A stretch of 57,423 nucleotides of DNA from NCBI GenBank assembly GCA_018333525.1, contig JAGXTF010000076.1, forward strand, positions 1 to 57,423, written 5' to 3'. Shown piece by piece: positions 1 through 57,423 of the stretch (positions are counted from its first letter, which is position 1; each line of letters begins with the position of its first letter). The notes beneath the pieces were generated by a model. It did no database searches. It saw only the letters and a program-made list of their open reading frames with translations, and was not told the DNA's origin. Position numbers and translations under genes: made by a program. This DNA is from Bacteroidota bacterium. Its GTDB lineage: Bacteria; Bacteroidota; Bacteroidia; NS11-12g; UBA955.

Positions 1-729
1 CAACTCTTCGGTTTCACGGCGTGTATCACAAAACACAATACTGCTCGAATTCAATTTTTTTAATGCCTTCAGCAGATAACCCGATTTATTTTCCGTTTCC
101 ACCACAGAAAAACGAAGGTTTTCTCTGGCAAATCTGGTTTTGTGAACAGCCGGTTTTACCAATCTGAGTTTTTCAATAATCTCAGACTGTACTTTTTCTG
201 TAGCACTGGCTGTAAAAGCTGCTACAGGTATGTTGGGTAACAACTCCCGAATTTCTCCGATTTTTAAATATGGCGGTCTGAAATCATGCCCCCACTGGCT
301 GATACAATGCGCTTCATCCACTGCCAGCAAACTGATTTTGAGATTTGGGAGATATTCACGGAAGTTATCGGAAGCTAATCTTTCCGGAGAAAGGTAAATC
401 AGCTTATAACGTCCCCTGAGTGCATTTTCCATAGTAAGCCTTAACTCATGCCACCCCAGACCGGAATGAATGCACACTGCAGGGATATCCCGTTGTTTTA
501 AGGCATCCACCTGATCTTTCATTAAGGAAACCAATGGAGAAATAACCAGTGTGGTACCCGGCAAAGCTATTGCGGGAACCTGATAACAGATACTTTTACC
601 TCCTCCGGTTGGCAACAAAGCCAATACGTCCCGTCCTTTCAGAACATCCAGAATCAGGTTTTCCTGTCCGGGTCTGAAATTATCATATCCCCAGTATTTT
701 TTTAGAATTTCCTTGGGTGAAATACCCAT
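1..729 (-). CDS. recQ: RecQ-family ATP-dependent DNA helicase (N-terminal part, cut by window edge)
   Basis: The visible 243 codons hold the front of a superfamily-2 3'-5' DNA helicase acting in recombination and fork repair. The reading frame opens with an ATG at 729 and runs off the left edge. Walker A is LLPTGGGKS (residues 38-46), motif Ia includes SPLVSLMKDQVDAL (64-77), and the Walker B/DEAH box with the RecQ-specific aromatic-rich loop is DEAHCISQWGHDFRP (138-152). Motif III appears as FTASAT near residue 175. The second RecA lobe, zinc-binding and HRDC parts lie outside the window, so I cannot tell full-length RecQ from shorter paralogues. It ends the leftward run that starts with the HTH gene, whose stop is only 6 bp from this start, suggesting co-transcription. 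Confidence 0.93.
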   Translation of the reverse strand, partial: MGISPKEILKKYWGYDNFRPGQENLILDVLKGRDVLALLPTGGGKSICYQVPAIALPGTTLVISPLVSLMKDQVDALKQRDIPAVCIHSGLGWHELRLTMENALRGRYKLIYLSPERLASDNFREYLPNLKISLLAVDEAHCISQWGHDFRPPYLKIGEIRELLPNIPVAAFTASATEKVQSEIIEKLRLVKPAVHKTRFARENLRFSVVETENKSGYLLKALKKLNSSSIVFCDTRRETEEL

Positions 730-735
730 GACGTA

Positions 736-1755
736 TCACGCCTCCAAAATTTCTTTTCTCAGACCTTCAACCTGCGCAAAATTCAATTTAAAAAATTGGT
801 TTCTCGCTCTCTCCGCAACAGAACTAATCAAAGTGGATTTTGCTATGAGATTTCTGGCCCAAATCTCGCTTTGGTTATTAAAGAAAACATCTGTGGTGCG
901 CATATAATTGAAAGAATGAAAGCCGATATAACTCGCCATTTTATCCTGCGCTTTTAAAAATACACAGTTATTTCCAATCATGAGATCACTAACATATAAT
1001 GTGTAATTGCTATTGGTAAATTGTCCTTTAGAAAATTGCATTTTCTTACCGGTCTCGGATTGTTTTTGCACCATTTCTATGAGATTTCCAAGTTGATCCA
1101 CTACTGCCAATGCCGTTTCGCGCTCACCAAAGAAACCGGCCTCCCAATAGAATTTCACCTGACGAATTACACTCTTCACTGTGTCCTCACTCCATAAATC
1201 AATGCTGTTTAGTTTTAAAAACAACTCGCCTATTCTGCCAACTTTAGGTGCCCAGGTTTCGGGCAACACAAGTTCTTCAATCTTTTTACCCTGAAGTTCG
1301 GTAACATTTTGAATTGATTTCGTCCAATAAAACATTTTAAATACCGCCAATTGCGGAAAATAAAAGTTATAAAAAACCGGAATATCTTCTGCTGCATAAA
1401 TTACTTCGCCGTTTTCAAATCGGGTAATCCACTCCAGGTCTTCACACAATTGATCCAGATATCCGGTAAAACTATCCATTTCCACGGTGAGTTTGTTTAC
1501 CCGGAACATAACACTATTGGGATTACTCGGAGATAAACTGTCCAGTGAAATATCAAAATGCCTGCATAGGTTTAATGCTTCATTCAATGTAATATCCGTT
1601 TCACAACGAATTCTTCGATAGGCGCTATCTGCGCTGATATCGAGGAGCTGGCTCATTTCTTCAGCGAGCTTAACATGTTGCGGAACAGATCTCTTCAGCA
1701 GTTCCACGAAATAACTTTGTGCGTTGGGAAGGTTCGCGACGTTATTCATTTGCAA
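736..1755 (-). CDS. HTH (BetR-like) DNA-binding protein with long C-terminal region
   Basis: A 339-residue protein whose N-terminus (about residues 20-75) looks like a helix-turn-helix of the Bacteroidota BetR/XRE-like type: a helical stretch, then DISADSAYRRIRCETDITL, then LNEALNLCRHFDISLDSL. The remaining 260 residues have no domain I recognise; such tails are common in this lineage's HTH proteins and are presumed to sense a ligand or dimerise. It reads leftward, 6 bp ahead of the recQ-like gene. A second Met two codons later (1749) is an equally possible start. Regulatory role is inferred from the HTH only; targets are unknown. Confidence 0.72.
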   Translation of the reverse strand: MQMNNVANLPNAQSYFVELLKRSVPQHVKLAEEMSQLLDISADSAYRRIRCETDITLNEALNLCRHFDISLDSLSPSNPNSVMFRVNKLTVEMDSFTGYLDQLCEDLEWITRFENGEVIYAAEDIPVFYNFYFPQLAVFKMFYWTKSIQNVTELQGKKIEELVLPETWAPKVGRIGELFLKLNSIDLWSEDTVKSVIRQVKFYWEAGFFGERETALAVVDQLGNLIEMVQKQSETGKKMQFSKGQFTNSNYTLYVSDLMIGNNCVFLKAQDKMASYIGFHSFNYMRTTDVFFNNQSEIWARNLIAKSTLISSVAERARNQFFKLNFAQVEGLRKEILEA

Positions 1756-1958
1756 AAAACAATAAATTAAGTGTCAAATATTGGTATTTTTTGCGAATAA
1801 CCAAGACTTCTTCATGAAATTCAAGCGATTAACGTTCAAATAATTTGGATTGTCCCTTGAATTTGCATTATTGAAATATTTTCCTGTTTAACATGATGAA
1901 TATCATAAAATGGTTCCTGCAAGTAGCTTGAAATTTGATTCAACAAAATCAAGACTAT

Positions 1959-3122
1959 ATGAAAAATCCAAAATTCCATTCCCGGTTAAGGTCACACATG
2001 CTGATAATAATAGTATTTACGCTGATCACCGGAATTTCCACCAAGCTCTCTGCTGCCATTCAGGATGGAAAACAATCCATTGCTATTGCTGATTTTGACA
2101 CCAGAAGCAACATTATGGACAACAAGGAGGCCATTCAATATGTAATCAATGAATTGATACGTGTAGGTCAGTTTGAGGTTATGGATAAATATGATGTGGA
2201 ATACCTCGCAAAAAAAGATTCTCTGGAAGTGGTGGGATGTTTCAGCAAAATCTGTCTGTCCAATATTGGAAAAAGACTCGGAGTTAACAAAATGTTTACA
2301 GGTGGTATACAAAGGCTGGGTGATAAAATTGATGTGAATCTCGGCTTACTGGATGTGGAAACCGGAACTTTCGAAAAACAAATTGTGAAGGAATTCCTGG
2401 ATATTAAAGGAAACGAACTCATGATGATTCGAATAACCATCAATGAAATGTTTAATATTCCAAATGATGCAGATATTGTAAAAAAACTCACCATTAAATC
2501 GGAATACGAAAGCACCATTAACAATCCTTATGAATTGCGTTTAAGGGCAGACGGCCCTCGTATGGGCGTGGGATTCTTTTCCGGTTTAAACGGGGAAATT
2601 ATGAAACGCCCTGAAAAAGATGGCGGATTTGACGGATACCCTTTCATGTTTCAATTTGGATATCAATTCGAAAAACAATACCTGAACGAGGGTAATTTTC
2701 AGGCATTGTTTGAATTTATTCCGGTTATATCCGGAATGGATCAGGGTCGTTTTATTCCCAGTTTCACATTTTTGAATGGATTGCGCAACAACAAGAATGG
2801 ATGGGAGTTTGCATTCGGTCCAACCTTTACTTTTACCAAAATGGCTAAAGGATTTATTGGTCCCGATGGATTATGGTATCTGGAAGAAGATGCCAAATTG
2901 TTTGAAAACCAGCCGAATTGGGATCCAAGTTTTGAAAAACGCATGGACAACCGGGGAATTGTTTCGCTGAATACCGGTTTCCTGATTGGATTTGGGCGCA
3001 CTTTCAAAAGCGGAAGAATGAACATTCCAGTAAATGGATATGTAATCCCGGGCAAAAACGGTATGCGCTTTGGCTTGTCCTTTGGTTGGAATGGCAAAGA
3101 CAGGTACCAGCCCAACAATTGA
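1959..3122 (+). CDS. Secreted protein with CsgG/LpoB-like domain and probable beta-rich C-terminus
   Basis: A 387-residue exported protein. I start it at ATG 1959; a TTG at 1935 and an ATG at 1998 in the same frame are alternatives, the last placing a hydrophobic signal (MLIIIVFTLITG) right at the N-terminus. Residues about 38-170 resemble the alpha/beta domain of CsgG/LpoB-type periplasmic proteins: SIAIADFDTRSN, then a helix reaching VINELIRVGQFEVMDKYDVE, then LGVNKMFTGGIQRLGDKIDV and LLDVETGTFEKQIVKEF. From about residue 200 on it is rich in Gly and aromatics in alternating patterns (FQFGYQFEKQY, FGLSFGWNG), as in small outer-membrane barrels. Function unknown. It converges on lolD with a 6-bp gap. 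Confidence 0.7.
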   Translation: MKNPKFHSRLRSHMLIIIVFTLITGISTKLSAAIQDGKQSIAIADFDTRSNIMDNKEAIQYVINELIRVGQFEVMDKYDVEYLAKKDSLEVVGCFSKICLSNIGKRLGVNKMFTGGIQRLGDKIDVNLGLLDVETGTFEKQIVKEFLDIKGNELMMIRITINEMFNIPNDADIVKKLTIKSEYESTINNPYELRLRADGPRMGVGFFSGLNGEIMKRPEKDGGFDGYPFMFQFGYQFEKQYLNEGNFQALFEFIPVISGMDQGRFIPSFTFLNGLRNNKNGWEFAFGPTFTFTKMAKGFIGPDGLWYLEEDAKLFENQPNWDPSFEKRMDNRGIVSLNTGFLIGFGRTFKSGRMNIPVNGYVIPGKNGMRFGLSFGWNGKDRYQPNN

Positions 3123-3128
3123 GTTGGA

Positions 3129-3785
3129 TTACTGTTGCACCATCCCGTCTTTTAAAACTATATTTCTGTCACCCATAGCTGCAAGTTCGCGGTTGTGGGT
3201 GACAATAATAAAGGATTGACCAAAGTCATCCCGCAATTTTAAAAAGTATCGATGCAGAGCTTCCGCATTAGTTGAATCCAGATTTCCGCTGGGTTCATCG
3301 GCAAAAACAATTCCGGGTTTATTGATAAGTGCTCTTGCCACCGCAACTCTTTGTTGCTCGCCACCGGAAAGTTGGTTTGGCTTATGACCTGACCGGTCAG
3401 CTAATCCCAAATAGGAAAGCAACTCCAAGCCATCTTTGGCAGCTTCGCGCTTGCTTTTACCTGCAATCCACGAAGGAATACAGACATTTTCAAGTGCAGT
3501 AAATTCAGGAAGTAATTGATGAAACTGAAAAACAAATCCCATGTTTTTATTGCGAAAGGAAGATAATTTTCGATTATTTAATTTCAATAAATTCTGTTCT
3601 CTAAAATGGAGATTTCCGCTATCTGCCATATCCAGGGTACCTAAAATGTGCAGCAAAGTACTTTTTCCGGCACCGCTTTCCCCGGTAATGCAAACAATTT
3701 CTGCATCCTTAACCTGAAGGCTAATCCCTTTTAAAACATGAAGATTTCCATAGTTCTTGTGAATATTTTGGCAGCTTAACATCAT
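3129..3785 (-). CDS. lolD: ABC transporter ATP-binding protein, LolD family
   Basis: A 218-residue ATPase of the LolD/MacB class, which drives release of lipoproteins from the inner membrane (LolCDE) or macrolide/peptide export. Walker A is GESGAGKSTLL (about residues 34-44), the Q-loop follows in FVFQFHQLLPEFTALENV, the ABC signature is LSGGEQQRVAVARAL and Walker B is IVFADEPSGNLD, the SGNLD form being typical of LolD/FtsE-like proteins. The H-loop is IIVTHN. The start has two consecutive ATGs (3785, 3782). No membrane permease (LolC/E) lies next to it, so its partner must be elsewhere; LolD is therefore a family assignment rather than a proven complex. Confidence 0.85.
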   Translation of the reverse strand: MMLSCQNIHKNYGNLHVLKGISLQVKDAEIVCITGESGAGKSTLLHILGTLDMADSGNLHFREQNLLKLNNRKLSSFRNKNMGFVFQFHQLLPEFTALENVCIPSWIAGKSKREAAKDGLELLSYLGLADRSGHKPNQLSGGEQQRVAVARALINKPGIVFADEPSGNLDSTNAEALHRYFLKLRDDFGQSFIIVTHNRELAAMGDRNIVLKDGMVQQ

Positions 3786-3848
3786 GAATTTCTGCTTCGG
3801 TAATAATTATAAGCCGTCAAAGTTAGCTATTTTCGCAGCCTCAATTTC

Positions 3849-5078
3849 ATGAACATTCACGAGTACCAGGCGAAAGAAATTTTAAAGAAATACGGTGTAG
3901 CCGTGCAAAACGGATTTGTGGCAGAAACACCGGAACAAGCTGCTGAAGCAGCTTTAAAAGTTAAAAATGAATACCAGAGTGACTGGTGTGTGATTAAGGC
4001 TCAAATACATGCAGGCGGAAGAGGAAAAGGAAAAATAAAAGGCAGCGAACAACGCGGGGTTCAGGTTGCTAAATCACCGGAACAGGCTAAAGAAATTGCG
4101 CAAAATTTACTCGGTGGTACTTTGGTAACCTTACAAACCGGTGCCGCTGGTAAAGTGGTTAACAAAGTATTGGTTGCACAGGATGTTTTTTACCCGGGAG
4201 AATCTGAACCAAAAGAGTACTACATGAGTGTGCTGCTGGACAGAGGTAAAAAGGAGAATGTAATTATTTATACCACAGAAGGTGGGATGGATATTGAGGA
4301 AGTTGCAGAAAATCATCCTGAGAAAATATTCAGAGAGTGGATTGATCCGACAACAGGTCTCCAAGCTTTTCAGGCCAGAAAAATCGCATTCAATCTGGGA
4401 TTAGAGGGAAAAGCATTTAAGGAAATGGTTGCATTCGTTACGGCATTATATAAGGCTTATGACGATACAGACAGCGCCATGTTTGAGATCAATCCTGTTT
4501 TAAAGACCAGTGATAACAGAATAATTGCAGTGGATGCCAAAGTGAATTTGGATGATAATGCTTTATACCGCCACAAGGATTATGCAGATCTGCGCGATCT
4601 GGCTGAAGAAGATCCAACTGAAGTGGAAGCAGGTGAACACAATCTGAATTTTGTGAAACTGGACGGAAATGTGGGTTGCATGGTAAACGGCGCCGGTTTG
4701 GCAATGGCCACCATGGATATTATAAAACTTAGCGGAGGTGAACCCGCAAACTTTTTGGATGTTGGAGGTACTGCCAATGCACAAACCGTAGAAGCCGGCT
4801 TTAGAATTATCATGAGCGATCCTGGTGTAAAAGCCATTTTGATCAATATTTTCGGCGGCATAGTACGTTGCGACAGAGTGGCGAATGGTGTGGTAGAAGC
4901 TTACCGCAAAATCGGAAATATCCATATCCCAATCATTGTAAGACTTCAGGGAACAAACGCAGAGGAAGCCAAAAAAATTATTGACGACAGTGGATTGAAA
5001 GTGTTTAGTGCGATTGCACTAAAAGATGCTGCAGACATTGTTAAACGCGTTTTGAGCGAAACTTCCTCAGACCAATAA
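3849..5078 (+). CDS. sucC: Succinyl-CoA synthetase, beta subunit
   Basis: A 409-residue ATP-grasp ligase subunit of the TCA cycle: succinyl-CoA + NDP + Pi to succinate + CoA + NTP, with SucD as the catalytic-histidine partner. The opening [17 protein letters not shown] is diagnostic. [10 protein letters not shown] (near residue 55) is the nucleotide-binding loop; the C-terminal CoA-ligase lobe includes [19 protein letters not shown] and [13 protein letters not shown] (from about residue 335). Length matches the family (about 390-410). No sucD adjoins it in this window, a split arrangement also known in other Bacteroidota. A TAnnTTTG-like box (TATTTTCG, 3828-3835) lies 13 bp upstream of the ATG but lacks an obvious -33 TTG. 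Confidence 0.95.
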
Positions 5079-5112
5079 TTTCAATCTGCCATTTTTTTTT
5101 CGGATAAATCGG

Positions 5113-5130
5113 GATAATTTTAAAATTATC
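5113..5130. terminator. AT-rich perfect palindrome between sucC and mscL
   Basis: An 18-bp perfect palindrome (GATAATTTTAAAATTATC) followed by GTTTTATT, 35 bp after the sucC stop and 30 bp before the mscL ATG. It could be a weak terminator for sucC or an operator for mscL; the sequence alone does not decide. Confidence 0.35.
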
Positions 5131-5160
5131 GTTTTATTCGCTTGAAATAATATTTTCAAA

Positions 5161-5460
5161 ATGAGTTTCATTTCAGAATTCAGAGAATTCATCAATAAAG
5201 GCAATGTGATGGATCTTGCAGTTGCTGTAATTATTGGTGCCGCGTTTCAAAAAATTGTAGACAGTGTTGTAAACGATATCATTATGCCCATTGTTGCTGC
5301 AGTGGGAGGTTTTGAGAAGATTGAGGAACTCGCATACAGGCAATTTACTTATGGCAAATTACTCGCTGCAATATTGAACTTTCTCATTGTAGCCATGGTC
5401 CTTTTCATCATGATAAAAGCCATGAACAGGGCCAAAAGTATTCACAAAAAAGCGGAATAA
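5161..5460 (+). CDS. mscL: Large-conductance mechanosensitive channel MscL, unusually short
   Basis: A 99-residue inner-membrane channel that opens under membrane tension to vent solutes in hypo-osmotic shock. The N-terminal amphipathic helix and TM1 are canonical: FREFINKGNVMDLAVAVIIGAAF (residues about 6-28), then DIIMPIVAAVGG. TM2 is LAAILNFLIVAMVLFIMIKAMN (about 67-88). Compared with the 136-residue E. coli protein, as I recall it, two parts are cut down: the periplasmic loop between the TMs is only about 18 residues, and the cytoplasmic C-terminal helix bundle is absent, the protein stopping at KSIHKKAE. No frameshift remnant of the missing helix is visible after the stop, so this looks like a natural short form. 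Confidence 0.92.
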   Translation: MSFISEFREFINKGNVMDLAVAVIIGAAFQKIVDSVVNDIIMPIVAAVGGFEKIEELAYRQFTYGKLLAAILNFLIVAMVLFIMIKAMNRAKSIHKKAE

Positions 5461-5524
5461 GCTTTCATTAATATTGATTCATTTCATGTTGTCGATTCGA
5501 CAGCAAAGGCAGACATTTGCATTC

Positions 5525-6496
5525 ATGAAAAAGTTATTTCTACCAATTTCTTTAATTGCCATTTTGGTTTTGTTTTCCGGAAAGTTACAGGGCGCAGTAT
5601 ATACAGACAGTTTACCTAAAGATAGCGTTGCCAAAGATACTTCATACTGGAAAAAAGGCACTGAATTGGGTTTGAATGCAGCATTATCAGGTACATCACC
5701 CAATTGGTCCGCGGGTGCTGCAAATAATTTATCAGGCAATGTTTTTCTAAACGGATTGCGCAATTACAAAAAGGAAAAAAACAGCTGGGACAATGTATTA
5801 AAAATCAATATAGGTGCAATCAGTTCCAGGCAGCTGGATAATTTTGGAATTTCTTACCGAAGCACCAGAAAGAATATCGATAACCTGTTTTTTGACAGTA
5901 AATATGGACATGCCTTTTCAAAACCTAAATGGTTAAGTCTTTATGCCGGTTTGAACTTTCAAACCCAATTATTGAATGGTTTTGCATATTCCAAAGATTC
6001 GATCGGAAGAGAAATAAGGTCACAGACAACCTCTTTCATGAGTTCAGGAATGATTGTTCCGGCCGTAGGTTTTGAAGCCAAACCAGTGGATTGGGCATAT
6101 GCGAGAATTGGTGTTGGAGCAATTAAAATTACCACTTTTTTAAATCAAAAATTGTATGGAATAAGGGGCGAAAAAAAGATAGCAGGAGTTGACAGCGGAA
6201 AATTATTTCACTCCGAGCTTGGGTTTCAGTTACAAGCCGGTATTGCCAAAGATCTCGGCAAACAAAAGCAATACAATTTCAAACTGAATTATCTGGGATT
6301 TGCACCATACAATTTCAGCGAATCTCATAGCCCGCTGGATAGCCGGGTGGATGTGAATTTTGTTGCCAAAGTAGGTAAATATATCAACTTTAATTATACC
6401 TTAATTTCTGTATTTGACAAGGATTTAGCCAAGCCCGGAGTTAATGCGTGGCAGAACAGCTGGATTGTGGGTTTGGGATTTTTATACAAAATTTAA
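5525..6496 (+). CDS. DUF3078 family secreted protein
   Basis: A 323-residue exported protein with a clean signal peptide (MKKLFLPISLIAILVLFSG, cleavage likely after LQGA). An upstream in-frame ATG at 5474 would add 17 non-signal residues, so 5525 is preferred. The body matches the DUF3078 family of Bacteroidota, marked by LGLNAALSGTSPNWSAGAANNL and FLNGLRNYKKEKNSWDN, followed by Gly/aromatic alternating strands (YAGLNFQTQLLNGF, NFNYTLISVFDKD, GLGFLYKI) ending in a hydrophobic-aromatic tail as in outer-membrane barrels. Function of the family is unknown; an outer-membrane location is inferred. Confidence 0.82.
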   Translation: MKKLFLPISLIAILVLFSGKLQGAVYTDSLPKDSVAKDTSYWKKGTELGLNAALSGTSPNWSAGAANNLSGNVFLNGLRNYKKEKNSWDNVLKINIGAISSRQLDNFGISYRSTRKNIDNLFFDSKYGHAFSKPKWLSLYAGLNFQTQLLNGFAYSKDSIGREIRSQTTSFMSSGMIVPAVGFEAKPVDWAYARIGVGAIKITTFLNQKLYGIRGEKKIAGVDSGKLFHSELGFQLQAGIAKDLGKQKQYNFKLNYLGFAPYNFSESHSPLDSRVDVNFVAKVGKYINFNYTLISVFDKDLAKPGVNAWQNSWIVGLGFLYKI

Positions 6497-6500
6497 GCAA

Positions 6501-8219
6501 TTATATTTTGCTCTTTTGAACGTATTTTAAGATAAGTCTGTTGGTTGCATCGTTATGGAAATGGTGCACATTATTTTGATAAAGACGAATGCTTTTATCA
6601 TAAAACAAAACAATAACAGGCGCTTCTTTTTTCAATATATTTTCACATTTTTTGATGCGCTCCATCCTTCTTTTGGCATCTGTCTCCATTAACATTTTTT
6701 CATATTCGAGGTCGTAATCCGCATTTTTAAAATGCGTATAATTGGGCCCGCCAGGACTAAAATTACCGCTATAAAAGCAAGTGAGATAATTCTCGGCATC
6801 TGCATAATCGGCAATCCAACTCCCCCGCCATATGGCCAGTTTCCCATTATTTCTCAATTGCCGGATCATGCCTCCGGTTTGTATATCAATTTCAGATTTT
6901 ATTCCAATATCCTCCCAGTATTTTTGAATGTATACAATCATATCCAGATAATCTGCGGTGGTGGTAATTTTGATTGGATTACAACCTCTGCCATAGGGAT
7001 ATCCGGCAAGTTTCAGATATTTTCTGGCGCTGTCCGGTGCATAATTAAAACCTGCATTGTTATTATCTGTAAATTCAAATGGCAGAAAACTTCCTGTACC
7101 GGGAATACCCAAATTGTTGCGAAAATTTCGTACCAGTTCCTCTCTTGGAATGGCGTAATTCAATGCTATTCGAAGGTAAGGATTTGCCAGTTGGGGATTA
7201 GATCCGGGATTGTTTTTATCGATCCAAATCCCCAAATATTCTGTATTCAAAAATGGCTTGATGATATATTTAAATTTATGCCGGTATTTTTGTCTTATTT
7301 GACCCTGTTTGGTTAAAAGTTCATCTTTAAAACTCCCTTCTACCCCATTAAAAAAGTCGTATTCACCTGCAACAAATCGCATAAATGCCGTTTGTTTATT
7401 TTTGAGAAAATCAATATTTACGGCTTCTAAAAAGGGCAGTTTTTTGCCATTTACTGTTTCAAAATAATCTGGATTTTTTCGCAAAACCATTTTAACATCT
7501 TCCTCCCAGTACTTCATATAAAATGGCCCGGTACCTACGGGATTGCGACCAAAAACATTTTTATTTTCTCCAAATTCATGAGGAATAACAGAACACCATG
7601 CAGTGCCCAACAACGATAACATGGCGGAGTATGGCTTTGAAAGCGTGAGTATGAAAGTAGAATCATTCTGGGCATAGAATGGTTCAGACGCCGAAGATGT
7701 TTTTTGAAGAAACCGAATGGAAGCCAAATTTATTTTATCTGCAAATATCCAGGCGCAGGCAGCCGCAGTATTTGGATCGGTAATACGCCGGAAAGAATAT
7801 ACCACGTCTGAAGCAGTTACCCACCGGGATTGTTCAAAACCCACCTTACCCTGTCTATGAAACTGCACATCGGTGCGTAAGTGAAACTTATAAACAAGAC
7901 CGTTTTCTGAGATTTCCCAGCTACTTGCAAGCATTGGAACGGGTTGCAGATTGCTATCCAAATCCACGAGGCTGTTGTATATCTGGCTGCAAACCCATAA
8001 CTCAGACTGTGATTTTACAAATGCCGGATCGAGAGTTGAGACCGATTGGTCTTCATTGTAGCGGAAAACAAGGGTGTCCGAGACTTTATCCACATTTTTA
8101 CAACTTTGATTCCCAACAATCGTGTACAAAACTAAGACCGTGGAACATAGGAGCAGGAGGCCTTTAAAAATAACTTTGCCTTTTCCAAACCGGCGATGAA
8201 GATCACTTACTACGGACAT
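6501..8219 (-). CDS. ABC transporter substrate-binding protein, peptide/OppA type (family 5), probable lipoprotein
   Basis: A 572-residue family-5 solute-binding protein, the class that delivers peptides or similar ligands to ABC importers. Family marks are the N-terminal STLDPAFVKSQSELWVCSQIYNSL, then SSWEISENGLVYKFHLRTDVQFH, WVTASDVVYSFRRITDP, NPVGTGPFYMKYWEEDVKMVLRKNPDYF and LRIALNYAIPREEL. The hydrophobic segment (about residues 18-36) is followed by GNQSCKN, a loose lipobox. No permease or ATPase genes adjoin it. The only realistic start, ATG 8219, lies inside the divergent hydrolase gene, so the two 5' ends overlap by 24 bp; no later Met occurs before the conserved region. Substrate unknown. 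Confidence 0.88.
   Translation of the reverse strand: MSVVSDLHRRFGKGKVIFKGLLLLCSTVLVLYTIVGNQSCKNVDKVSDTLVFRYNEDQSVSTLDPAFVKSQSELWVCSQIYNSLVDLDSNLQPVPMLASSWEISENGLVYKFHLRTDVQFHRQGKVGFEQSRWVTASDVVYSFRRITDPNTAAACAWIFADKINLASIRFLQKTSSASEPFYAQNDSTFILTLSKPYSAMLSLLGTAWCSVIPHEFGENKNVFGRNPVGTGPFYMKYWEEDVKMVLRKNPDYFETVNGKKLPFLEAVNIDFLKNKQTAFMRFVAGEYDFFNGVEGSFKDELLTKQGQIRQKYRHKFKYIIKPFLNTEYLGIWIDKNNPGSNPQLANPYLRIALNYAIPREELVRNFRNNLGIPGTGSFLPFEFTDNNNAGFNYAPDSARKYLKLAGYPYGRGCNPIKITTTADYLDMIVYIQKYWEDIGIKSEIDIQTGGMIRQLRNNGKLAIWRGSWIADYADAENYLTCFYSGNFSPGGPNYTHFKNADYDLEYEKMLMETDAKRRMERIKKCENILKKEAPVIVLFYDKSIRLYQNNVHHFHNDATNRLILKYVQKSKI
8171..8178 (+). promoter_or_regulatory. Candidate -7 promoter element for the metal-dependent hydrolase
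   Basis: TAACTTTG matches the Bacteroidota -7 consensus TAnnTTTG and sits 18 bp upstream of the ATG at 8196. No good TTG is present about 20 bp further upstream, so it is a half-match. If real, the promoter lies inside the 5' coding part of the opposite-strand binding-protein gene. Confidence 0.4.
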
Positions 8220-8876
8220 TCCACATTTATGATTGATACTGCGGGCAAAAGTATACTTTTTGACCCTTTTATCAGTTCCAACCCTTTGGCTAAGGGTGTG
8301 GATGTTACATCCATTTGCCCGGATTATATGCTGATTTCACACGGACATGGTGACCATATTGAAGATGCTTTGCAAATAGCAAAACAGAGTAATTGCATGG
8401 TGGTTGGTGTGTATGAAATAACTTCCTGGCTCCAAAAGCAAGGTGTATCTAAAACGCATGGAATGAATATTGGCGGAAAGTGGAATTTTGACTTTGGCAG
8501 CATAAAACTCACTCCTGCCCTACATTCCAGCACACTTCCAGATGGAAGTTGTGGTGGAAATCCAGCGGGTTTTCTGGTGGAAAATGATACCGATAATTTT
8601 TACTATTCAGGCGATACAGGATTATTCAGTGATATGGCATTGATAGGAAAAAACAAAAATTTAAAGACTGCCTTCCTGCCTATTGGTGACAATTATACCA
8701 TGGGAGTGGAAGACGCTTTGGAAGCTTCGAAATATCTTGGCGTAAAACATATTACGGCGATGCATTATGATACCTTTGATACCATCAGGGTGGATCATTC
8801 CAAATGTACCGAGATGTTTGATAAAGCCGGTATGAAACTGGAATTCATGAAAGTGGGAAGCCAGATTCAACTATAA
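8196..8876 (+). CDS. Metal-dependent hydrolase, UPF0173/YtkL type (metallo-beta-lactamase fold)
   Basis: A 226-residue cytoplasmic protein of the UPF0173 branch of the metallo-beta-lactamase superfamily. The opening [11 protein letters not shown] is nearly invariant in the family and fixes the start. The metal-binding motif is HGHGDH (residues 49-54); a further ligand set is H in TPALHSS, D in YYSGDTG and H in AMHYDTF. Length equals the family norm (about 225). The physiological substrate is unknown for the family. It is followed after 14 bp by parA, so parAB may be read from this gene's promoter. Its 5' end overlaps the divergent substrate-binding-protein gene. Confidence 0.9.
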
Positions 8877-8890
8877 AAAAAATTAATACA

Positions 8891-9697
8891 ATGGGAAAAA
8901 TAATTGCAATTGCAAACCAAAAAGGAGGAGTGGGAAAAACCACTTCCGCCATTAATCTGGCAGCCAGTTTGGCTGTGCTGGAACACAAAACGCTTTTGAT
9001 TGATGCGGATCCGCAGGCGAATGCCTCTTCAGGCCTCGGTTTCGATCCTAAGAATATCAAAATCGGATTGTACGAATGCCTGGTTCAGGAAATTGATCCC
9101 AAGGATGTTATACTAACCACCGAGGTTCCTTTTCTCGATTTAATGCCTTCCAATATTGATCTGGTTGGTGCGGAAATTGAATTGCTGGACATGCCCAACC
9201 GCGAACGCATGATGGAAGGTGCATTAAAGGCATTAAAAAGCCAGTACGACTTTATTATCATCGACTGCTCACCTTCGTTGGGTTTGATAACTACCAATGC
9301 GCTGGTTGCAGCCGATAGTGTGTTGATTCCGGTACAATGTGAGTACTTCGCTTTGGAAGGTTTGGGCAAACTGTTAAATACCATCAAAATCATTCAAAAC
9401 CACCTGAATAAAGGACTGGATATTGAGGGAATTCTTTTAACCATGTATGATGGCCGTTTACGCTTGAGCAATCAGGTAGTGGATGATGTAAAGACCCATT
9501 TTCAGGATATCGTTTTTGAGACCATTATTCAAAGAAATACGAAACTGGGAGAAGCGCCAAGTTTTGGTCTGCCAGTGTTATACCACGATGCAGACAGCCG
9601 CGGTTCCATGAATTATTTGAACCTGGCTAAAGAGATTCTGGAGAAAAACGGAATATTCCGCAAAGAGGCCGATAAGGAGGAAGTTCAGGTATCATGA
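8891..9697 (+). CDS. parA: Chromosome-partitioning ATPase ParA (Soj)
   Basis: A 268-residue deviant-Walker ATPase that binds DNA non-specifically when ATP-bound and works with ParB on origin segregation. The deviant Walker A is [19 protein letters not shown] (residues 9-27, signature Lys at 11), A' is [16 protein letters not shown], and Walker B is [14 protein letters not shown]. There is no N-terminal HTH, so it is the chromosomal Soj type rather than a plasmid ParA. Its stop overlaps the parB start by 4 bp, giving translational coupling. I searched by eye for a parS-like site (centre CACGTG) around this operon and did not find one. Confidence 0.95.
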
Positions 9698-10578
9698 GTT
9701 CTATGGCAAAAAAGAAAGCAGCTTTGGGACGTGGGTTGAGTGCTTTGCTGGAAAATGCAGAGACTGATATTACCAGCAGGGAAATACGTCCTGTTGGAAG
9801 TGTATCTCAGGTATTGTTGAATGAAGTGGAAGCCAATCCTTTCCAGCCAAGGGTTGATTTTGGAATTGCAGAACTGGAAGAACTTGCATCGAGTATTCGC
9901 GTGCATGGGGTAATTCAACCCATCACGGTGCGCAAAATGGGCTATGATAAGTACCAGCTCATTAGCGGTGAAAGAAGAACCAGAGCGGCAATACTGGCGG
10001 GATTGACTAAAATTCCCGCATATATACGCGTAGCAAACGATCAGGAAATGCTGGAAATGGCATTGATTGAGAATATTCAACGTGCCGATTTGAATGCTAT
10101 TGAAGTGGCAATGAGTTACAAACGTTTGTTGGATGAATGCAGTTTAAAGCAGGAAGAGCTGGGTGAAAGAGTTGGAAAAGACAGAACTACTGTAAACAAC
10201 TATTTGCGCTTGCTGAAGCTCCCTGTTGAAATTCAATCCGGGATTAAGGAAGCCAAAATATCCATGGGTCATGCCAGAGCGATGATTAACATGGATGATA
10301 TGGCGGAACAACTGGGTTTGTATAACCAAATAATAGAAGAAAATCTGAGTGTAAGGGCGGTTGAAACTTTGGTAAAGGAAAAGAAGAGCGGACAACGCGA
10401 GAATTTCGATATCAAGGGCACAGACTGGAACCCGGATGTGGACAGGATATGTGAGGCATTTGGTAAAAAACTGAGTGCATCTGTTCATATGAAACACAAT
10501 CATAATGGCAGAGGTAAAGTGATCATTTCTTACAGAAATCTGGAAGATTTGGAACGAATTTTGGCGCTTATTCCCTAA
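9694..10578 (+). CDS. parB: Chromosome-partitioning protein ParB (Spo0J)
   Basis: A 294-residue CTPase/DNA-binding clamp that loads at parS sites. The N-terminal ParA-interacting segment is basic ([18 protein letters not shown]); the ParB/Srx CTP-binding domain includes [42 protein letters not shown] (the GERRxRA box) and [15 protein letters not shown]. The HTH follows ([24 protein letters not shown]) and a C-terminal dimerisation part ends in [12 protein letters not shown]. Start may be ATG 9694 (ATGA overlap with parA) or ATG 9703. The stop codon directly abuts the next ATG. Confidence 0.95.
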
Positions 10579-11097
10579 ATGTTCCGAAGCGCTTTATTGG
10601 GCATATTAACTTTAATTTTCTGTTTGCGGCTTCACGCACAGACAGATTCTTCATCCAAAGAGCCCAAACCACCTCTGAGGCTTTTTTCTTTCGCGGATCC
10701 ACATATTCCTACAAAAGCAACTATTTACGCTGCGGTACTCCCGGGTCTGGGACAACTGTACAACCGGAAATACTGGAAAGTTCCGGTGGTGTATGCAGCT
10801 ATGGGCACTGCTACTTATGCCATGTTGCACTACAGAAGCATCGTTCGCGACAGCAATGCAAGTTTCAGATTACAATATCAAAACGGGAAAACTCCAAGTG
10901 CATACGCTCTGGATAGCAGAAACCAGGCGCGCAAATCCAGAGATTTTGCCATATTGGCCATGGGTGCTATTTATGTGCTTCAAATTGTAGATGCCACCGT
11001 GGATGCGCATTTTTACAAAATTAATATCAATGAAAACCTGGATGCCAGACTCAATCCTGCACCAGGATCCTTGATAAGCTTTCATTACACATTCTGA
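10579..11097 (+). CDS. DUF5683 membrane protein in the parAB operon
   Basis: A 172-residue exported or membrane protein with signal sequence MFRSALLGILTLIFCLRLHAQ. The core AAVLPGLGQLYNRKYWKVPVVYA is the hallmark of DUF5683, followed by a segment GTATYAMLHYRSIVRDSN and a second hydrophobic stretch FAILAMGAIYVLQIVDATVDAHF. In many Bacteroidota this family sits directly after parB, as here (start codon immediately after the parB stop), so a link to segregation or envelope growth is suspected but not established. Its TGA overlaps the ATG of the next gene. Confidence 0.85.
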   Translation: MFRSALLGILTLIFCLRLHAQTDSSSKEPKPPLRLFSFADPHIPTKATIYAAVLPGLGQLYNRKYWKVPVVYAAMGTATYAMLHYRSIVRDSNASFRLQYQNGKTPSAYALDSRNQARKSRDFAILAMGAIYVLQIVDATVDAHFYKININENLDARLNPAPGSLISFHYTF

Positions 11098-11411
11098 TGA
11101 ATCGGAAAGCACAATTACTGGAGTTTTTGAAATCATCGCCAAAAGACGATTTTCTCAACTACGCTCTGGCTCAGGAGTTTATTGCTGAGCGGAATGATGC
11201 AGAAGCTGAGAAACTATTTATTCAATTGCTGGAATGGCATCCCAATTATGTGGCCACCTATTACCATATGGGGAAACTTTTGGAGCGCAGGATGGAAAAA
11301 GAAGCCGCAATGGAGATGTACAGAAAAGGTATTGAAGTTGCCCGTGCAAAAAGAGAGCAGCATTCCCTTGCGGAATTGCAAAGTGCACTTTTAGAACTGG
11401 AATATGAATAG
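11097..11411 (+). CDS. Small TPR protein
   Basis: A 104-residue soluble helical protein without signal peptide. Two TPR-like helix pairs are visible: FLNYALAQEFIAERNDAEAEKLF / IQLLEWHP and YVATYYHMGKLLERRMEKEAAMEMYRKG, followed by a charged capping helix. TPRs bind partner proteins; the partner is not evident. The ATG overlaps the preceding stop (TGATG), so it is translated with DUF5683 as the last gene of the ParAB transcript before the bidirectional terminator. In several Bacteroidota, as I recall, dapB and lepB follow here instead. Confidence 0.78.
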   Translation: MNRKAQLLEFLKSSPKDDFLNYALAQEFIAERNDAEAEKLFIQLLEWHPNYVATYYHMGKLLERRMEKEAAMEMYRKGIEVARAKREQHSLAELQSALLELEYE

Positions 11412-11464
11412 CTTCTACCAATACTTGAAACACAGTACATAACACATTACCTGTTAACACCATA

Positions 11465-11490
11465 AAAAAGGCCGCAATTGCGGCCTTTTT
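11465..11490. terminator. Bidirectional rho-independent terminator
   Basis: A perfect palindrome: an 8-bp GC-rich arm (GGCCGCAA / TTGCGGCC) flanked by five A on the left and five T on the right. It lies between two converging operons, the par operon ending at 11411 and the Bax-inhibitor gene ending at 11509, and can stop both. Confidence 0.93.
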
Positions 11491-11508
11491 ATAAAATATC
11501 TTATAAGT

Positions 11509-12249
11509 TTAGTTCCTGCTTTGCAGTTTCGCCAACAAACGTAATATTTCGAGGTACAACCAGATAATATTAACCAGCAAACCAAATGCAGAATACCATT
11601 CCATGTATTTTGGCGCACCCATTTGGGCACCCTGATCAATTAAATCAAAGGTATTTATCAATTGAAATGCAGCAACTCCTGCAATCAAGGCTGAAATCCC
11701 AATGGATAACCAGCCATTGCCCATGTAAAAAGGAGTGGCTCCAAACACCAACATCAGATTCACTACCAAATAGAATAACATTACGCCCATAATGGCGAAG
11801 AACATAATCTTTTTAAACATAGGCGTAGCGCGCAACAAACCTGTTTTATATGCCAGAAGCATCCCTGCGAATATTAACAGGGTTATGGTTACAGCCTGAA
11901 AAACTATACCATGAAAAAAAGATTCAAATACCATGCTTATCAAACCCAAAAAGATACCTTGAGAAACCGCATAAACCGGTGCCAGATAAGGCGCAAGTGT
12001 TTGTTTAAAGCTGATAATAAGTGATAATATGAATCCTATGATCATAGAACCCCAGAAGTAACCCATGATTCCGGATACAGCAGCTGTTTCCATGTCTCCC
12101 ATGTACCACCAGATCCACGCCGCCGGGGCTAACATGGTTAAAAACAAGATAAGACTTTTGTTAATGGCACCTTTCAGTGTCATTGCTTCGCCCTGGAAAC
12201 CTGCGTTCCATTCGGCAAAACTTTTCTCGGAGAGAACAGGACTTGACAT
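11509..12249 (-). CDS. Bax inhibitor-1/YccA family membrane protein
   Basis: A 246-residue polytopic inner-membrane protein with seven predicted hydrophobic segments, for example LILFLTMLAPAAWIWWYMG, GYFWGSMIIGFILSLII, ITLLIFAGMLLAYKTG, FFAIMGVMLFYLVVNLMLVFG and YSAFGLLVNIIWLYLEILRLLA. The last carries the family's closing pattern ending in LYLEILRLLA. TMBIM/BI-1 homologues can act as pH-sensitive calcium leak channels or modulate FtsH proteases; which applies here cannot be read from sequence. The N-terminal 25 residues are cytosolic and polar (SPVLSEKSFAEWNAGF). Monocistronic, ended by the shared terminator. Confidence 0.9.
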   Translation of the reverse strand: MSSPVLSEKSFAEWNAGFQGEAMTLKGAINKSLILFLTMLAPAAWIWWYMGDMETAAVSGIMGYFWGSMIIGFILSLIISFKQTLAPYLAPVYAVSQGIFLGLISMVFESFFHGIVFQAVTITLLIFAGMLLAYKTGLLRATPMFKKIMFFAIMGVMLFYLVVNLMLVFGATPFYMGNGWLSIGISALIAGVAAFQLINTFDLIDQGAQMGAPKYMEWYSAFGLLVNIIWLYLEILRLLAKLQSRN

Positions 12250-12298
12250 ATTAATTTTGGATATTAGATTTTGTATTTAAAACTTCAAAATAAAGGCT

Positions 12299-15200
12299 TC
12301 AACGCAGCAAATGCAAGGTACCTTTTACCTGATACTGTTTGTTTCGATAATCAGTATAATCTATCACATAAACATAGATTCCCATGGGTGCAGGGGAGCC
12401 ATTATACATGCCATCCCAGCCAATTTCCACGTTTTCCGTATCGTAAAGCTTTTCTCCCCAGCGATTGTAAATGCGCATTTCGTAGGTTTTTAACCCACCG
12501 CTGGTAGGATTGAAATTATCATTTAACCCATTGATATCCGGTGTAAATGCGTTTGGTATATAAATTAAAGGTTCAAAATAAATCTTTACATCGTTGCTCC
12601 AACTTTCGCGGTTTTCACCGCCGTTTTCAATGGCTTTGATGCGATACCACATTCCGAAATGTTCGCGACCATTGTCGAACTGATCTGTAGTTGGAGCAGG
12701 GTAAGATCCGAACAATTCATAATCTGATTTTTCTTCCAATGCCCGGTATAATTCATATCTGGCAACACCGTTTGGCCAGGTCAGGTAATCGGTAAATGTA
12801 AGATCGTAAGAGAAAGGACCTGTCTTTACATATTTTAGCAGAATATCTGTATTCTGATTCGAGTATATGCTGTCGCCACAGAGGTTTACGGCAACTGCCC
12901 TGTATTCGTAGCTATTGCTGTCCGGTAATGCGGTTTGGTCTACATGTAAAATTCCCGCCGGGTCTGCATTTCCTACAGTTACAAAATTGCCACTACTACC
13001 TCTTAATCTTCGCTGTATATATACTTCCTTGTCGTAACGTGGAGCGTTGCTGAGGTTATAATAAACCAGAATATCGGCATCCTTACCGGGAGGAGGATTC
13101 ACTGAAACCAACCTGCAGGTAATTTTAGGATCGTCAATAAAAATGTCTCTTTTAATGGTATCTCCCACACAACCAAAATCGCTGGTTTCAATTACGAATA
13201 CTTTGGAATTTTGCTGGTTGTTCCAGTTCACACTGATTCCTGGTGTTCCATTACCTGCGGTAATATTTCCGCCATCGAGCCACCAGTTAAATGTACTGGT
13301 ATTAAATCCGGTAACGGTATAGTTATATCCGGTTAAATTGGGATTACATATAATGTCTTTTCCATCAATTGGTGTTGTAACCGGTCTCGGATGCAAGATC
13401 AAAACGGTATCGTTCCATGGACCCGGGCAGCCGTATTGGGTAATTTCCCGCACCCGAACAGGGAAACTTCCAAATGCATCCAGATTTACGGAAATGTTAT
13501 TGGTACCTTGTCCTGTAAATTGTAATCCGTTCAATTCCCATTCATAACTGGAGCCGGAAAAACCGTTAATCACATAACTGCCAAAACCAAATATCTGGCA
13601 CCTTTCGAAATCGCCTAAAATATTTGTTTTACCCGGTACCGGTCTGATGTTCACGATTCTGGCGCGAACCGGTGAAATGCATGGCTGATTGGTAACCGGA
13701 TCCATTGCCGTACTCTGTACTCCAATAGAACCTGTTCCGGTTGCACCCCAGTCCACTACAATTGTTGCTGTTCCCTGTCCGCTCACAATAGTTCCTCCCG
13801 TTACAATCCAGGTATAAGTTTCGCCTTTTACAGAAATGATTTTGTAAACTACGCCTTTGGTAAATTCACATATACTGGTATCACCCTGCGGCAATTGTCC
13901 ATTTAAATTATGATCAATTTTAACCGCCATACGCACTGTATCGCCTATGCAGCCAAACCTGTTTACCTCCAACACCTTAACAGCACCAGTCCCTTTGCCA
14001 AACCAATCTACGGTGATTTTTGATGTGAGCGCTCCGCTGGCTTGCGCGCCACCGGTAATAAACCAGCGATAAACTGAACCTTTTTGATCTGGATCTATAT
14101 AGTATTCGATACCTGAATTATTGGGACATACTGAATTCGGGCCTGTAATTGGTGGTGTATTGGGGTGGCTCACAAATACACGGAAAGTATCCGGCTCACT
14201 CACACAGCCATTGCTATTGGTTACAGTAAGAACCACAAAACCATTGCCTTGGGTATTCCAGTTGATATTTACGGAGGAACCCGTGTTACTTCCAAGAATG
14301 CTTCCTCCTGTTGCTTTCCAGCTGTATGTAACACCACTTACTGCAGCCCCGGTATAGGTTTGCATGGTATTCAGACAAACTGTGTCTTTTCCGCTAATTA
14401 TGGGCTTCGGTGGTGCTGCAATCAGCGTCACTTTAAGGTCTCTCGGCCCCACTTCGCAACCATATTGGCTGATGATGAAAACGCTCACTGTACCTGATGT
14501 GGAAGTACCCCATTGCACCGTTACCGTGCTCTTTGTACTATCTCCGATAATTTTACCGCCATTAACCCGCCATCTGTAAGAGTTAGAAGAATTCATATTC
14601 TTAAGCGAATAAGTAGCAGTACTATTTTGACAAACGGTTACCGGGCCCTGTGGCAATTCAGCAGGCACAAATGGCGTGACATAAATCAGCACATTTTCGT
14701 TGACGAATTTAGATGGACAGCCATCGTCATAACCTTCAAACGTGAGTACATAAGGTTCTGAACTTGCATGTTCACAATCCGTATCCCAGCAGAACTTTGT
14801 GGTTGCTGTTCTTTTACCAACTGCAGGAGCAGGACTCATGGTAGCTTTGGTGCCGGTAAAACCATTTGCACCGGTAAGCATATCGCCATAACCTTTAATG
14901 GTGACGTTGTCGTTCAAGTCTTTATCGTCTATTATCGATACATCCTTGCAAATCTTAGCTCCGGCTTCCACATACCAAACTTTGGTACCGCCCTGATAGG
15001 AAAGCCGGGGTTTGTTATTCGGTTTGCAATTGATGACGAGTATCTGCAAATCCAGCCTTATGGTGGAAATGGGAATTCCATTTCGCCATTCCGTAACTTC
15101 AATAGCAACGGCATATCTGCCGCTGGACGGCGCCAAATAAGTAGTAAGACCATTAAAATTATCAATTTTTGAAATTCCACCGTTTCCAAAAGGCCTGGTG

Positions 15201-15925
15201 TAATCAAAGCCACTGATATAGTCCACATTCCTAAAGCTGGATGGCAGTTTGGAAACGCAATTATCCGGAATAGGATCCGCTACGGATGCCCCCTGCCAAG
15301 GTGTTACGAATTTGTAAGAAAGAGAATCTCCATCCGGGTCTACAGCGCGATTGCGAACCGTAGTCGTATCATTGGCACAGATAAATGGAACAGGAACATC
15401 CTGAAAATAAGGCGAACTATTTTTTAAAGCGGTTGCGGGAATAAATCCATAATAGGTTTGTCCCTGATAAGGATCCCCGCCATTGTCTTCGAGGTTGGTT
15501 TGTGTATTGCGACAGCATCTCTCCCATTTTAGTTTATATCCTGTGCTGCTGTTTGGAACAGAAATATTGGCTTCATAAATACCGCGTTTCAAACAAGCAT
15601 TAGCCAATTCGGGACAGTCGGTATTTCCAACAGGGTCTACGGAGGATTCACTTCTGAGATTGACAGAAAAAGAACGGAGCAAAGAATTATCTGAAGCCTT
15701 GTATACACAAAGCGTTATGGTTTGATCAAACGGTATTTTTTTGTTCGGATCGCCATCGTTGCTACAATCTCTGTAAACATACAGATTTACGCGATAGCTG
15801 GTATTTTGGGCAGATTGTCCGGTGTAGCGATAAGAGAGAAATCCCCCGACCAGATGCGTGGCTTGCGCCATGCCTGCTGTGCCGAGCAGAACAATCCAAA
15901 TTAACCCTCTTTTGATCCGATTCAT
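12299..15925 (-). CDS. Large surface protein with PKD-like repeats and T9SS type B (CHU_C) sorting domain
   Basis: A 1208-residue secreted protein. The signal peptide (MNRIKRGLIWIVLLGTAGMAQA) is followed by THLVGGFLSYRYTG, an opening frequent in Bacteroidota gliding-associated surface proteins. Residues about 430-950 contain serial Ig/PKD-like units with a repeated pattern: P-x-x-G-x-x-x-V/I-C-x-N, then Y-x-W-x-V/A-x-G-G-x-I, then V-x-W. The last 85 residues are the gliding-motility C-terminal domain: IPNAFTPDINGLNDNFNP, MRIYNRWGEKLYDT, GWDGMYNGSPAPMGIYVY. It should be exported through the Sec system and then T9SS and fixed on the cell surface, plausibly as adhesin. Ligand unknown. The gene stands alone, 49 bp downstream (in transcription) of nothing but a gap to the Bax-inhibitor gene. 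Confidence 0.9.
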   Translation of the reverse strand: MNRIKRGLIWIVLLGTAGMAQATHLVGGFLSYRYTGQSAQNTSYRVNLYVYRDCSNDGDPNKKIPFDQTITLCVYKASDNSLLRSFSVNLRSESSVDPVGNTDCPELANACLKRGIYEANISVPNSSTGYKLKWERCCRNTQTNLEDNGGDPYQGQTYYGFIPATALKNSSPYFQDVPVPFICANDTTTVRNRAVDPDGDSLSYKFVTPWQGASVADPIPDNCVSKLPSSFRNVDYISGFDYTRPFGNGGISKIDNFNGLTTYLAPSSGRYAVAIEVTEWRNGIPISTIRLDLQILVINCKPNNKPRLSYQGGTKVWYVEAGAKICKDVSIIDDKDLNDNVTIKGYGDMLTGANGFTGTKATMSPAPAVGKRTATTKFCWDTDCEHASSEPYVLTFEGYDDGCPSKFVNENVLIYVTPFVPAELPQGPVTVCQNSTATYSLKNMNSSNSYRWRVNGGKIIGDSTKSTVTVQWGTSTSGTVSVFIISQYGCEVGPRDLKVTLIAAPPKPIISGKDTVCLNTMQTYTGAAVSGVTYSWKATGGSILGSNTGSSVNINWNTQGNGFVVLTVTNSNGCVSEPDTFRVFVSHPNTPPITGPNSVCPNNSGIEYYIDPDQKGSVYRWFITGGAQASGALTSKITVDWFGKGTGAVKVLEVNRFGCIGDTVRMAVKIDHNLNGQLPQGDTSICEFTKGVVYKIISVKGETYTWIVTGGTIVSGQGTATIVVDWGATGTGSIGVQSTAMDPVTNQPCISPVRARIVNIRPVPGKTNILGDFERCQIFGFGSYVINGFSGSSYEWELNGLQFTGQGTNNISVNLDAFGSFPVRVREITQYGCPGPWNDTVLILHPRPVTTPIDGKDIICNPNLTGYNYTVTGFNTSTFNWWLDGGNITAGNGTPGISVNWNNQQNSKVFVIETSDFGCVGDTIKRDIFIDDPKITCRLVSVNPPPGKDADILVYYNLSNAPRYDKEVYIQRRLRGSSGNFVTVGNADPAGILHVDQTALPDSNSYEYRAVAVNLCGDSIYSNQNTDILLKYVKTGPFSYDLTFTDYLTWPNGVARYELYRALEEKSDYELFGSYPAPTTDQFDNGREHFGMWYRIKAIENGGENRESWSNDVKIYFEPLIYIPNAFTPDINGLNDNFNPTSGGLKTYEMRIYNRWGEKLYDTENVEIGWDGMYNGSPAPMGIYVYVIDYTDYRNKQYQVKGTLHLLR

Positions 15926-16067
15926 GCTACCCCGTTCCAGAATGATTTTATAACGTTAATTAGACAATAATTGTGCCCCAAAAGTTACCCCAAACCCGGA
16001 ATAAGACAAATTTATTACAAATTGGTCGTATTCGGAAATAACGAGCACTGCATTTTATCGGAAATCC

Positions 16068-16075
16068 TATTTTTG
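16068..16075 (+). promoter_or_regulatory. Candidate -7 element for the glycosyltransferase gene
   Basis: TATTTTTG, a full match to TAnnTTTG, ends 4 bp before the ATG at 16080, implying a leaderless or nearly leaderless transcript. No clear TTG lies at the expected distance. Confidence 0.4.
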
Positions 16076-16079
16076 CCGG

Positions 16080-17150
16080 ATGTTATTCAAGGCAGATTGC
16101 CTGCATTTTTTAGGTCATATCCCCTGCAAACCGCATAAGGAACACGGGTACCACTGCGATGGCTGTCCTGCTTACCGCAAAATTGAGAAGCGAATTCTTA
16201 TCATCAAACTTGGCGCAATTGGCGATGTAATCCGAACCACGCCCCTGGTTACCAGGTACAAGCAGCTGTATCCGGATGCCAAAATCACCTGGATCACACT
16301 TACGCCAGCCATATTGCCAAAAGGTGAAATCCATGAAATTTTGCCGCTGAATGCAGAAACCATTTTATATGTACAAAATACCGATTGGGATATTGCCATT
16401 AATTTGGACAAGGAAAAGGAAGCATCGGGCTTGTTAAAGAGTATTGTCGCGAAAGAAAAATTCGGGTTTATTCTCAAGGATGGCGCCACACAACCCGTGA
16501 ATGACCTCGCCAACCATAAGTTTTACACCGGTTTGTTTGACGATGTTTCCAAAGCGAATACCAAGAATTATTGCACGGAGATTTTCGAATTGTGCGGCAT
16601 GGAATATCAAGGTGAACCTTATCTTTTGGATAACCACTCCAACGCAGGGTATGTCTGGGATCTGGACAGATCGAAACCTATCATTGGTTTCAACACCGGT
16701 TGCGGAGATCGCTGGACCACCAGGTTGTGGAGCATTGAAAAATGGGTAAACCTCACCAGGGCGTTGATGGCAAAAGGTTATACGGTTTTGTTGTTGGGAG
16801 GAAAGCAGGAAGACGAGCGCAACAAAGACATACAATCCCTAACAGGCGCGTTGTATCTGGGACATTTTCCATTGCCCCAGTTTATTAACCTGATTGATCA
16901 GTGCACATTGGTAGTTACTCAGGTAACCATGGGCATGCATCTTACACTGGGATTGCAGAAGAAGATAGTTTTGATGAATAATATTTTTAATCCGCATGAA
17001 TTTGATTTGTTCGGAAAAGGAAAGATTATCCAACCTGAAAAGGCCTGTAAATGCTTTTACCGCGGCAGTTGTGTAGATGGCACCAGTTGTATGGAAACGC
17101 TGAGTCCTGATTCCGTTCTGGAAGCTGTTGAGGAAGTTCTGGGACTTTAG
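16080..17150 (+). CDS. Family-9 glycosyltransferase (heptosyltransferase-like) with Cys-rich N- and C-termini
   Basis: A 356-residue GT-B-fold enzyme of the ADP-heptose:LPS heptosyltransferase family, expected to add a sugar to surface glycan. The catalytic N-lobe opens with ILIIKLGAIGDVIRTTPL (about residues 39-56); the donor lobe has IIGFNTGCGDRWTTRLWSIEKW and CTLVVTQVTMGMHLTLGL. Extra to the textbook enzymes are a Cys/His-rich start (CLHFLGHIPCKPHK then CDGC) and a Cys-rich end (ACKCFYRGSC, then C twice more), which could bind zinc or an iron-sulfur cluster; similar Cys-rich GT9 proteins exist in this phylum as far as I recall. No other glycan genes adjoin, so the acceptor is unknown. Confidence 0.82.
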   Translation: MLFKADCLHFLGHIPCKPHKEHGYHCDGCPAYRKIEKRILIIKLGAIGDVIRTTPLVTRYKQLYPDAKITWITLTPAILPKGEIHEILPLNAETILYVQNTDWDIAINLDKEKEASGLLKSIVAKEKFGFILKDGATQPVNDLANHKFYTGLFDDVSKANTKNYCTEIFELCGMEYQGEPYLLDNHSNAGYVWDLDRSKPIIGFNTGCGDRWTTRLWSIEKWVNLTRALMAKGYTVLLLGGKQEDERNKDIQSLTGALYLGHFPLPQFINLIDQCTLVVTQVTMGMHLTLGLQKKIVLMNNIFNPHEFDLFGKGKIIQPEKACKCFYRGSCVDGTSCMETLSPDSVLEAVEEVLGL

Positions 17151-17171
17151 TCTTATTGGCTGGGGCTTAGG

Positions 17172-17204
17172 CCCAGGACTTGGGCCCAGGGCTAATGTCC
17201 TGGG
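17172..17204. repeat. Nested GC-rich palindrome after the glycosyltransferase
   Basis: CCCAGGAC (17172-17179) pairs with GTCCTGGG (17197-17204) across a 17-nt loop, which itself contains the palindrome TGGGCCCA (17181-17188). There is no U-tract on the sense strand, so it is not a standard terminator. It may be a REP-like element or a hairpin protecting the mRNA 3' end. Confidence 0.5.
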
Positions 17205-17219
17205 ATTATAATAATCGAC

Positions 17220-17250
17220 TTGAAATTGCTGTTTGAATTTTCTATTTTTG
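17220..17250 (+). promoter_or_regulatory. Promoter of tRNA-Met
   Basis: TTG (17220-17222) and TATTTTTG (17243-17250) are separated by 20 bp, matching the Bacteroidota primary sigma-factor consensus TTG-N(about 19-21)-TAnnTTTG. The predicted start is around 17256-17258, a few bases before the mature tRNA 5' end. Confidence 0.75.
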
Positions 17251-17260
17251 CAGCCCAATT

Positions 17261-17334
17261 GGCGGGGTAGCTCAGATGGTTAGAGCACAGGATTCATAAC
17301 CCTGAGGTCAGGGGTTCAATTCCCCTCTCCGCTA
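17261..17334 (+). tRNA. tRNA-Met (anticodon CAT)
   Basis: A 74-nt cloverleaf: acceptor GGCGGGG with CTCCGCT (two G-U pairs), D-stem GCTC/GAGC, anticodon stem-loop CAGGA-TTCATAA-CCCTG, variable loop AGGTC, T-arm AGGGG-TTCAATT-CCCCT, discriminator A at 17334. CCA is not encoded. The anticodon is CAT. The G1-T72 acceptor pair and absence of the three G-C pairs in the anticodon stem argue against initiator tRNA, so elongator Met is most likely; a lysidine-modified tRNA-Ile2 cannot be fully excluded by eye. Confidence 0.93.
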
Positions 17335-17342
17335 CAAAGAAG

Positions 17343-17368
17343 GAGTCACTTTTAAGTGACTCTTTTTT
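17343..17368 (+). terminator. Rho-independent terminator of tRNA-Met
   Basis: GAGTCACTT pairs with AAGTGACTC across a minimal loop, followed by six T, 8 bp after the tRNA. Together with the promoter upstream this makes the tRNA an independent transcription unit. Confidence 0.9.
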
Positions 17369-17429
17369 CATTAAACGCAGGTATTTTAATTGCATCTAAA
17401 ATTGAATCTCCTGGTAATTCCTCATATAA

Positions 17430-17699
17430 TCACCATATTCTTTTAAATAAATGATACATTCCATATATCAGAACCACTGTTGTTATTATTTGAAACACAT
17501 TTAGAATTATTTGAACTTTGTTATTTCCGTAATTCATATTTACTCCGGCTATCTGATGAATATACCTGCTTTGAAGAATGAAGATTAAAAATAAACCAAT
17601 ACAAATTGAGAAAATACTATTCTTTTCAATTATAAAATTGAAGATTAAGCTCAATAAAACTATTAAGCTTAGAATGATCCTGTAAGTAGAATATTTCAT
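17430..17699 (-). CDS. Small AT-rich membrane protein, unknown
   Basis: An 89-residue protein with three hydrophobic segments: YRIILSLIVLLSLIFNFII (residues about 6-24), IFSICIGLFLIFILQS (about 29-44) and VQIILNVFQIITTVVLIYGM (about 62-81), joined by short polar turns and ending in a basic tail (HLFKRIW). I do not recognise the family. The gene and its flanks (17370-17860) are distinctly richer in A+T than the neighbouring genes and lie directly downstream of a tRNA gene, a common insertion place for acquired DNA, but no integrase or direct repeat of the tRNA 3' end is seen. Confidence 0.5.
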   Translation of the reverse strand: MKYSTYRIILSLIVLLSLIFNFIIEKNSIFSICIGLFLIFILQSRYIHQIAGVNMNYGNNKVQIILNVFQIITTVVLIYGMYHLFKRIW

Positions 17700-17858
17700 T
17701 ATTGGTAATTAAACTCTAAGCTATTCTGACTATTTTCCAATAAAACACGTCTTGTTTCCTTAGAATTGGTATAAAGATAATACTATTTAACAAAGAAAAT
17801 CATTTCGTCCATTTGTATTTTGGACCTATTAGCTTCTAATTATCTTTGAAACCACACC

Positions 17859-19307
17859 ATGGGATTCCCCAACACCAGATTTACAGCCAAATTTCACATA
17901 GTCATTTTATTATTTCTGTTTGCATCCAAAGCCCAGGCCCAAAGCGACAAATGGATAGGTCAATGGGTGGGAAATTTACAGGCGGATCAACTGCGTCTTG
18001 CAGTGATGTTTAAACTGGAAGTAAAATATGGCGGATGGTATAGCAAAATTAATATTCCGCAACAGGGAGTTAAAAATCAGACTGTTTCCAAAACCAGTAT
18101 TGATAAAAAAACCATTCGCTTTGAATTGGAAAGTTTTGACGCCTTTTACGAAGGCAGAAAAACCGATAGCAATACCATTAAAGGCTATTTTCATCAGGCA
18201 GGAAAATCTTACCAGCTAACTTTAAAACGCGTTTGGGGCGATTGGCCGAAACCCAAACCGCAGACCCCCAAAAAGCCATATTCTTTTGTGGATGTCCCAA
18301 TCCGAATTCCGGTTGCAAATGGCAGAATAATGGTTGGTGCTACACTCAGTAAGCCCGACAGCATTGGAAAATTTCCGGTTGTTGTGCTCATTTCAGGAAG
18401 CGGTCCTCAAGACAGAAACGGAACCATTGGAGAGCATGAACCGTTTTTAATTTTCACGGATTTTTTTACCAAACGGGGATTTGCAATATTTCGATATGAC
18501 GACCGGGGTATTGGGGAAACCAAAGGGCATCCTGAGGTATTAAAAAACACAACCTCGGCCGACATAGCAATGGATGTAGGTTTGTTTGTAGATTATCTAA
18601 AGAACAGAGAAGATATTGATACGAATTTGATTGGCTTGCTCGGTCATTCGGAAGGCGGAATTGTGGCGCCGATGCTTGCCGCAAACCGTAATGATATTTC
18701 ATTTATTATTTGTCTCGCAGGCCCTGCTGCCGGTGGCATGGAAGCCAGTATTTACCAGAATGAAAAATTACTAAGGGACAATAAAGTGAATAAAAGAAAT
18801 ACGCGTTCTTTTATCAAAATACACAAACAATTAATTTCAATTGGTTTGCATACCAATGATACTGCATTAGCCCACCTGCAAATGGACAGCGCAGTTAGAA
18901 AGTGGAAGCGAGGTGCGCCATTTAAGGCCAAATATATTTTGTTTGCAGGTAAAAAAATGAATTTAAATTATGTACATAAAACTTATGACTTTGTACAAAT
19001 TCCCTGGTGGAAATTCTTTTTGGGTTATGACCCTGTTTCCGACATTCAAAAGCTCCATTGCCCTGTTCTGGCGCTGAACGGGAGTCGGGATGACCAGGTT
19101 GCCTGTCATCCGAATCTGGATGTATTTGAACAACATATTCCAAATAAAAATCTGAGTAAGGTGGAATGCCTTCCGGGTTTAAATCACCTGTTTCAAAAAT
19201 GTGATAAATGTACTTTTTCGGAATATTTTTCTTTGAGTGAATCGTTGAATTCTGCGTTGTTAAACACTATGGATAGCTGGATGCGATCGAATAATTATAT
19301 TCGTTAA
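17859..19307 (+). CDS. Secreted alpha/beta hydrolase (dienelactone-hydrolase/esterase-like)
   Basis: A 482-residue exported hydrolase. After a signal segment (HIVILLFLFASKAQA, about residues 12-27) comes an N-terminal beta domain (WIGQWVGNLQADQLRLAVMF ... GYFHQAGKSYQLTLKRV), which is common in front of the hydrolase domain in this phylum. The alpha/beta-hydrolase core starts at about 145: FPVVVLISGSGPQDRNG (oxyanion region), FAIFRYDDRGIGETKG, and the nucleophile elbow GHSEGG with Ser at about 268. The acid is probably D in NGSRDDQVA and the His is in LPGLNHLFQ. Substrate unknown. It ends in a 1-kb repeat-filled gap. Confidence 0.85.
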   Translation: MGFPNTRFTAKFHIVILLFLFASKAQAQSDKWIGQWVGNLQADQLRLAVMFKLEVKYGGWYSKINIPQQGVKNQTVSKTSIDKKTIRFELESFDAFYEGRKTDSNTIKGYFHQAGKSYQLTLKRVWGDWPKPKPQTPKKPYSFVDVPIRIPVANGRIMVGATLSKPDSIGKFPVVVLISGSGPQDRNGTIGEHEPFLIFTDFFTKRGFAIFRYDDRGIGETKGHPEVLKNTTSADIAMDVGLFVDYLKNREDIDTNLIGLLGHSEGGIVAPMLAANRNDISFIICLAGPAAGGMEASIYQNEKLLRDNKVNKRNTRSFIKIHKQLISIGLHTNDTALAHLQMDSAVRKWKRGAPFKAKYILFAGKKMNLNYVHKTYDFVQIPWWKFFLGYDPVSDIQKLHCPVLALNGSRDDQVACHPNLDVFEQHIPNKNLSKVECLPGLNHLFQKCDKCTFSEYFSLSESLNSALLNTMDSWMRSNNYIR

Positions 19308-19323
19308 TTAATTATTTATTTTA

Positions 19324-19349
19324 CCACCTTGGGCATTGCCCAAAGGTGG
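19324..19349. repeat. Hairpin downstream of the hydrolase
   Basis: CCACCTTGGGCA pairs with TGCCCAAAGGTGG with one bulged base. It starts 17 bp after the hydrolase stop and lacks a following T-run; it may end or stabilise that transcript. Confidence 0.5.
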
Positions 19350-19562
19350 CACCAAAGGCTAGGCCCTCGGACAAAAAACTGAAAAACTACGATTTGGATT
19401 TACCACGCCGCTAAGGTTTTTGTCGAGGGGATGCAACGCTAAAATTCTCACTAATTGACAAAAACTGCAGCGGCTTCCTGCGCCCTTGCTTACGCCAGGC
19501 CGCCCCCGCGCACAAATCCTGCATCTTGTTTTTCTACGCTTTTTCTCCGGGAGGGCCATCAC

Positions 19563-19597
19563 CGGGTTGCAACGCAGTTTTAAGAATTTAAAATTTA
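19563..19597 (+). repeat. Direct repeat copy 1 (35 bp)
   Basis: CGGGTTGCAACGC, six variable bases, then AAGAATTTAAAATTTA. The same two blocks with the same spacing recur at 20222, 659 bp later. Confidence 0.75.
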
Positions 19598-19782
19598 ATA
19601 CGCATTTTAACACTGCAACATCAAATCAAAAAAGCCGTTTCTAATTAAATTTTCAATTCAACATTGCTGCTTGATAAAATCAGGCTGTAACATTTGAAAC
19701 GCTATATAAATAATTAAACCAAAAATTTATTTCTGAATTAAGGAAGTAATAAACATACTAAAATTTCACAATAGGACGGATC

Positions 19783-19966
19783 GGCCTCCATGTGTTGGAG
19801 GCCCTAAGTGAAGGTTGCAGCGGTGAAATGCCAAGGTAGCTTCGACCGGATGGGAGAAGATCACCGCCGGCATTCCGCTGCAAGCAAGCGTGGGTCTTCA
19901 ACTCATGGCAAGCCTTGATTTTTTTGGTTACTTTTTGCATCAAGGCAAAAAGTGACGCCAAAAAAA
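19783..19966. repeat. Composite palindromic element
   Basis: Three successive inverted repeats: GGCCTCCA/TGGAGGCC (19783-19790 and 19796-19803, 5-nt loop); GCAGCGG-AATGCC arms (19817-19832 and 19869-19881) enclosing a 36-nt loop; and a long hairpin at 19919-19966 whose arms are a T7-GG and AC-T5-GC half and its complement. The last can act as a terminator in either direction. The arrangement resembles a REP/BIME-like or MITE-like element; no transposase is present. Confidence 0.6.
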
Positions 19967-20221
19967 ATAAATTAAACAAAAAAGTACATTTGGAATCAGA
20001 TTTCATTCATAATAATAATAAAAGATTTAGCTTAATCAATTATTAAGTGGTATGATTGGCCTCCATCTATGAGCGGTTCTGAACCCAGATTATAATTGCC
20101 AATTAACTGGGAAGCCGCGATTGAACGGGTGATGATTACTGTACACCAATTCGGTCCGGTTTTCCGGGCAAACCCTGTATCATACTGTATTTGGCCTTTT
20201 CTACGAGAAGCTGCCAGAAAT

Positions 20222-20256
20222 CGGGTTGCAACGCGTTTCTAAGAATTTAAAATTTA
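20222..20256 (+). repeat. Direct repeat copy 2 (35 bp)
   Basis: Second copy of the repeat at 19563; identical in the first 13 and last 16 bases. It ends 24 bp before the pdxA stop. Confidence 0.75.
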
Positions 20257-20280
20257 CTAACAAACTTTATCAGCGAAGCG

Positions 20281-21357
20281 TTAAAAATCCATGCGGAATT
20301 TTTCGCGGCGCAATTCGGAATATGGCAATGGCCTTTCGTAATCTTCTTTATTTTGTTTTCTGTTGCGTACAATTTGTACGGCATCATAAACCGCATTTCT
20401 GAAAGAAATAACTTCAGCAGAACCTTTACCGGCCAACAGATATGCGGTACCATGATCCGGTGATGTGCGAACTATTGGCAAACCGGCGGTAAAATTTACA
20501 CCGTCATAAAATGCCAAAGTTTTAAAAGGAATTAAACCCTGATCGTGGTACATGGCTAATACTGCATCAAATTGGCGGTATTGTCCGCTGCCAAAAAAAC
20601 CATCTGCCGGATAAGGGCCAAAAACCAATTTCTCGGCAGCATACGCTTTTGCTACTGCCGGTTGTATAATTTCTTTTTCTTCACTCCCAAGCAAACCACT
20701 GTCCCCCGCATGCGGATTGAGTCCTAATACCGCAATTTTTGGTCTGGTAAATCCAAAATCCTTCTGCAGCGATTGGTTCAAAATATTTATTTTTTTACTT
20801 ACCAATTCCTGAGTAAGAGCACCCGCCATTTCTGAAAGTGGAATATGCTCCGTAACCAGTGCAATTCTCAATTCATCAGAAATAAGCAACATGGCATAAT
20901 CTTTTGCCTCAAATGCATTCGCCAGATATCCTGTATGGCCGCTAAAACCCTGTTTATTTTCCGCAACGGTACTTTTATCCAGAGGCGCAGTAACCAAAGC
21001 TTCCAAATCCCCTTTTTTACAATCTTCAATGGCTTTGTCCATGGCCAACAAGGCTTCATTCCCTGCAGCGGCGGAGGCCTCTCCCATTTTCACCTCAAAA
21101 CCATTTATACCGGTAACTACCAGATTTAATTTCCCGGCTTTTGCTTCGGCAGCGGAATTCACCATGTGATACATGGGCTCCTGCATGTTCAACTGCTTTT
21201 TATAAAAAGCAAAAGCTTTAGGTGAACCGTAAACTACCGGAATGCAATACTTGTAAATATTTTCATCGGCAAAAGCTCTTATAATCAGTTCCAAACCGAT
21301 GCCATTGGGATCCCCCTGGGTAATACCCACTTTTACAAGTTTATTGTCCATTTGCAC
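20281..21357 (-). CDS. pdxA: 4-hydroxythreonine-4-phosphate dehydrogenase
   Basis: A 358-residue NAD-dependent, metal-requiring enzyme of the DXP-dependent pyridoxal-phosphate pathway; it oxidises 4-phosphohydroxy-L-threonine for condensation by PdxJ. Family marks: VGITQGDPNGIGLELI at the start, VTAPLDKSTV, GFSGHTGYLA (metal His), LGLNPHAGDSGLLG, AMYHDQGLIPFK (second metal His) and PIVRTSPDHGTAYLLAGKG. The ATG at 21357 overlaps the end of the upstream aminopeptidase gene by 17 bp (11 bp if the second Met at 21351 is used), so the two are one transcript. No other pdx genes are nearby. Confidence 0.95.
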   Translation of the reverse strand: MQMDNKLVKVGITQGDPNGIGLELIIRAFADENIYKYCIPVVYGSPKAFAFYKKQLNMQEPMYHMVNSAAEAKAGKLNLVVTGINGFEVKMGEASAAAGNEALLAMDKAIEDCKKGDLEALVTAPLDKSTVAENKQGFSGHTGYLANAFEAKDYAMLLISDELRIALVTEHIPLSEMAGALTQELVSKKINILNQSLQKDFGFTRPKIAVLGLNPHAGDSGLLGSEEKEIIQPAVAKAYAAEKLVFGPYPADGFFGSGQYRQFDAVLAMYHDQGLIPFKTLAFYDGVNFTAGLPIVRTSPDHGTAYLLAGKGSAEVISFRNAVYDAVQIVRNRKQNKEDYERPLPYSELRREKFRMDF

Positions 21358-22735
21358 GTTGCTTTAAGAATTCAAAGATAAGCCTCACACCCACACCGGT
21401 ACCACCTTTTGGACGATAGGCATCATTTCCGGTTAGAAATGCGGTGCCGGCAATATCAAAATGCAACCAGGGGTAATCGGTAAAATATCGCAGAAACATG
21501 GCCGCACTTTGGGCACCGCCTTCGGATTTTCCCAAATTCTTCAGGTCGCTTATCTCCCCTTTGGTATCCTCGAAATATTCTTCCCAGAGGGGAAGCTCTG
21601 CAAGGCGTTCATACACTTTATCCCCTGCCTCTTTAATCTCATTCTTAATAGCTTCATCGGCATTTCCCATTAAAGCAGAGCCATAAGCACCTAAAGCCCG
21701 CATAGCCGCACCCGTAAGCGTGGCAAAATCCATAACCAGCTCCGGTTCGTATTTCTTGGCAAATGCCAGTGCATCTGCAAGTACCAATCTGCCCTCTGCA
21801 TCTGTATTTAGGACCTCTACAGTAGTTCCATCGTACATGGTAATTATATCGCCCGGACAGGTAGCATTTTCCCCAGGCCTGTTATCGGTTGCCGGAACCA
21901 AAGCAATCATCCAAAGTGGTAATGCAGATTTAGCAACGGCATACATAATTCCCGCAACTGCAGCGCTGCCGGCCATATCGCATTTCATCTGATCCATGCT
22001 TTGCGGCGTGGGTTTTAAACTCAAACCTCCGGTATCAAATACCACTCCTTTTCCTACCAGCACTATGGGTTTTTCATTTTTTGCATGAGCTGGTTTGTAC
22101 TCCATAATGTTGAAAGTAGGTGGTTGTTGGCTTCCTGCATTTACCGCGAGTATGCCGCCCATTTTCTGGCTTTCAATTTTTGATTTGTTCCATACTTCCA
22201 CAGAAAATCCGGATTCTTTTCCCATTGCCGTAAACTTTTCAGAAAGCTGTTCCGCATTGAGTTGATTTACAGGTTCATTTACGAGGTCTCTGGTTTTATA
22301 TACTGCTTCGCATAACAATTTGAGATCTTTTAAACCATCAGATCCATCACCAGAGAGGTTGAAATCTTTCAGTGTGTTTGCTTTGGAGGTTTTATCTTTT
22401 ACATATTTATCGAATTTGTAATTGCCCAAAACGGCACCTTCTGCAAAAGCCAAAGCCTGTGCGGCTGAAATTCCTGCATTTTGAATATCCAGGGCAATTT
22501 CTTTTAACTGGTTACACGATCCGGTAATTTTATTTCCGGCTTTTCTCCATTTTTCCAGATTGGTGCTATTGCTTTCCCCGGATATACATTCCGCATACAA
22601 AATACCAAAGGAACCCTGGTATGAAATTGAACTTACTTCAGAACCGGCTTTTTGTTTAAAATATGATTTTAATTCTTCGGGAATCTGCATGGTATCCAGA
22701 TCCGACCAGTTGTTGCAAAGAATTGCTGTTGCCAT
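21341..22735 (-). CDS. pepA: Leucyl aminopeptidase, M17 family
   Basis: A 464-residue cytosolic dizinc exopeptidase that trims N-terminal residues from peptides. The catalytic domain shows VGKGVVFDTGGLSLKP (metal Lys and Asp), MKCDMAGSAAVAGIMYA, and the family signature NTDAEGRLVLADALAFA, followed by ATLTGAAMRALG. The N-terminal 150 residues are the usual divergent macro-like domain. It heads a two-gene unit with pdxA. Length and motif spacing fit a complete enzyme. Confidence 0.94.
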   Translation of the reverse strand: MATAILCNNWSDLDTMQIPEELKSYFKQKAGSEVSSISYQGSFGILYAECISGESNSTNLEKWRKAGNKITGSCNQLKEIALDIQNAGISAAQALAFAEGAVLGNYKFDKYVKDKTSKANTLKDFNLSGDGSDGLKDLKLLCEAVYKTRDLVNEPVNQLNAEQLSEKFTAMGKESGFSVEVWNKSKIESQKMGGILAVNAGSQQPPTFNIMEYKPAHAKNEKPIVLVGKGVVFDTGGLSLKPTPQSMDQMKCDMAGSAAVAGIMYAVAKSALPLWMIALVPATDNRPGENATCPGDIITMYDGTTVEVLNTDAEGRLVLADALAFAKKYEPELVMDFATLTGAAMRALGAYGSALMGNADEAIKNEIKEAGDKVYERLAELPLWEEYFEDTKGEISDLKNLGKSEGGAQSAAMFLRYFTDYPWLHFDIAGTAFLTGNDAYRPKGGTGVGVRLIFEFLKQRANGQ

Positions 22736-22836
22736 AAATGGCTGCGAATTTAAGCGGTGATTGTTGAATTCGGAATTCGGAATTTAGAATAGCATAATCC
22801 CAACTAAGAGAATTGAAAAACGGTGCGGTACTATTC

Positions 22837-23268
22837 TTATTCTATTCTTAATGAAATTGGAACCTGACGCCACGCCTTAACTTTGCGACCATCATATATT
22901 GCTGGTTTCCATTTGGGTGATGAAAGTACTACCCAGATAGCTTCGGCATCTATTTCCTTACAAGCAGCACAACTTTCTACTATTGAGGCGTTAAGAACTT
23001 TTCCGTCGGTATCCACAACAAATCGCACCACAACTTGACAGGAAATGTTTTTTTCCAGGCAATTTTTCGGGTACTTAAAGTGTTTGGAGATGTACTTGAG
23101 AAATGCCATTTCCCCTCCTGGAAATTCCGCCATCCTATCTGTTTTAGATTTTATGGAATCCGCAGCGACCACTATAATAGAATCGGATTTTCCAGCCTTT
23201 TGTGCATTCAGCCGTGTACCGATAAATAACAAAATGAAACAAAAGATTATTTTCGACTGCATGGTCAA
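22837..23268 (-). CDS. Secreted protein with TonB C-terminal domain
   Basis: A 143-residue exported protein: signal MTMQSKIIFCFILLFIGTRLNAQ, a short linker, then a TonB-C-like domain (EFPGGEMAFLKYISKHFKYP, VVVRFVVDTDGKVLNASIVES, AIWVVLSSPKWKPAIYDGRKVKAWRQVPISL). Such stand-alone TonB-C proteins are abundant in Bacteroidota; without the inner-membrane anchor and Pro-rich spacer of true TonB it probably is not an energy transducer itself. Two Cys pairs (CLEKNISC, CAAC) may form disulfides in the periplasm. It lies 7 bp after the larger secreted protein and is likely co-transcribed with it. Confidence 0.8.
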   Translation of the reverse strand: MTMQSKIIFCFILLFIGTRLNAQKAGKSDSIIVVAADSIKSKTDRMAEFPGGEMAFLKYISKHFKYPKNCLEKNISCQVVVRFVVDTDGKVLNASIVESCAACKEIDAEAIWVVLSSPKWKPAIYDGRKVKAWRQVPISLRIE

Positions 23269-23275
23269 AAATAAA

Positions 23276-24859
23276 TTAAATTTCGTTCAGATATTTTTTT
23301 AATTTTTCTGCTTTAAACTCTTCGGTATTGTCAAATTTCACAGGGCCATTTTCGGTTTTTGCATCTTTCACAGCCATCTGAATATTCCCGTCATCCCCAT
23401 AAATTACCGCTACATAGCGCACGTTGGTTCCGGTTGGGACTTTGCGCAATACATAATTGCCATTTGCACCCGTTGGTTGTATCAGGGAGCGCTGGTCTTT
23501 AAATACCACATACACAATTGCATCTGCACGTTCAAAATGGAAAGCCTGTGTATCTGTACTGTTTGAATTGGTAAAACGATCGCAATTAATTTTGGTAAGC
23601 TGGCTTCCCTGCATAGCAAAATCATTCACATTTTTTTCTGTCGGATTGGCATTTGTTTCTCTTGCGGTTGCAGGCATTTCTTTACCGGCAGACATGGGCA
23701 TATTTACCATTACGGGAATATTTTCGGTATAATTTTTCGCAGTAGCGAACATAATATCATAAGGTTTGCCAGCTTGTAAATACCCATCTGTCATGGATAA
23801 TGCAGGTGCATTTAATAAGATGGTTTTAATTTTTCCAATCATTTCAGAAATGAGCGAATTTTTGGTGTATTCCGGGTACTTTGCTTTTACATCCTTAATT
23901 TTTCCCAGTCCGTTAAATTCAATTGTAAATAGAAATGGAATACCATCTTTTTTAATATTGGCGCGGGTTTCTGTTGGAACTTTCAAATTGGAATTTACAT
24001 AGTCTTCCAAGGATTCCCAGTTTTTGAAAATACTAAATGTTACATCTTTTCCATCCAGATTCTGTTTGGATTTTAACATTTTTATCGTATAACCGTCAAA
24101 TTTTTTATTGCTGTTTGTATCGCTCTGTTGTGCGGTGGGACTGGTACTCCAGGTTACCATATAGGTACCCGATGCATAAAATGTTTGAAATCCTTTTTGA
24201 TCATTTAATTGGGGAATAATAATTTCCAGAGTCTTTCCGTTTTGAAGTTGTACTTTATCACTTCCGCTAAATGCCTCCAAATTGATCATACCTCCGGTTT
24301 CCAACAGTTGGCCATCGGTGGTCATGGTGGTGAGATTGGCTGCCGCAAATTCTGAATTGTCCGTAAACTCTGTCATTTTCAGTTCCACTTCACCCAATAC
24401 CGGATTACCCTCAGAATCTACAAATGCGAGTTCAGGAAATACCACCCGAAATCCTTTGGTGCCCTTAATTTCAAATGGTTTGGTTACATCCTGAATTACA
24501 AAACTCTGTTCATCGCTTTGCATATCCCACAAAGCCCTGCGCAATTCATTCTTTGCCATTTCCCTGTTGTACCTCGCGGTTTCTTCAGGTGTTGGCCCAG
24601 TATTGTTATTTTGATTTCCCTGGTTTCCATTGTTCTGATATACAGGAAAATAATAAGGCGCAATCATTATTGGATTTCTGGTAATCGGTCTGGATTGGTA
24701 TACCGGACGTTCATCACCCGATTTATTCTGAGGTTTTTGGGCACCTCCTGTTTGGGTATTCCCGGACGTTTTTTTCTTCGGCAGTTCGCTTTGTGCGTAA
24801 AGGCCCGATCCCAACAAGAAAGTACAAAAAACAAAAGAGAGAGTAATGGAATTTTTCAT
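23276..24859 (-). CDS. Secreted protein of unknown function, Bacteroidota-specific type
   Basis: A 527-residue exported protein with signal MKNSITLSFVFCTFLLGSGLYAQ. Residues 24-95 are a low-complexity linker rich in Gln, Asn, Lys and Pro. Residues about 110-215 contain a beta-rich domain with KPFEIKGTKGFRVVFPELAFVDSEGNPVLGEVELKMTEF split around NSEFAAANLTTMTTDGQLLETGGMINLEA, a pattern I have seen in many uncharacterised Bacteroidota surface proteins. The C-terminal part has no recognised domain; a short stretch near residue 450 (FHFERADAIVYVVFKDQRSLIQPTGANGNYVL) could be a carboxypeptidase-regulatory-like fold. Heads the two-gene unit with the TonB-C protein. Confidence 0.65.
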   Translation of the reverse strand: MKNSITLSFVFCTFLLGSGLYAQSELPKKKTSGNTQTGGAQKPQNKSGDERPVYQSRPITRNPIMIAPYYFPVYQNNGNQGNQNNNTGPTPEETARYNREMAKNELRRALWDMQSDEQSFVIQDVTKPFEIKGTKGFRVVFPELAFVDSEGNPVLGEVELKMTEFTDNSEFAAANLTTMTTDGQLLETGGMINLEAFSGSDKVQLQNGKTLEIIIPQLNDQKGFQTFYASGTYMVTWSTSPTAQQSDTNSNKKFDGYTIKMLKSKQNLDGKDVTFSIFKNWESLEDYVNSNLKVPTETRANIKKDGIPFLFTIEFNGLGKIKDVKAKYPEYTKNSLISEMIGKIKTILLNAPALSMTDGYLQAGKPYDIMFATAKNYTENIPVMVNMPMSAGKEMPATARETNANPTEKNVNDFAMQGSQLTKINCDRFTNSNSTDTQAFHFERADAIVYVVFKDQRSLIQPTGANGNYVLRKVPTGTNVRYVAVIYGDDGNIQMAVKDAKTENGPVKFDNTEEFKAEKLKKYLNEI

Positions 24860-24975
24860 AGATGTTTTCCTGAATGTATCAAAGATTAAGCCAAGATGCG
24901 ATTTTTAGCAACTCCAAAATGAGGTGTAAAACTCCACCTTACAATAGTGCGCAACTGGCTTAAATTTGCAGTTTT

Positions 24976-27666
24976 ATGTCGAGAACCCGGGTAGGAATAT
25001 TTTTTGGTGGCCGAAGCAGAGAAAGAGAAGTTTCTTTTGCCGGTGGCCGCACAGTCTATGATAATCTGGACAAAAGTCTGTTTGAAGCTATTCCCATATT
25101 TGTGGACAGTTTTGGAAATTTTATCCAGGTAGACTGGCAATATGTTTACAAAGGTAGCATCCGCGATTTTTATCCGCCTGCATCCTTTTTACCCGCTTCA
25201 GACCAAGGGTTTCAAATCTACGCAGAATCTCTAAATCCGGATAAAAGCATGCAGATGAAAATGGCCGAAAAAATTGGCAAAATCATCGCTGCGGAATCTT
25301 TGCCGGAATACATGGATTTTGCATTCCTGGCCTTGCATGGCAGCTATGGAGAAGACGGAAGTATACAGGGTTTATTGGAATGGCTGCAAATTCCATACAG
25401 TGGTTCCGGCATTTTCGCATCTGCCCTGGGGATGAACAAAGCCCGGCAAAAAGACTTTCAGGAAAGATCGGGGTTGTATGTAAACCATTACCAGCTATTG
25501 AAAAGGGATGCCTGGGTAAATGCCACTGATGAACAAAAAGGAAAGCTTTATAAATATTACAATGTTGAATTCGGCGAGCGTTTTGTAATAAAGCCAGCCA
25601 ACCAGGGAAGTTCTCTGGGGGTTTCCGTATTGCAGCATCCGGATTATCTGGAGTTTGAGAAAGCCATGGACTTCGCTTTCTTCAGACAGTTTATTACAGC
25701 GTCAGAATGGAATGCATGGAATGCCGAGGAAAAGACAAATGAAATAAAGCAGATTACCGATATACGAAGTGGAATTGGGCTTCCATTGGCACTAAACGAT
25801 GAAGTAATTTATTTGCCTGCTACCCTACTTTCAAAGCTGGACCAGTTACTCTCTGAAAATGATGAAATTTTACTGGAAAGCCTGGATGCAGAAACGGATA
25901 TTGTGGTGGAAGAATTTATTGAAGGCAGGGAATTTAGTTGCATTGTGGTACGGGATGATTTGGGAAATCCCTTTGCCTTGCCTCCTACGGAAATCAAAAA
26001 GAACACCCAGCTTTATGATTATCGAAGTAAATATTTACCGGGACTGAGTAAAAAAGAAACGCCGATTAAGGCGAGTGACAAGGTGATAAGCGAAATCAGG
26101 GATGCCTGTATTTCACTTTATGATTATTTTGGTTTTAATGTATATGCCCGAATTGATGGTTTTGTAACAGAAGATGAAGAAATTTATTTAAATGACCCGA
26201 ACACCACCAGCGGCATGATGCCAAGCAGTTTTTTCTTTCATCAGGCTGCAGAAATCGGTTTAAATCCATCCCAATTTCTCACTTTTATCATTCGCAATTC
26301 CCTTGCGGAGCGACTGGATCAGAGTGTGAATTTTACACGATGTAAAGAATTGCTGCAATCTCTGGATGCGCAAATATTAGCAGAAACACAACAAACCGGC
26401 GGAAGGAAGAAAATCGCTGTAATCATGGGTGGTTACAGTTTTGAGCGACACATTAGCATGGAAAGCGGGCGCAATATTTATGAGAAATTAAGCAGCAGCG
26501 AACAATTCGCTCCGGTACCATTTTTCCTTACGGGTGACAGAGAGCGTTATGAATTGTATCGAATTCCGGTGAACATTATGCTCAAAGACAATGCGGATGA
26601 TGTGAAGGAAAAAGTAAGTCAATTTAAAATGAATTCGACATTGCTGGATATAATTTCCGACGCGCAACAAATTACAGAAAAATACAATCCGGAAGGGGCC
26701 GTTTTTGAACCTGTCAAAACAGATTTGAATGAAATTCAAAATGCATTTGACGGAGTATTTATTGCCTTACATGGAAGACCTGGCGAGGATGGCACCTTAC
26801 AAAAAGAATTGAAAAAACTGGGGATTTATTACAACGGAAGTGATGCGCATAGTTCTGAAATCACCATCAACAAATATGTAACCAATGAAAAACTTCGACA
26901 GGCAGGATTTCTGGTAGCAGATCATGGCATGTTTAGTAAAACCGAATGGCTTGCAGACCCGAATAAAATGGAGTTGGAAATTCTGAATCGGTTTGGGGTT
27001 CCATTGATTGCAAAACCTGCTGATGATGGCTGCAGTGCTGCCGTTCGGAAATTAAAAACACAGGAAGAACTTCACCAATATCTGGCAGCTATTTTTCGCA
27101 GCGAAAGTTTGCCAACTGAGGCCATGCGTGTTCATCTTTCCTTGTTGCCGAATGAGGAATTTCCGGCGAAAGAAGAAATATTAATTGAAAAGTTTGTAGA
27201 AAAAGGCGATGCTATAAAATTCCTCGAAGTAACAGGAGGCATGCTTACCCATCTGCAGGCGGATGGCACTTTGCGTTATGAAATATTCGAGCCCAGTGAA
27301 TCCCTTGCAGAAACAGAAATACTATCTCTGGAAGAAAAATTTCTTGCAGGTGAAGGACAAAATATAACACCATCCAGATTTAGTAATGATGCGCTGGAAC
27401 AAAGCAGAATTAGTACTGAAGTCCGCAATACCCTGGAAGCAGTGGCAAAAACTCTTGAGGTAACCGGATATTGCAGAATTGATGCATTTGTTCGCATTTT
27501 TGAGGATGGCAAAGTGGAAACCGTTATCATTGAAGTAAATTCTTTACCCGGTATGACTCCTGCAACATGTATTTACCACCAGGCTGCGTTAAATGGTTAT
27601 AAACCATATGATTTTATTCGCGAAATATTAAATTTTGGCGAGCAAACCAGAACTCTGAATGCTTAA
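24976..27666 (+). CDS. Tandem D-alanine-D-alanine ligase-like fusion (two ATP-grasp ligase units)
   Basis: An 896-residue protein, close to three times a normal Ddl, made of two complete ligase units. Unit 1 (about 1-475) has FFGGRSREREVS (9-20), KPANQGSSLG (206-215), VVEEFIEGREFS, YDYRSKY (347-353), ARIDGF (391-396) and NDPNTTSGM (406-414). Unit 2 (about 478-896) has MGGYSFERHIS (484-494), KPADDGCSAAV (680-690), EEKFLAGEGQN (786-796), CRIDAF (833-838) and EVNSLPGMT (853-861). Compared with E. coli DdlB from memory, unit 1 keeps the catalytic Ser and Lys-Tyr but has D for a metal-binding Glu; unit 2 keeps the Glu/Asn metal site but has Cys for the Ser and Phe for the Tyr. The 3' end overlaps the PASTA gene by 8 bp, and normal Bacteroidota ddl also precedes a PASTA gene. 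It probably makes the D-Ala-D-Ala (or a D-Ala-D-X) of peptidoglycan. Confidence 0.85.
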   Translation: MSRTRVGIFFGGRSREREVSFAGGRTVYDNLDKSLFEAIPIFVDSFGNFIQVDWQYVYKGSIRDFYPPASFLPASDQGFQIYAESLNPDKSMQMKMAEKIGKIIAAESLPEYMDFAFLALHGSYGEDGSIQGLLEWLQIPYSGSGIFASALGMNKARQKDFQERSGLYVNHYQLLKRDAWVNATDEQKGKLYKYYNVEFGERFVIKPANQGSSLGVSVLQHPDYLEFEKAMDFAFFRQFITASEWNAWNAEEKTNEIKQITDIRSGIGLPLALNDEVIYLPATLLSKLDQLLSENDEILLESLDAETDIVVEEFIEGREFSCIVVRDDLGNPFALPPTEIKKNTQLYDYRSKYLPGLSKKETPIKASDKVISEIRDACISLYDYFGFNVYARIDGFVTEDEEIYLNDPNTTSGMMPSSFFFHQAAEIGLNPSQFLTFIIRNSLAERLDQSVNFTRCKELLQSLDAQILAETQQTGGRKKIAVIMGGYSFERHISMESGRNIYEKLSSSEQFAPVPFFLTGDRERYELYRIPVNIMLKDNADDVKEKVSQFKMNSTLLDIISDAQQITEKYNPEGAVFEPVKTDLNEIQNAFDGVFIALHGRPGEDGTLQKELKKLGIYYNGSDAHSSEITINKYVTNEKLRQAGFLVADHGMFSKTEWLADPNKMELEILNRFGVPLIAKPADDGCSAAVRKLKTQEELHQYLAAIFRSESLPTEAMRVHLSLLPNEEFPAKEEILIEKFVEKGDAIKFLEVTGGMLTHLQADGTLRYEIFEPSESLAETEILSLEEKFLAGEGQNITPSRFSNDALEQSRISTEVRNTLEAVAKTLEVTGYCRIDAFVRIFEDGKVETVIIEVNSLPGMTPATCIYHQAALNGYKPYDFIREILNFGEQTRTLNA

Positions 27667-28243
27667 AAACTGGCTCTATAATATTGGCATTGCTGTGGTT
27701 GCAGCATTGGCCTTCATATGGCTTATCATGCTGTTTTTGGGGTGGTATACCCGGCATAATGTTGCAGTGGAAGTTCCCAATATCAAAGGACAATTGTTGG
27801 AAAATGCCGCCAGCAAACTGGAAGAAGCGGATTTGCGGTATGAGGTTTACGATTCGGTATACAATGAAGATTTTAAAAAGAACGCTGTTACAGAACAAGA
27901 CCCTCCGGCAGGAAGCAAAGTAAAACCCAACCGAATCATTTACTTATCCATTAATTCATTGGGAAAACCCAAAGTAAAAGCCCCCAAACTCACCGATCAG
28001 AGCTTCACACTTGCCAAAGCACTGCTCAAAAGTCAGGGCCTGGTTTTGGGACATGTGGAATACAGACCCGATGAAATTGGTGACAACCTGGTAATTGGTC
28101 AAATGTATAATGGCTCACCATTACCCCCTGGAAAGCTTCTGGAAAAGGGTTCTAAAGTGGATTTGGTTGTGGCAGTTAACCGCAGAGGTCATAATGTGGA
28201 CACTACTGCCGCTGATGGCGATAACGAGAAAGATGAAAAATGA
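27659..28243 (+). CDS. PASTA-domain membrane protein
   Basis: A 194-residue single-pass inner-membrane protein. TM segment at about 8-30 (NIGIAVVAALAFIWLIMLFLGW), then a periplasmic part with two PASTA repeats: VEVPNIKGQLLENAASKLEEADL ... EQDPPAGSKVKPNRIIYLSI (about 38-105) and VKAPKLTDQSFTLAKALLKSQGL ... GSPLPPGKLLEKGSKVDLVVA (about 107-178), ended by an acidic tail. PASTA domains bind muropeptides or D-Ala-D-Ala stems; there is no kinase or transpeptidase domain. The ATG lies inside the last codons of the ligase fusion, so the two are translationally coupled, supporting a shared role in wall precursor chemistry. Confidence 0.9.
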   Translation: MLKNWLYNIGIAVVAALAFIWLIMLFLGWYTRHNVAVEVPNIKGQLLENAASKLEEADLRYEVYDSVYNEDFKKNAVTEQDPPAGSKVKPNRIIYLSINSLGKPKVKAPKLTDQSFTLAKALLKSQGLVLGHVEYRPDEIGDNLVIGQMYNGSPLPPGKLLEKGSKVDLVVAVNRRGHNVDTTAADGDNEKDEK

Positions 28244-28310
28244 TCTTTGACAGAATAAATTACAGTGGATGTACAATAAAAAAATAAGAAGCCTGTTAAT
28301 TGCCCAGATA

Positions 28311-30239
28311 ATGAAGTTGAATTTTCTGTTTTTGTTTATTGTTGTTTTTTTAATTGGTGACGTTTTTTCTCAGGGAATCGCAATTATGCCTGTCTCTGGT
28401 CGTTACCAGAAAGAGTTGGTAAAAATTCCGAATGCGGTTAAATATACAATTACGGATACCATCCCCCTACCCTTTTTTGATGATTTTACAGCCACATCCG
28501 GCTACCCTTCATTGAACCGCTGGTGCGACAATCAGGTATGGGTGAACAATACTTTTCCAACCAACCAGCCCAATTATAATGTTGCAACTTTTGACCACCT
28601 GAATGCCAACGGCAAACCATACAGCACTTTAAATAAAAATGATTTTGTATATGCAGACAGCCTGACTTCTATTCCAATAAAATTGGATTTTTATAAAACC
28701 GGACCGAGCAGCACCGCGAATTATCAGGTAACGGATTCCATTTATTTATCCTTTTTTGTAGAACGCATGGGACTTGGCGATATGCCGGAAGAAGAAGATT
28801 CCTTAGTCCTTTTTTTCAAATCCAAAACAGGCAACTGGAACAGGGTATGGTGGATGACTGGAGGCAGTAAAAGTGAGTTTCAATTATATACCGTTCCGGT
28901 AAATAATTTTGATTTTTTACATGCCGCATTTCAATTTCGGTTTGTGAATTATACCAAATCCACCGGTAATTTAAACCATTGGCATCTGGATTATGTGGGT
29001 TTGGAAAAATACAAAGGGAAAAAAGGAGGATATGATTTTAATAATTTAAGTGATATAGGTATTGTGAAACCAAAATACAGTTATATAAATAATTATTTTT
29101 CAATGCCGAAATCACATTATTTGACAAATCCTTCTGGTTTTAGCAATTCTTCTGACCCACTAATAATCCGGAATCTATACAACACGCAAACCTCACAAAC
29201 CCGATTCACCAGAAAAACCTATAATCAAAACAACACATTAGTGGATTCAATTCCAGATAACAACGGGCAAAATGCAAACAACAATTCTTTCTACACATAT
29301 AATTATGCCAATGTTCACATTGATAGCTTTGCGGGAACTGGCAATTGTTATACTGTAGTTCACGAAATTTTCCCTCAGGACCAGAATGAAACACCGGACA
29401 ACTATGATGCGGAAGGAAATAACAATAAAATTTCTGTAACCCATTGCTTCACCCCATGGTATGCTTATGATGACGGATCTGCCGAAGGTGGAATAGGTTT
29501 GGATTATGCCTTCCTGGGAAATATTCGCGGGCAATTTGCCATGAAATTTGAAAACGTGAAGGAAGACAGTTTGCGCGGATTGGGCATCTTTTTTAATCGC
29601 AGCGAAAGCGATGTGAGTTTCAGAAGTTTTTATGTACGCATTTGGAAAGCATTGTCTCCACTCGGATCACCCGACGACAAAGATCAATTGATATATGAGC
29701 AATATGTAGATCATCCATTGTATACCGACAGTGTAAACCACTTTTCCTATATCTTTTTTGACACTACTTTGTTGATGCCTAAAGGAGCTTATTACGTTGG
29801 TTGGAGGCAAAATGCACCATTTATTTTAAATGTTGGCTACGATAATAATTACCGATATCAGGACCAGGAAACTGGCAATCCCAATTTATTCTACAACCTG
29901 CTTGGCAGCTGGGAGGCAAATGATCCTTCTGTAAAAGGCACACCAATGATACGCCCACTTTTTGGAGCGGAAAAAGAATATACTTTCGGAATAAAAAAAT
30001 CCAGCAAAACAACATTTGTAATCTATCCAAATCCTGCAGGACGTATTGTTCGATGGGAAGGAGCAAAACCGGTGGTTGCCGCAGCGCTCTATGATATGAA
30101 TGGCAGGTTATTGTGCAACCATAGCGGTACTGAAATCCATGAAATGGAAATCGAAAATGTTCCCGCAGGTACCTATATTCTCACACTTACTGCAGCCGAT
30201 GGGCAAATTACCAGAAACAAACTGATACGGAATCCTTAA
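28311..30239 (+). CDS. T9SS type A sorting-domain protein
   Basis: A 643-residue secreted protein. I start it at ATG 28311, which puts the signal peptide (MKLNFLFLFIVVFLIGDVFSQ) at the terminus; ATG 28269 would add 14 residues. The body is rich in Asn, Tyr and Asp with beta-type patterning and no recognised enzyme motif. The last 80 residues form a type A T9SS sorting domain: FVIYPNPAGRIVRW, VAAALYDMNGRLL, MEIENVPAGTYILTLTAADG, NKLIRNP. It should be exported by Sec and T9SS and either released or attached to A-LPS. It follows the PASTA gene at 67 bp; a functional link is not shown. Confidence 0.85.
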   Translation: MKLNFLFLFIVVFLIGDVFSQGIAIMPVSGRYQKELVKIPNAVKYTITDTIPLPFFDDFTATSGYPSLNRWCDNQVWVNNTFPTNQPNYNVATFDHLNANGKPYSTLNKNDFVYADSLTSIPIKLDFYKTGPSSTANYQVTDSIYLSFFVERMGLGDMPEEEDSLVLFFKSKTGNWNRVWWMTGGSKSEFQLYTVPVNNFDFLHAAFQFRFVNYTKSTGNLNHWHLDYVGLEKYKGKKGGYDFNNLSDIGIVKPKYSYINNYFSMPKSHYLTNPSGFSNSSDPLIIRNLYNTQTSQTRFTRKTYNQNNTLVDSIPDNNGQNANNNSFYTYNYANVHIDSFAGTGNCYTVVHEIFPQDQNETPDNYDAEGNNNKISVTHCFTPWYAYDDGSAEGGIGLDYAFLGNIRGQFAMKFENVKEDSLRGLGIFFNRSESDVSFRSFYVRIWKALSPLGSPDDKDQLIYEQYVDHPLYTDSVNHFSYIFFDTTLLMPKGAYYVGWRQNAPFILNVGYDNNYRYQDQETGNPNLFYNLLGSWEANDPSVKGTPMIRPLFGAEKEYTFGIKKSSKTTFVIYPNPAGRIVRWEGAKPVVAAALYDMNGRLLCNHSGTEIHEMEIENVPAGTYILTLTAADGQITRNKLIRNP

Positions 30240-30246
30240 TTCCGTT

Positions 30247-30702
30247 TTATTGTTGTTTAAACCTATCCTGAAAATACTGCATATAACAAAAGGAAATCAC
30301 AATGCCGGAACTGATTCCTTCTGCTATTACTGCTGCCGCCGCAGTATAGGGTGTTATGGTAGAACCGAGTAAAGGACTCGAATTTCTGAGTTCTTCCAAA
30401 GCCTGCGGGTCCATTAAATAAAAATAGAAGTAAATGAATACCGCAAACAAAACTGTGCTCACGGCAGAGGTGAGACAGGCAAGTGCAAAGCCACCGAGAT
30501 ATTCCATTTTCCAATTCAATTTTTTATGGACGTAACGGAAAGTCAGAATAATTCCGGTTGTGAGAATCAAGAAATTCAGGCCACGCAATTCGGTGTGCTG
30601 AATCAGGTTGAAAAATCGCATAAATAGAAAGTATGCGATAAGGCCGAGGCAAATTATGATGCCGGCTTTGATACCCAACCTTGGAATGTTTTCAGGTTGC
30701 AT
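30247..30702 (-). CDS. DUF4199 membrane protein
   Basis: A 151-residue inner-membrane protein with four hydrophobic segments: AGIIICLGLIAYFLFMRF, LNFLILTTGIILTFRYV, LACLTSAVSTVLFAVFIYFYFYL and AAAAVIAEGISSGIVISFCYM. The pattern, including the short loop with the conserved KLNWKMEYLGGF, fits the DUF4199 family of Bacteroidota, whose function is unknown. An in-frame ATG at 30843 would add 47 residues of basic, non-family sequence; I prefer ATG 30702 (MQPENIPRLGIK). It converges with the T9SS gene with only 7 bp between stops. Confidence 0.75.
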   Translation of the reverse strand: MQPENIPRLGIKAGIIICLGLIAYFLFMRFFNLIQHTELRGLNFLILTTGIILTFRYVHKKLNWKMEYLGGFALACLTSAVSTVLFAVFIYFYFYLMDPQALEELRNSSPLLGSTITPYTAAAAVIAEGISSGIVISFCYMQYFQDRFKQQ

Positions 30703-31062
30703 AATTTTGGATCGATTAGGTCCGACAAGCGGTGCAGATTTTCTCTTCTGCTCCAGAATATCAAAATTACAAATTCTGAGCCGAATTGACAATCTCAACT
30801 GTAGCGCAAGAAAGCTAAGAAATTGACTGGTTGGAATTTTCAAATTAAGAATATGCTTTTTCAGCCTGATCAGCTGAATTTGCGTAAATCAATCATGTCT
30901 TTTTAACAGAACCTGAATATTACGAAAACCGCTGCCAACGCTCAAAGTATGAAGCGAAAAGCGGGAATGCGGAATATCCGTGGAGAAGCATAATTCGCGG
31001 AATATTATCCAATCTGTTACTGGAATACTGCCATTTTCACGAGTTAACATTAATTTTGAACC
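30703..31062. other. 360-bp divergent intergenic region
   Basis: Lies between the divergent DUF4199 and rhodanese genes. I see no gene, RNA or repeat. A TAATTTTG box at 31051-31058 matches the -7 consensus and sits 4 bp before the rhodanese ATG, without a clear -33 TTG. Confidence 0.5.
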
Positions 31063-31365
31063 ATGGAAGATATCACCGTTCAGGAGTTAAAAAACAGATT
31101 GGATCAGGGAGAAGCGCTCAACATTATTGATGTACGCGAGCCATGGGAATACGAAGAGTTCAATATAGGCGGCAAATTAATATCGCTGGGAAGTTTGCCG
31201 GAACATCTGGATGAACTGAGTGATTTAAAAGATGCCGAAATCATTGTGCATTGCCGTTCCGGCGCAAGAAGTGCCACCGCTAAAGCGTTTCTTACCCAAC
31301 AAGGATTTGGGAAAGTGAGAAATATGCTCGGCGGAATCATGGATTGGCGTGCTAATTTCGGATGA
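31063..31365 (+). CDS. Rhodanese-like sulfurtransferase domain protein
   Basis: A 100-residue single rhodanese domain without signal peptide, hence cytoplasmic. NIIDVREPWEYEEFNI is the first signature; the active-site loop is CRSGARS with the persulfide Cys at residue 64; NMLGGIMDWRANFG closes the fold. Such GlpE-like proteins move sulfane sulfur from thiosulfate or persulfides to acceptors such as cyanide or cysteine thiols. The stop overlaps the next start by 4 bp, making it the first gene of a three-gene unit that ends with a multiheme cytochrome, so a role in respiratory sulfur chemistry is conceivable but unproven. Confidence 0.9.
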   Translation: MEDITVQELKNRLDQGEALNIIDVREPWEYEEFNIGGKLISLGSLPEHLDELSDLKDAEIIVHCRSGARSATAKAFLTQQGFGKVRNMLGGIMDWRANFG

Positions 31366-32102
31366 AAAAACTTGCCCTTTTCATCTGCATTTTTTGCCTG
31401 AAGTTTTTCTCAGCTTTAGGACAGGTGGGTATTTCAAAGAATCAATACACACAAATTTTTAATGTTTATCAATTAAAACAAGCCGAATTTCGGGGATTGT
31501 TTGACACTTCCGGTTCTATTTTTTACATGCATGCGGATACAGCAATTCAATCGCCTTTTGACAGCAATTGTTTGTTGTCAAAGGGTAAAACCTGGCATTT
31601 GGGGCAAGTAGTATCATTTACCAATTATTTGACTATCGACACGGTATATCAGGTTTTACCAACTGAAGATAGCGCTATGACAGAAAATCACTGGGCACTT
31701 GCCTTACCTGAGGTTCAGAAGAAAGGATTTGGCCTGTGGAAATGCGAAGGTGAGTTTACCATAAATGAAAATCCTGACGAAAAATATAGCGGGAAATTCC
31801 TTGGAACTTTTACCATTTATTTTCTGTTTCATCAGAACCAGAATAAAATCTTGCCTCTGAATTCCGAAAAGAGTTTTGGAAAAGAACCGGCGTATTTATT
31901 TTCCGGTTTTTGGAAGCCATATCTTCTGGAAAAGAATATTTCCATTGCATTTTTCATAGCCAATACCCTGCCCAAAGTTCTCGAAGATCGTTCAGTACAA
32001 TTGCCGGATCTCAGATTTCAAAGTGATGGTAGCAGCAGTTTCAGTAATATTGTAACCTTTCCACCGGAGATGGTTTTACCTCCGTTGAATTGGTATCAAT
32101 GA
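31362..32102 (+). CDS. Secreted protein of unknown function
   Basis: A 246-residue exported protein with signal MKKLALFICIFCLKFFSALGQ. The mature part is beta-rich, with WHLGQVVSFTNYLTIDTVYQ and GKFLGTFTIYFLFHQNQNKILPLNSEKSF, and a single Cys-containing WKCEGEF. No recognised domain. Its ATG overlaps the rhodanese stop and its stop overlaps the cytochrome ATG (both ATGA-type 4-bp overlaps), so the three genes are translated as one tightly coupled operon; this is the best hint of its role. Confidence 0.7.
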   Translation: MKKLALFICIFCLKFFSALGQVGISKNQYTQIFNVYQLKQAEFRGLFDTSGSIFYMHADTAIQSPFDSNCLLSKGKTWHLGQVVSFTNYLTIDTVYQVLPTEDSAMTENHWALALPEVQKKGFGLWKCEGEFTINENPDEKYSGKFLGTFTIYFLFHQNQNKILPLNSEKSFGKEPAYLFSGFWKPYLLEKNISIAFFIANTLPKVLEDRSVQLPDLRFQSDGSSSFSNIVTFPPEMVLPPLNWYQ

Positions 32103-34030
32103 GAAACAGGCGTTTTCTATTTTTAATTCCGTTATTTACCACAGCGTTTTTGTGGAGCATTCACGGATGTCGCCAATTGGAAAAACAGGAAGCCTTTTTT
32201 CTAAATTTAAGTGATACCGTGAATTATGTTGGAATTACAAAATGCCGCAGTTGCCACGAAGATCATTATAAGACATTTATAGAAACCGGTATGGGGCAAA
32301 GTTTCGGCAAAGCCTCCAAAACCCACAGCAAAGCTAATTTTCACCAAAAGCCGGTTTATGATTCCAAAAAGAACATGTATTATGTCATGGACTGGAATGG
32401 AGATGCCATGCAAATTACAGAATTCCGGTTGCGCGGAAAAGACACCATTCACAAACGCACGGAAACCATAAGCCATATTATTGGCAGCGGGCAGCATACC
32501 AACAGCCATTTCTGGATGGACAATGGTTATGTGTTCCAGGCGCCGCTAACCTTTTATACCCAAAAAGGCATTTGGGATTTGCCGCCGGGCTATGAAACTA
32601 CCAATACCGGTTTCAGCAGGAAAATTGATTTGGAATGCATGTCATGCCACAATGCAATTCCAGAAATTGCAGATGGTAGCATCAATAAATTTACTAAAAT
32701 TCCGGAAGGAATTGATTGTGAAAGATGTCATGGACCTGGAGAATTGCATGTTTCCAGAAAACTGGCAGGCGAACTTATTGATATCTCAAAAGAGGTGGAC
32801 CGCAGCATTGTAAATCCCGCAAAATTGCCATGGAAATTACAGGTGGATATTTGCCAGCGATGCCATTTACAGGGAAATAATGTATTGAAGGAAGGAAAAA
32901 AGTTTACCGATTTCAAACCGGGCATGCATTTATCTGAAGTCTTTGATATTTATATGCCCAAAGAACAGAATTCCGAATTTTTTATGGCCGGACATGCGGA
33001 GAGATTGCAAATGAGTAAATGCTTTATTGGCAGCAATAAAAACAATTTGGAACAATACAATCCCAAATTGAATTTCACCTGTATTACCTGCCACAATCCG
33101 CATGTGAGCGTAAAGAAAACAAATCTTGAATCGTTCAATACAGCCTGCAAAAATTGTCACGGTGAAAAAGGAAGTTCCAAACTAAAATTTTGTTCTGAAA
33201 ATCCAAATAAAATACAATTGGAAAAAAACAATTGTGTAAAATGCCATATGCCAGGCAATGGGACGGGTGACATTCCGCATGTTACGATTCATGATCATTT
33301 TATTCGAAAGAATTATAAGGAAAACAGAAATCCGGAAATCAAAACATCCGGAGAATTGTATGCTGTAAATGAAAAGTCACCACCTTCTGTGAGCGATCTA
33401 AAGGCATACATCACCTGGTTTGAAAAGTTTGATTCCGATCCGGTTTACTTGCAGAAAGCCGATGCCATTTTAAAAGAAGAGAAAACAAATTCTGAAATAG
33501 AAATTCATTTTTATTATGCAAATTCCAATTGGAAAAAAATTGCGGAATTGGCCGGCAATTACCATGTTGAAAATACCGATGCATGGACAAGTTACCGCAT
33601 TGCAAAGGCATTGGATAGAAATGCAGATTTAGAAAACGCAATATCGTGGTATAAAAATGCGAATGTTAAAATGCCCTTACAATTTGATTTTGGGGTAGAA
33701 TATGCAAATGCACTGATTCGAAATAAACAATTTGCAATTGCGGAAAAATTGCTTACAGATATTTTGGAAGAGCATCCCAAAAATGAGAAAGGGCTTATTA
33801 ACGCGGGAGCTTGCGCTGCGGAAACCGGTAAGACAGCCCTGGCCATTCAATACCTGAAAAAAGCAATAGCATTAAATCCGGATTTGGAGGATGCCTGGTT
33901 GTTTTTAGCGGAAATTTATTTAAAAAATGGCGACAAAGTAAAGGCGAAAGAACATCTGAAAACAGCCCTGACACTTCATCCCCAAAATGAGCAAGCTGCC
34001 CGGTTGTTGCGGTCATTGGAACTCAATTAA
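32099..34030 (+). CDS. Heptaheme cytochrome c-type lipoprotein with C-terminal TPR repeats
   Basis: A 643-residue exported electron-transfer protein. The start is ATG 32099, overlapping the previous TGA; the longer frame begins with TTG 32090. The signal ends in SIHGC (Cys 24), a lipobox, so it is probably a lipoprotein. Seven CxxCH heme c sites: CRSCH (49), CMSCH (180), CERCH (207), CQRCH (252), CITCH (328), CKNCH (350) and CVKCH (379). CERCHGP and CITCHNPH contexts resemble the c554/NrfB-like multiheme group. Residues about 490-643 form TPR helices (WTSYRIAKALDRNADLENAISWYKNA, NEKGLINAGACAAETGKTALAIQYLKKAIALNP). No partner oxidoreductase adjoins; substrate unknown. Confidence 0.88.
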   Translation: MRNRRFLFLIPLFTTAFLWSIHGCRQLEKQEAFFLNLSDTVNYVGITKCRSCHEDHYKTFIETGMGQSFGKASKTHSKANFHQKPVYDSKKNMYYVMDWNGDAMQITEFRLRGKDTIHKRTETISHIIGSGQHTNSHFWMDNGYVFQAPLTFYTQKGIWDLPPGYETTNTGFSRKIDLECMSCHNAIPEIADGSINKFTKIPEGIDCERCHGPGELHVSRKLAGELIDISKEVDRSIVNPAKLPWKLQVDICQRCHLQGNNVLKEGKKFTDFKPGMHLSEVFDIYMPKEQNSEFFMAGHAERLQMSKCFIGSNKNNLEQYNPKLNFTCITCHNPHVSVKKTNLESFNTACKNCHGEKGSSKLKFCSENPNKIQLEKNNCVKCHMPGNGTGDIPHVTIHDHFIRKNYKENRNPEIKTSGELYAVNEKSPPSVSDLKAYITWFEKFDSDPVYLQKADAILKEEKTNSEIEIHFYYANSNWKKIAELAGNYHVENTDAWTSYRIAKALDRNADLENAISWYKNANVKMPLQFDFGVEYANALIRNKQFAIAEKLLTDILEEHPKNEKGLINAGACAAETGKTALAIQYLKKAIALNPDLEDAWLFLAEIYLKNGDKVKAKEHLKTALTLHPQNEQAARLLRSLELN

Positions 34031-34084
34031 CTACAGGACAGGAAAGTCATACAATTCTGAATTAAATTATGCAATTTTGCGGCA

Positions 34085-34738
34085 ATGCTGGATAAGTATG
34101 GTATTGCAAAACGGATCGCAAAAGAATTGCGCGACGGGTATTATGTGAATCTCGGAATTGGAATTCCAACCCTGGTTGCCAATTATATTCCGGAAGGGAT
34201 GGAGGTGATTCTGCAATCTGAAAATGGACTTTTGGGTATGGGACCGTTCCCTGTGGATGGGGATGAAGATCCTGATCTGATCAATGCCGGAAAACAAACG
34301 GTAACCATGCTCAAAGGTGCGAGTTTATTCGACAGTGCCACCAGCTTTGGAATGATACGGGCAGGAAAAGTAGATCTAACTGTATTGGGTGCGATGGAAG
34401 TAACAGACCGCGGGGATATTGCCAACTGGAAAGTACCCGGCAAAATGGTAAAAGGCATGGGCGGAGCCATGGACCTGGTTGCATCGGCAAAAAACATTAT
34501 TGTGGCCATGATGCATACCAGCAAGGACGGAAAAAGCAAATTGCTGGAGGAATGTACCCTTCCAATCACAGGATTGCATTGTGTTAAAAAGGTAATCACC
34601 GAATTGGGCGTTTTTGATATTACGGAACGTGGTTTTGAACTGCGCGAGCATGCACCCGGAGTTACCATTGATGAAATTCGTGCAAAAACGAAAGGTCGTT
34701 TGGTAGTGGAAGGGGAAATTACGGAAGTTCTGGTTTAA
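34085..34738 (+). CDS. scoB: 3-oxoacid/acetate CoA-transferase, subunit B
   Basis: A 217-residue subunit of a heterodimeric family-I CoA-transferase, exchanging CoA between succinyl-CoA and acetoacetate or a similar pair. Marks are GYYVNLGIGIPTLVANYIP, the catalytic-Glu loop LQSENGLLGMGP, ATSFGMIRAGKVDLTVLGAMEV, GDIANWKVPGKMVKGMGGAMDLV and the ending LREHAPGVTIDEIRAKT. Length is normal for subunit B. Unlike the usual arrangement there is no subunit A gene next to it: the upstream neighbour is the cytochrome and the downstream one is a small opposite-strand gene. Subunit A must be elsewhere in the genome if the enzyme is functional. Confidence 0.93.
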   Translation: MLDKYGIAKRIAKELRDGYYVNLGIGIPTLVANYIPEGMEVILQSENGLLGMGPFPVDGDEDPDLINAGKQTVTMLKGASLFDSATSFGMIRAGKVDLTVLGAMEVTDRGDIANWKVPGKMVKGMGGAMDLVASAKNIIVAMMHTSKDGKSKLLEECTLPITGLHCVKKVITELGVFDITERGFELREHAPGVTIDEIRAKTKGRLVVEGEITEVLV

Positions 34739-34920
34739 TCTTCCCGAATTTCAGCTCCCGTATTGAATTTGCTATTCCTTTCCCGTGCAGCTTTTTCCTT
34801 TTGCCTGTACCCTTTGAGAATGAAAAAAGCAGCACCAAAGACAATTACGGTGATGATAATTTCCCACATAAACAAAGTGTTTTTGAAGGACTGTATGGAG
34901 CTTTGAGCGGTATCCGTCAT
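34735..34920 (-). CDS. Small single-pass membrane protein, unknown
   Basis: A 61-residue protein with one TM helix (TLFMWEIIITVIVFGAAFFILKGY, about 15-38) and a charged cytoplasmic tail (RQKEKAARERNSKF). No family recognised. Its stop overlaps the scoB stop on the other strand (shared TTAA). Support is the typical N-out single-TM layout with a positively charged inner flank and the lack of any competing gene; it could still be chance. Confidence 0.45.
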   Translation of the reverse strand: MTDTAQSSIQSFKNTLFMWEIIITVIVFGAAFFILKGYRQKEKAARERNSKFNTGAEIRED

Positions 34921-35038
34921 GGGGTTTCAAAATAACACAATTTCCATGGCAATTTGCTTCTCTTCCATTGGAATCCTGTACTGATTTTTTTTGGGAAAAA
35001 CTTTCGGCTGAGCGCGTCTGTTTGTAAATTGCGCAAGT

Positions 35039-36424
35039 ATGACGCCAAATCAATATATAGAACAAAACAAGGATAGATTTTTAAATGAATTATTTGATCT
35101 TCTTCGAATTCCCAGTATTAGTGCAGATACTGCCTTTGCGGGTGATGTAAAGCGCTGTGCCGAAGCTGTAGCGGAACATTTGAAAAAGGCAGGTGCAGAT
35201 AATGTGAGCATAGAACCAACAGCTGGCCATCCTATCGTGTACGGTGAGAAAATATTTGATCCAAACCTTCCAACCATTTTGATTTACGGGCATTATGATG
35301 TGCAGCCCAGCGCACCGGATGAATTATGGGAAACACCTGCATTTGAACCTACCATTCGCAACGAAAAAATTTATGCGCGCGGTTCTGCAGATGATAAAGG
35401 GCAATTTTTTATGCATGTAAAAGCATTTGAAACCATGATGCAGACCAATACCCTTTCATGCAATGTGAAATTCATGATCGAAGGCGAAGAGGAAGTAGGA
35501 AGTGCCAATTTGGGCACTTTTTGTAAAGCGAATAAAGAAAAATTAAAAGCGGATGTTATTCTTATTTCGGATACATCCATGATTGCTAATGATATTCCGA
35601 GTATCGATGTAGGACTGCGCGGATTGAGTTATGTGCAGGTTGAAGTTACCGGACCCAACAGGGATTTACACAGCGGTGTTTATGGTGGTGCAGTTGCAAA
35701 TCCAATTAATATTTTGTGTAGCATGATTGCACAATCCCATGACGAAAACAGACATATTACCATTCCAGGATTTTATGATGATGTATTGGAAACATCTGCG
35801 GAAGATCGCGCCGCTATGGCCAAAACACCTTTTGACGAAGAGGCATACAAGCGAGATTTGGGGGTAAAAGAATTGTTGGGGGAGAAAGGATTTTCGACAA
35901 TAGAAAGAACAGGAATCAGACCCACATTTGAATTGAATGGAATCTGGGGCGGGTATACCGGAGAAGGTTCCAAAACGGTATTGCCATCCAAAGCATATGC
36001 AAAAATTTCCATGCGTTTGGTACCCAATCAGAGCAATGATAAAATCACCAAATTGTTTTCGGATTATTTCAAAAGCATTGCTCCTCCATCTGTTACCGTT
36101 GAAGTTACCCCGCACCACGGCGGTGAACCGGTTTTGACGCCCACAAACAGTGTCCCTTATCAAGCAGCGGCAGCAGCCATACGCGATACTTTTGGGAAAG
36201 ACCCGATTCCAACCCGCGGTGGTGGTTCCATTCCAATCGTTGCACTTTTTGAACAAGAATTAAAAACCAAAGTGGTATTGATGGGATTTGGCCTGGATAG
36301 CGATGGGCTTCATTCACCCAACGAACATTACGGTATTTTTAATTATTTTAGGGGAATTGAAACCATTCCACGTTTCTTTCATCACTTTACCGAAGCAAAA
36401 AATAGCGGAGTTGCATCCAATTGA
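35039..36424 (+). CDS. M20-family dipeptidase
   Basis: A 461-residue dizinc metallopeptidase of the carnosinase-like M20 branch, hydrolysing dipeptides in the cytoplasm. First metal site: LIYGHYDVQPS (His, and Asp of the HxD); bridging Asp and second site: ARGSADDKGQFF and the general base in IEGEEEVGS. The dimerisation lid is seen in VEVTGPNRDLHSGVYGGAVANP, and the C-terminal His ligand in GLDSDGLHSPNEHYGI. Length and motif order match complete members. The spoT/rel gene follows after 32 bp, so they may share a transcript. Substrate range cannot be told from sequence. Confidence 0.92.
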   Translation: MTPNQYIEQNKDRFLNELFDLLRIPSISADTAFAGDVKRCAEAVAEHLKKAGADNVSIEPTAGHPIVYGEKIFDPNLPTILIYGHYDVQPSAPDELWETPAFEPTIRNEKIYARGSADDKGQFFMHVKAFETMMQTNTLSCNVKFMIEGEEEVGSANLGTFCKANKEKLKADVILISDTSMIANDIPSIDVGLRGLSYVQVEVTGPNRDLHSGVYGGAVANPINILCSMIAQSHDENRHITIPGFYDDVLETSAEDRAAMAKTPFDEEAYKRDLGVKELLGEKGFSTIERTGIRPTFELNGIWGGYTGEGSKTVLPSKAYAKISMRLVPNQSNDKITKLFSDYFKSIAPPSVTVEVTPHHGGEPVLTPTNSVPYQAAAAAIRDTFGKDPIPTRGGGSIPIVALFEQELKTKVVLMGFGLDSDGLHSPNEHYGIFNYFRGIETIPRFFHHFTEAKNSGVASN

Positions 36425-36456
36425 ATTATATGGAAACCTGCGAATAAACTAAGTCA

Positions 36457-38688
36457 ATGGCGTTACTGGAGGGGGAAGTTTATCAAAAATACCGGTCTGA
36501 ATTACTCAAGCAGTATAAGCATCTTTTGCGCTCTCTCGGGAAAGATGTACCCAGAGAAAAATTGAACATGGTCAGGGATGCCTTTGAATTGGCATCCAGA
36601 GCCCATGAAGGCACCATTCGAAAAAGTGGTGAACCCTATATTTTCCATCCACTTGCTGTTGCACAAATTGCTGTTGGGGAACTCGGCCTTGGCACCACCA
36701 GTGCGGCATGTGCATTGATGCACGACGTAGTAGAAGATACTGAAGTTACGCTAGAGGATATTGAGCAAAAATTTGGTCCGAAAATTTCCTCTATTATAGA
36801 CGGTCTCACCAAAATTTCAACGGTTTTTGATACAGTAGAAAAAGACAGCAGCATCCAGGCAGAGAATTTCAAAAAAATGCTGCTTACGCTGGGTGAAGAT
36901 TTACGTGTAATACTCATCAAATTATGCGATCGCCTGCATAACATGCGCACCCTTGGTTCTGTTTCTGAAAAAACACGTTTAAAAATCGCTTCTGAAACTT
37001 TATACATCTATGCGCCATTGGCTCACAGACTTGGTTTGTATGCTGTGAAAACGGAAATGGAGGATCTGGCTTTAAAATATGTGGAGCCCGCATTGTACAG
37101 AGAAATTTCCGGAAAAATAGCGGAATCCAAAAATTCCAGACAACGCTATATCAAGGAATTTATTGAGCCGATAAAAGCAGAATTGGACCGCTCCGGATTG
37201 GACATTACTGAAATAAAAGGCAGGCCGAAAAGTATTCACAGTATTGCACAAAAAATGAAAAAACAGGGAATTCCTTATGAGGAAGTTTTTGATGTTTTTG
37301 CGGTGCGCATTATTGTAGATTCTCCATATTTTTTGGAAAAGGCAGACTGCTGGAAAGTATATTCCATTATTGCAGATAAATACCGTTCACATACCAATCG
37401 GTTACGCGATTGGCTGAGCCATCCGAAAAGCAATGGTTATGAAGCCCTGCATACAACTGTTTTGGGACCGAAAGGGAAATGGGTGGAGGTGCAGATTCGC
37501 AGTAAAAGGATGGATGATATTGCAGAACGCGGACTTGCAGCGCACTGGAAATACAAACAGGGCAATGAGATGCAAACCCCGCAGGACGCGGCATTTGACA
37601 GCTGGTTGAGTCTGGTAAAAGAAACGCTGGAGAATAAAGATTTGTCTGCACTGGACTTGGTAAGTGAATTTAAATTCAGTGTTTTGGGAGAGGAAATATA
37701 TATTTTCACACCCAAAGGCGATGTAAAAAATTTACCGGCGGGATCCACTGCTCTGGATTTTGCATTTGCCATTCACAGCGAAGTTGGAAAAGCTACCATT
37801 GGCGCTAAAGTGAATAACAAATTGGTACCCATCAATCATGTTCTTAAAAACGGCGATATCGTTGAAATTATAACCACGCAAAAGCCCAGGGTAAATCCCG
37901 ATTGGTTACATATTGTAATTACCGGTCGTGCAAAATCCAAAATTCGCGAACATTTAAAAGCGGAAAAAACAAGGCAATCTGCACTGGGTAAGGAAATTAT
38001 TGAGCGGAAATTCAAAAACAACGGCGAAGATTTCAATGAAAAAAACATTGCCAAATTGTTGCGATTTTTTCATTATCAAACACCTGCACAATTCTACCAT
38101 GCCGTTGCCACAGGCGAGGTAAGAACCGATAAATTACGCATATCAGAAATACTGAGACAGGAGCATAAGGCAGCAGAAACTCCAACCAAGAAAACGGTTG
38201 AAAAACCGGAGAAAAAACCGAAAAAGACGAGTGCAGGACTCATCATTATCGGTGATGATTTTGAAATGGATTATGCACTTGCAAAATGCTGCAATCCATT
38301 ACCCGGAGATGCCATATTTGGTTTTGTTACGGTTGGAGAAGGTGTAAAAGTGCACCGCACCAATTGTCCGAATGCTACCCGTTTAATGAGCCAGTATGGC
38401 TACCGAATTATTCCAACCCAATGGCGCACCGATGGCTATAGCAAGCCATTTGAAGCCAAATTGAGCGTAAGCGGAATTGATGACGTGGGAATCGTAAGTA
38501 AGATTACGGATATTATTTCCAAAGACATGGAAGTGAACATGCGTTCTATTAATATTCAGGGCAAAGATGATGGTACTTTTGAAGGTAAACTGGAAGTGTT
38601 TCTGCACAATGTGCAGCACCTGGAACAACTCATGGATAAGATTCGGGGTACCCATCAATATATTGAAGTGAAGCGCCTGGATGATTGA
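36457..38688 (+). CDS. rel: Bifunctional (p)ppGpp synthetase/hydrolase (Rel/SpoT)
   Basis: A 743-residue long RSH enzyme controlling the stringent response. Domains in order: HD hydrolase (about 45-200) with HEGTIRKSGEPYIFHPLAVA, the HDVVEDT metal motif at 89-95 and LIKLCDRLHNMRTL; synthetase (about 240-350) with KSIHSIAQKMKKQG, VFAVRIIVDS and LSHPKSNGYEALHTTV; TGS (about 410-470) with IYIFTPKGDVKNLPAGSTALDFAFAIH; zinc-finger-like part with CNPLPGD; and a C-terminal ACT domain (GIDDVGIVSKITDIIS). Hydrolase and synthetase sites both look intact, so it should make and degrade (p)ppGpp. No separate relA-like gene is seen here. Confidence 0.96.
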   Translation: MALLEGEVYQKYRSELLKQYKHLLRSLGKDVPREKLNMVRDAFELASRAHEGTIRKSGEPYIFHPLAVAQIAVGELGLGTTSAACALMHDVVEDTEVTLEDIEQKFGPKISSIIDGLTKISTVFDTVEKDSSIQAENFKKMLLTLGEDLRVILIKLCDRLHNMRTLGSVSEKTRLKIASETLYIYAPLAHRLGLYAVKTEMEDLALKYVEPALYREISGKIAESKNSRQRYIKEFIEPIKAELDRSGLDITEIKGRPKSIHSIAQKMKKQGIPYEEVFDVFAVRIIVDSPYFLEKADCWKVYSIIADKYRSHTNRLRDWLSHPKSNGYEALHTTVLGPKGKWVEVQIRSKRMDDIAERGLAAHWKYKQGNEMQTPQDAAFDSWLSLVKETLENKDLSALDLVSEFKFSVLGEEIYIFTPKGDVKNLPAGSTALDFAFAIHSEVGKATIGAKVNNKLVPINHVLKNGDIVEIITTQKPRVNPDWLHIVITGRAKSKIREHLKAEKTRQSALGKEIIERKFKNNGEDFNEKNIAKLLRFFHYQTPAQFYHAVATGEVRTDKLRISEILRQEHKAAETPTKKTVEKPEKKPKKTSAGLIIIGDDFEMDYALAKCCNPLPGDAIFGFVTVGEGVKVHRTNCPNATRLMSQYGYRIIPTQWRTDGYSKPFEAKLSVSGIDDVGIVSKITDIISKDMEVNMRSINIQGKDDGTFEGKLEVFLHNVQHLEQLMDKIRGTHQYIEVKRLDD

Positions 38689-38871
38689 TGGTCCTTCTAG
38701 AGGTTTTATTAAATAAAATCATCTCATTTATTTTCTATTTCAGACAACATTTTGCCAATTAATATTCTAAATAATTTTTATTTATTAATTTAGATTTCAA
38801 AAATTTGAACCTATTTCAATGCATTGGAATAGAAAAAAATAATTCTTTTTACAATTAGAAAATTTCATCTC

Positions 38872-39912
38872 TCAGAAACGTACATATTCATACCTGATTT
38901 CTGGTCCGGTACCATCTCTCCCATCATCGCCATTTCTTCCGCGGTAGCCTTTTCTACCGTCTGGTGCGTAAGTTCCATCCAAATTGCGACCACCTTTGCC
39001 TGCAGCTCCACCTTCACCACCTTTTCCACCACGTCCTCCCCTGTTTGTGATTTTGAGATATTTTACAAAATCCATGGCATTGCTATCGATATGCACAATC
39101 ACATTGCCGCCAGTACCTCCACTTCCGCCATTTCCACCCATACCACCATCGGTTCCGCTGCCTGCAGCTTTCTTTTCATATGCATCCCTTCCATCGGTTC
39201 CCGGTCCACCATCTCCGCCATCTCCTCCACTTCCACCATCGCAATTCATAGCAAGTGAACCATATTTTTCAGCGATATAGGTAAATTTTTGGTAACTCAG
39301 ATTTTCGGTTTTAGCTAAAACAGCATAGACATCAAATCCATTTCGTTTGTAAAAACTGTCGTCGTGTTTTTTATAAATATACAAATGAATATCTACTCCA
39401 TTGTTTCCGGAAACACCGGTATCCCCTGTTTTGCCGGAGGCGAGACCTGTACCACCAATGCGCATTGGCAATACTCTGGCTCCTCTGGATTTCCCTTCTT
39501 TACCACCATCCCCGCTAAAATCCCAATGCACTTTTCCTTCATACGTTAAGGGAACTGAAATACTGTCGCGCAAATCCGGATTTTTTAGGGGATGTGCAAT
39601 TATTGTAAAAGTGGTATGGATATCGCGGTTTTCCTGGCTGTCAATATACAAGATGGCGCCATCTGCGGAAGCGCCTGAAGTTTCAAATACATAATTTTCG
39701 ATATTATATTTTCCCTTCAGGTAACCTTTCGTAGAAATTTTCTTGCCATTTTTCCCTGTGGCCAAAACGCCAAAATGCACCATCCCCGCGGGTCTCAATT
39801 CGGAATCCTTGTCAAATAGAATTTTAATTTCGGTAAATTTCTTGCTGTTCACACAAGAATAAAACAAGAAGATGGCCAATGAAAAAATCAGCAAAAAACG
39901 AGTCTGTTTCAT
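38872..39912 (-). CDS. Glycine-rich (collagen-like) lipoprotein, unknown function
   Basis: A 346-residue secreted protein. The signal LLIFSLAIFLFYSC has a lipobox with Cys at about residue 20. Residues 20-225 are beta-rich, with no family I recognise (FTIIAHPLKNPDLRDSISVPLTYEGKVHWDF). From about 225 on there are two Gly-Gly-X-rich tracts: one of GGSGGDGGDGGPGTDGRD type and one of GGRGGKGGEGGAAGKGG type, separated by the conserved-looking VIVHIDSNAMDFVKYLKI, and closing with GRKGYRGRNGDDGRDG. An earlier GDTGVSGNNG short tract occurs at about 165. The protein is rich in charge between glycines, more like bacterial Gly-rich surface loops than true Gly-X-Y collagen. It stands alone between spoT and the SPFH gene. 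Confidence 0.75.
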   Translation of the reverse strand: MKQTRFLLIFSLAIFLFYSCVNSKKFTEIKILFDKDSELRPAGMVHFGVLATGKNGKKISTKGYLKGKYNIENYVFETSGASADGAILYIDSQENRDIHTTFTIIAHPLKNPDLRDSISVPLTYEGKVHWDFSGDGGKEGKSRGARVLPMRIGGTGLASGKTGDTGVSGNNGVDIHLYIYKKHDDSFYKRNGFDVYAVLAKTENLSYQKFTYIAEKYGSLAMNCDGGSGGDGGDGGPGTDGRDAYEKKAAGSGTDGGMGGNGGSGGTGGNVIVHIDSNAMDFVKYLKITNRGGRGGKGGEGGAAGKGGRNLDGTYAPDGRKGYRGRNGDDGRDGTGPEIRYEYVRF

Positions 39913-40002
39913 TTGGTAAATTTATTCTCCATGGTGAAATTTCGAACAAATAAACTTAAAAAATCACAGCCAAAAAAAAGGATATTTCAACGATATGGAA
40001 AA

Positions 40003-40030
40003 TTGCGACATGCAAATTTGATTACATTTG
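40003..40030 (+). promoter_or_regulatory. Promoter of the SPFH-NfeD pair
   Basis: TTG (40003-40005) and TACATTTG (40023-40030) are 17 bp apart, within the range of the Bacteroidota housekeeping promoter. The -7 element ends 12 bp before the chosen ATG at 40043. Confidence 0.6.
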
Positions 40031-40042
40031 TTATCTAAACTT

Positions 40043-40975
40043 ATGTCTATGGAAAACATATTCCCTATAGTACTTGCCCTATTGGCAATTATCGTCATTT
40101 TCAAATCTATTAAAGTAGTACCTCAGCAAAGCGCTTATGTAGTTCAAAGGCTGGGCCGTTTCCACGAGGTATTGCAACCGGGTATCAATTTTATTATTCC
40201 TTTTTTTGATAGTGTTGCCTATAAACATTCCTTAAAGGAAATTGCCATGGACATACCGGAACAGGTTTGTATTACCAAGGACAATGTGCAGGTAGCTGTA
40301 GACGGTGTAGTGTTTCTGCAGGTTGTTGATGCCGCCAAAGCTTCCTATGGTATTGCAAATTACAAATTCGCAGTATTGCAACTGGCCCAGACTACAATGC
40401 GTAGTGAAATAGGCAAGATTGCGCTGGACAGTGCATTTGAAGAACGGGGAAATATCAATAGGATGGTAGTTGCTGCAATTGATGAAGCATCCATTTCATG
40501 GGGAGTTAAAACCCTGAGATATGAGATAAAAAATATCACTCCGCCTAAAACAGTATTGATGGCCATGGAAAAACAAATGCAGGCAGAGCGTGAAAAAAGA
40601 GCTGTGATTTTGCAGAGTGAAGGTGAAAAACAAAGCGCTATCAATCAGGCAGAGGGCCAAAAACAAAAAGTAGTTTTGGAATCCGAAGCTCAGAGGCAGT
40701 TGCAAATTAACAATGCAGAAGGACAGGCAGAAGCCATTCGCGCAGTTGCAAATGCTACTGCGGATGGGATTCGCTCAGTTGCTATATCCTTAAATGAGAA
40801 AGGCGGCATGGAAGCAGTGCAATTGCGTGTTGCCGAACAATTGGTAGAACAATATGGCAAGCTCGCTAAATCCACCAATACCATGATTCTCCCAGCAAAT
40901 TTTGCAGACATTGGCAGTATGATTGCTGCTGCAATGACCGTAGTTAAAAGTCAGTCTGATACCCCGAAAAAATGA
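40043..40975 (+). CDS. SPFH/Band 7 (stomatin-like, QmcA-type) membrane protein
   Basis: A 310-residue membrane scaffold. N-terminal TM (IFPIVLALLAIIVIFKSI), then the SPFH domain: VVPQQSAYVVQRLGRFHEVLQPGINFIIPF, VCITKDNVQVAVDGVVFLQVVDAAKASYGI and ALDSAFEERGNINRMVVAAIDEAS, followed by a heptad-rich helix (EKQMQAEREKRAVILQSEGEKQSAINQAEGQ) typical of oligomer-forming stomatins. I prefer ATG 40043; a TTG at 40028 extends the frame by five codons. It is followed by an NfeD gene with a 4-bp overlap, the standard pair for membrane-microdomain proteins. Confidence 0.93.
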   Translation: MSMENIFPIVLALLAIIVIFKSIKVVPQQSAYVVQRLGRFHEVLQPGINFIIPFFDSVAYKHSLKEIAMDIPEQVCITKDNVQVAVDGVVFLQVVDAAKASYGIANYKFAVLQLAQTTMRSEIGKIALDSAFEERGNINRMVVAAIDEASISWGVKTLRYEIKNITPPKTVLMAMEKQMQAEREKRAVILQSEGEKQSAINQAEGQKQKVVLESEAQRQLQINNAEGQAEAIRAVANATADGIRSVAISLNEKGGMEAVQLRVAEQLVEQYGKLAKSTNTMILPANFADIGSMIAAAMTVVKSQSDTPKK

Positions 40976-41400
40976 ATCACGAAACCTACTGGGCTGTTGC
41001 CGGCCTGATTCTCGTAATTGCCGATCTGGTATTCGGTACATTTTTTATTTTATTCGTAGGCCTCGGTGCTTTAATAACCGCCTTACTTACCTGGACAGGG
41101 CTATTGCCGGATCTTACCTGGCAATGGATTGTATTTGCGGGTACCTCAACACTGGGGCTTTTGTTGTTTCGCAAAAAACTGGTTGCGGCTTTTGGAAAAG
41201 GGGCGGGTGTAAAATATCAGGAACATATCGGGCATGTGGTGGTTGTAGCAGTGGATATACCTGAAAATGGCGAAGGCAGGGTGAATTATCGCGGTGCGGA
41301 ATGGAATGCCATAACCACCGATAAAAAAGCTTTACCAGCAGGTTCCAAAGCCATTATCCGAAATTTTGACGGGATTGTGCTGGAAGTTGAGGCAAATTAA
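40972..41400 (+). CDS. NfeD-family membrane protein
   Basis: A 142-residue short NfeD: TM segments at about 6-28 (WAVAGLILVIADLVFGTFFILFVG), 33-45 and 50-65, then an OB-fold C-terminal domain (HIGHVVVVAVDIPENGEGRVNYRGAEWNAI ... PAGSKAIIRNFDGIVLEVE). The ClpP-like protease domain of long NfeD is absent. The ATG overlaps the SPFH stop (ATGA). NfeD OB domains are thought to bind or position SPFH partners. Confidence 0.92.
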   Translation: MNHETYWAVAGLILVIADLVFGTFFILFVGLGALITALLTWTGLLPDLTWQWIVFAGTSTLGLLLFRKKLVAAFGKGAGVKYQEHIGHVVVVAVDIPENGEGRVNYRGAEWNAITTDKKALPAGSKAIIRNFDGIVLEVEAN

Positions 41401-41443
41401 TTTTTGCTTTAAACTTTTGCGATAATTACACGTCTAAACAACA

Positions 41444-44302
41444 ATGCGTTTTATTGCACTCGCGGGAATTGTATTTTTTCAAATATTATTTTCTACACTT
41501 TACGGACAAAAAATCTCAGGAATTGTTAAAGACAGCGCAAGCGGAAGAAGCTTGGGCAATGTTGAAATCCGCGCATTTCATCCCAGAGATTCCGCAAATT
41601 TTATATCAGCAAATGCGGACTCTTCCGGAAAATTTTCTTTTGCGCTGACAAAAGGCTTTTACAGAATTCGTTTTTCTCTGGAAGGATATACAACTGTATT
41701 TAGGATTGCAAGAGTTGATAATGTTGATATCGATTTGGATATTATTCTACTGAATGATCTGGCAACAGGAACTAAAGAAGCCAAAATTTCTGTGGCCAGT
41801 CCGGTAAGGCAAATTGGAGATACCACAGAGTTCAATGCGGGTTCATTTAAGGTGAATCCGGATGCCACAGCCGAGGATCTGGTAAAAAAACTTCCGGGAA
41901 TTACTGTAGAAAATGGCGCAGTAAAAGCACAGGGAGAAGAGGTTAAAAAGGTAACATTGGACGGAAAGGATTTTTTTGGCGACGATGCGCAAACCGCATT
42001 AAAGAATTTACCGGCTGATATTGTAGATAAAATCCAGGTATTTGAACGCATGAGCGATCAGGCACAGTTTACCGGATTCGATGACGGACAGGGTGTAAAA
42101 TCCCTGAATATCAAAACAAAAAGAGGTAAAGCAAATGGAACCTTTGGAAAAGCATATGCCGGATATGGAACAGAAAAACGATACCAAAGCGGGGTGAATT
42201 ACAACAAATTCAATGGAAATAGAAGAATTACTGTCTTGGGAATGAGCAACAATATCAATATTCAGAATTTTACATCTCAGGATTTGATTGGTGTGAGCAG
42301 TGGCAATTCCAGCCGCAGTATGGGCGGTCCGGGAGGACCCGGCGGCAATTCCGGTTCCGGTAGTTTTTTAGTAGGAAATAACAATGGAATAACAGGAACC
42401 AATGCGCTTGGTTTAAATTACAATGACAAATGGGGAACAAAAATTACGGTTTCCGGCAGTTATTTTTTCAATAGAAATGTAAATACACAAAATCAAAATA
42501 TTTTGCGCACTTATAACAATAGTTTCAGTGGCAGCCAACAATTTTATGCCGACAGTTCCATTGCAGAGAACAGCAGTTATAACCACAGATTCAATGCGCG
42601 AGTGGAATATGCGCCAGACACCAACAATTCATTTATTTATATCCCATCTATTTCCTTCCAGAATTCAGACAATGCACAAATAGATTTCATCCGAAATTAC
42701 TCCCCATCATTTATTTTAAACCAATCTAAAATAGATTATCTCCTGCTCGGAAATGGAATGAATTTTTCAAACAACATCATGTTCCGGCATAAGTTTGAAA
42801 AGCGCGGTCGCACTTTTAGTATCAGTGCTGACAACCAAATAAATTCCAAAGCTACCAATACCACGAACCAAAGCAGCAACCGTTCTTATATTCCAATGGA
42901 CAGTACATTTGCTACAGATCAATATGTGGAAAGCAATTCGCCGCAAAAATCCATAGGTTCGCGAATCTCTTATACCGAGCCCATTGGCAAAACAGGTATG
43001 CTCCAATTCGATTACAGAATCAATTCTACGAAAACCGACAATCAGAAATACACGAATAATTTCAATTCTTCGGAAAACAAATATTCCAATTTTGACACTT
43101 CTTTAAGCAACAAATATCATGTGAATTACATTTCACACCAACCTGGTTTCATGTACCGTGTACGCGGCAAAAAGCTCAATCTGGGAGCCGGTATCGGATA
43201 CCAATGGAGCAGTCTGAATGGCACCCAGGTTTTTCCGGTAAATTCAGAAGTTCATAAAACATTTAATAATGTTTTGCCAAGAGTTTTTATGAATTACAAA
43301 TGGAATAAAACCACCAATATGCGCGGCATGTTTCGTTCTTCTACCAATATTCCCTCCATTACCCAATTGCAAAATGTAATCAATACTTCCAATGCGCAAT
43401 TGCTTACCATAGGAAATCCGGAATTGAAGCAGGAAGTAACTCAGAATTTTAATTTGAATTTTGCCAAATCGAATACTGAAAAATTGACCAATATTTTTAT
43501 TGGTTTCTTTGGAAATCAAACCAGTAATTATATTACCAATTCTACCAGTTTTTTGCAAAGAGATTCACAAATTTCTGATGGTTTTATGGCGGTTCAGGGA
43601 TCCCAAATTTCCAAACCGGTGAATTTAAATGGTTACTGGAGTGGTCGAATTTTCGGGGTTTACGGATTTCCAGTGAAGAAAATAAAATCCAATTTAAACC
43701 TAAATTCAACCCTGAGTTATAGTGAAAAACCCGGCATGGTTAATGAGATCAGAAATTTGTCTAAAACTGCTGGAATTAGCGGCGGGGTAAGCATCAACAG
43801 TAATATTAGTGAAAATTTGGATTACAGCATTTCCTATACAACCAATTATTACAATACCGTAAATAGCACCCAAAACAGTTTAAATAACTCCTATTTCAAC
43901 CACAATGCAATGGCAAAATTCAACTACATCTACAAATCGCATTTTGTATGGAATACAGAAGCAGTATATAACAATTACAAGGGTTTGAGCAGCAATTACG
44001 ATCAGGAATTTGTATTGTGGAATGCCGGATTAGGATATAAGTTTTTAAAGAACAATGCAGCAGAATTCAGATTGAGTTGTTATGATATTCTAAAACAAAA
44101 CAAGAGTATTAACCGCACCATTAATGAAACTTATATTGAAGACAATTTCACTAAAGTGCTCACCCGCTATTTCATGCTTACATTTACCTATAACTTTAAA
44201 AAATTTGCCAATGGAGGTGCAGAACCTAAGGCTGACGAGCATTCCGGACATATGGGTCCCTTACCTGGTGGCCCACCTCCGGGTGGAAAAGCCCCTTATT
44301 AA
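41444..44302 (+). CDS. TonB-dependent-receptor-like outer-membrane beta-barrel protein
   Basis: A 952-residue outer-membrane protein. Signal MRFIALAGIVFFQILFSTLYG; then a carboxypeptidase-regulatory-like domain (ISGIVKDSASGRSLGNVEIRAF, about 24-105); then a plug domain (ATAEDLVKKLPGITVENGAVKAQG, VTLDGKDFFGDDAQTALKNLPADIVDKIQVFE); and from about 220 a large barrel with many alternating aromatic strands. A Gly/Ser-rich loop (GGPGGPGGNSGSG, about 292-304) and a Pro/Gly tail (PLPGGPPPGGKAPY) are notable. Bacteroidota have many such one-piece receptors; no SusD-like partner follows, so the substrate is open, though large nutrients or siderophores are usual. It ends at the perfect palindromic terminator. 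Confidence 0.86.
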   Translation: MRFIALAGIVFFQILFSTLYGQKISGIVKDSASGRSLGNVEIRAFHPRDSANFISANADSSGKFSFALTKGFYRIRFSLEGYTTVFRIARVDNVDIDLDIILLNDLATGTKEAKISVASPVRQIGDTTEFNAGSFKVNPDATAEDLVKKLPGITVENGAVKAQGEEVKKVTLDGKDFFGDDAQTALKNLPADIVDKIQVFERMSDQAQFTGFDDGQGVKSLNIKTKRGKANGTFGKAYAGYGTEKRYQSGVNYNKFNGNRRITVLGMSNNINIQNFTSQDLIGVSSGNSSRSMGGPGGPGGNSGSGSFLVGNNNGITGTNALGLNYNDKWGTKITVSGSYFFNRNVNTQNQNILRTYNNSFSGSQQFYADSSIAENSSYNHRFNARVEYAPDTNNSFIYIPSISFQNSDNAQIDFIRNYSPSFILNQSKIDYLLLGNGMNFSNNIMFRHKFEKRGRTFSISADNQINSKATNTTNQSSNRSYIPMDSTFATDQYVESNSPQKSIGSRISYTEPIGKTGMLQFDYRINSTKTDNQKYTNNFNSSENKYSNFDTSLSNKYHVNYISHQPGFMYRVRGKKLNLGAGIGYQWSSLNGTQVFPVNSEVHKTFNNVLPRVFMNYKWNKTTNMRGMFRSSTNIPSITQLQNVINTSNAQLLTIGNPELKQEVTQNFNLNFAKSNTEKLTNIFIGFFGNQTSNYITNSTSFLQRDSQISDGFMAVQGSQISKPVNLNGYWSGRIFGVYGFPVKKIKSNLNLNSTLSYSEKPGMVNEIRNLSKTAGISGGVSINSNISENLDYSISYTTNYYNTVNSTQNSLNNSYFNHNAMAKFNYIYKSHFVWNTEAVYNNYKGLSSNYDQEFVLWNAGLGYKFLKNNAAEFRLSCYDILKQNKSINRTINETYIEDNFTKVLTRYFMLTFTYNFKKFANGGAEPKADEHSGHMGPLPGGPPPGGKAPY

Positions 44303-44316
44303 TTTCATTTATACAT

Positions 44317-44350
44317 AAAAAAAACACCTGAAATTTCAGGTGTTTTTTTT
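44317..44350. terminator. Bidirectional terminator, perfect 34-bp palindrome
   Basis: A8 then CACCTGAAA | TTTCAGGTG then T8, with mirror symmetry over all 34 bases and no real loop other than the centre. It sits 14 bp from the receptor stop (+) and 13 bp from the T9SS gene stop (-), so it can end both transcripts. Confidence 0.95.
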
Positions 44351-44363
44351 ATGTGAATTCAAT

Positions 44364-45446
44364 TTAATTCTTCTGAAATTTCGAAGTACTCAACATACCA
44401 TTTTCCGAAGTGGCCCGAATCATATAAATCCCTTTCTGCCAGGTGGAAACATCCAATGCTGTATTACCGTGGATAGGTTTTACCAGAATTGTTTTTCCGG
44501 TAACATCCTGAATTTGCAATGTTCCGTTTACAAACGGGAATTGCAAAGCCACAAATTGGCTGGATGGGTTTGGATAGACGAGGATTTTGTTGAAGTTAGA
44601 AATATCTTTTACTGCATCCATTTGTGGGGTTCCTGAAAGCCAGCTCACGTCTGTAGCAGTATCATTGCCTGAATTATAGGAATAGGTCAAAAGCGGGAAA
44701 CCATAGGCGGAATTGTTGGTCCAGTAGAAATGCTGATAAACTGTATCTCCTGAGGTGCTAAACACAGAATCCATAAACGCCTGAGGAGCATCTATCCAAA
44801 ATCCGCTAACCTGCACCTTTGCAGTTAATGTGTTTGTGCGCATATGATTCACACGAAGAGAGCTAAAAGTACCCAAAGGTGTGGTTAAACTTCCCCAGCC
44901 GTCCACTAAAGAATTAGTATGCAGGTTTAGGATTACCCGGATGGAATCAATTGTAGGTAGTGGGCCGCCACCATCAACATCAAATCCAAAAGCTTGTGGG
45001 TCTTGTGCAAAAACAGTAGTGTCTTTAAATGATGTATTATACGTAGCCGGGAATGTCAACAATTTCCAATTCAACAGAGTAGGTGTTCCAACTCCGTTAA
45101 AAATATCATAATTCCCCATTAATGCCAATGCACTGGAATTCTTTTTCAAAAATGTATAGCTGCTGTCTCCATTATCAATTGCCATGGTAGCACCGGAAAA
45201 GTTGGATGCACCGGGATACCAGCCTGCAGCTCCAAACTTCATGGTATCCGTACTGGATTTATTCAGATTGTTGAAAGTCCAGGTTTTATTTGCTCCACCT
45301 GGTGCAGCAACCAATATATTGCTACTCGTGGAATTTTGCACAGTAAGACCGACCGAAGCCACATCGCTTTCATTAATGGTTATTTGAGCATGTGAGACGC
45401 CATAAGCGGCGATAGAAGAGGCAATAAGTAAAAATCTTTTTATCAT
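44364..45446 (-). CDS. T9SS type A sorting-domain protein
   Basis: A 360-residue secreted protein. ATG 45446 gives the signal MIKRFLLIASSIAAYGVSHAQ; ATG 45467 would add 7 residues. The body is beta-rich with TINESDVASVGLTVQNSTSSN and repeated Gly-Trp and Asn/Thr-rich strands, no enzyme motif. The end is a type A sorting domain: ILVYPNPSSQFVALQFP, LQIQDVTGKTILVKPI, LDVSTWQKGIYMIRATSENG, STSKFQKN. Ligand or activity unknown. Ended by the shared terminator. Confidence 0.84.
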   Translation of the reverse strand: MIKRFLLIASSIAAYGVSHAQITINESDVASVGLTVQNSTSSNILVAAPGGANKTWTFNNLNKSSTDTMKFGAAGWYPGASNFSGATMAIDNGDSSYTFLKKNSSALALMGNYDIFNGVGTPTLLNWKLLTFPATYNTSFKDTTVFAQDPQAFGFDVDGGGPLPTIDSIRVILNLHTNSLVDGWGSLTTPLGTFSSLRVNHMRTNTLTAKVQVSGFWIDAPQAFMDSVFSTSGDTVYQHFYWTNNSAYGFPLLTYSYNSGNDTATDVSWLSGTPQMDAVKDISNFNKILVYPNPSSQFVALQFPFVNGTLQIQDVTGKTILVKPIHGNTALDVSTWQKGIYMIRATSENGMLSTSKFQKN

Positions 45447-45531
45447 AGTATTTTTTATATTATGCAAATTTAACCTTTAAATAAAGACAGTGGTGTAATA
45501 TTCTGTAACAATCGACCAAAAATCAATTGCT

Positions 45532-45539
45532 TATCTTTG
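45532..45539 (+). promoter_or_regulatory. Candidate -7 element for the YrdC/Sua5 gene
   Basis: TATCTTTG fits TAnnTTTG and ends 4 bp before the GTG start at 45544, implying a leaderless transcript. No TTG is present at the expected -33 distance. Confidence 0.4.
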
Positions 45540-45543
45540 CACC

Positions 45544-46155
45544 GTGGAAGTATTTCGGGCAAGCGGACACTGGCTTTCAGCCAATGATATATACCAAATT
45601 GCGCAGCGTTTAAAAAAAGGTGAAATTGCCATTTTTCCGACCGATTCCGTATATACGATTACCTGCGCATTTGGAAGCAATAAAGGCATAGAACGGATAT
45701 GCAAACTCATGGGCAAAAAACCTACACAGGCCAATTTATCAATTATTTGCAGCGATTATGAAATGATGTCGCAATTTACTTTGCCTTTTTCTACTCAAAT
45801 ATTTCGTTTGATGAAAAACACATTGCCTGGGCCATTTACATTTATAATGAAGGCGAATGTGCGAAAATTCAGAGGTTATGAAAACAAAAGGCAAACTGTT
45901 GGTGTAAGAATTCCGGATGAGCCATTTTTGTTAAAAGTAATTCAAGAATTGGGGGAACCTCTGGTATGCAGTTCTTTGCACAGCGATGACGAATTGATGC
46001 AATATTTTACCGACCCGGAGGAAGTAGAAGAAAAATTCAATTCTATGGTAGATATTTTTGTGGAAGACGGACCCGGAGGATTGGAACCCAGTACCATTAT
46101 TGATTGTACCGGAAATGAGCCTCAGGTATTGCGGGAAGGAAAAGGGAAATTGTAG
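45544..46155 (+). CDS. YrdC/Sua5/YciO-family protein (threonylcarbamoyl-AMP synthase type)
   Basis: A 203-residue cytoplasmic protein with the YrdC fold, which in TsaC/Sua5 makes threonylcarbamoyl-AMP for t6A37 of tRNA. Marks: GEIAIFPTDSVYTITCAFG (substrate pocket), CKLMGKKPTQANLSIICSDYE, NTLPGPFTFIMKAN, QTVGVRIPDEPFLLKVI and LEPSTIIDCTG. The KxR/K and SxN motifs of Sua5 are only partly preserved and it lacks a Sua5 C-terminal domain, so it may be a YciO-type paralogue rather than TsaC. Start is GTG 45544. Confidence 0.85.
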   Translation: MEVFRASGHWLSANDIYQIAQRLKKGEIAIFPTDSVYTITCAFGSNKGIERICKLMGKKPTQANLSIICSDYEMMSQFTLPFSTQIFRLMKNTLPGPFTFIMKANVRKFRGYENKRQTVGVRIPDEPFLLKVIQELGEPLVCSSLHSDDELMQYFTDPEEVEEKFNSMVDIFVEDGPGGLEPSTIIDCTGNEPQVLREGKGKL

Positions 46156-46275
46156 ATCTAAATTAACACAATTTTTGCGTTTGAGTACTTCTGAAACATT
46201 CGAATTTTTAGATTCGAAATTATAATTTATTAAAATATTAAATTCCTTTTGTTTAAATAGGCTTGACCCTGGTAT

Positions 46276-47082
46276 TTACAGAATATGAAATCCAAAAAGA
46301 AAGAAAAAACCAATTCCGGAATATTGTTGCTGAAAGGTTTTACGCCTGTTGAAATTATCGACTTTCCCCGGATTGGAAATATCAGTATTATCGGTAAACG
46401 AGAATGGTACACTATAAAAATTTGCCACACCATATCTCCCATCCAAACCAAATCTCAAATGAAAAGCATTTCCAATATTGGCTCCAAGATGCCCGTGAAT
46501 TCCAACCATAGGACCCGCAGAATATTTAGATTCAATGGTCAATGAAGTATTATGGTTGTACGAGAAATTTAAATCGCTATACATATCAAATCTCGGCGAT
46601 CTCATGTAAAGCACACCTGCAGTACCTCCAAAACCAGCCATCCATTTACCGGATTTGCTCAAAACAAATTCACGCGATACTTTAAATCCAAACAAATTCA
46701 CATTCCAGGTATTTTCATAAGAACCATTTTCCCAAATTTTATGGGAGATTGCATTCCAGTCTTCGCCGAGATGGTATCTGATAAATGCTGTATCACACAT
46801 GTAACTGATTGTCTGAAATGTAAAGCCTACGGACCATTTTTCCCGGAATCCGCAATATAAATCGGCATAAAAACCGCCGATTGCCTGTTTTGCAAATCCG
46901 CTTTGATTATGACTCACATTCACTGAGTTGAACTGAAATTGAGGATTACCGGCCCAGGATCCAATTAATCCTCCAAATGGCCGGTTGAAATCGGACTTCT
47001 GAATGGGGAATAATTGAGCATTCACAGGTTTCAGACCTTGGATCAACGTATATGAAAGTACTATGTAACCGGTTATTTTCAT
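46276..47082 (-). CDS. Outer-membrane beta-barrel-like protein, unknown
   Basis: A 268-residue exported protein. Signal MKITGYIVLSYTLIQGLKPVNAQ. The mature part alternates hydrophobic and polar residues with frequent aromatic girdles (WSVGFTFQTISYM, FGFKVSREFVLS, MAGFGGTAGVLYM, NTSLTIESKYSAGPMVGIHGHLGAN, FHLRFGLDGRYGVANF), ending in GIGFFFLFGFHIL, a barrel-type C-terminus. No specific family recognised. It stands alone with a 355-bp gap on its upstream side. Confidence 0.68.
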   Translation of the reverse strand: MKITGYIVLSYTLIQGLKPVNAQLFPIQKSDFNRPFGGLIGSWAGNPQFQFNSVNVSHNQSGFAKQAIGGFYADLYCGFREKWSVGFTFQTISYMCDTAFIRYHLGEDWNAISHKIWENGSYENTWNVNLFGFKVSREFVLSKSGKWMAGFGGTAGVLYMRSPRFDMYSDLNFSYNHNTSLTIESKYSAGPMVGIHGHLGANIGNAFHLRFGLDGRYGVANFYSVPFSFTDNTDISNPGKVDNFNRRKTFQQQYSGIGFFFLFGFHIL

Positions 47083-47437
47083 TTATCAAATGTGATTCCT
47101 AAATCCGGTAAATAGAAACGGAGTAATGCACCTTAATCATCATCTATGACCCAATTCCGTAATGATGCCTCTACCTGAATCAAGGTCTTGCGAAATTCGC
47201 AAATCCATGGTTGACAGCCATTGGAATTGGCGTAAAATCATAAAATGTATTTGAGCAAACTTATTCTTTTACTCCGTTTTTTTTTGTCTTAGAAAGCTTA
47301 TTTCCGGTGCGGGGTAAAGAGAAATATTTTCGTTTAAATATGCAAGGAGATAAAGGATTACAGGTTTTTAAAAATTATGATTCATCCATATTTTGAAAGC
47401 GGAGGTGCATCAATTATAAAAAAATAAAGTTCAAACA
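47083..47437. other. 355-bp intergenic region
   Basis: AT-rich gap between two leftward genes. I see no coding, RNA or repeat signal. It should hold the promoter of the barrel-like gene at 46276-47082, but no convincing -7/-33 pair was identified. Confidence 0.4.
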
Positions 47438-48580
47438 TTATTCTTTATAAATAGTGCAATCCGGGAAGAATGCGAGATAGGCAAATGCAAAATGGCTGCT
47501 GTGAGGCAATAACCAGAGTTGCTTTCCTTTTGAAATACCTTCCCTGCAATAACCGGTAATATCCCAAGTGGAATTGGTTTGATGGTCTTTAAAATAATTT
47601 CCAGATTTATAAAAAGTGAAAGTATCTTTTCCTAAAATACTGCGAAATGCAGTGGCACTTCCAACTTTATGCGCATGAGATAATTTATCGACGTCTAAAA
47701 CGGTTACCATATCCTTATGATAAAAAATTGAAAAATTTAAATTGTCGAACTTCTCATTAATTACTCCTTTGTGTTCCAATACAGAAAAAGGAAATATCTC
47801 GGAATGGTCAGCGACATGAATATCCAACACCCGCTCTAGGGGTGGCAATCTGGGGTCTGTTTTTTCAGGGAAATAGTATTTTTTTTCAAGGTGGTTTTTG
47901 TTGTGGTCCAAGTGGTGAAATGGCCTGTGTTGGTGGTGTTTCCCAAACTTTTCAGAGCCTATTGGTGCCAGTATTTTCCCATCGGGAAATCTATCAAAAT
48001 AGTCCTTCGCGGATATCAGCATGGCCGGCATCATTTCCAGATTGTACTCGTTGAATTCCCCTGCAATTGCGGATCCCATCAGTTGTTCCCACCAGGTATT
48101 TGTCTCCTTATCATACATCACCATATCGTTGTGCATGAGTAAACCGGAAATTCCAAAATGCAGTGTTTTCTCCACCCCGTTTGTCTTCACATTTCGGTTA
48201 AAAACTATTGCTGCATTGCACATGGGGCAATAGGTAATCATCAAAGGTTTGCCGCCAAGTGTATCGTTAGATAGTTCAAAGAGGGTAAGCACACTCAAAG
48301 GATATGCTTTTGCCTGCCCTCCAAACTGAATGGCGATTACAGGTTCGAAATCGTAATAATCAAAGCCAGGATCGTTTTTAGAAATAAACGCGGGATAATC
48401 CAAAGGAACCAACTCATCTTTTTGGGTTGCCAGGGTAAGTTCATTCAATTCCACCGAATGTTTCGAGGTATCGGTAGTCCAGGTGTACGCCAGATTTTTT
48501 GGATTTTGAATCTGGGCTTGAATATTCGCAAAGGCCAAATGGAACAGAAACAGGCAGGTAATTTTTATGTTGCGCATCAA
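47438..48580 (-). CDS. DUF3179 family secreted protein
   Basis: A 380-residue exported protein. Signal MMRNIKITCLFLFHLAFANIQA. The DUF3179 core is clear: DPVFI-like entry at PLDYPAFISKNDPGFDYYDFEPVIAI, then GGQAKAYPLSVLTLFELSND, the motif TYCPMCNAAIVFNR (family Cys-x-x-Cys), SGLLMHNDMVMYD, TWWEQLMGSAIAGEF, and late GTAFRS-like ATAFRSILG. A His-rich insertion (KHHQHRPFHHLDHNKNH, about residues 213-229) suggests metal binding. The family's role is unknown. Two Mets at the start (48580, 48577). Confidence 0.83.
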   Translation of the reverse strand: MMRNIKITCLFLFHLAFANIQAQIQNPKNLAYTWTTDTSKHSVELNELTLATQKDELVPLDYPAFISKNDPGFDYYDFEPVIAIQFGGQAKAYPLSVLTLFELSNDTLGGKPLMITYCPMCNAAIVFNRNVKTNGVEKTLHFGISGLLMHNDMVMYDKETNTWWEQLMGSAIAGEFNEYNLEMMPAMLISAKDYFDRFPDGKILAPIGSEKFGKHHQHRPFHHLDHNKNHLEKKYYFPEKTDPRLPPLERVLDIHVADHSEIFPFSVLEHKGVINEKFDNLNFSIFYHKDMVTVLDVDKLSHAHKVGSATAFRSILGKDTFTFYKSGNYFKDHQTNSTWDITGYCREGISKGKQLWLLPHSSHFAFAYLAFFPDCTIYKE

Positions 48581-48669
48581 TGTATTGAATACTCAAACAT
48601 AAAAATAAATCAGAGAAAAATGCATGTGGTTTTAAAAAGGATTTAATCCAATTGACAAATCAACCTTTG

Positions 48670-50253
48670 TCAGAGCTTAAATTCACTGGTAAGGTGAAAT
48701 TGAATCTTAGGGTTATTTTCCTGTGCCATGCGCAAAACAAATGCGGTTTCGGCGAGAAATACGGGCAAATTGTCTTTGTCAAATGCAATATTATTCATCC
48801 GGAATTTCATGAACTCGCGAATAACCTCTTCCTCTCCACTCATCCAGCAGGCTTTGTGAATATTTCTGGGTTCAAATCTGCATTTAGCATTATACTCATG
48901 CTCCAGTCTGTATTGCAATACTTCAAACTGTAGTTCACCCACTGTTCCAACAAACCTTCGGCTACCGGGTTCCTGTTTAAAAAGGGATGCAAGTCCTTCG
49001 TCAGTTAATTGTTCAATTCCTTTCTCCAGTTGTTTGCTTTTCATTGGATCCAGATTGATGAGTTCTTTAAAAATCTCCGGAGAAAAACTGGGGATTCCTT
49101 TAAACTGTAAATCTTCACCCTCTGTGAGTGTATCTCCTATTTTAAAATTGCCTGTATCATACAATCCAACTACATCACCCGGATAGGCGTAATCCACAAC
49201 TTCCTTGCTCTGAGCGAGAAATGTGTAAGGATTTGCAAATCGTAGTCCTTTGTGCAAACGGGTGTGTTCGTAAGGTTTGTTCCTTTCAAATCTTCCACTG
49301 CAAACCCTCAGAAATGCAATTCTGTCGCGGTGTTTGGGGTCCAGGTTTGCGTGAATTTTGAAAATAAAACCGCTGAATTTTTGTTCTGTTGGTTCCACAG
49401 CCCTGCTTGCTGTTGGCCTGGATAGCGGGGTTGGTGCAATTTCAATAAATGTATCCAGCAATTCCCGTATTCCAAAATTATTTAATGCGCTTCCAAAAAA
49501 CACAGGCGCTACATCTGCTTTTAAATATTTTTCCTTATTCAAATCTCCATATACACCTTCAATCAGTTCAGCGTCTTCCCTGAGTTTTGAAGCATCTTTA
49601 ACACCGACTAGGTCATCCAGTTTCGGATCATTTACCCCATTTAAATTTACAATATCATCGGTTATTTTAGTTTTCTGACTTTCAAATAAATTCAAGGAAT
49701 GATCATGCAATAAATACACCCCTTTGAAGTCGCTTCCACCATTAATTGGCCAACTCAAAGGATGCACATGGATATTGAGTTTGTTCTCCAGTTCATCGAG
49801 CAAATCAAATGGATCCTTACCATCCCGATCCATTTTATTGATAAAAACAATTACAGGAGTTTTGCGCATTCGGCATACTTCCATCAGTCTTTCGGTTTGC
49901 TCTTCTACTCCTTTCACACAGTCAATCACCAGAATTACGCTGTCTACTGCCGTTAATGTGCGATATGTGTCTTCTGCAAAATCTTTGTGACCCGGGGTAT
50001 CCAGAATATTCACCAGTTTGTTCTTGTATTCGAATGTCATTACCGAGGTGGCTACGGATATTCCGCGTTGCTTCTCAATTTCCATAAAATCCGAAGCGGC
50101 AGTTTTTTTGATTTTATTGCTTTTTACAGCACCTGCGGTTTGAATCTGTCCGCCAAAAAGCAGAAATTTTTCAGTGAGGGTGGTTTTACCTGCATCCGGG
50201 TGACTAATAATTGCAAAGGTTTTGCGTTTTTCTATTTCTTTCTCCAATGACAT
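48670..50253 (-). CDS. prfC: Peptide chain release factor 3
   Basis: A 527-residue translational GTPase that recycles RF1/RF2 from the ribosome after peptide release. G1 is [15 protein letters not shown] (about 18-32), G2 [15 protein letters not shown]3 [17 protein letters not shown]4 [13 protein letters not shown]5 SWPIN. The C-terminal domain includes [15 protein letters not shown] and [18 protein letters not shown], characteristic of RF3 over EF-G. Length matches RF3. Monocistronic. Confidence 0.96.
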
Positions 50254-50378
50254 CTGCTACGAAGGCGCGAAATTAACTATTTCCGGCCGCAACAGTTGTA
50301 TTTGACCCAAAATCGTCGGGATGCCTGGCGATTATTGATTTTCACAGGCAATTATTTACATTTAACTGAAAGCGTAAA

Positions 50379-50915
50379 TTACTCTGTAATGCTGCACTTC
50401 CAATGCTCGCTTTTATTTAGAAATCCGTTTTTATCGGTTTCTGTAAATCCCAATTCCAATTTATTTCTGGTCAGTTTTTTTACGGTGTAAATCACAATGC
50501 TATTGCCAATATTCAATTCATACCAAAAAGAGAGACGTTCCGTACCATGCGGTCCTGCAACATACCAAACGGAGAAGTTTTTTCTATTTGTAATTCCTGA
50601 TTCTCCGCAAAAATTATACATACTTCCCGGAATATTTTCAGGGAAATTAAAGGATGCCAGCTGATTTGAATTTTCAAAATAACTTTCCGTTAAATTGGTG
50701 AGCTGCATCAAACCGGGATTCACCATATTTATTACGGTATCAATGGTTCTCCCGCTGTCTGAATAATGTTTTATTTCCACATTTTCTATTTTCCATGTAC
50801 CTGCAAATTGATAGGGATATTTGGCTTCCCTGTAACAAGATATTTGTAAAAATGCGATTAAACTTATGGCGAATAATCCATTGAAACTGTATGGTGAATT
50901 TAAATGTATTTTCAT
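50379..50915 (-). CDS. Small lipoprotein, lipocalin-like in layout, unknown
   Basis: A 178-residue exported protein: hydrophobic segment LFAISLIAFLQISC with a good lipobox (Cys at about 27). Mature part opens with YQFAGTWKIENVEIKHY, as do many lipocalin-like Bacteroidota lipoproteins, and runs as eight or so beta strands ending TVKKLTRNKLELGFTETDKNG. No ligand can be assigned. It is the last gene of a leftward run of four secreted proteins, 6 bp after the previous one. Confidence 0.68.
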   Translation of the reverse strand: MKIHLNSPYSFNGLFAISLIAFLQISCYREAKYPYQFAGTWKIENVEIKHYSDSGRTIDTVINMVNPGLMQLTNLTESYFENSNQLASFNFPENIPGSMYNFCGESGITNRKNFSVWYVAGPHGTERLSFWYELNIGNSIVIYTVKKLTRNKLELGFTETDKNGFLNKSEHWKCSITE

Positions 50916-50921
50916 CTCAGA

Positions 50922-51608
50922 TTAATTAATGCCAATTCTGCATCCAATTTGCCAATAAAGTCCGTGGGTATTGTTAAACGGTCCGTACTGATTCGAACCT
51001 CCGGTGTTTAGAAAACTGGCTGTATGTTTTTCGTAGTGGTCATCGGTAAACTGAAAAAGATCTTTTTTCTTGGGTTTTATATAATCCACACCAATAAAAA
51101 TACCAACAGGAATTGCCACGTAAATACCAACTTGCGCTGAATAAATAGGTACCAGGGAGCGCCGCGCTTTATAGAATCCTGTATTTTGATCGGTTCCGTA
51201 AGTAATAATTCCGTTGGGATATTCATGGTATAAACTCATTTTATCATTCCCAGAAATGAATCCCCCAAGTATGCTTGCAAAATATTTTATAAAGTGATCT
51301 TTAAATTCATCCATATTTGGACCAAATCCGATACCTACCTGATACCGGAAATATTCTTCACGCAGCACCATGTGCTCCGTTCCGTTAGGCTTTTCAACCA
51401 TGTGCCTGGATTCAAATTGTCCGTATCCTGTACATACAGAAAAACCTCGGTTATAACCCGCGGTTATTCCAAAACCATTTCCAGGCATTTTATTGTAATC
51501 TCCTAATGTTGACTTTCCAATGGTCTTTGAAATACCCAACCATTGCGCATTGCTGTTACCTGCAATAATCAACATGCCTAACATCATCATCCGATTATTC
51601 AAAGGCAC
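50922..51608 (-). CDS. Probable outer-membrane protein, unknown
   Basis: A 228-residue exported protein. Signal MPLNNRMMMLGMLIIAGNSNAQ. Mature strands are Gly/Tyr/aromatic-rich with alternating hydrophobicity (GFGITAGYNRGFSVCTGYGQF, YFRYQVGIGFGP, AQVGIYVAIPVGIFIGVDYI) and end YWQIGCRIGIN, compatible with a small barrel. Starts 14 bp inside the end of the upstream gene, so the pair is coupled. Family not recognised. Confidence 0.65.
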   Translation of the reverse strand: MPLNNRMMMLGMLIIAGNSNAQWLGISKTIGKSTLGDYNKMPGNGFGITAGYNRGFSVCTGYGQFESRHMVEKPNGTEHMVLREEYFRYQVGIGFGPNMDEFKDHFIKYFASILGGFISGNDKMSLYHEYPNGIITYGTDQNTGFYKARRSLVPIYSAQVGIYVAIPVGIFIGVDYIKPKKKDLFQFTDDHYEKHTASFLNTGGSNQYGPFNNTHGLYWQIGCRIGIN

Positions 51609-52269
51609 CTCCCATCACTGCTGTAAAACTCAATCCATAATTGTTCGCGCGAAACGGCAAACCATTGTTTGTTTTGAAATAATTAAGTCCATAAACACCG
51701 AGTATTTCAAACGCAAAAAATTTGCCCAGCGGAACATGCAATCCCAGTTTGAAATGACTTCCGGTAGAAATCATACGACGCTTATCGTAAATTTTCACCC
51801 ATTTACTCAGTGTGTTAGAAACAATACTATCTGAACGATGCGCTATTGTAATTACAGTATAATCTAAGAGTGAAACCCCGAACTTAAGCCATCCTACTGT
51901 ACCACCTGTATTGATAAAACTATAAGTGTTGATGCGCAATAAAAATTTATAATTGTCGCTGTTTCTTTTCACCACCACCGATCGATTGATGAATTCTGCC
52001 TCACCCTGAACTGCCATTTTTTCATTAATGATTCCTCCGTACATAAAAGATAAATGAAGGCCGGTAAGCGTATTTGGCAATTGCATCCTTTCGCTTTGGC
52101 CCTGATTGGAGTTGTAAATAAAATTTTGAATATTACCAGGTCTCTGGGTGAGTTGTGAACGAATCTGGCCTATTCGAAACCAACCACCACCCGATTCGAA
52201 TTCCTGCGAAAATACAGGCCACACAAAAAATGCGCAGCACAGAAGCACCGTGGTTTTCATGAAATCCAA
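51595..52269 (-). CDS. Probable outer-membrane protein, unknown
   Basis: A 224-residue exported protein. ATG 52269 or 52260 (MKTTVLLCCAFFVWPVFSQ as signal). Mature part has alternating strands (LTGLHLSFMYGGIINEKMAVQGEAEF, FLLRINTYSFINTGGTVGWLKFGVSLLDY, HFKLGLHVPLGKFFAFEILGVYGLNYF) and an aromatic/Gly C-terminus. Family not recognised, but layout and length resemble the downstream 228-residue protein with which it overlaps, so they may be related or form one surface complex. Confidence 0.65.
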   Translation of the reverse strand: MDFMKTTVLLCCAFFVWPVFSQEFESGGGWFRIGQIRSQLTQRPGNIQNFIYNSNQGQSERMQLPNTLTGLHLSFMYGGIINEKMAVQGEAEFINRSVVVKRNSDNYKFLLRINTYSFINTGGTVGWLKFGVSLLDYTVITIAHRSDSIVSNTLSKWVKIYDKRRMISTGSHFKLGLHVPLGKFFAFEILGVYGLNYFKTNNGLPFRANNYGLSFTAVMGGAFE

Positions 52270-52357
52270 AGCTATTTCTTTGGTCTAAGAATTTAAACCC
52301 ATCTTTTCAACAATAAAAGAAAGGTTCTATACAGTGCGGATAATATTTTAATTTAAC

Positions 52358-53311
52358 TTATTCCAATACCACAAACCGCAAAAATCCTACCGCACCTGAA
52401 TCAGGTTTTGCGATGTACATGCCGGGTTTTAAATCGGAAACTTCTGCCACACCATCTCGCACTTCCACATGCTGAATGCATTGTCCGGAGGGATTATAAA
52501 TGTTCAGATTCAACATTTCTTTTTGCACAGATTTCAGCATTAATTTATGGTCGAAATAATATGCATTTTGCAAACTTTTCGAAATGTCATTCATTCCGGC
52601 AGACCCAAATGAAAAAATATACACGGTATTTTGTACCGGCCAGCTTTTAATTGACCTGTCGCTGGTATCATCAAAGGAATACACCGTTGGATTAGCAGCC
52701 TGTCCATCGAGTTTAATGCCGGATGTGCGACCATCATCATCATATTTAGCTGCGATAAGACTAACACCGTCAGGATAAATAGTAGTCAAATCTGAGAAAT
52801 TCGATTTGCCAAAATGCAATTCTATTTTTCTGGAACTTTCATAAATCCACAATTGCACATAACCGGAATCTGAAAATTTGCCATTCTGACTCCAATCGTC
52901 CCAAATTCCGAATCTGCGCCATTCCAGCTTCATGATATGGAAACCAGCGGTACCTTCTAATTTCCGGGATATAGGCGACATGGCGTTTTGGGTTCCATAA
53001 CCCAAATCGCACATATCGAAATCTTTAAAACCTATATAAACCACAGTATCTACATCGCGGAAACTAACACCTGCCTGTTCCCATGAAAATGTGGTGATAT
53101 TTTTTCCAAATGCATGAAATGTAAATCCCAATGGGATATTTCTTTCTGAAGTTTTCCAGACATCCGGATCATCCCAAACGGAATCCTTCATTACCGGAGT
53201 AGCGCCGACAAGCGAGCTGTAAGTGTCAGAACCTATTGAAAAAGTCGGCGACTGGGAAAAGAGGGAGGAAGTGAAGATGCAACCAAGAATAAAGCTTAAA
53301 GTATTTTTCAT
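52358..53311 (-). CDS. Secreted protein with degenerate T9SS type A-like tail
   Basis: A 317-residue exported protein; ATG 53311 (MKNTLSFILGCIFTSSLFSQ signal) is preferred over 53317. The central part is beta-rich with SVWDDPDVWKTSERNIPLGFTFHAFGK and GTAGFHIMKLEWRRFGIW, no enzyme motif. The tail (NLNIYNPSGQCIQHVEVRDGVAEVSDLKPGMYIAKPD...FLRFVVLE) resembles a T9SS type A sorting domain but is less canonical: no YPNP opening precedes it. Family unknown. First gene of the leftward four-gene run; its start diverges from typA with a gap of about 160 bp. Confidence 0.68.
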   Translation of the reverse strand: MKNTLSFILGCIFTSSLFSQSPTFSIGSDTYSSLVGATPVMKDSVWDDPDVWKTSERNIPLGFTFHAFGKNITTFSWEQAGVSFRDVDTVVYIGFKDFDMCDLGYGTQNAMSPISRKLEGTAGFHIMKLEWRRFGIWDDWSQNGKFSDSGYVQLWIYESSRKIELHFGKSNFSDLTTIYPDGVSLIAAKYDDDGRTSGIKLDGQAANPTVYSFDDTSDRSIKSWPVQNTVYIFSFGSAGMNDISKSLQNAYYFDHKLMLKSVQKEMLNLNIYNPSGQCIQHVEVRDGVAEVSDLKPGMYIAKPDSGAVGFLRFVVLE

Positions 53312-53473
53312 ATTCAATGAACAAATATATCTATTCTTTCAGGATCTAAATTGAGGTACAGTGAATCGTAATAAAAACTGAATGGTGGTCCCCATTTATT
53401 TAGAGTAAAAAAGACCAACAAATGGCTGGGAATCCCAGTATTTTTGCGTAATTTCGCGGACTTTTTATTTTTC

Positions 53474-55282
53474 ATGCAAATCCGCAACATCGCCATCATA
53501 GCCCACGTAGACCATGGTAAAACCACCCTGGTTGATAAAATGTTACATCAGGCCAGTCTCTTCCGGGAAAACCAGGAAGTTGGGGAGTTAATCCTCGACA
53601 ACAATGATCTGGAGCGAGAACGCGGCATTACCATTTTAGCAAAAAATGTAAGTGTAAACTGGAAAGGAGTAAAAATAAACATTATTGATACCCCCGGTCA
53701 CGCAGATTTTGGTGGTGAAGTGGAACGCGTTTTAAATATGGCGGATGGTGTGTTGTTATTGGTAGATGCGTTTGAAGGTCCTATGCCCCAAACCCGTTTT
53801 GTTTTGCAAAAAGCATTGGGATTGGGTAAAAAAGCCATTGTGGTAATCAATAAAGTAGATAAACCCAATTGCGATCCTGACAAAACCCACGATGATATTT
53901 TCGATTTGTTTTTTAATCTGGGTGCAACAGAAGAACAACTGGATTTTACTACCGTATATGGCAGTGGCAAACATGGTTGGTTTGGCGATGATTGGAAAAA
54001 TCCAACGTCAGACCTTACCTACTTGATGGATACCATTCTCAAAATTGTTCCACCACCTGTGGCTTTGCATGGTACACCACAATTGCAAATCACCTCATTG
54101 GATTACTCCAATTATACCGGACGTATTGCTGTAGGCAGGCTCACACGAGGACATCTGCATGAAAATATGCCGGTAAGTCTGGTAAAACGCGATGGCAAAA
54201 TAGTGAGAACAAGAATTAAGGAATTATTTGTTTTTGATGGTTTGGGAAAAGCCAGAGCTGCGCATGTGGATGCCGGAGATATTTGTGCAATCACCGGATT
54301 AGATAATTTCGAAATTGGAGATACTGTTGCAGATTTTGAAAATCCGGAAGGCATGCCACCGATTTCCATTGACGAGCCAACAATGAGTATGTTGTTTTCC
54401 ATTAACAACTCCCCATTTTTTGGAAAGGAAGGAAAATTCGTAACCAGCCGTCACCTTCGCGACAGGCTGATGAAAGAAACGGAAAAAAATCTCGCGATGC
54501 GCGTGGAAGAAACCGGAAGTGCAGATCAATTTCTGGTATTTGGACGCGGAGTATTGCATCTGGGCATTTTGGTGGAAACCATGCGACGGGAAGGATATGA
54601 AATGCAGGTAGGACAACCTCGCGTAATTATTAAAGAAATTGATGGTGTAAACTGCGAGCCAATAGAAGTTTTAACGGTAGATGTTCCCGAAGTAAGCAGC
54701 GGCAAGGTAATTGAACTCGTAAGCCAGCGCAAAGGCGAAATGCTGAGTATGTTGCCCAAAGGAGATATGGTACGTCTGGAATTTGAAATTCCATCCAGAG
54801 GTCTGATGGGATTGCGCAGCAATATGTTAACAGCTACACAGGGTGAAGCTATTATGGCTCACAGATTAAAAGCCTATGAACCATATAAAGGTGTTATGCC
54901 CGGGCGTATAAACGGTGTAATGATTAGTAAAGAAAAAGGCGCTGCAACGGGGTATAGTATGGACAAACTGAAAGATCGCGGAACTTACTTTATTCATCCG
55001 GGTGTAGAAGTTTATACTGGACAAATTATTGGCGAACATATTAAACCCGGTGATTTGGTGATTAATATTTGCACCGCAAAACAAATGACCAACTTCCGTG
55101 CTGCAGGCAAAGATGACAATACCGTTCTGGCACCTCCGGTTGAATTTACACTGGAAGCTGCGATGGAATATATTCAGGAAGATGAATTCGTGGAAGTAAC
55201 CCCTGAGAGCATTCGTTTGCGCAAAATTTTGCTTGACGAAAACGAAAGAAAACGCGCAGCCAATAAGGCGTTGGCAGTTTAA
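53474..55282 (+). CDS. typA: Translational GTPase TypA/BipA
   Basis: A 602-residue ribosome-binding GTPase involved in stress-dependent 50S assembly and cold/envelope adaptation. [24 protein letters not shown] starts the protein (G1); an in-frame ATG at 53444 would add ten non-conserved residues, so 53474 is preferred. G2 [17 protein letters not shown]3 [17 protein letters not shown]4 [10 protein letters not shown]. The BipA-specific C-terminal part includes [10 protein letters not shown]-like [36 protein letters not shown] and [21 protein letters not shown]. Length is normal (about 600-610). Confidence 0.97.
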
Positions 55283-55293
55283 GATCTCCCTCT

Positions 55294-55635
55294 GCGTTGT
55301 TGGTGGCTTTCAGCCGTATAACAGTTGTTAAGGTATCCCCGAAGTTTTGTACTAAACTTGGCGTTGTTGGTGACTTTCAGCGGTATAACAAAATCTACGA
55401 TTACCAAAGTTGCTGAAATAAACACCAACAACGGGACTCGTCTTCGATTGGCTGTTTGTCTTAAACATCTGACTTCTCACATCGGACATCCCACATACTT
55501 TAAGGCTATGCGTTGTTGGTGGCTTTCAGCCCGATAAACATCAACGCAAATAACCAAAGAAGCTGAAAGCGAACACCAACAACGAGGACTCGTCTTCGAT
55601 TGGCTGTTTGCATTTTACTTCTGACTTCTCACATC
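55294..55635. repeat. Tandem array of inverted-repeat units downstream of typA
   Basis: Three copies of arm A (GCGTTGTTGGTG then G or A, CTTTCAGC) at 55294-55323, 55361-55390 and 55510-55540, and two copies of the inverse arm B (GCTGAAA ... CACCAACAACG) at 55412 and 55562, each followed by the same tail GACTCGTCTTCGATTGGCTG and then GACTTCTCACATC. A2+B1 and A3+B2 form two full units of about 125 bp spaced 149-150 bp apart; A1 is a partial unit. Each unit can fold as a stem of about 20 bp. No gene lies in it. It fills most of the gap between typA and the alpha-2-macroglobulin gene, and may also serve as the typA terminator. Confidence 0.85.
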
Positions 55636-55740
55636 TCCCAACTGTCTCTTCTTTTCCGCACATAATAATTATCCGGCTACGAATAATCATTTGTAAAAAT
55701 TAATAGGTACAGCTGTGTTCAAATTTGAATACCTCAAATT

Positions 55741-57423
55741 ATGAAAACAGCTAGAACAGTAATCTTATTATTTTCCTTACTGGTTATCGTTTTTCTCACT
55801 TGTCGCAATCGTGGACCACGCATTATTAAAGTGGATCCGGCATATTATAAATGGGTTTCCGGTTATACCGGAGGGGTGATTGGCAAACGTGATCCTATTC
55901 GAATAGAACTGGCATCAGATTATAAAGGAAATTCACAAAATAATAATGTAAACCAACACTCAGGTGAAACAGATACTGCTGCCCTCGTAACAGAGAATAC
56001 GCTGCCTGACAGCAACATATTAAAGGAAATATTCACCTTCGAACCGGAGATAAACGGACGTGCACATTGGCTTAACTCCAGGGTAATTGAATTTATTCCA
56101 AATGAAGATTTGGAAAGTGATAAACTGTATACAGTGCTGTTTAAATTACACAGAGTTGCAGATGTTCCTTCGGCGTACAGGCATATGGAATATCAATTTC
56201 GTACCTGGGAAATCCGTTTGCATACCGAGTCGTCCGGATTGGTAAACTACAGCGAATATTCAGCCGAATTTCAATATTTATCAGGTACCATTCAATCCAC
56301 AGATTATTTTGATACCAGCAAATTATCTCAAATCATTTCGGCAAAACAGGATGATAGAAATTTACCCCTTCGCATTGAAAAACAGGATGATAAATTATAC
56401 AAATTCTATTTCGATAGTATCCAAAGATTGGAAAGCCATTCCACCGTTTTTTTGAAATGGAACGGTAAAGTTATTTCTTCCGAATCCAAAGGTGAAATGG
56501 AGTTTGCTGTGCTTCCTCTTGGAGATTTTTCATTGGAAAGTACCAGAATAAAAGATAACGGAGACCAGGAAATAGAATTGCATTTTACAGATCCCATTTT
56601 TCCGGATCAGGAATTTGCCAATTATATAAGCATTGAAGGCTATAAAGATCCATTGACTTTTTCCAGTAATTTAAATGTCATTCATGTTTTTCTGCCAACG
56701 AGGTTGGTAGGAAGTAAAACCATACATATACGCAAAGGATTGAAAAATTTTGCAAGAGTAGGTATGGCTAAAGAACAGGAAACTAAAGAAGAATTTGTAA
56801 AACCAAAGCCTGGCTTGAGAATGAGCGGAAATGGGAATATACTCCCCAATTCCCAGGGTTTGAGAATCCCTGTTGAAAGCATCGGATTGCGCTCAGTAGA
56901 TATACGCGTGATAAAAATATTTGAGAACAACATGCATCAATTTTTGCAGGTTAACGATCTGGATGGGGAGGATGGCATGTCGAGAGTTGGTAAAGTAATA
57001 TTCGAAAAGAAAATAGATCTGGGAATTACAGATTCTGCACAAATGCTGCAGTGGCGAAAAAACATATTGGATTTGAGCAAATTAATTCAAACTGATATTG
57101 GTAGTTTGTACAGGGTAAGTATGCGTTTTCGCGCCTCTTATACCGATTGTGGTTGTGAGCAGGAACACCAGGCAGGATATAACTGGAACGAGGAAGAAGA
57201 GGAAGATGCGAACGATTTTTTAAGTACCAATTCATTTAGGGAAGACATAGATTATGATTCCAGATATTATGGATATGACGAATATTATGATGATAACGGG
57301 GAAAAAGACCCATGCACCAATAATTACTATTATGGTAAAGCAATAAACCGCAACATTCTGGCAAGTGATCTTGGAATTATTTATAAAGGAGATTCAGAAA
57401 AAAAAGGATATGCCTTTGTAAGT
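55741..57423 (+). CDS. Alpha-2-macroglobulin-family lipoprotein (N-terminal part, cut by window edge)
   Basis: The visible 561 codons are the front of a bacterial alpha-2-macroglobulin, a large periplasmic protease trap (whole proteins are usually 1500-1900 residues). Signal MKTARTVILLFSLLVIVFLTC carries a lipobox with Cys 21, so it is inner- or outer-membrane anchored. The MG1-like start is VSGYTGGVIGKRDPIRIELA; further strands include FTFEPEINGRAHWLNSRVIEFIP and LPTRLVGSKTIHIRKGLKNF; the last visible part is NRNILASDLGIIYKGDSEKKGYAFVS, a hallmark of the next macroglobulin domain. An acidic stretch EEEEEDAND and Tyr/Asp-rich insertion (about 480-520) is notable. The bait, thioester and TED lie outside the window. 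Confidence 0.85.
   Translation, partial: MKTARTVILLFSLLVIVFLTCRNRGPRIIKVDPAYYKWVSGYTGGVIGKRDPIRIELASDYKGNSQNNNVNQHSGETDTAALVTENTLPDSNILKEIFTFEPEINGRAHWLNSRVIEFIPNEDLESDKLYTVLFKLHRVADVPSAYRHMEYQFRTWEIRLHTESSGLVNYSEYSAEFQYLSGTIQSTDYFDTSKLSQIISAKQDDRNLPLRIEKQDDKLYKFYFDSIQRLESHSTVFLKWNGKVISSESKGEMEFAVLPLGDFSLESTRIKDNGDQEIELHFTDPIFPDQEFANYISIEGYKDPLTFSSNLNVIHVFLPTRLVGSKTIHIRKGLKNFARVGMAKEQETKEEFVKPKPGLRMSGNGNILPNSQGLRIPVESIGLRSVDIRVIKIFENNMHQFLQVNDLDGEDGMSRVGKVIFEKKIDLGITDSAQMLQWRKNILDLSKLIQTDIGSLYRVSMRFRASYTDCGCEQEHQAGYNWNEEEEEDANDFLSTNSFREDIDYDSRYYGYDEYYDDNGEKDPCTNNYYYGKAINRNILASDLGIIYKGDSEKKGYAFVS

Follow-up and report, generated by a model that had tools for sequence, protein, structure and literature searches.

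The closest described counterparts of the repeats considered here are the REP/RAYT REPtrons, exemplified by the TnpA-REP of E. coli (PDB 4ER8): short sequences that are imperfectly palindromic and leave a bulge unpaired occur in multiple intergenic copies, and related hairpins flank, in outward orientation, a single-copy gene for an HUH-Y1 enzyme. Canonical REPs display a 5′ GT[AG]G foot, and both GTAG and the bulges are recognition features in other groups (PMC8266576). PMC6006769 describes REPs as species-specific in sequence and typically 21-65 nt long, and recognizes a subclass 2.6 of TnpA-REP (RAYT group 5) with the motifs NH[LIV]H, WQ and YIH[QN]NP and a median size of 179 aa. It is also already known from that study that the RAYT genes of Bacteroidetes have “atypical secondary structures” on their flanks, of which further copies occur at other genomic sites; we found no sequence for these structures in it. 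Two further classes bear comparison (PMC3733652): the CGTC-tagged REPs, whose hosts include Bacteroidetes and Chlorobi, and which combine 4-5-nt loops, an unpaired CGTC and CCA tails with the lack of a linked transposase; and the TIRtrons, in which genes for tyrosine transposases (TIRYTs) are flanked by inverted repeats unrelated to the GTAG REPs, some with repeat families of their own, and marked by a GGGGWSAS motif. The available TnpA-REP biochemistry rests on enzymes with GTAG-footed REPs.

In the window, i.e., the entire stretch of 57,423 nucleotides that was analysed, the space between typA and an A2M gene contains a hairpin element twice in full and once in degenerate form; all three copies are on the forward strand, and they start 8 bp past the typA stop codon. 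The element spans about 78 nt and consists of a 20-bp stem with an unpaired (G)AA on its 3′ side and a loop of about 31 nt, followed by a common 25-nt tail. The degenerate first copy (55290..55356), a member of the same direct-repeat family, retains the left arm and the start of the loop (55290-55321), beyond which lie an eroded right arm and a linker. The first full copy (55360..55436; 79.1 bits, E 8e-18 with the covariance model R1 described below) folds as RNA at -29.2 kcal/mol, with a z of -2.8 against shuffled sequence; by the alignment of copies, its left arm lies at 55362..55381 and its right arm, with an unpaired AA ahead of CACC, at 55412..55433, with the GG foot and 25-nt tail at 55434..55458. 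The second full copy (55509..55587; 89.4 bits, E 1e-20; fold z -2.9) has its arms at 55511..55530 and 55562..55584, the latter with a GAA bulge, and its foot and tail (55586..55610) are identical to those of the first. CGTTGTTGGTG has five occurrences in the window, where 0.76 would be expected (as many in none of 100 shuffles), and the 25-nt tail has two, where 0.00 would be.

An earlier note on this DNA had counted three left arms and two right arms, and both counts hold: the former lie at 55290-55321, 55357-55388 and 55506-55537, with 88-91% identity across 32 nt, and the latter display an identical 13-mer, AACACCAACAACG, at 55421 and 55572. The conserved tail that it put at 20 bp does follow both right arms but is longer, with 25 identical nucleotides, and the match between the two tails extends to 50 nt at 90%. 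Its period of about 150 bp applies only to the two full units (149-152 bp); the first arm sits 67 bp upstream and is part of the copy with a degenerate right arm. Its loops of 56 and 22 bases need correction to 30 and 31 nt. As a separate observation, degenerate tracts like ACTTCTGACATCTGACATCCCACATC trail many copies of the element, in the window at 55466-55500 (a degenerate CATCTGACTTCTCACATC-like tract after the first full copy) and 55618-55645, and elsewhere on contigs C73, C76, C111 and C105. About 5 kb past the end of the window (C76:62620-62666) there is a further hairpin, GTTGGTGGTCCTGCGC...CACCAACGACGG, with the outer-arm pattern and a different interior.

The same genome was examined by a DNA search and with the model R1, which was built from 22 copies. 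This gave 39 matches (E<=3.5e-7) that are distributed over about 17 intergenic locations, none of them within a recognized gene. A single array was apparently assembled both as C43 and as C111, and the same may be true of C47 and the start of C73, so that the number of distinct copies is somewhat lower than 39; the assembly is a draft in which some contigs stop within the arrays. The copies mostly form head-to-tail arrays with periods of about 110, 150, 193 and 212 bp, and the first copy of an array often has, as in the window, a decayed right arm (C105, C73, C111, C76 at 81 kb, C42 and C59). Thus, the genome-wide search that the earlier note had advised did uncover more copies, in keeping with its small dispersed element; the lack of further copies that it had named as a refuting case did not arise. 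The folding is conserved as well: compensatory changes were detected at 5 of the 20 stem pairs (17 cells versus 4.2 in shuffles, with none of 500 shuffles as high). Several single copies are adjoined by a tract of the form ~ATTCGTG(AAATTCGTGG)CGATGAAATT (L108, L110, L111, L117).

Beyond this genome the complete element is hardly seen. The full-element pattern had no match among 84,980 species (a scan from which the genome of the window itself is possibly absent) or in viral contigs; with R1, neither 107 other genomes from the order nor 394 from the phylum gave a match at E<=1e-4, and there were only weak matches in 3 of 56 relatives, where the outer arms alone were matched. The wider family becomes visible only with a relaxed outer-arm pattern, GTTGTTGGTG-N(0-30)-CACCAACRACGG, which we ran against the same 84,980 species: among the matches listed, every record titled with a group came from Bacteroidota, Ignavibacteria or Chlorobiota. 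Over these lineages the outer arms (GTTGTTGGTG...AACACCAACAACGG) form a patchily dispersed polar palindrome, present in 7 of 108 genomes of the order and 8 of 395 of the phylum, with up to 66 matches per genome (both strands counted) versus 0-1 in a reversed control; no match was found in plasmids. Its polarity is evident in 24 hairpins drawn from four genomes and picked regardless of their foot: GG directly follows one side in all of them, GGC in 23, and this side is nearly always the one with AACACC. Mispairs in the hairpins, counted for a sign of the recognized strand, comprise 26 A-C against 8 G-T, with 15 of those 26 A-C coming from a single position of one subfamily.

The genes beside these palindromes point to an enzymatic partner. 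The only large cluster among the ORFs adjoining them (80 loci) is a single family of about 172 aa, which NCBIfam names REP-associated tyrosine transposase (RAYT). When the order was searched by protein alone, RAYTs were recovered in 24 genomes, including three genes in that of the window; they are present in 5 of the 7 genomes with the palindrome versus 19 of the 101 without it (p 0.006). Around 26 RAYT loci we counted 34 YGGT hairpins within 400 bp, at 14 of the 26 loci, as opposed to a single one in equal control stretches 600-1000 bp away; where such flanking hairpins carry the GG tag, 14 of 16 are oriented outward from the gene. Moreover, their inner pair, which was not part of the search criteria, is Watson-Crick in 33 of the 34, with four pair types. 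This flanking of RAYT genes by the outer hairpin argues for a single-stranded DNA substrate rather than a structured RNA. RAYTs of other genomes of the order that lack YGGT hairpins often have other palindromes, such as GTTCGTG...CACGAAC and CTGTAGTCTCAGACTACAG (L290, L291, L292; L301, L314).

In the three RAYTs of the genome itself (on C58, C59 and C104) both the HUH motif and the tyrosine are intact. They take the forms NHFH or NHIH and YIHKNP, YIHDNP or YTHNNP, and the three proteins match NCBIfam NF047646 with E-values of 2e-20 to 5e-17, albeit under its curated cut-off of 80 bits. The structure of the C58 protein is predicted with good confidence (pLDDT 88); its best matches in a fold search are IS200-type transposases and, ranking second, TnpA-REP 4ER8, which is also its sole sequence match in the PDB. 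The RAYT family described here resembles subclass 2.6 of PMC6006769 in its phylum, its NHxH and YIHxNP motifs and its size (about 172 aa versus a median of 179 aa); however, its W motif is mostly WE or WK instead of WQ, and so it is no more than a candidate for that subclass.

All three genes are accompanied by hairpins of the YGGT/REP type, and those on C58 link them to the window family. The C58 hairpin, GGGCTTTGGGTGGTCGGTG-GTTTCATC-loop-GATGAAAC-AAGAA-CACCGACCAC-GGGA, is arranged like the window element, from which it differs in the inner stem, and a similar one is found on C104. Common to the C58 hairpins and the window family are the 5′ linker GGGCTTTG, the two-stem layout, GAACACC and GGGA; the C58-type family numbers eight copies in the genome, and those on C14 also have the tail GTCTTCG in common with the window element. 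Nevertheless, only the related C58, C104 and C59 families flank RAYTs: no RAYT gene or remnant was found beside any copy of the window family in the draft assembly. This family's enzyme has therefore been lost, is missing from the draft, or acts in trans and is one of the three RAYTs. The absence weakens the REP assignment but is not decisive, given the draft state of the assembly and published mentions of REPs that lack a linked enzyme. Behind metK (L119:1129-1176) lies a hairpin, GTCGTTGGTC...GACCAACGAC, with the outer stem of those flanking the C59 RAYT. We also considered the five IS200-type Y1 transposases of the genome as partners and rejected them, with no window-family copies nearby; two of their genes are adjoined by CCCTTCGGG palindromic repeats (L121:1965-2180 and L120:766-951).

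The repeats are thus very probably REP-type hairpin elements, forming a lineage-specific, enlarged family of the Bacteroidota RAYTs that would have been copied as single-stranded DNA and then amplified in tandem. The element behaves as a REP, though not as a canonical GTAG REP: the 5′ GT[AG]G foot is absent, and in most copies the hairpin is instead followed immediately on its 3′ side by GG(C/G), which the opposite strand presents as 5′ CC/GCC. There are also an additional inner stem, a loop of about 31 nt and head-to-tail arrays, and at 78 nt the element is longer than the typical REPs of PMC6006769. Many copies begin with (G)CGTC, reminiscent of the CGTC-tagged REPs of PMC3733652; here, however, the CGTC lies within the stem and the loop is far from 4-5 nt, setting the family apart from that class, and the GGGGWSAS motif of the TIRtrons was likewise not seen here. 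Integron attC sites were dropped as a comparison, since their GTTRRRY is not matched by the end motif GTTGGTG.

We propose that the hairpin is recognized as single-stranded DNA by a RAYT through three features: its outer stem (GTYGTTGGTG/CACCAACRAC), the (G)AA left unpaired ahead of CACC, and the GG after the hairpin, which would present a 5′ CC or GCC foot on the other strand; the GCTTTCAGC/GCTGAAAGC stem and the loop would be a lineage-specific enlargement. The HUH-Y1 enzyme would then cleave next to the folded hairpin and insert it elsewhere, mostly between genes, whereupon slippage or recombination could turn single copies into arrays with periods of 110-212 bp. The dispersal, the conserved fold, the code shared with RAYT-flanking hairpins and the three intact RAYT genes are observations, from which cutting, movement, the recognized strand and the RAYT that serves the window family are inferred. 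The copies between typA and the A2M gene might, in addition, influence the end of the typA mRNA.

Alternatively, the repeats could be terminators or stabilizers of mRNA 3′-ends that gene conversion has spread, their association with RAYTs being secondary. The start of the window copies so close behind typA and the C59-type hairpins behind metK would suit this. Yet we consider this account very improbable: no terminator-like site (a G+C-rich stem, short loop and T run) exists in 55200-55800, in line with the earlier note's view that this is not a plain terminator; many copies lie upstream of, or antisense to, both neighboring genes; and the hairpins cluster strongly at RAYT genes.

A structured RNA family, in which every copy would give rise to a transcript serving as a regulatory RNA or sRNA array, and which the earlier note had also entertained, would account for the compensatory stem changes and for several loop positions that are conserved among the copies. 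However, a search of Rfam returned no family above the gathering threshold for the element (the sole match being a tRNA), the element is confined to one lineage, its orientation relative to neighboring genes is mixed, to the point of being antisense to both at C3, C32, C65:4947 and C105:86466, and its outer stem tracks RAYT genes, not any regulated gene class. This interpretation is accordingly very unlikely. A local duplication without the character of an element, or MITEs mobilized by an ordinary DDE transposase, may be dismissed as scarcely credible: arms resembling short terminal inverted repeats and local tandem arrays do exist, but the dispersal of the 39 matches speaks against it, and a RAYT is the better fit for the polarity, with GG nearly always on the side of AACACC, and for the occurrence of an HUH-Y1 enzyme next to related hairpins.

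Returning to the REP interpretation, a broader proposition, which we regard as evenly balanced between true and false, is that Bacteroidota and their neighbors possess a RAYT/REP system with its own code, namely a YGGT/ACCR core stem, a (G)AA left unpaired ahead of CACC and a foot of GG/GCC where other REPs have GTAG, conserved in sequence across a superphylum, and that the window family is an enlarged two-stem descendant of it, which the RAYT of another family may now be moving in trans. Such conservation, if real, would run counter to REPs being species-specific in sequence. In the open-access literature we found no description of this phylum-wide code of YGGT/ACCR stem, unpaired AA and a GG foot, and its novelty is hence provisional. 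The Bacteroidota branch, with its other foot, conserved stem core and unpaired GAA, offers a set of substrates for the choice of strand and cut site by HUH-Y1 enzymes, and the consensus enables annotation of these repeats in Bacteroidota genomes. Five matches to the outer-arm pattern were also seen in viral contigs (L350-L354).
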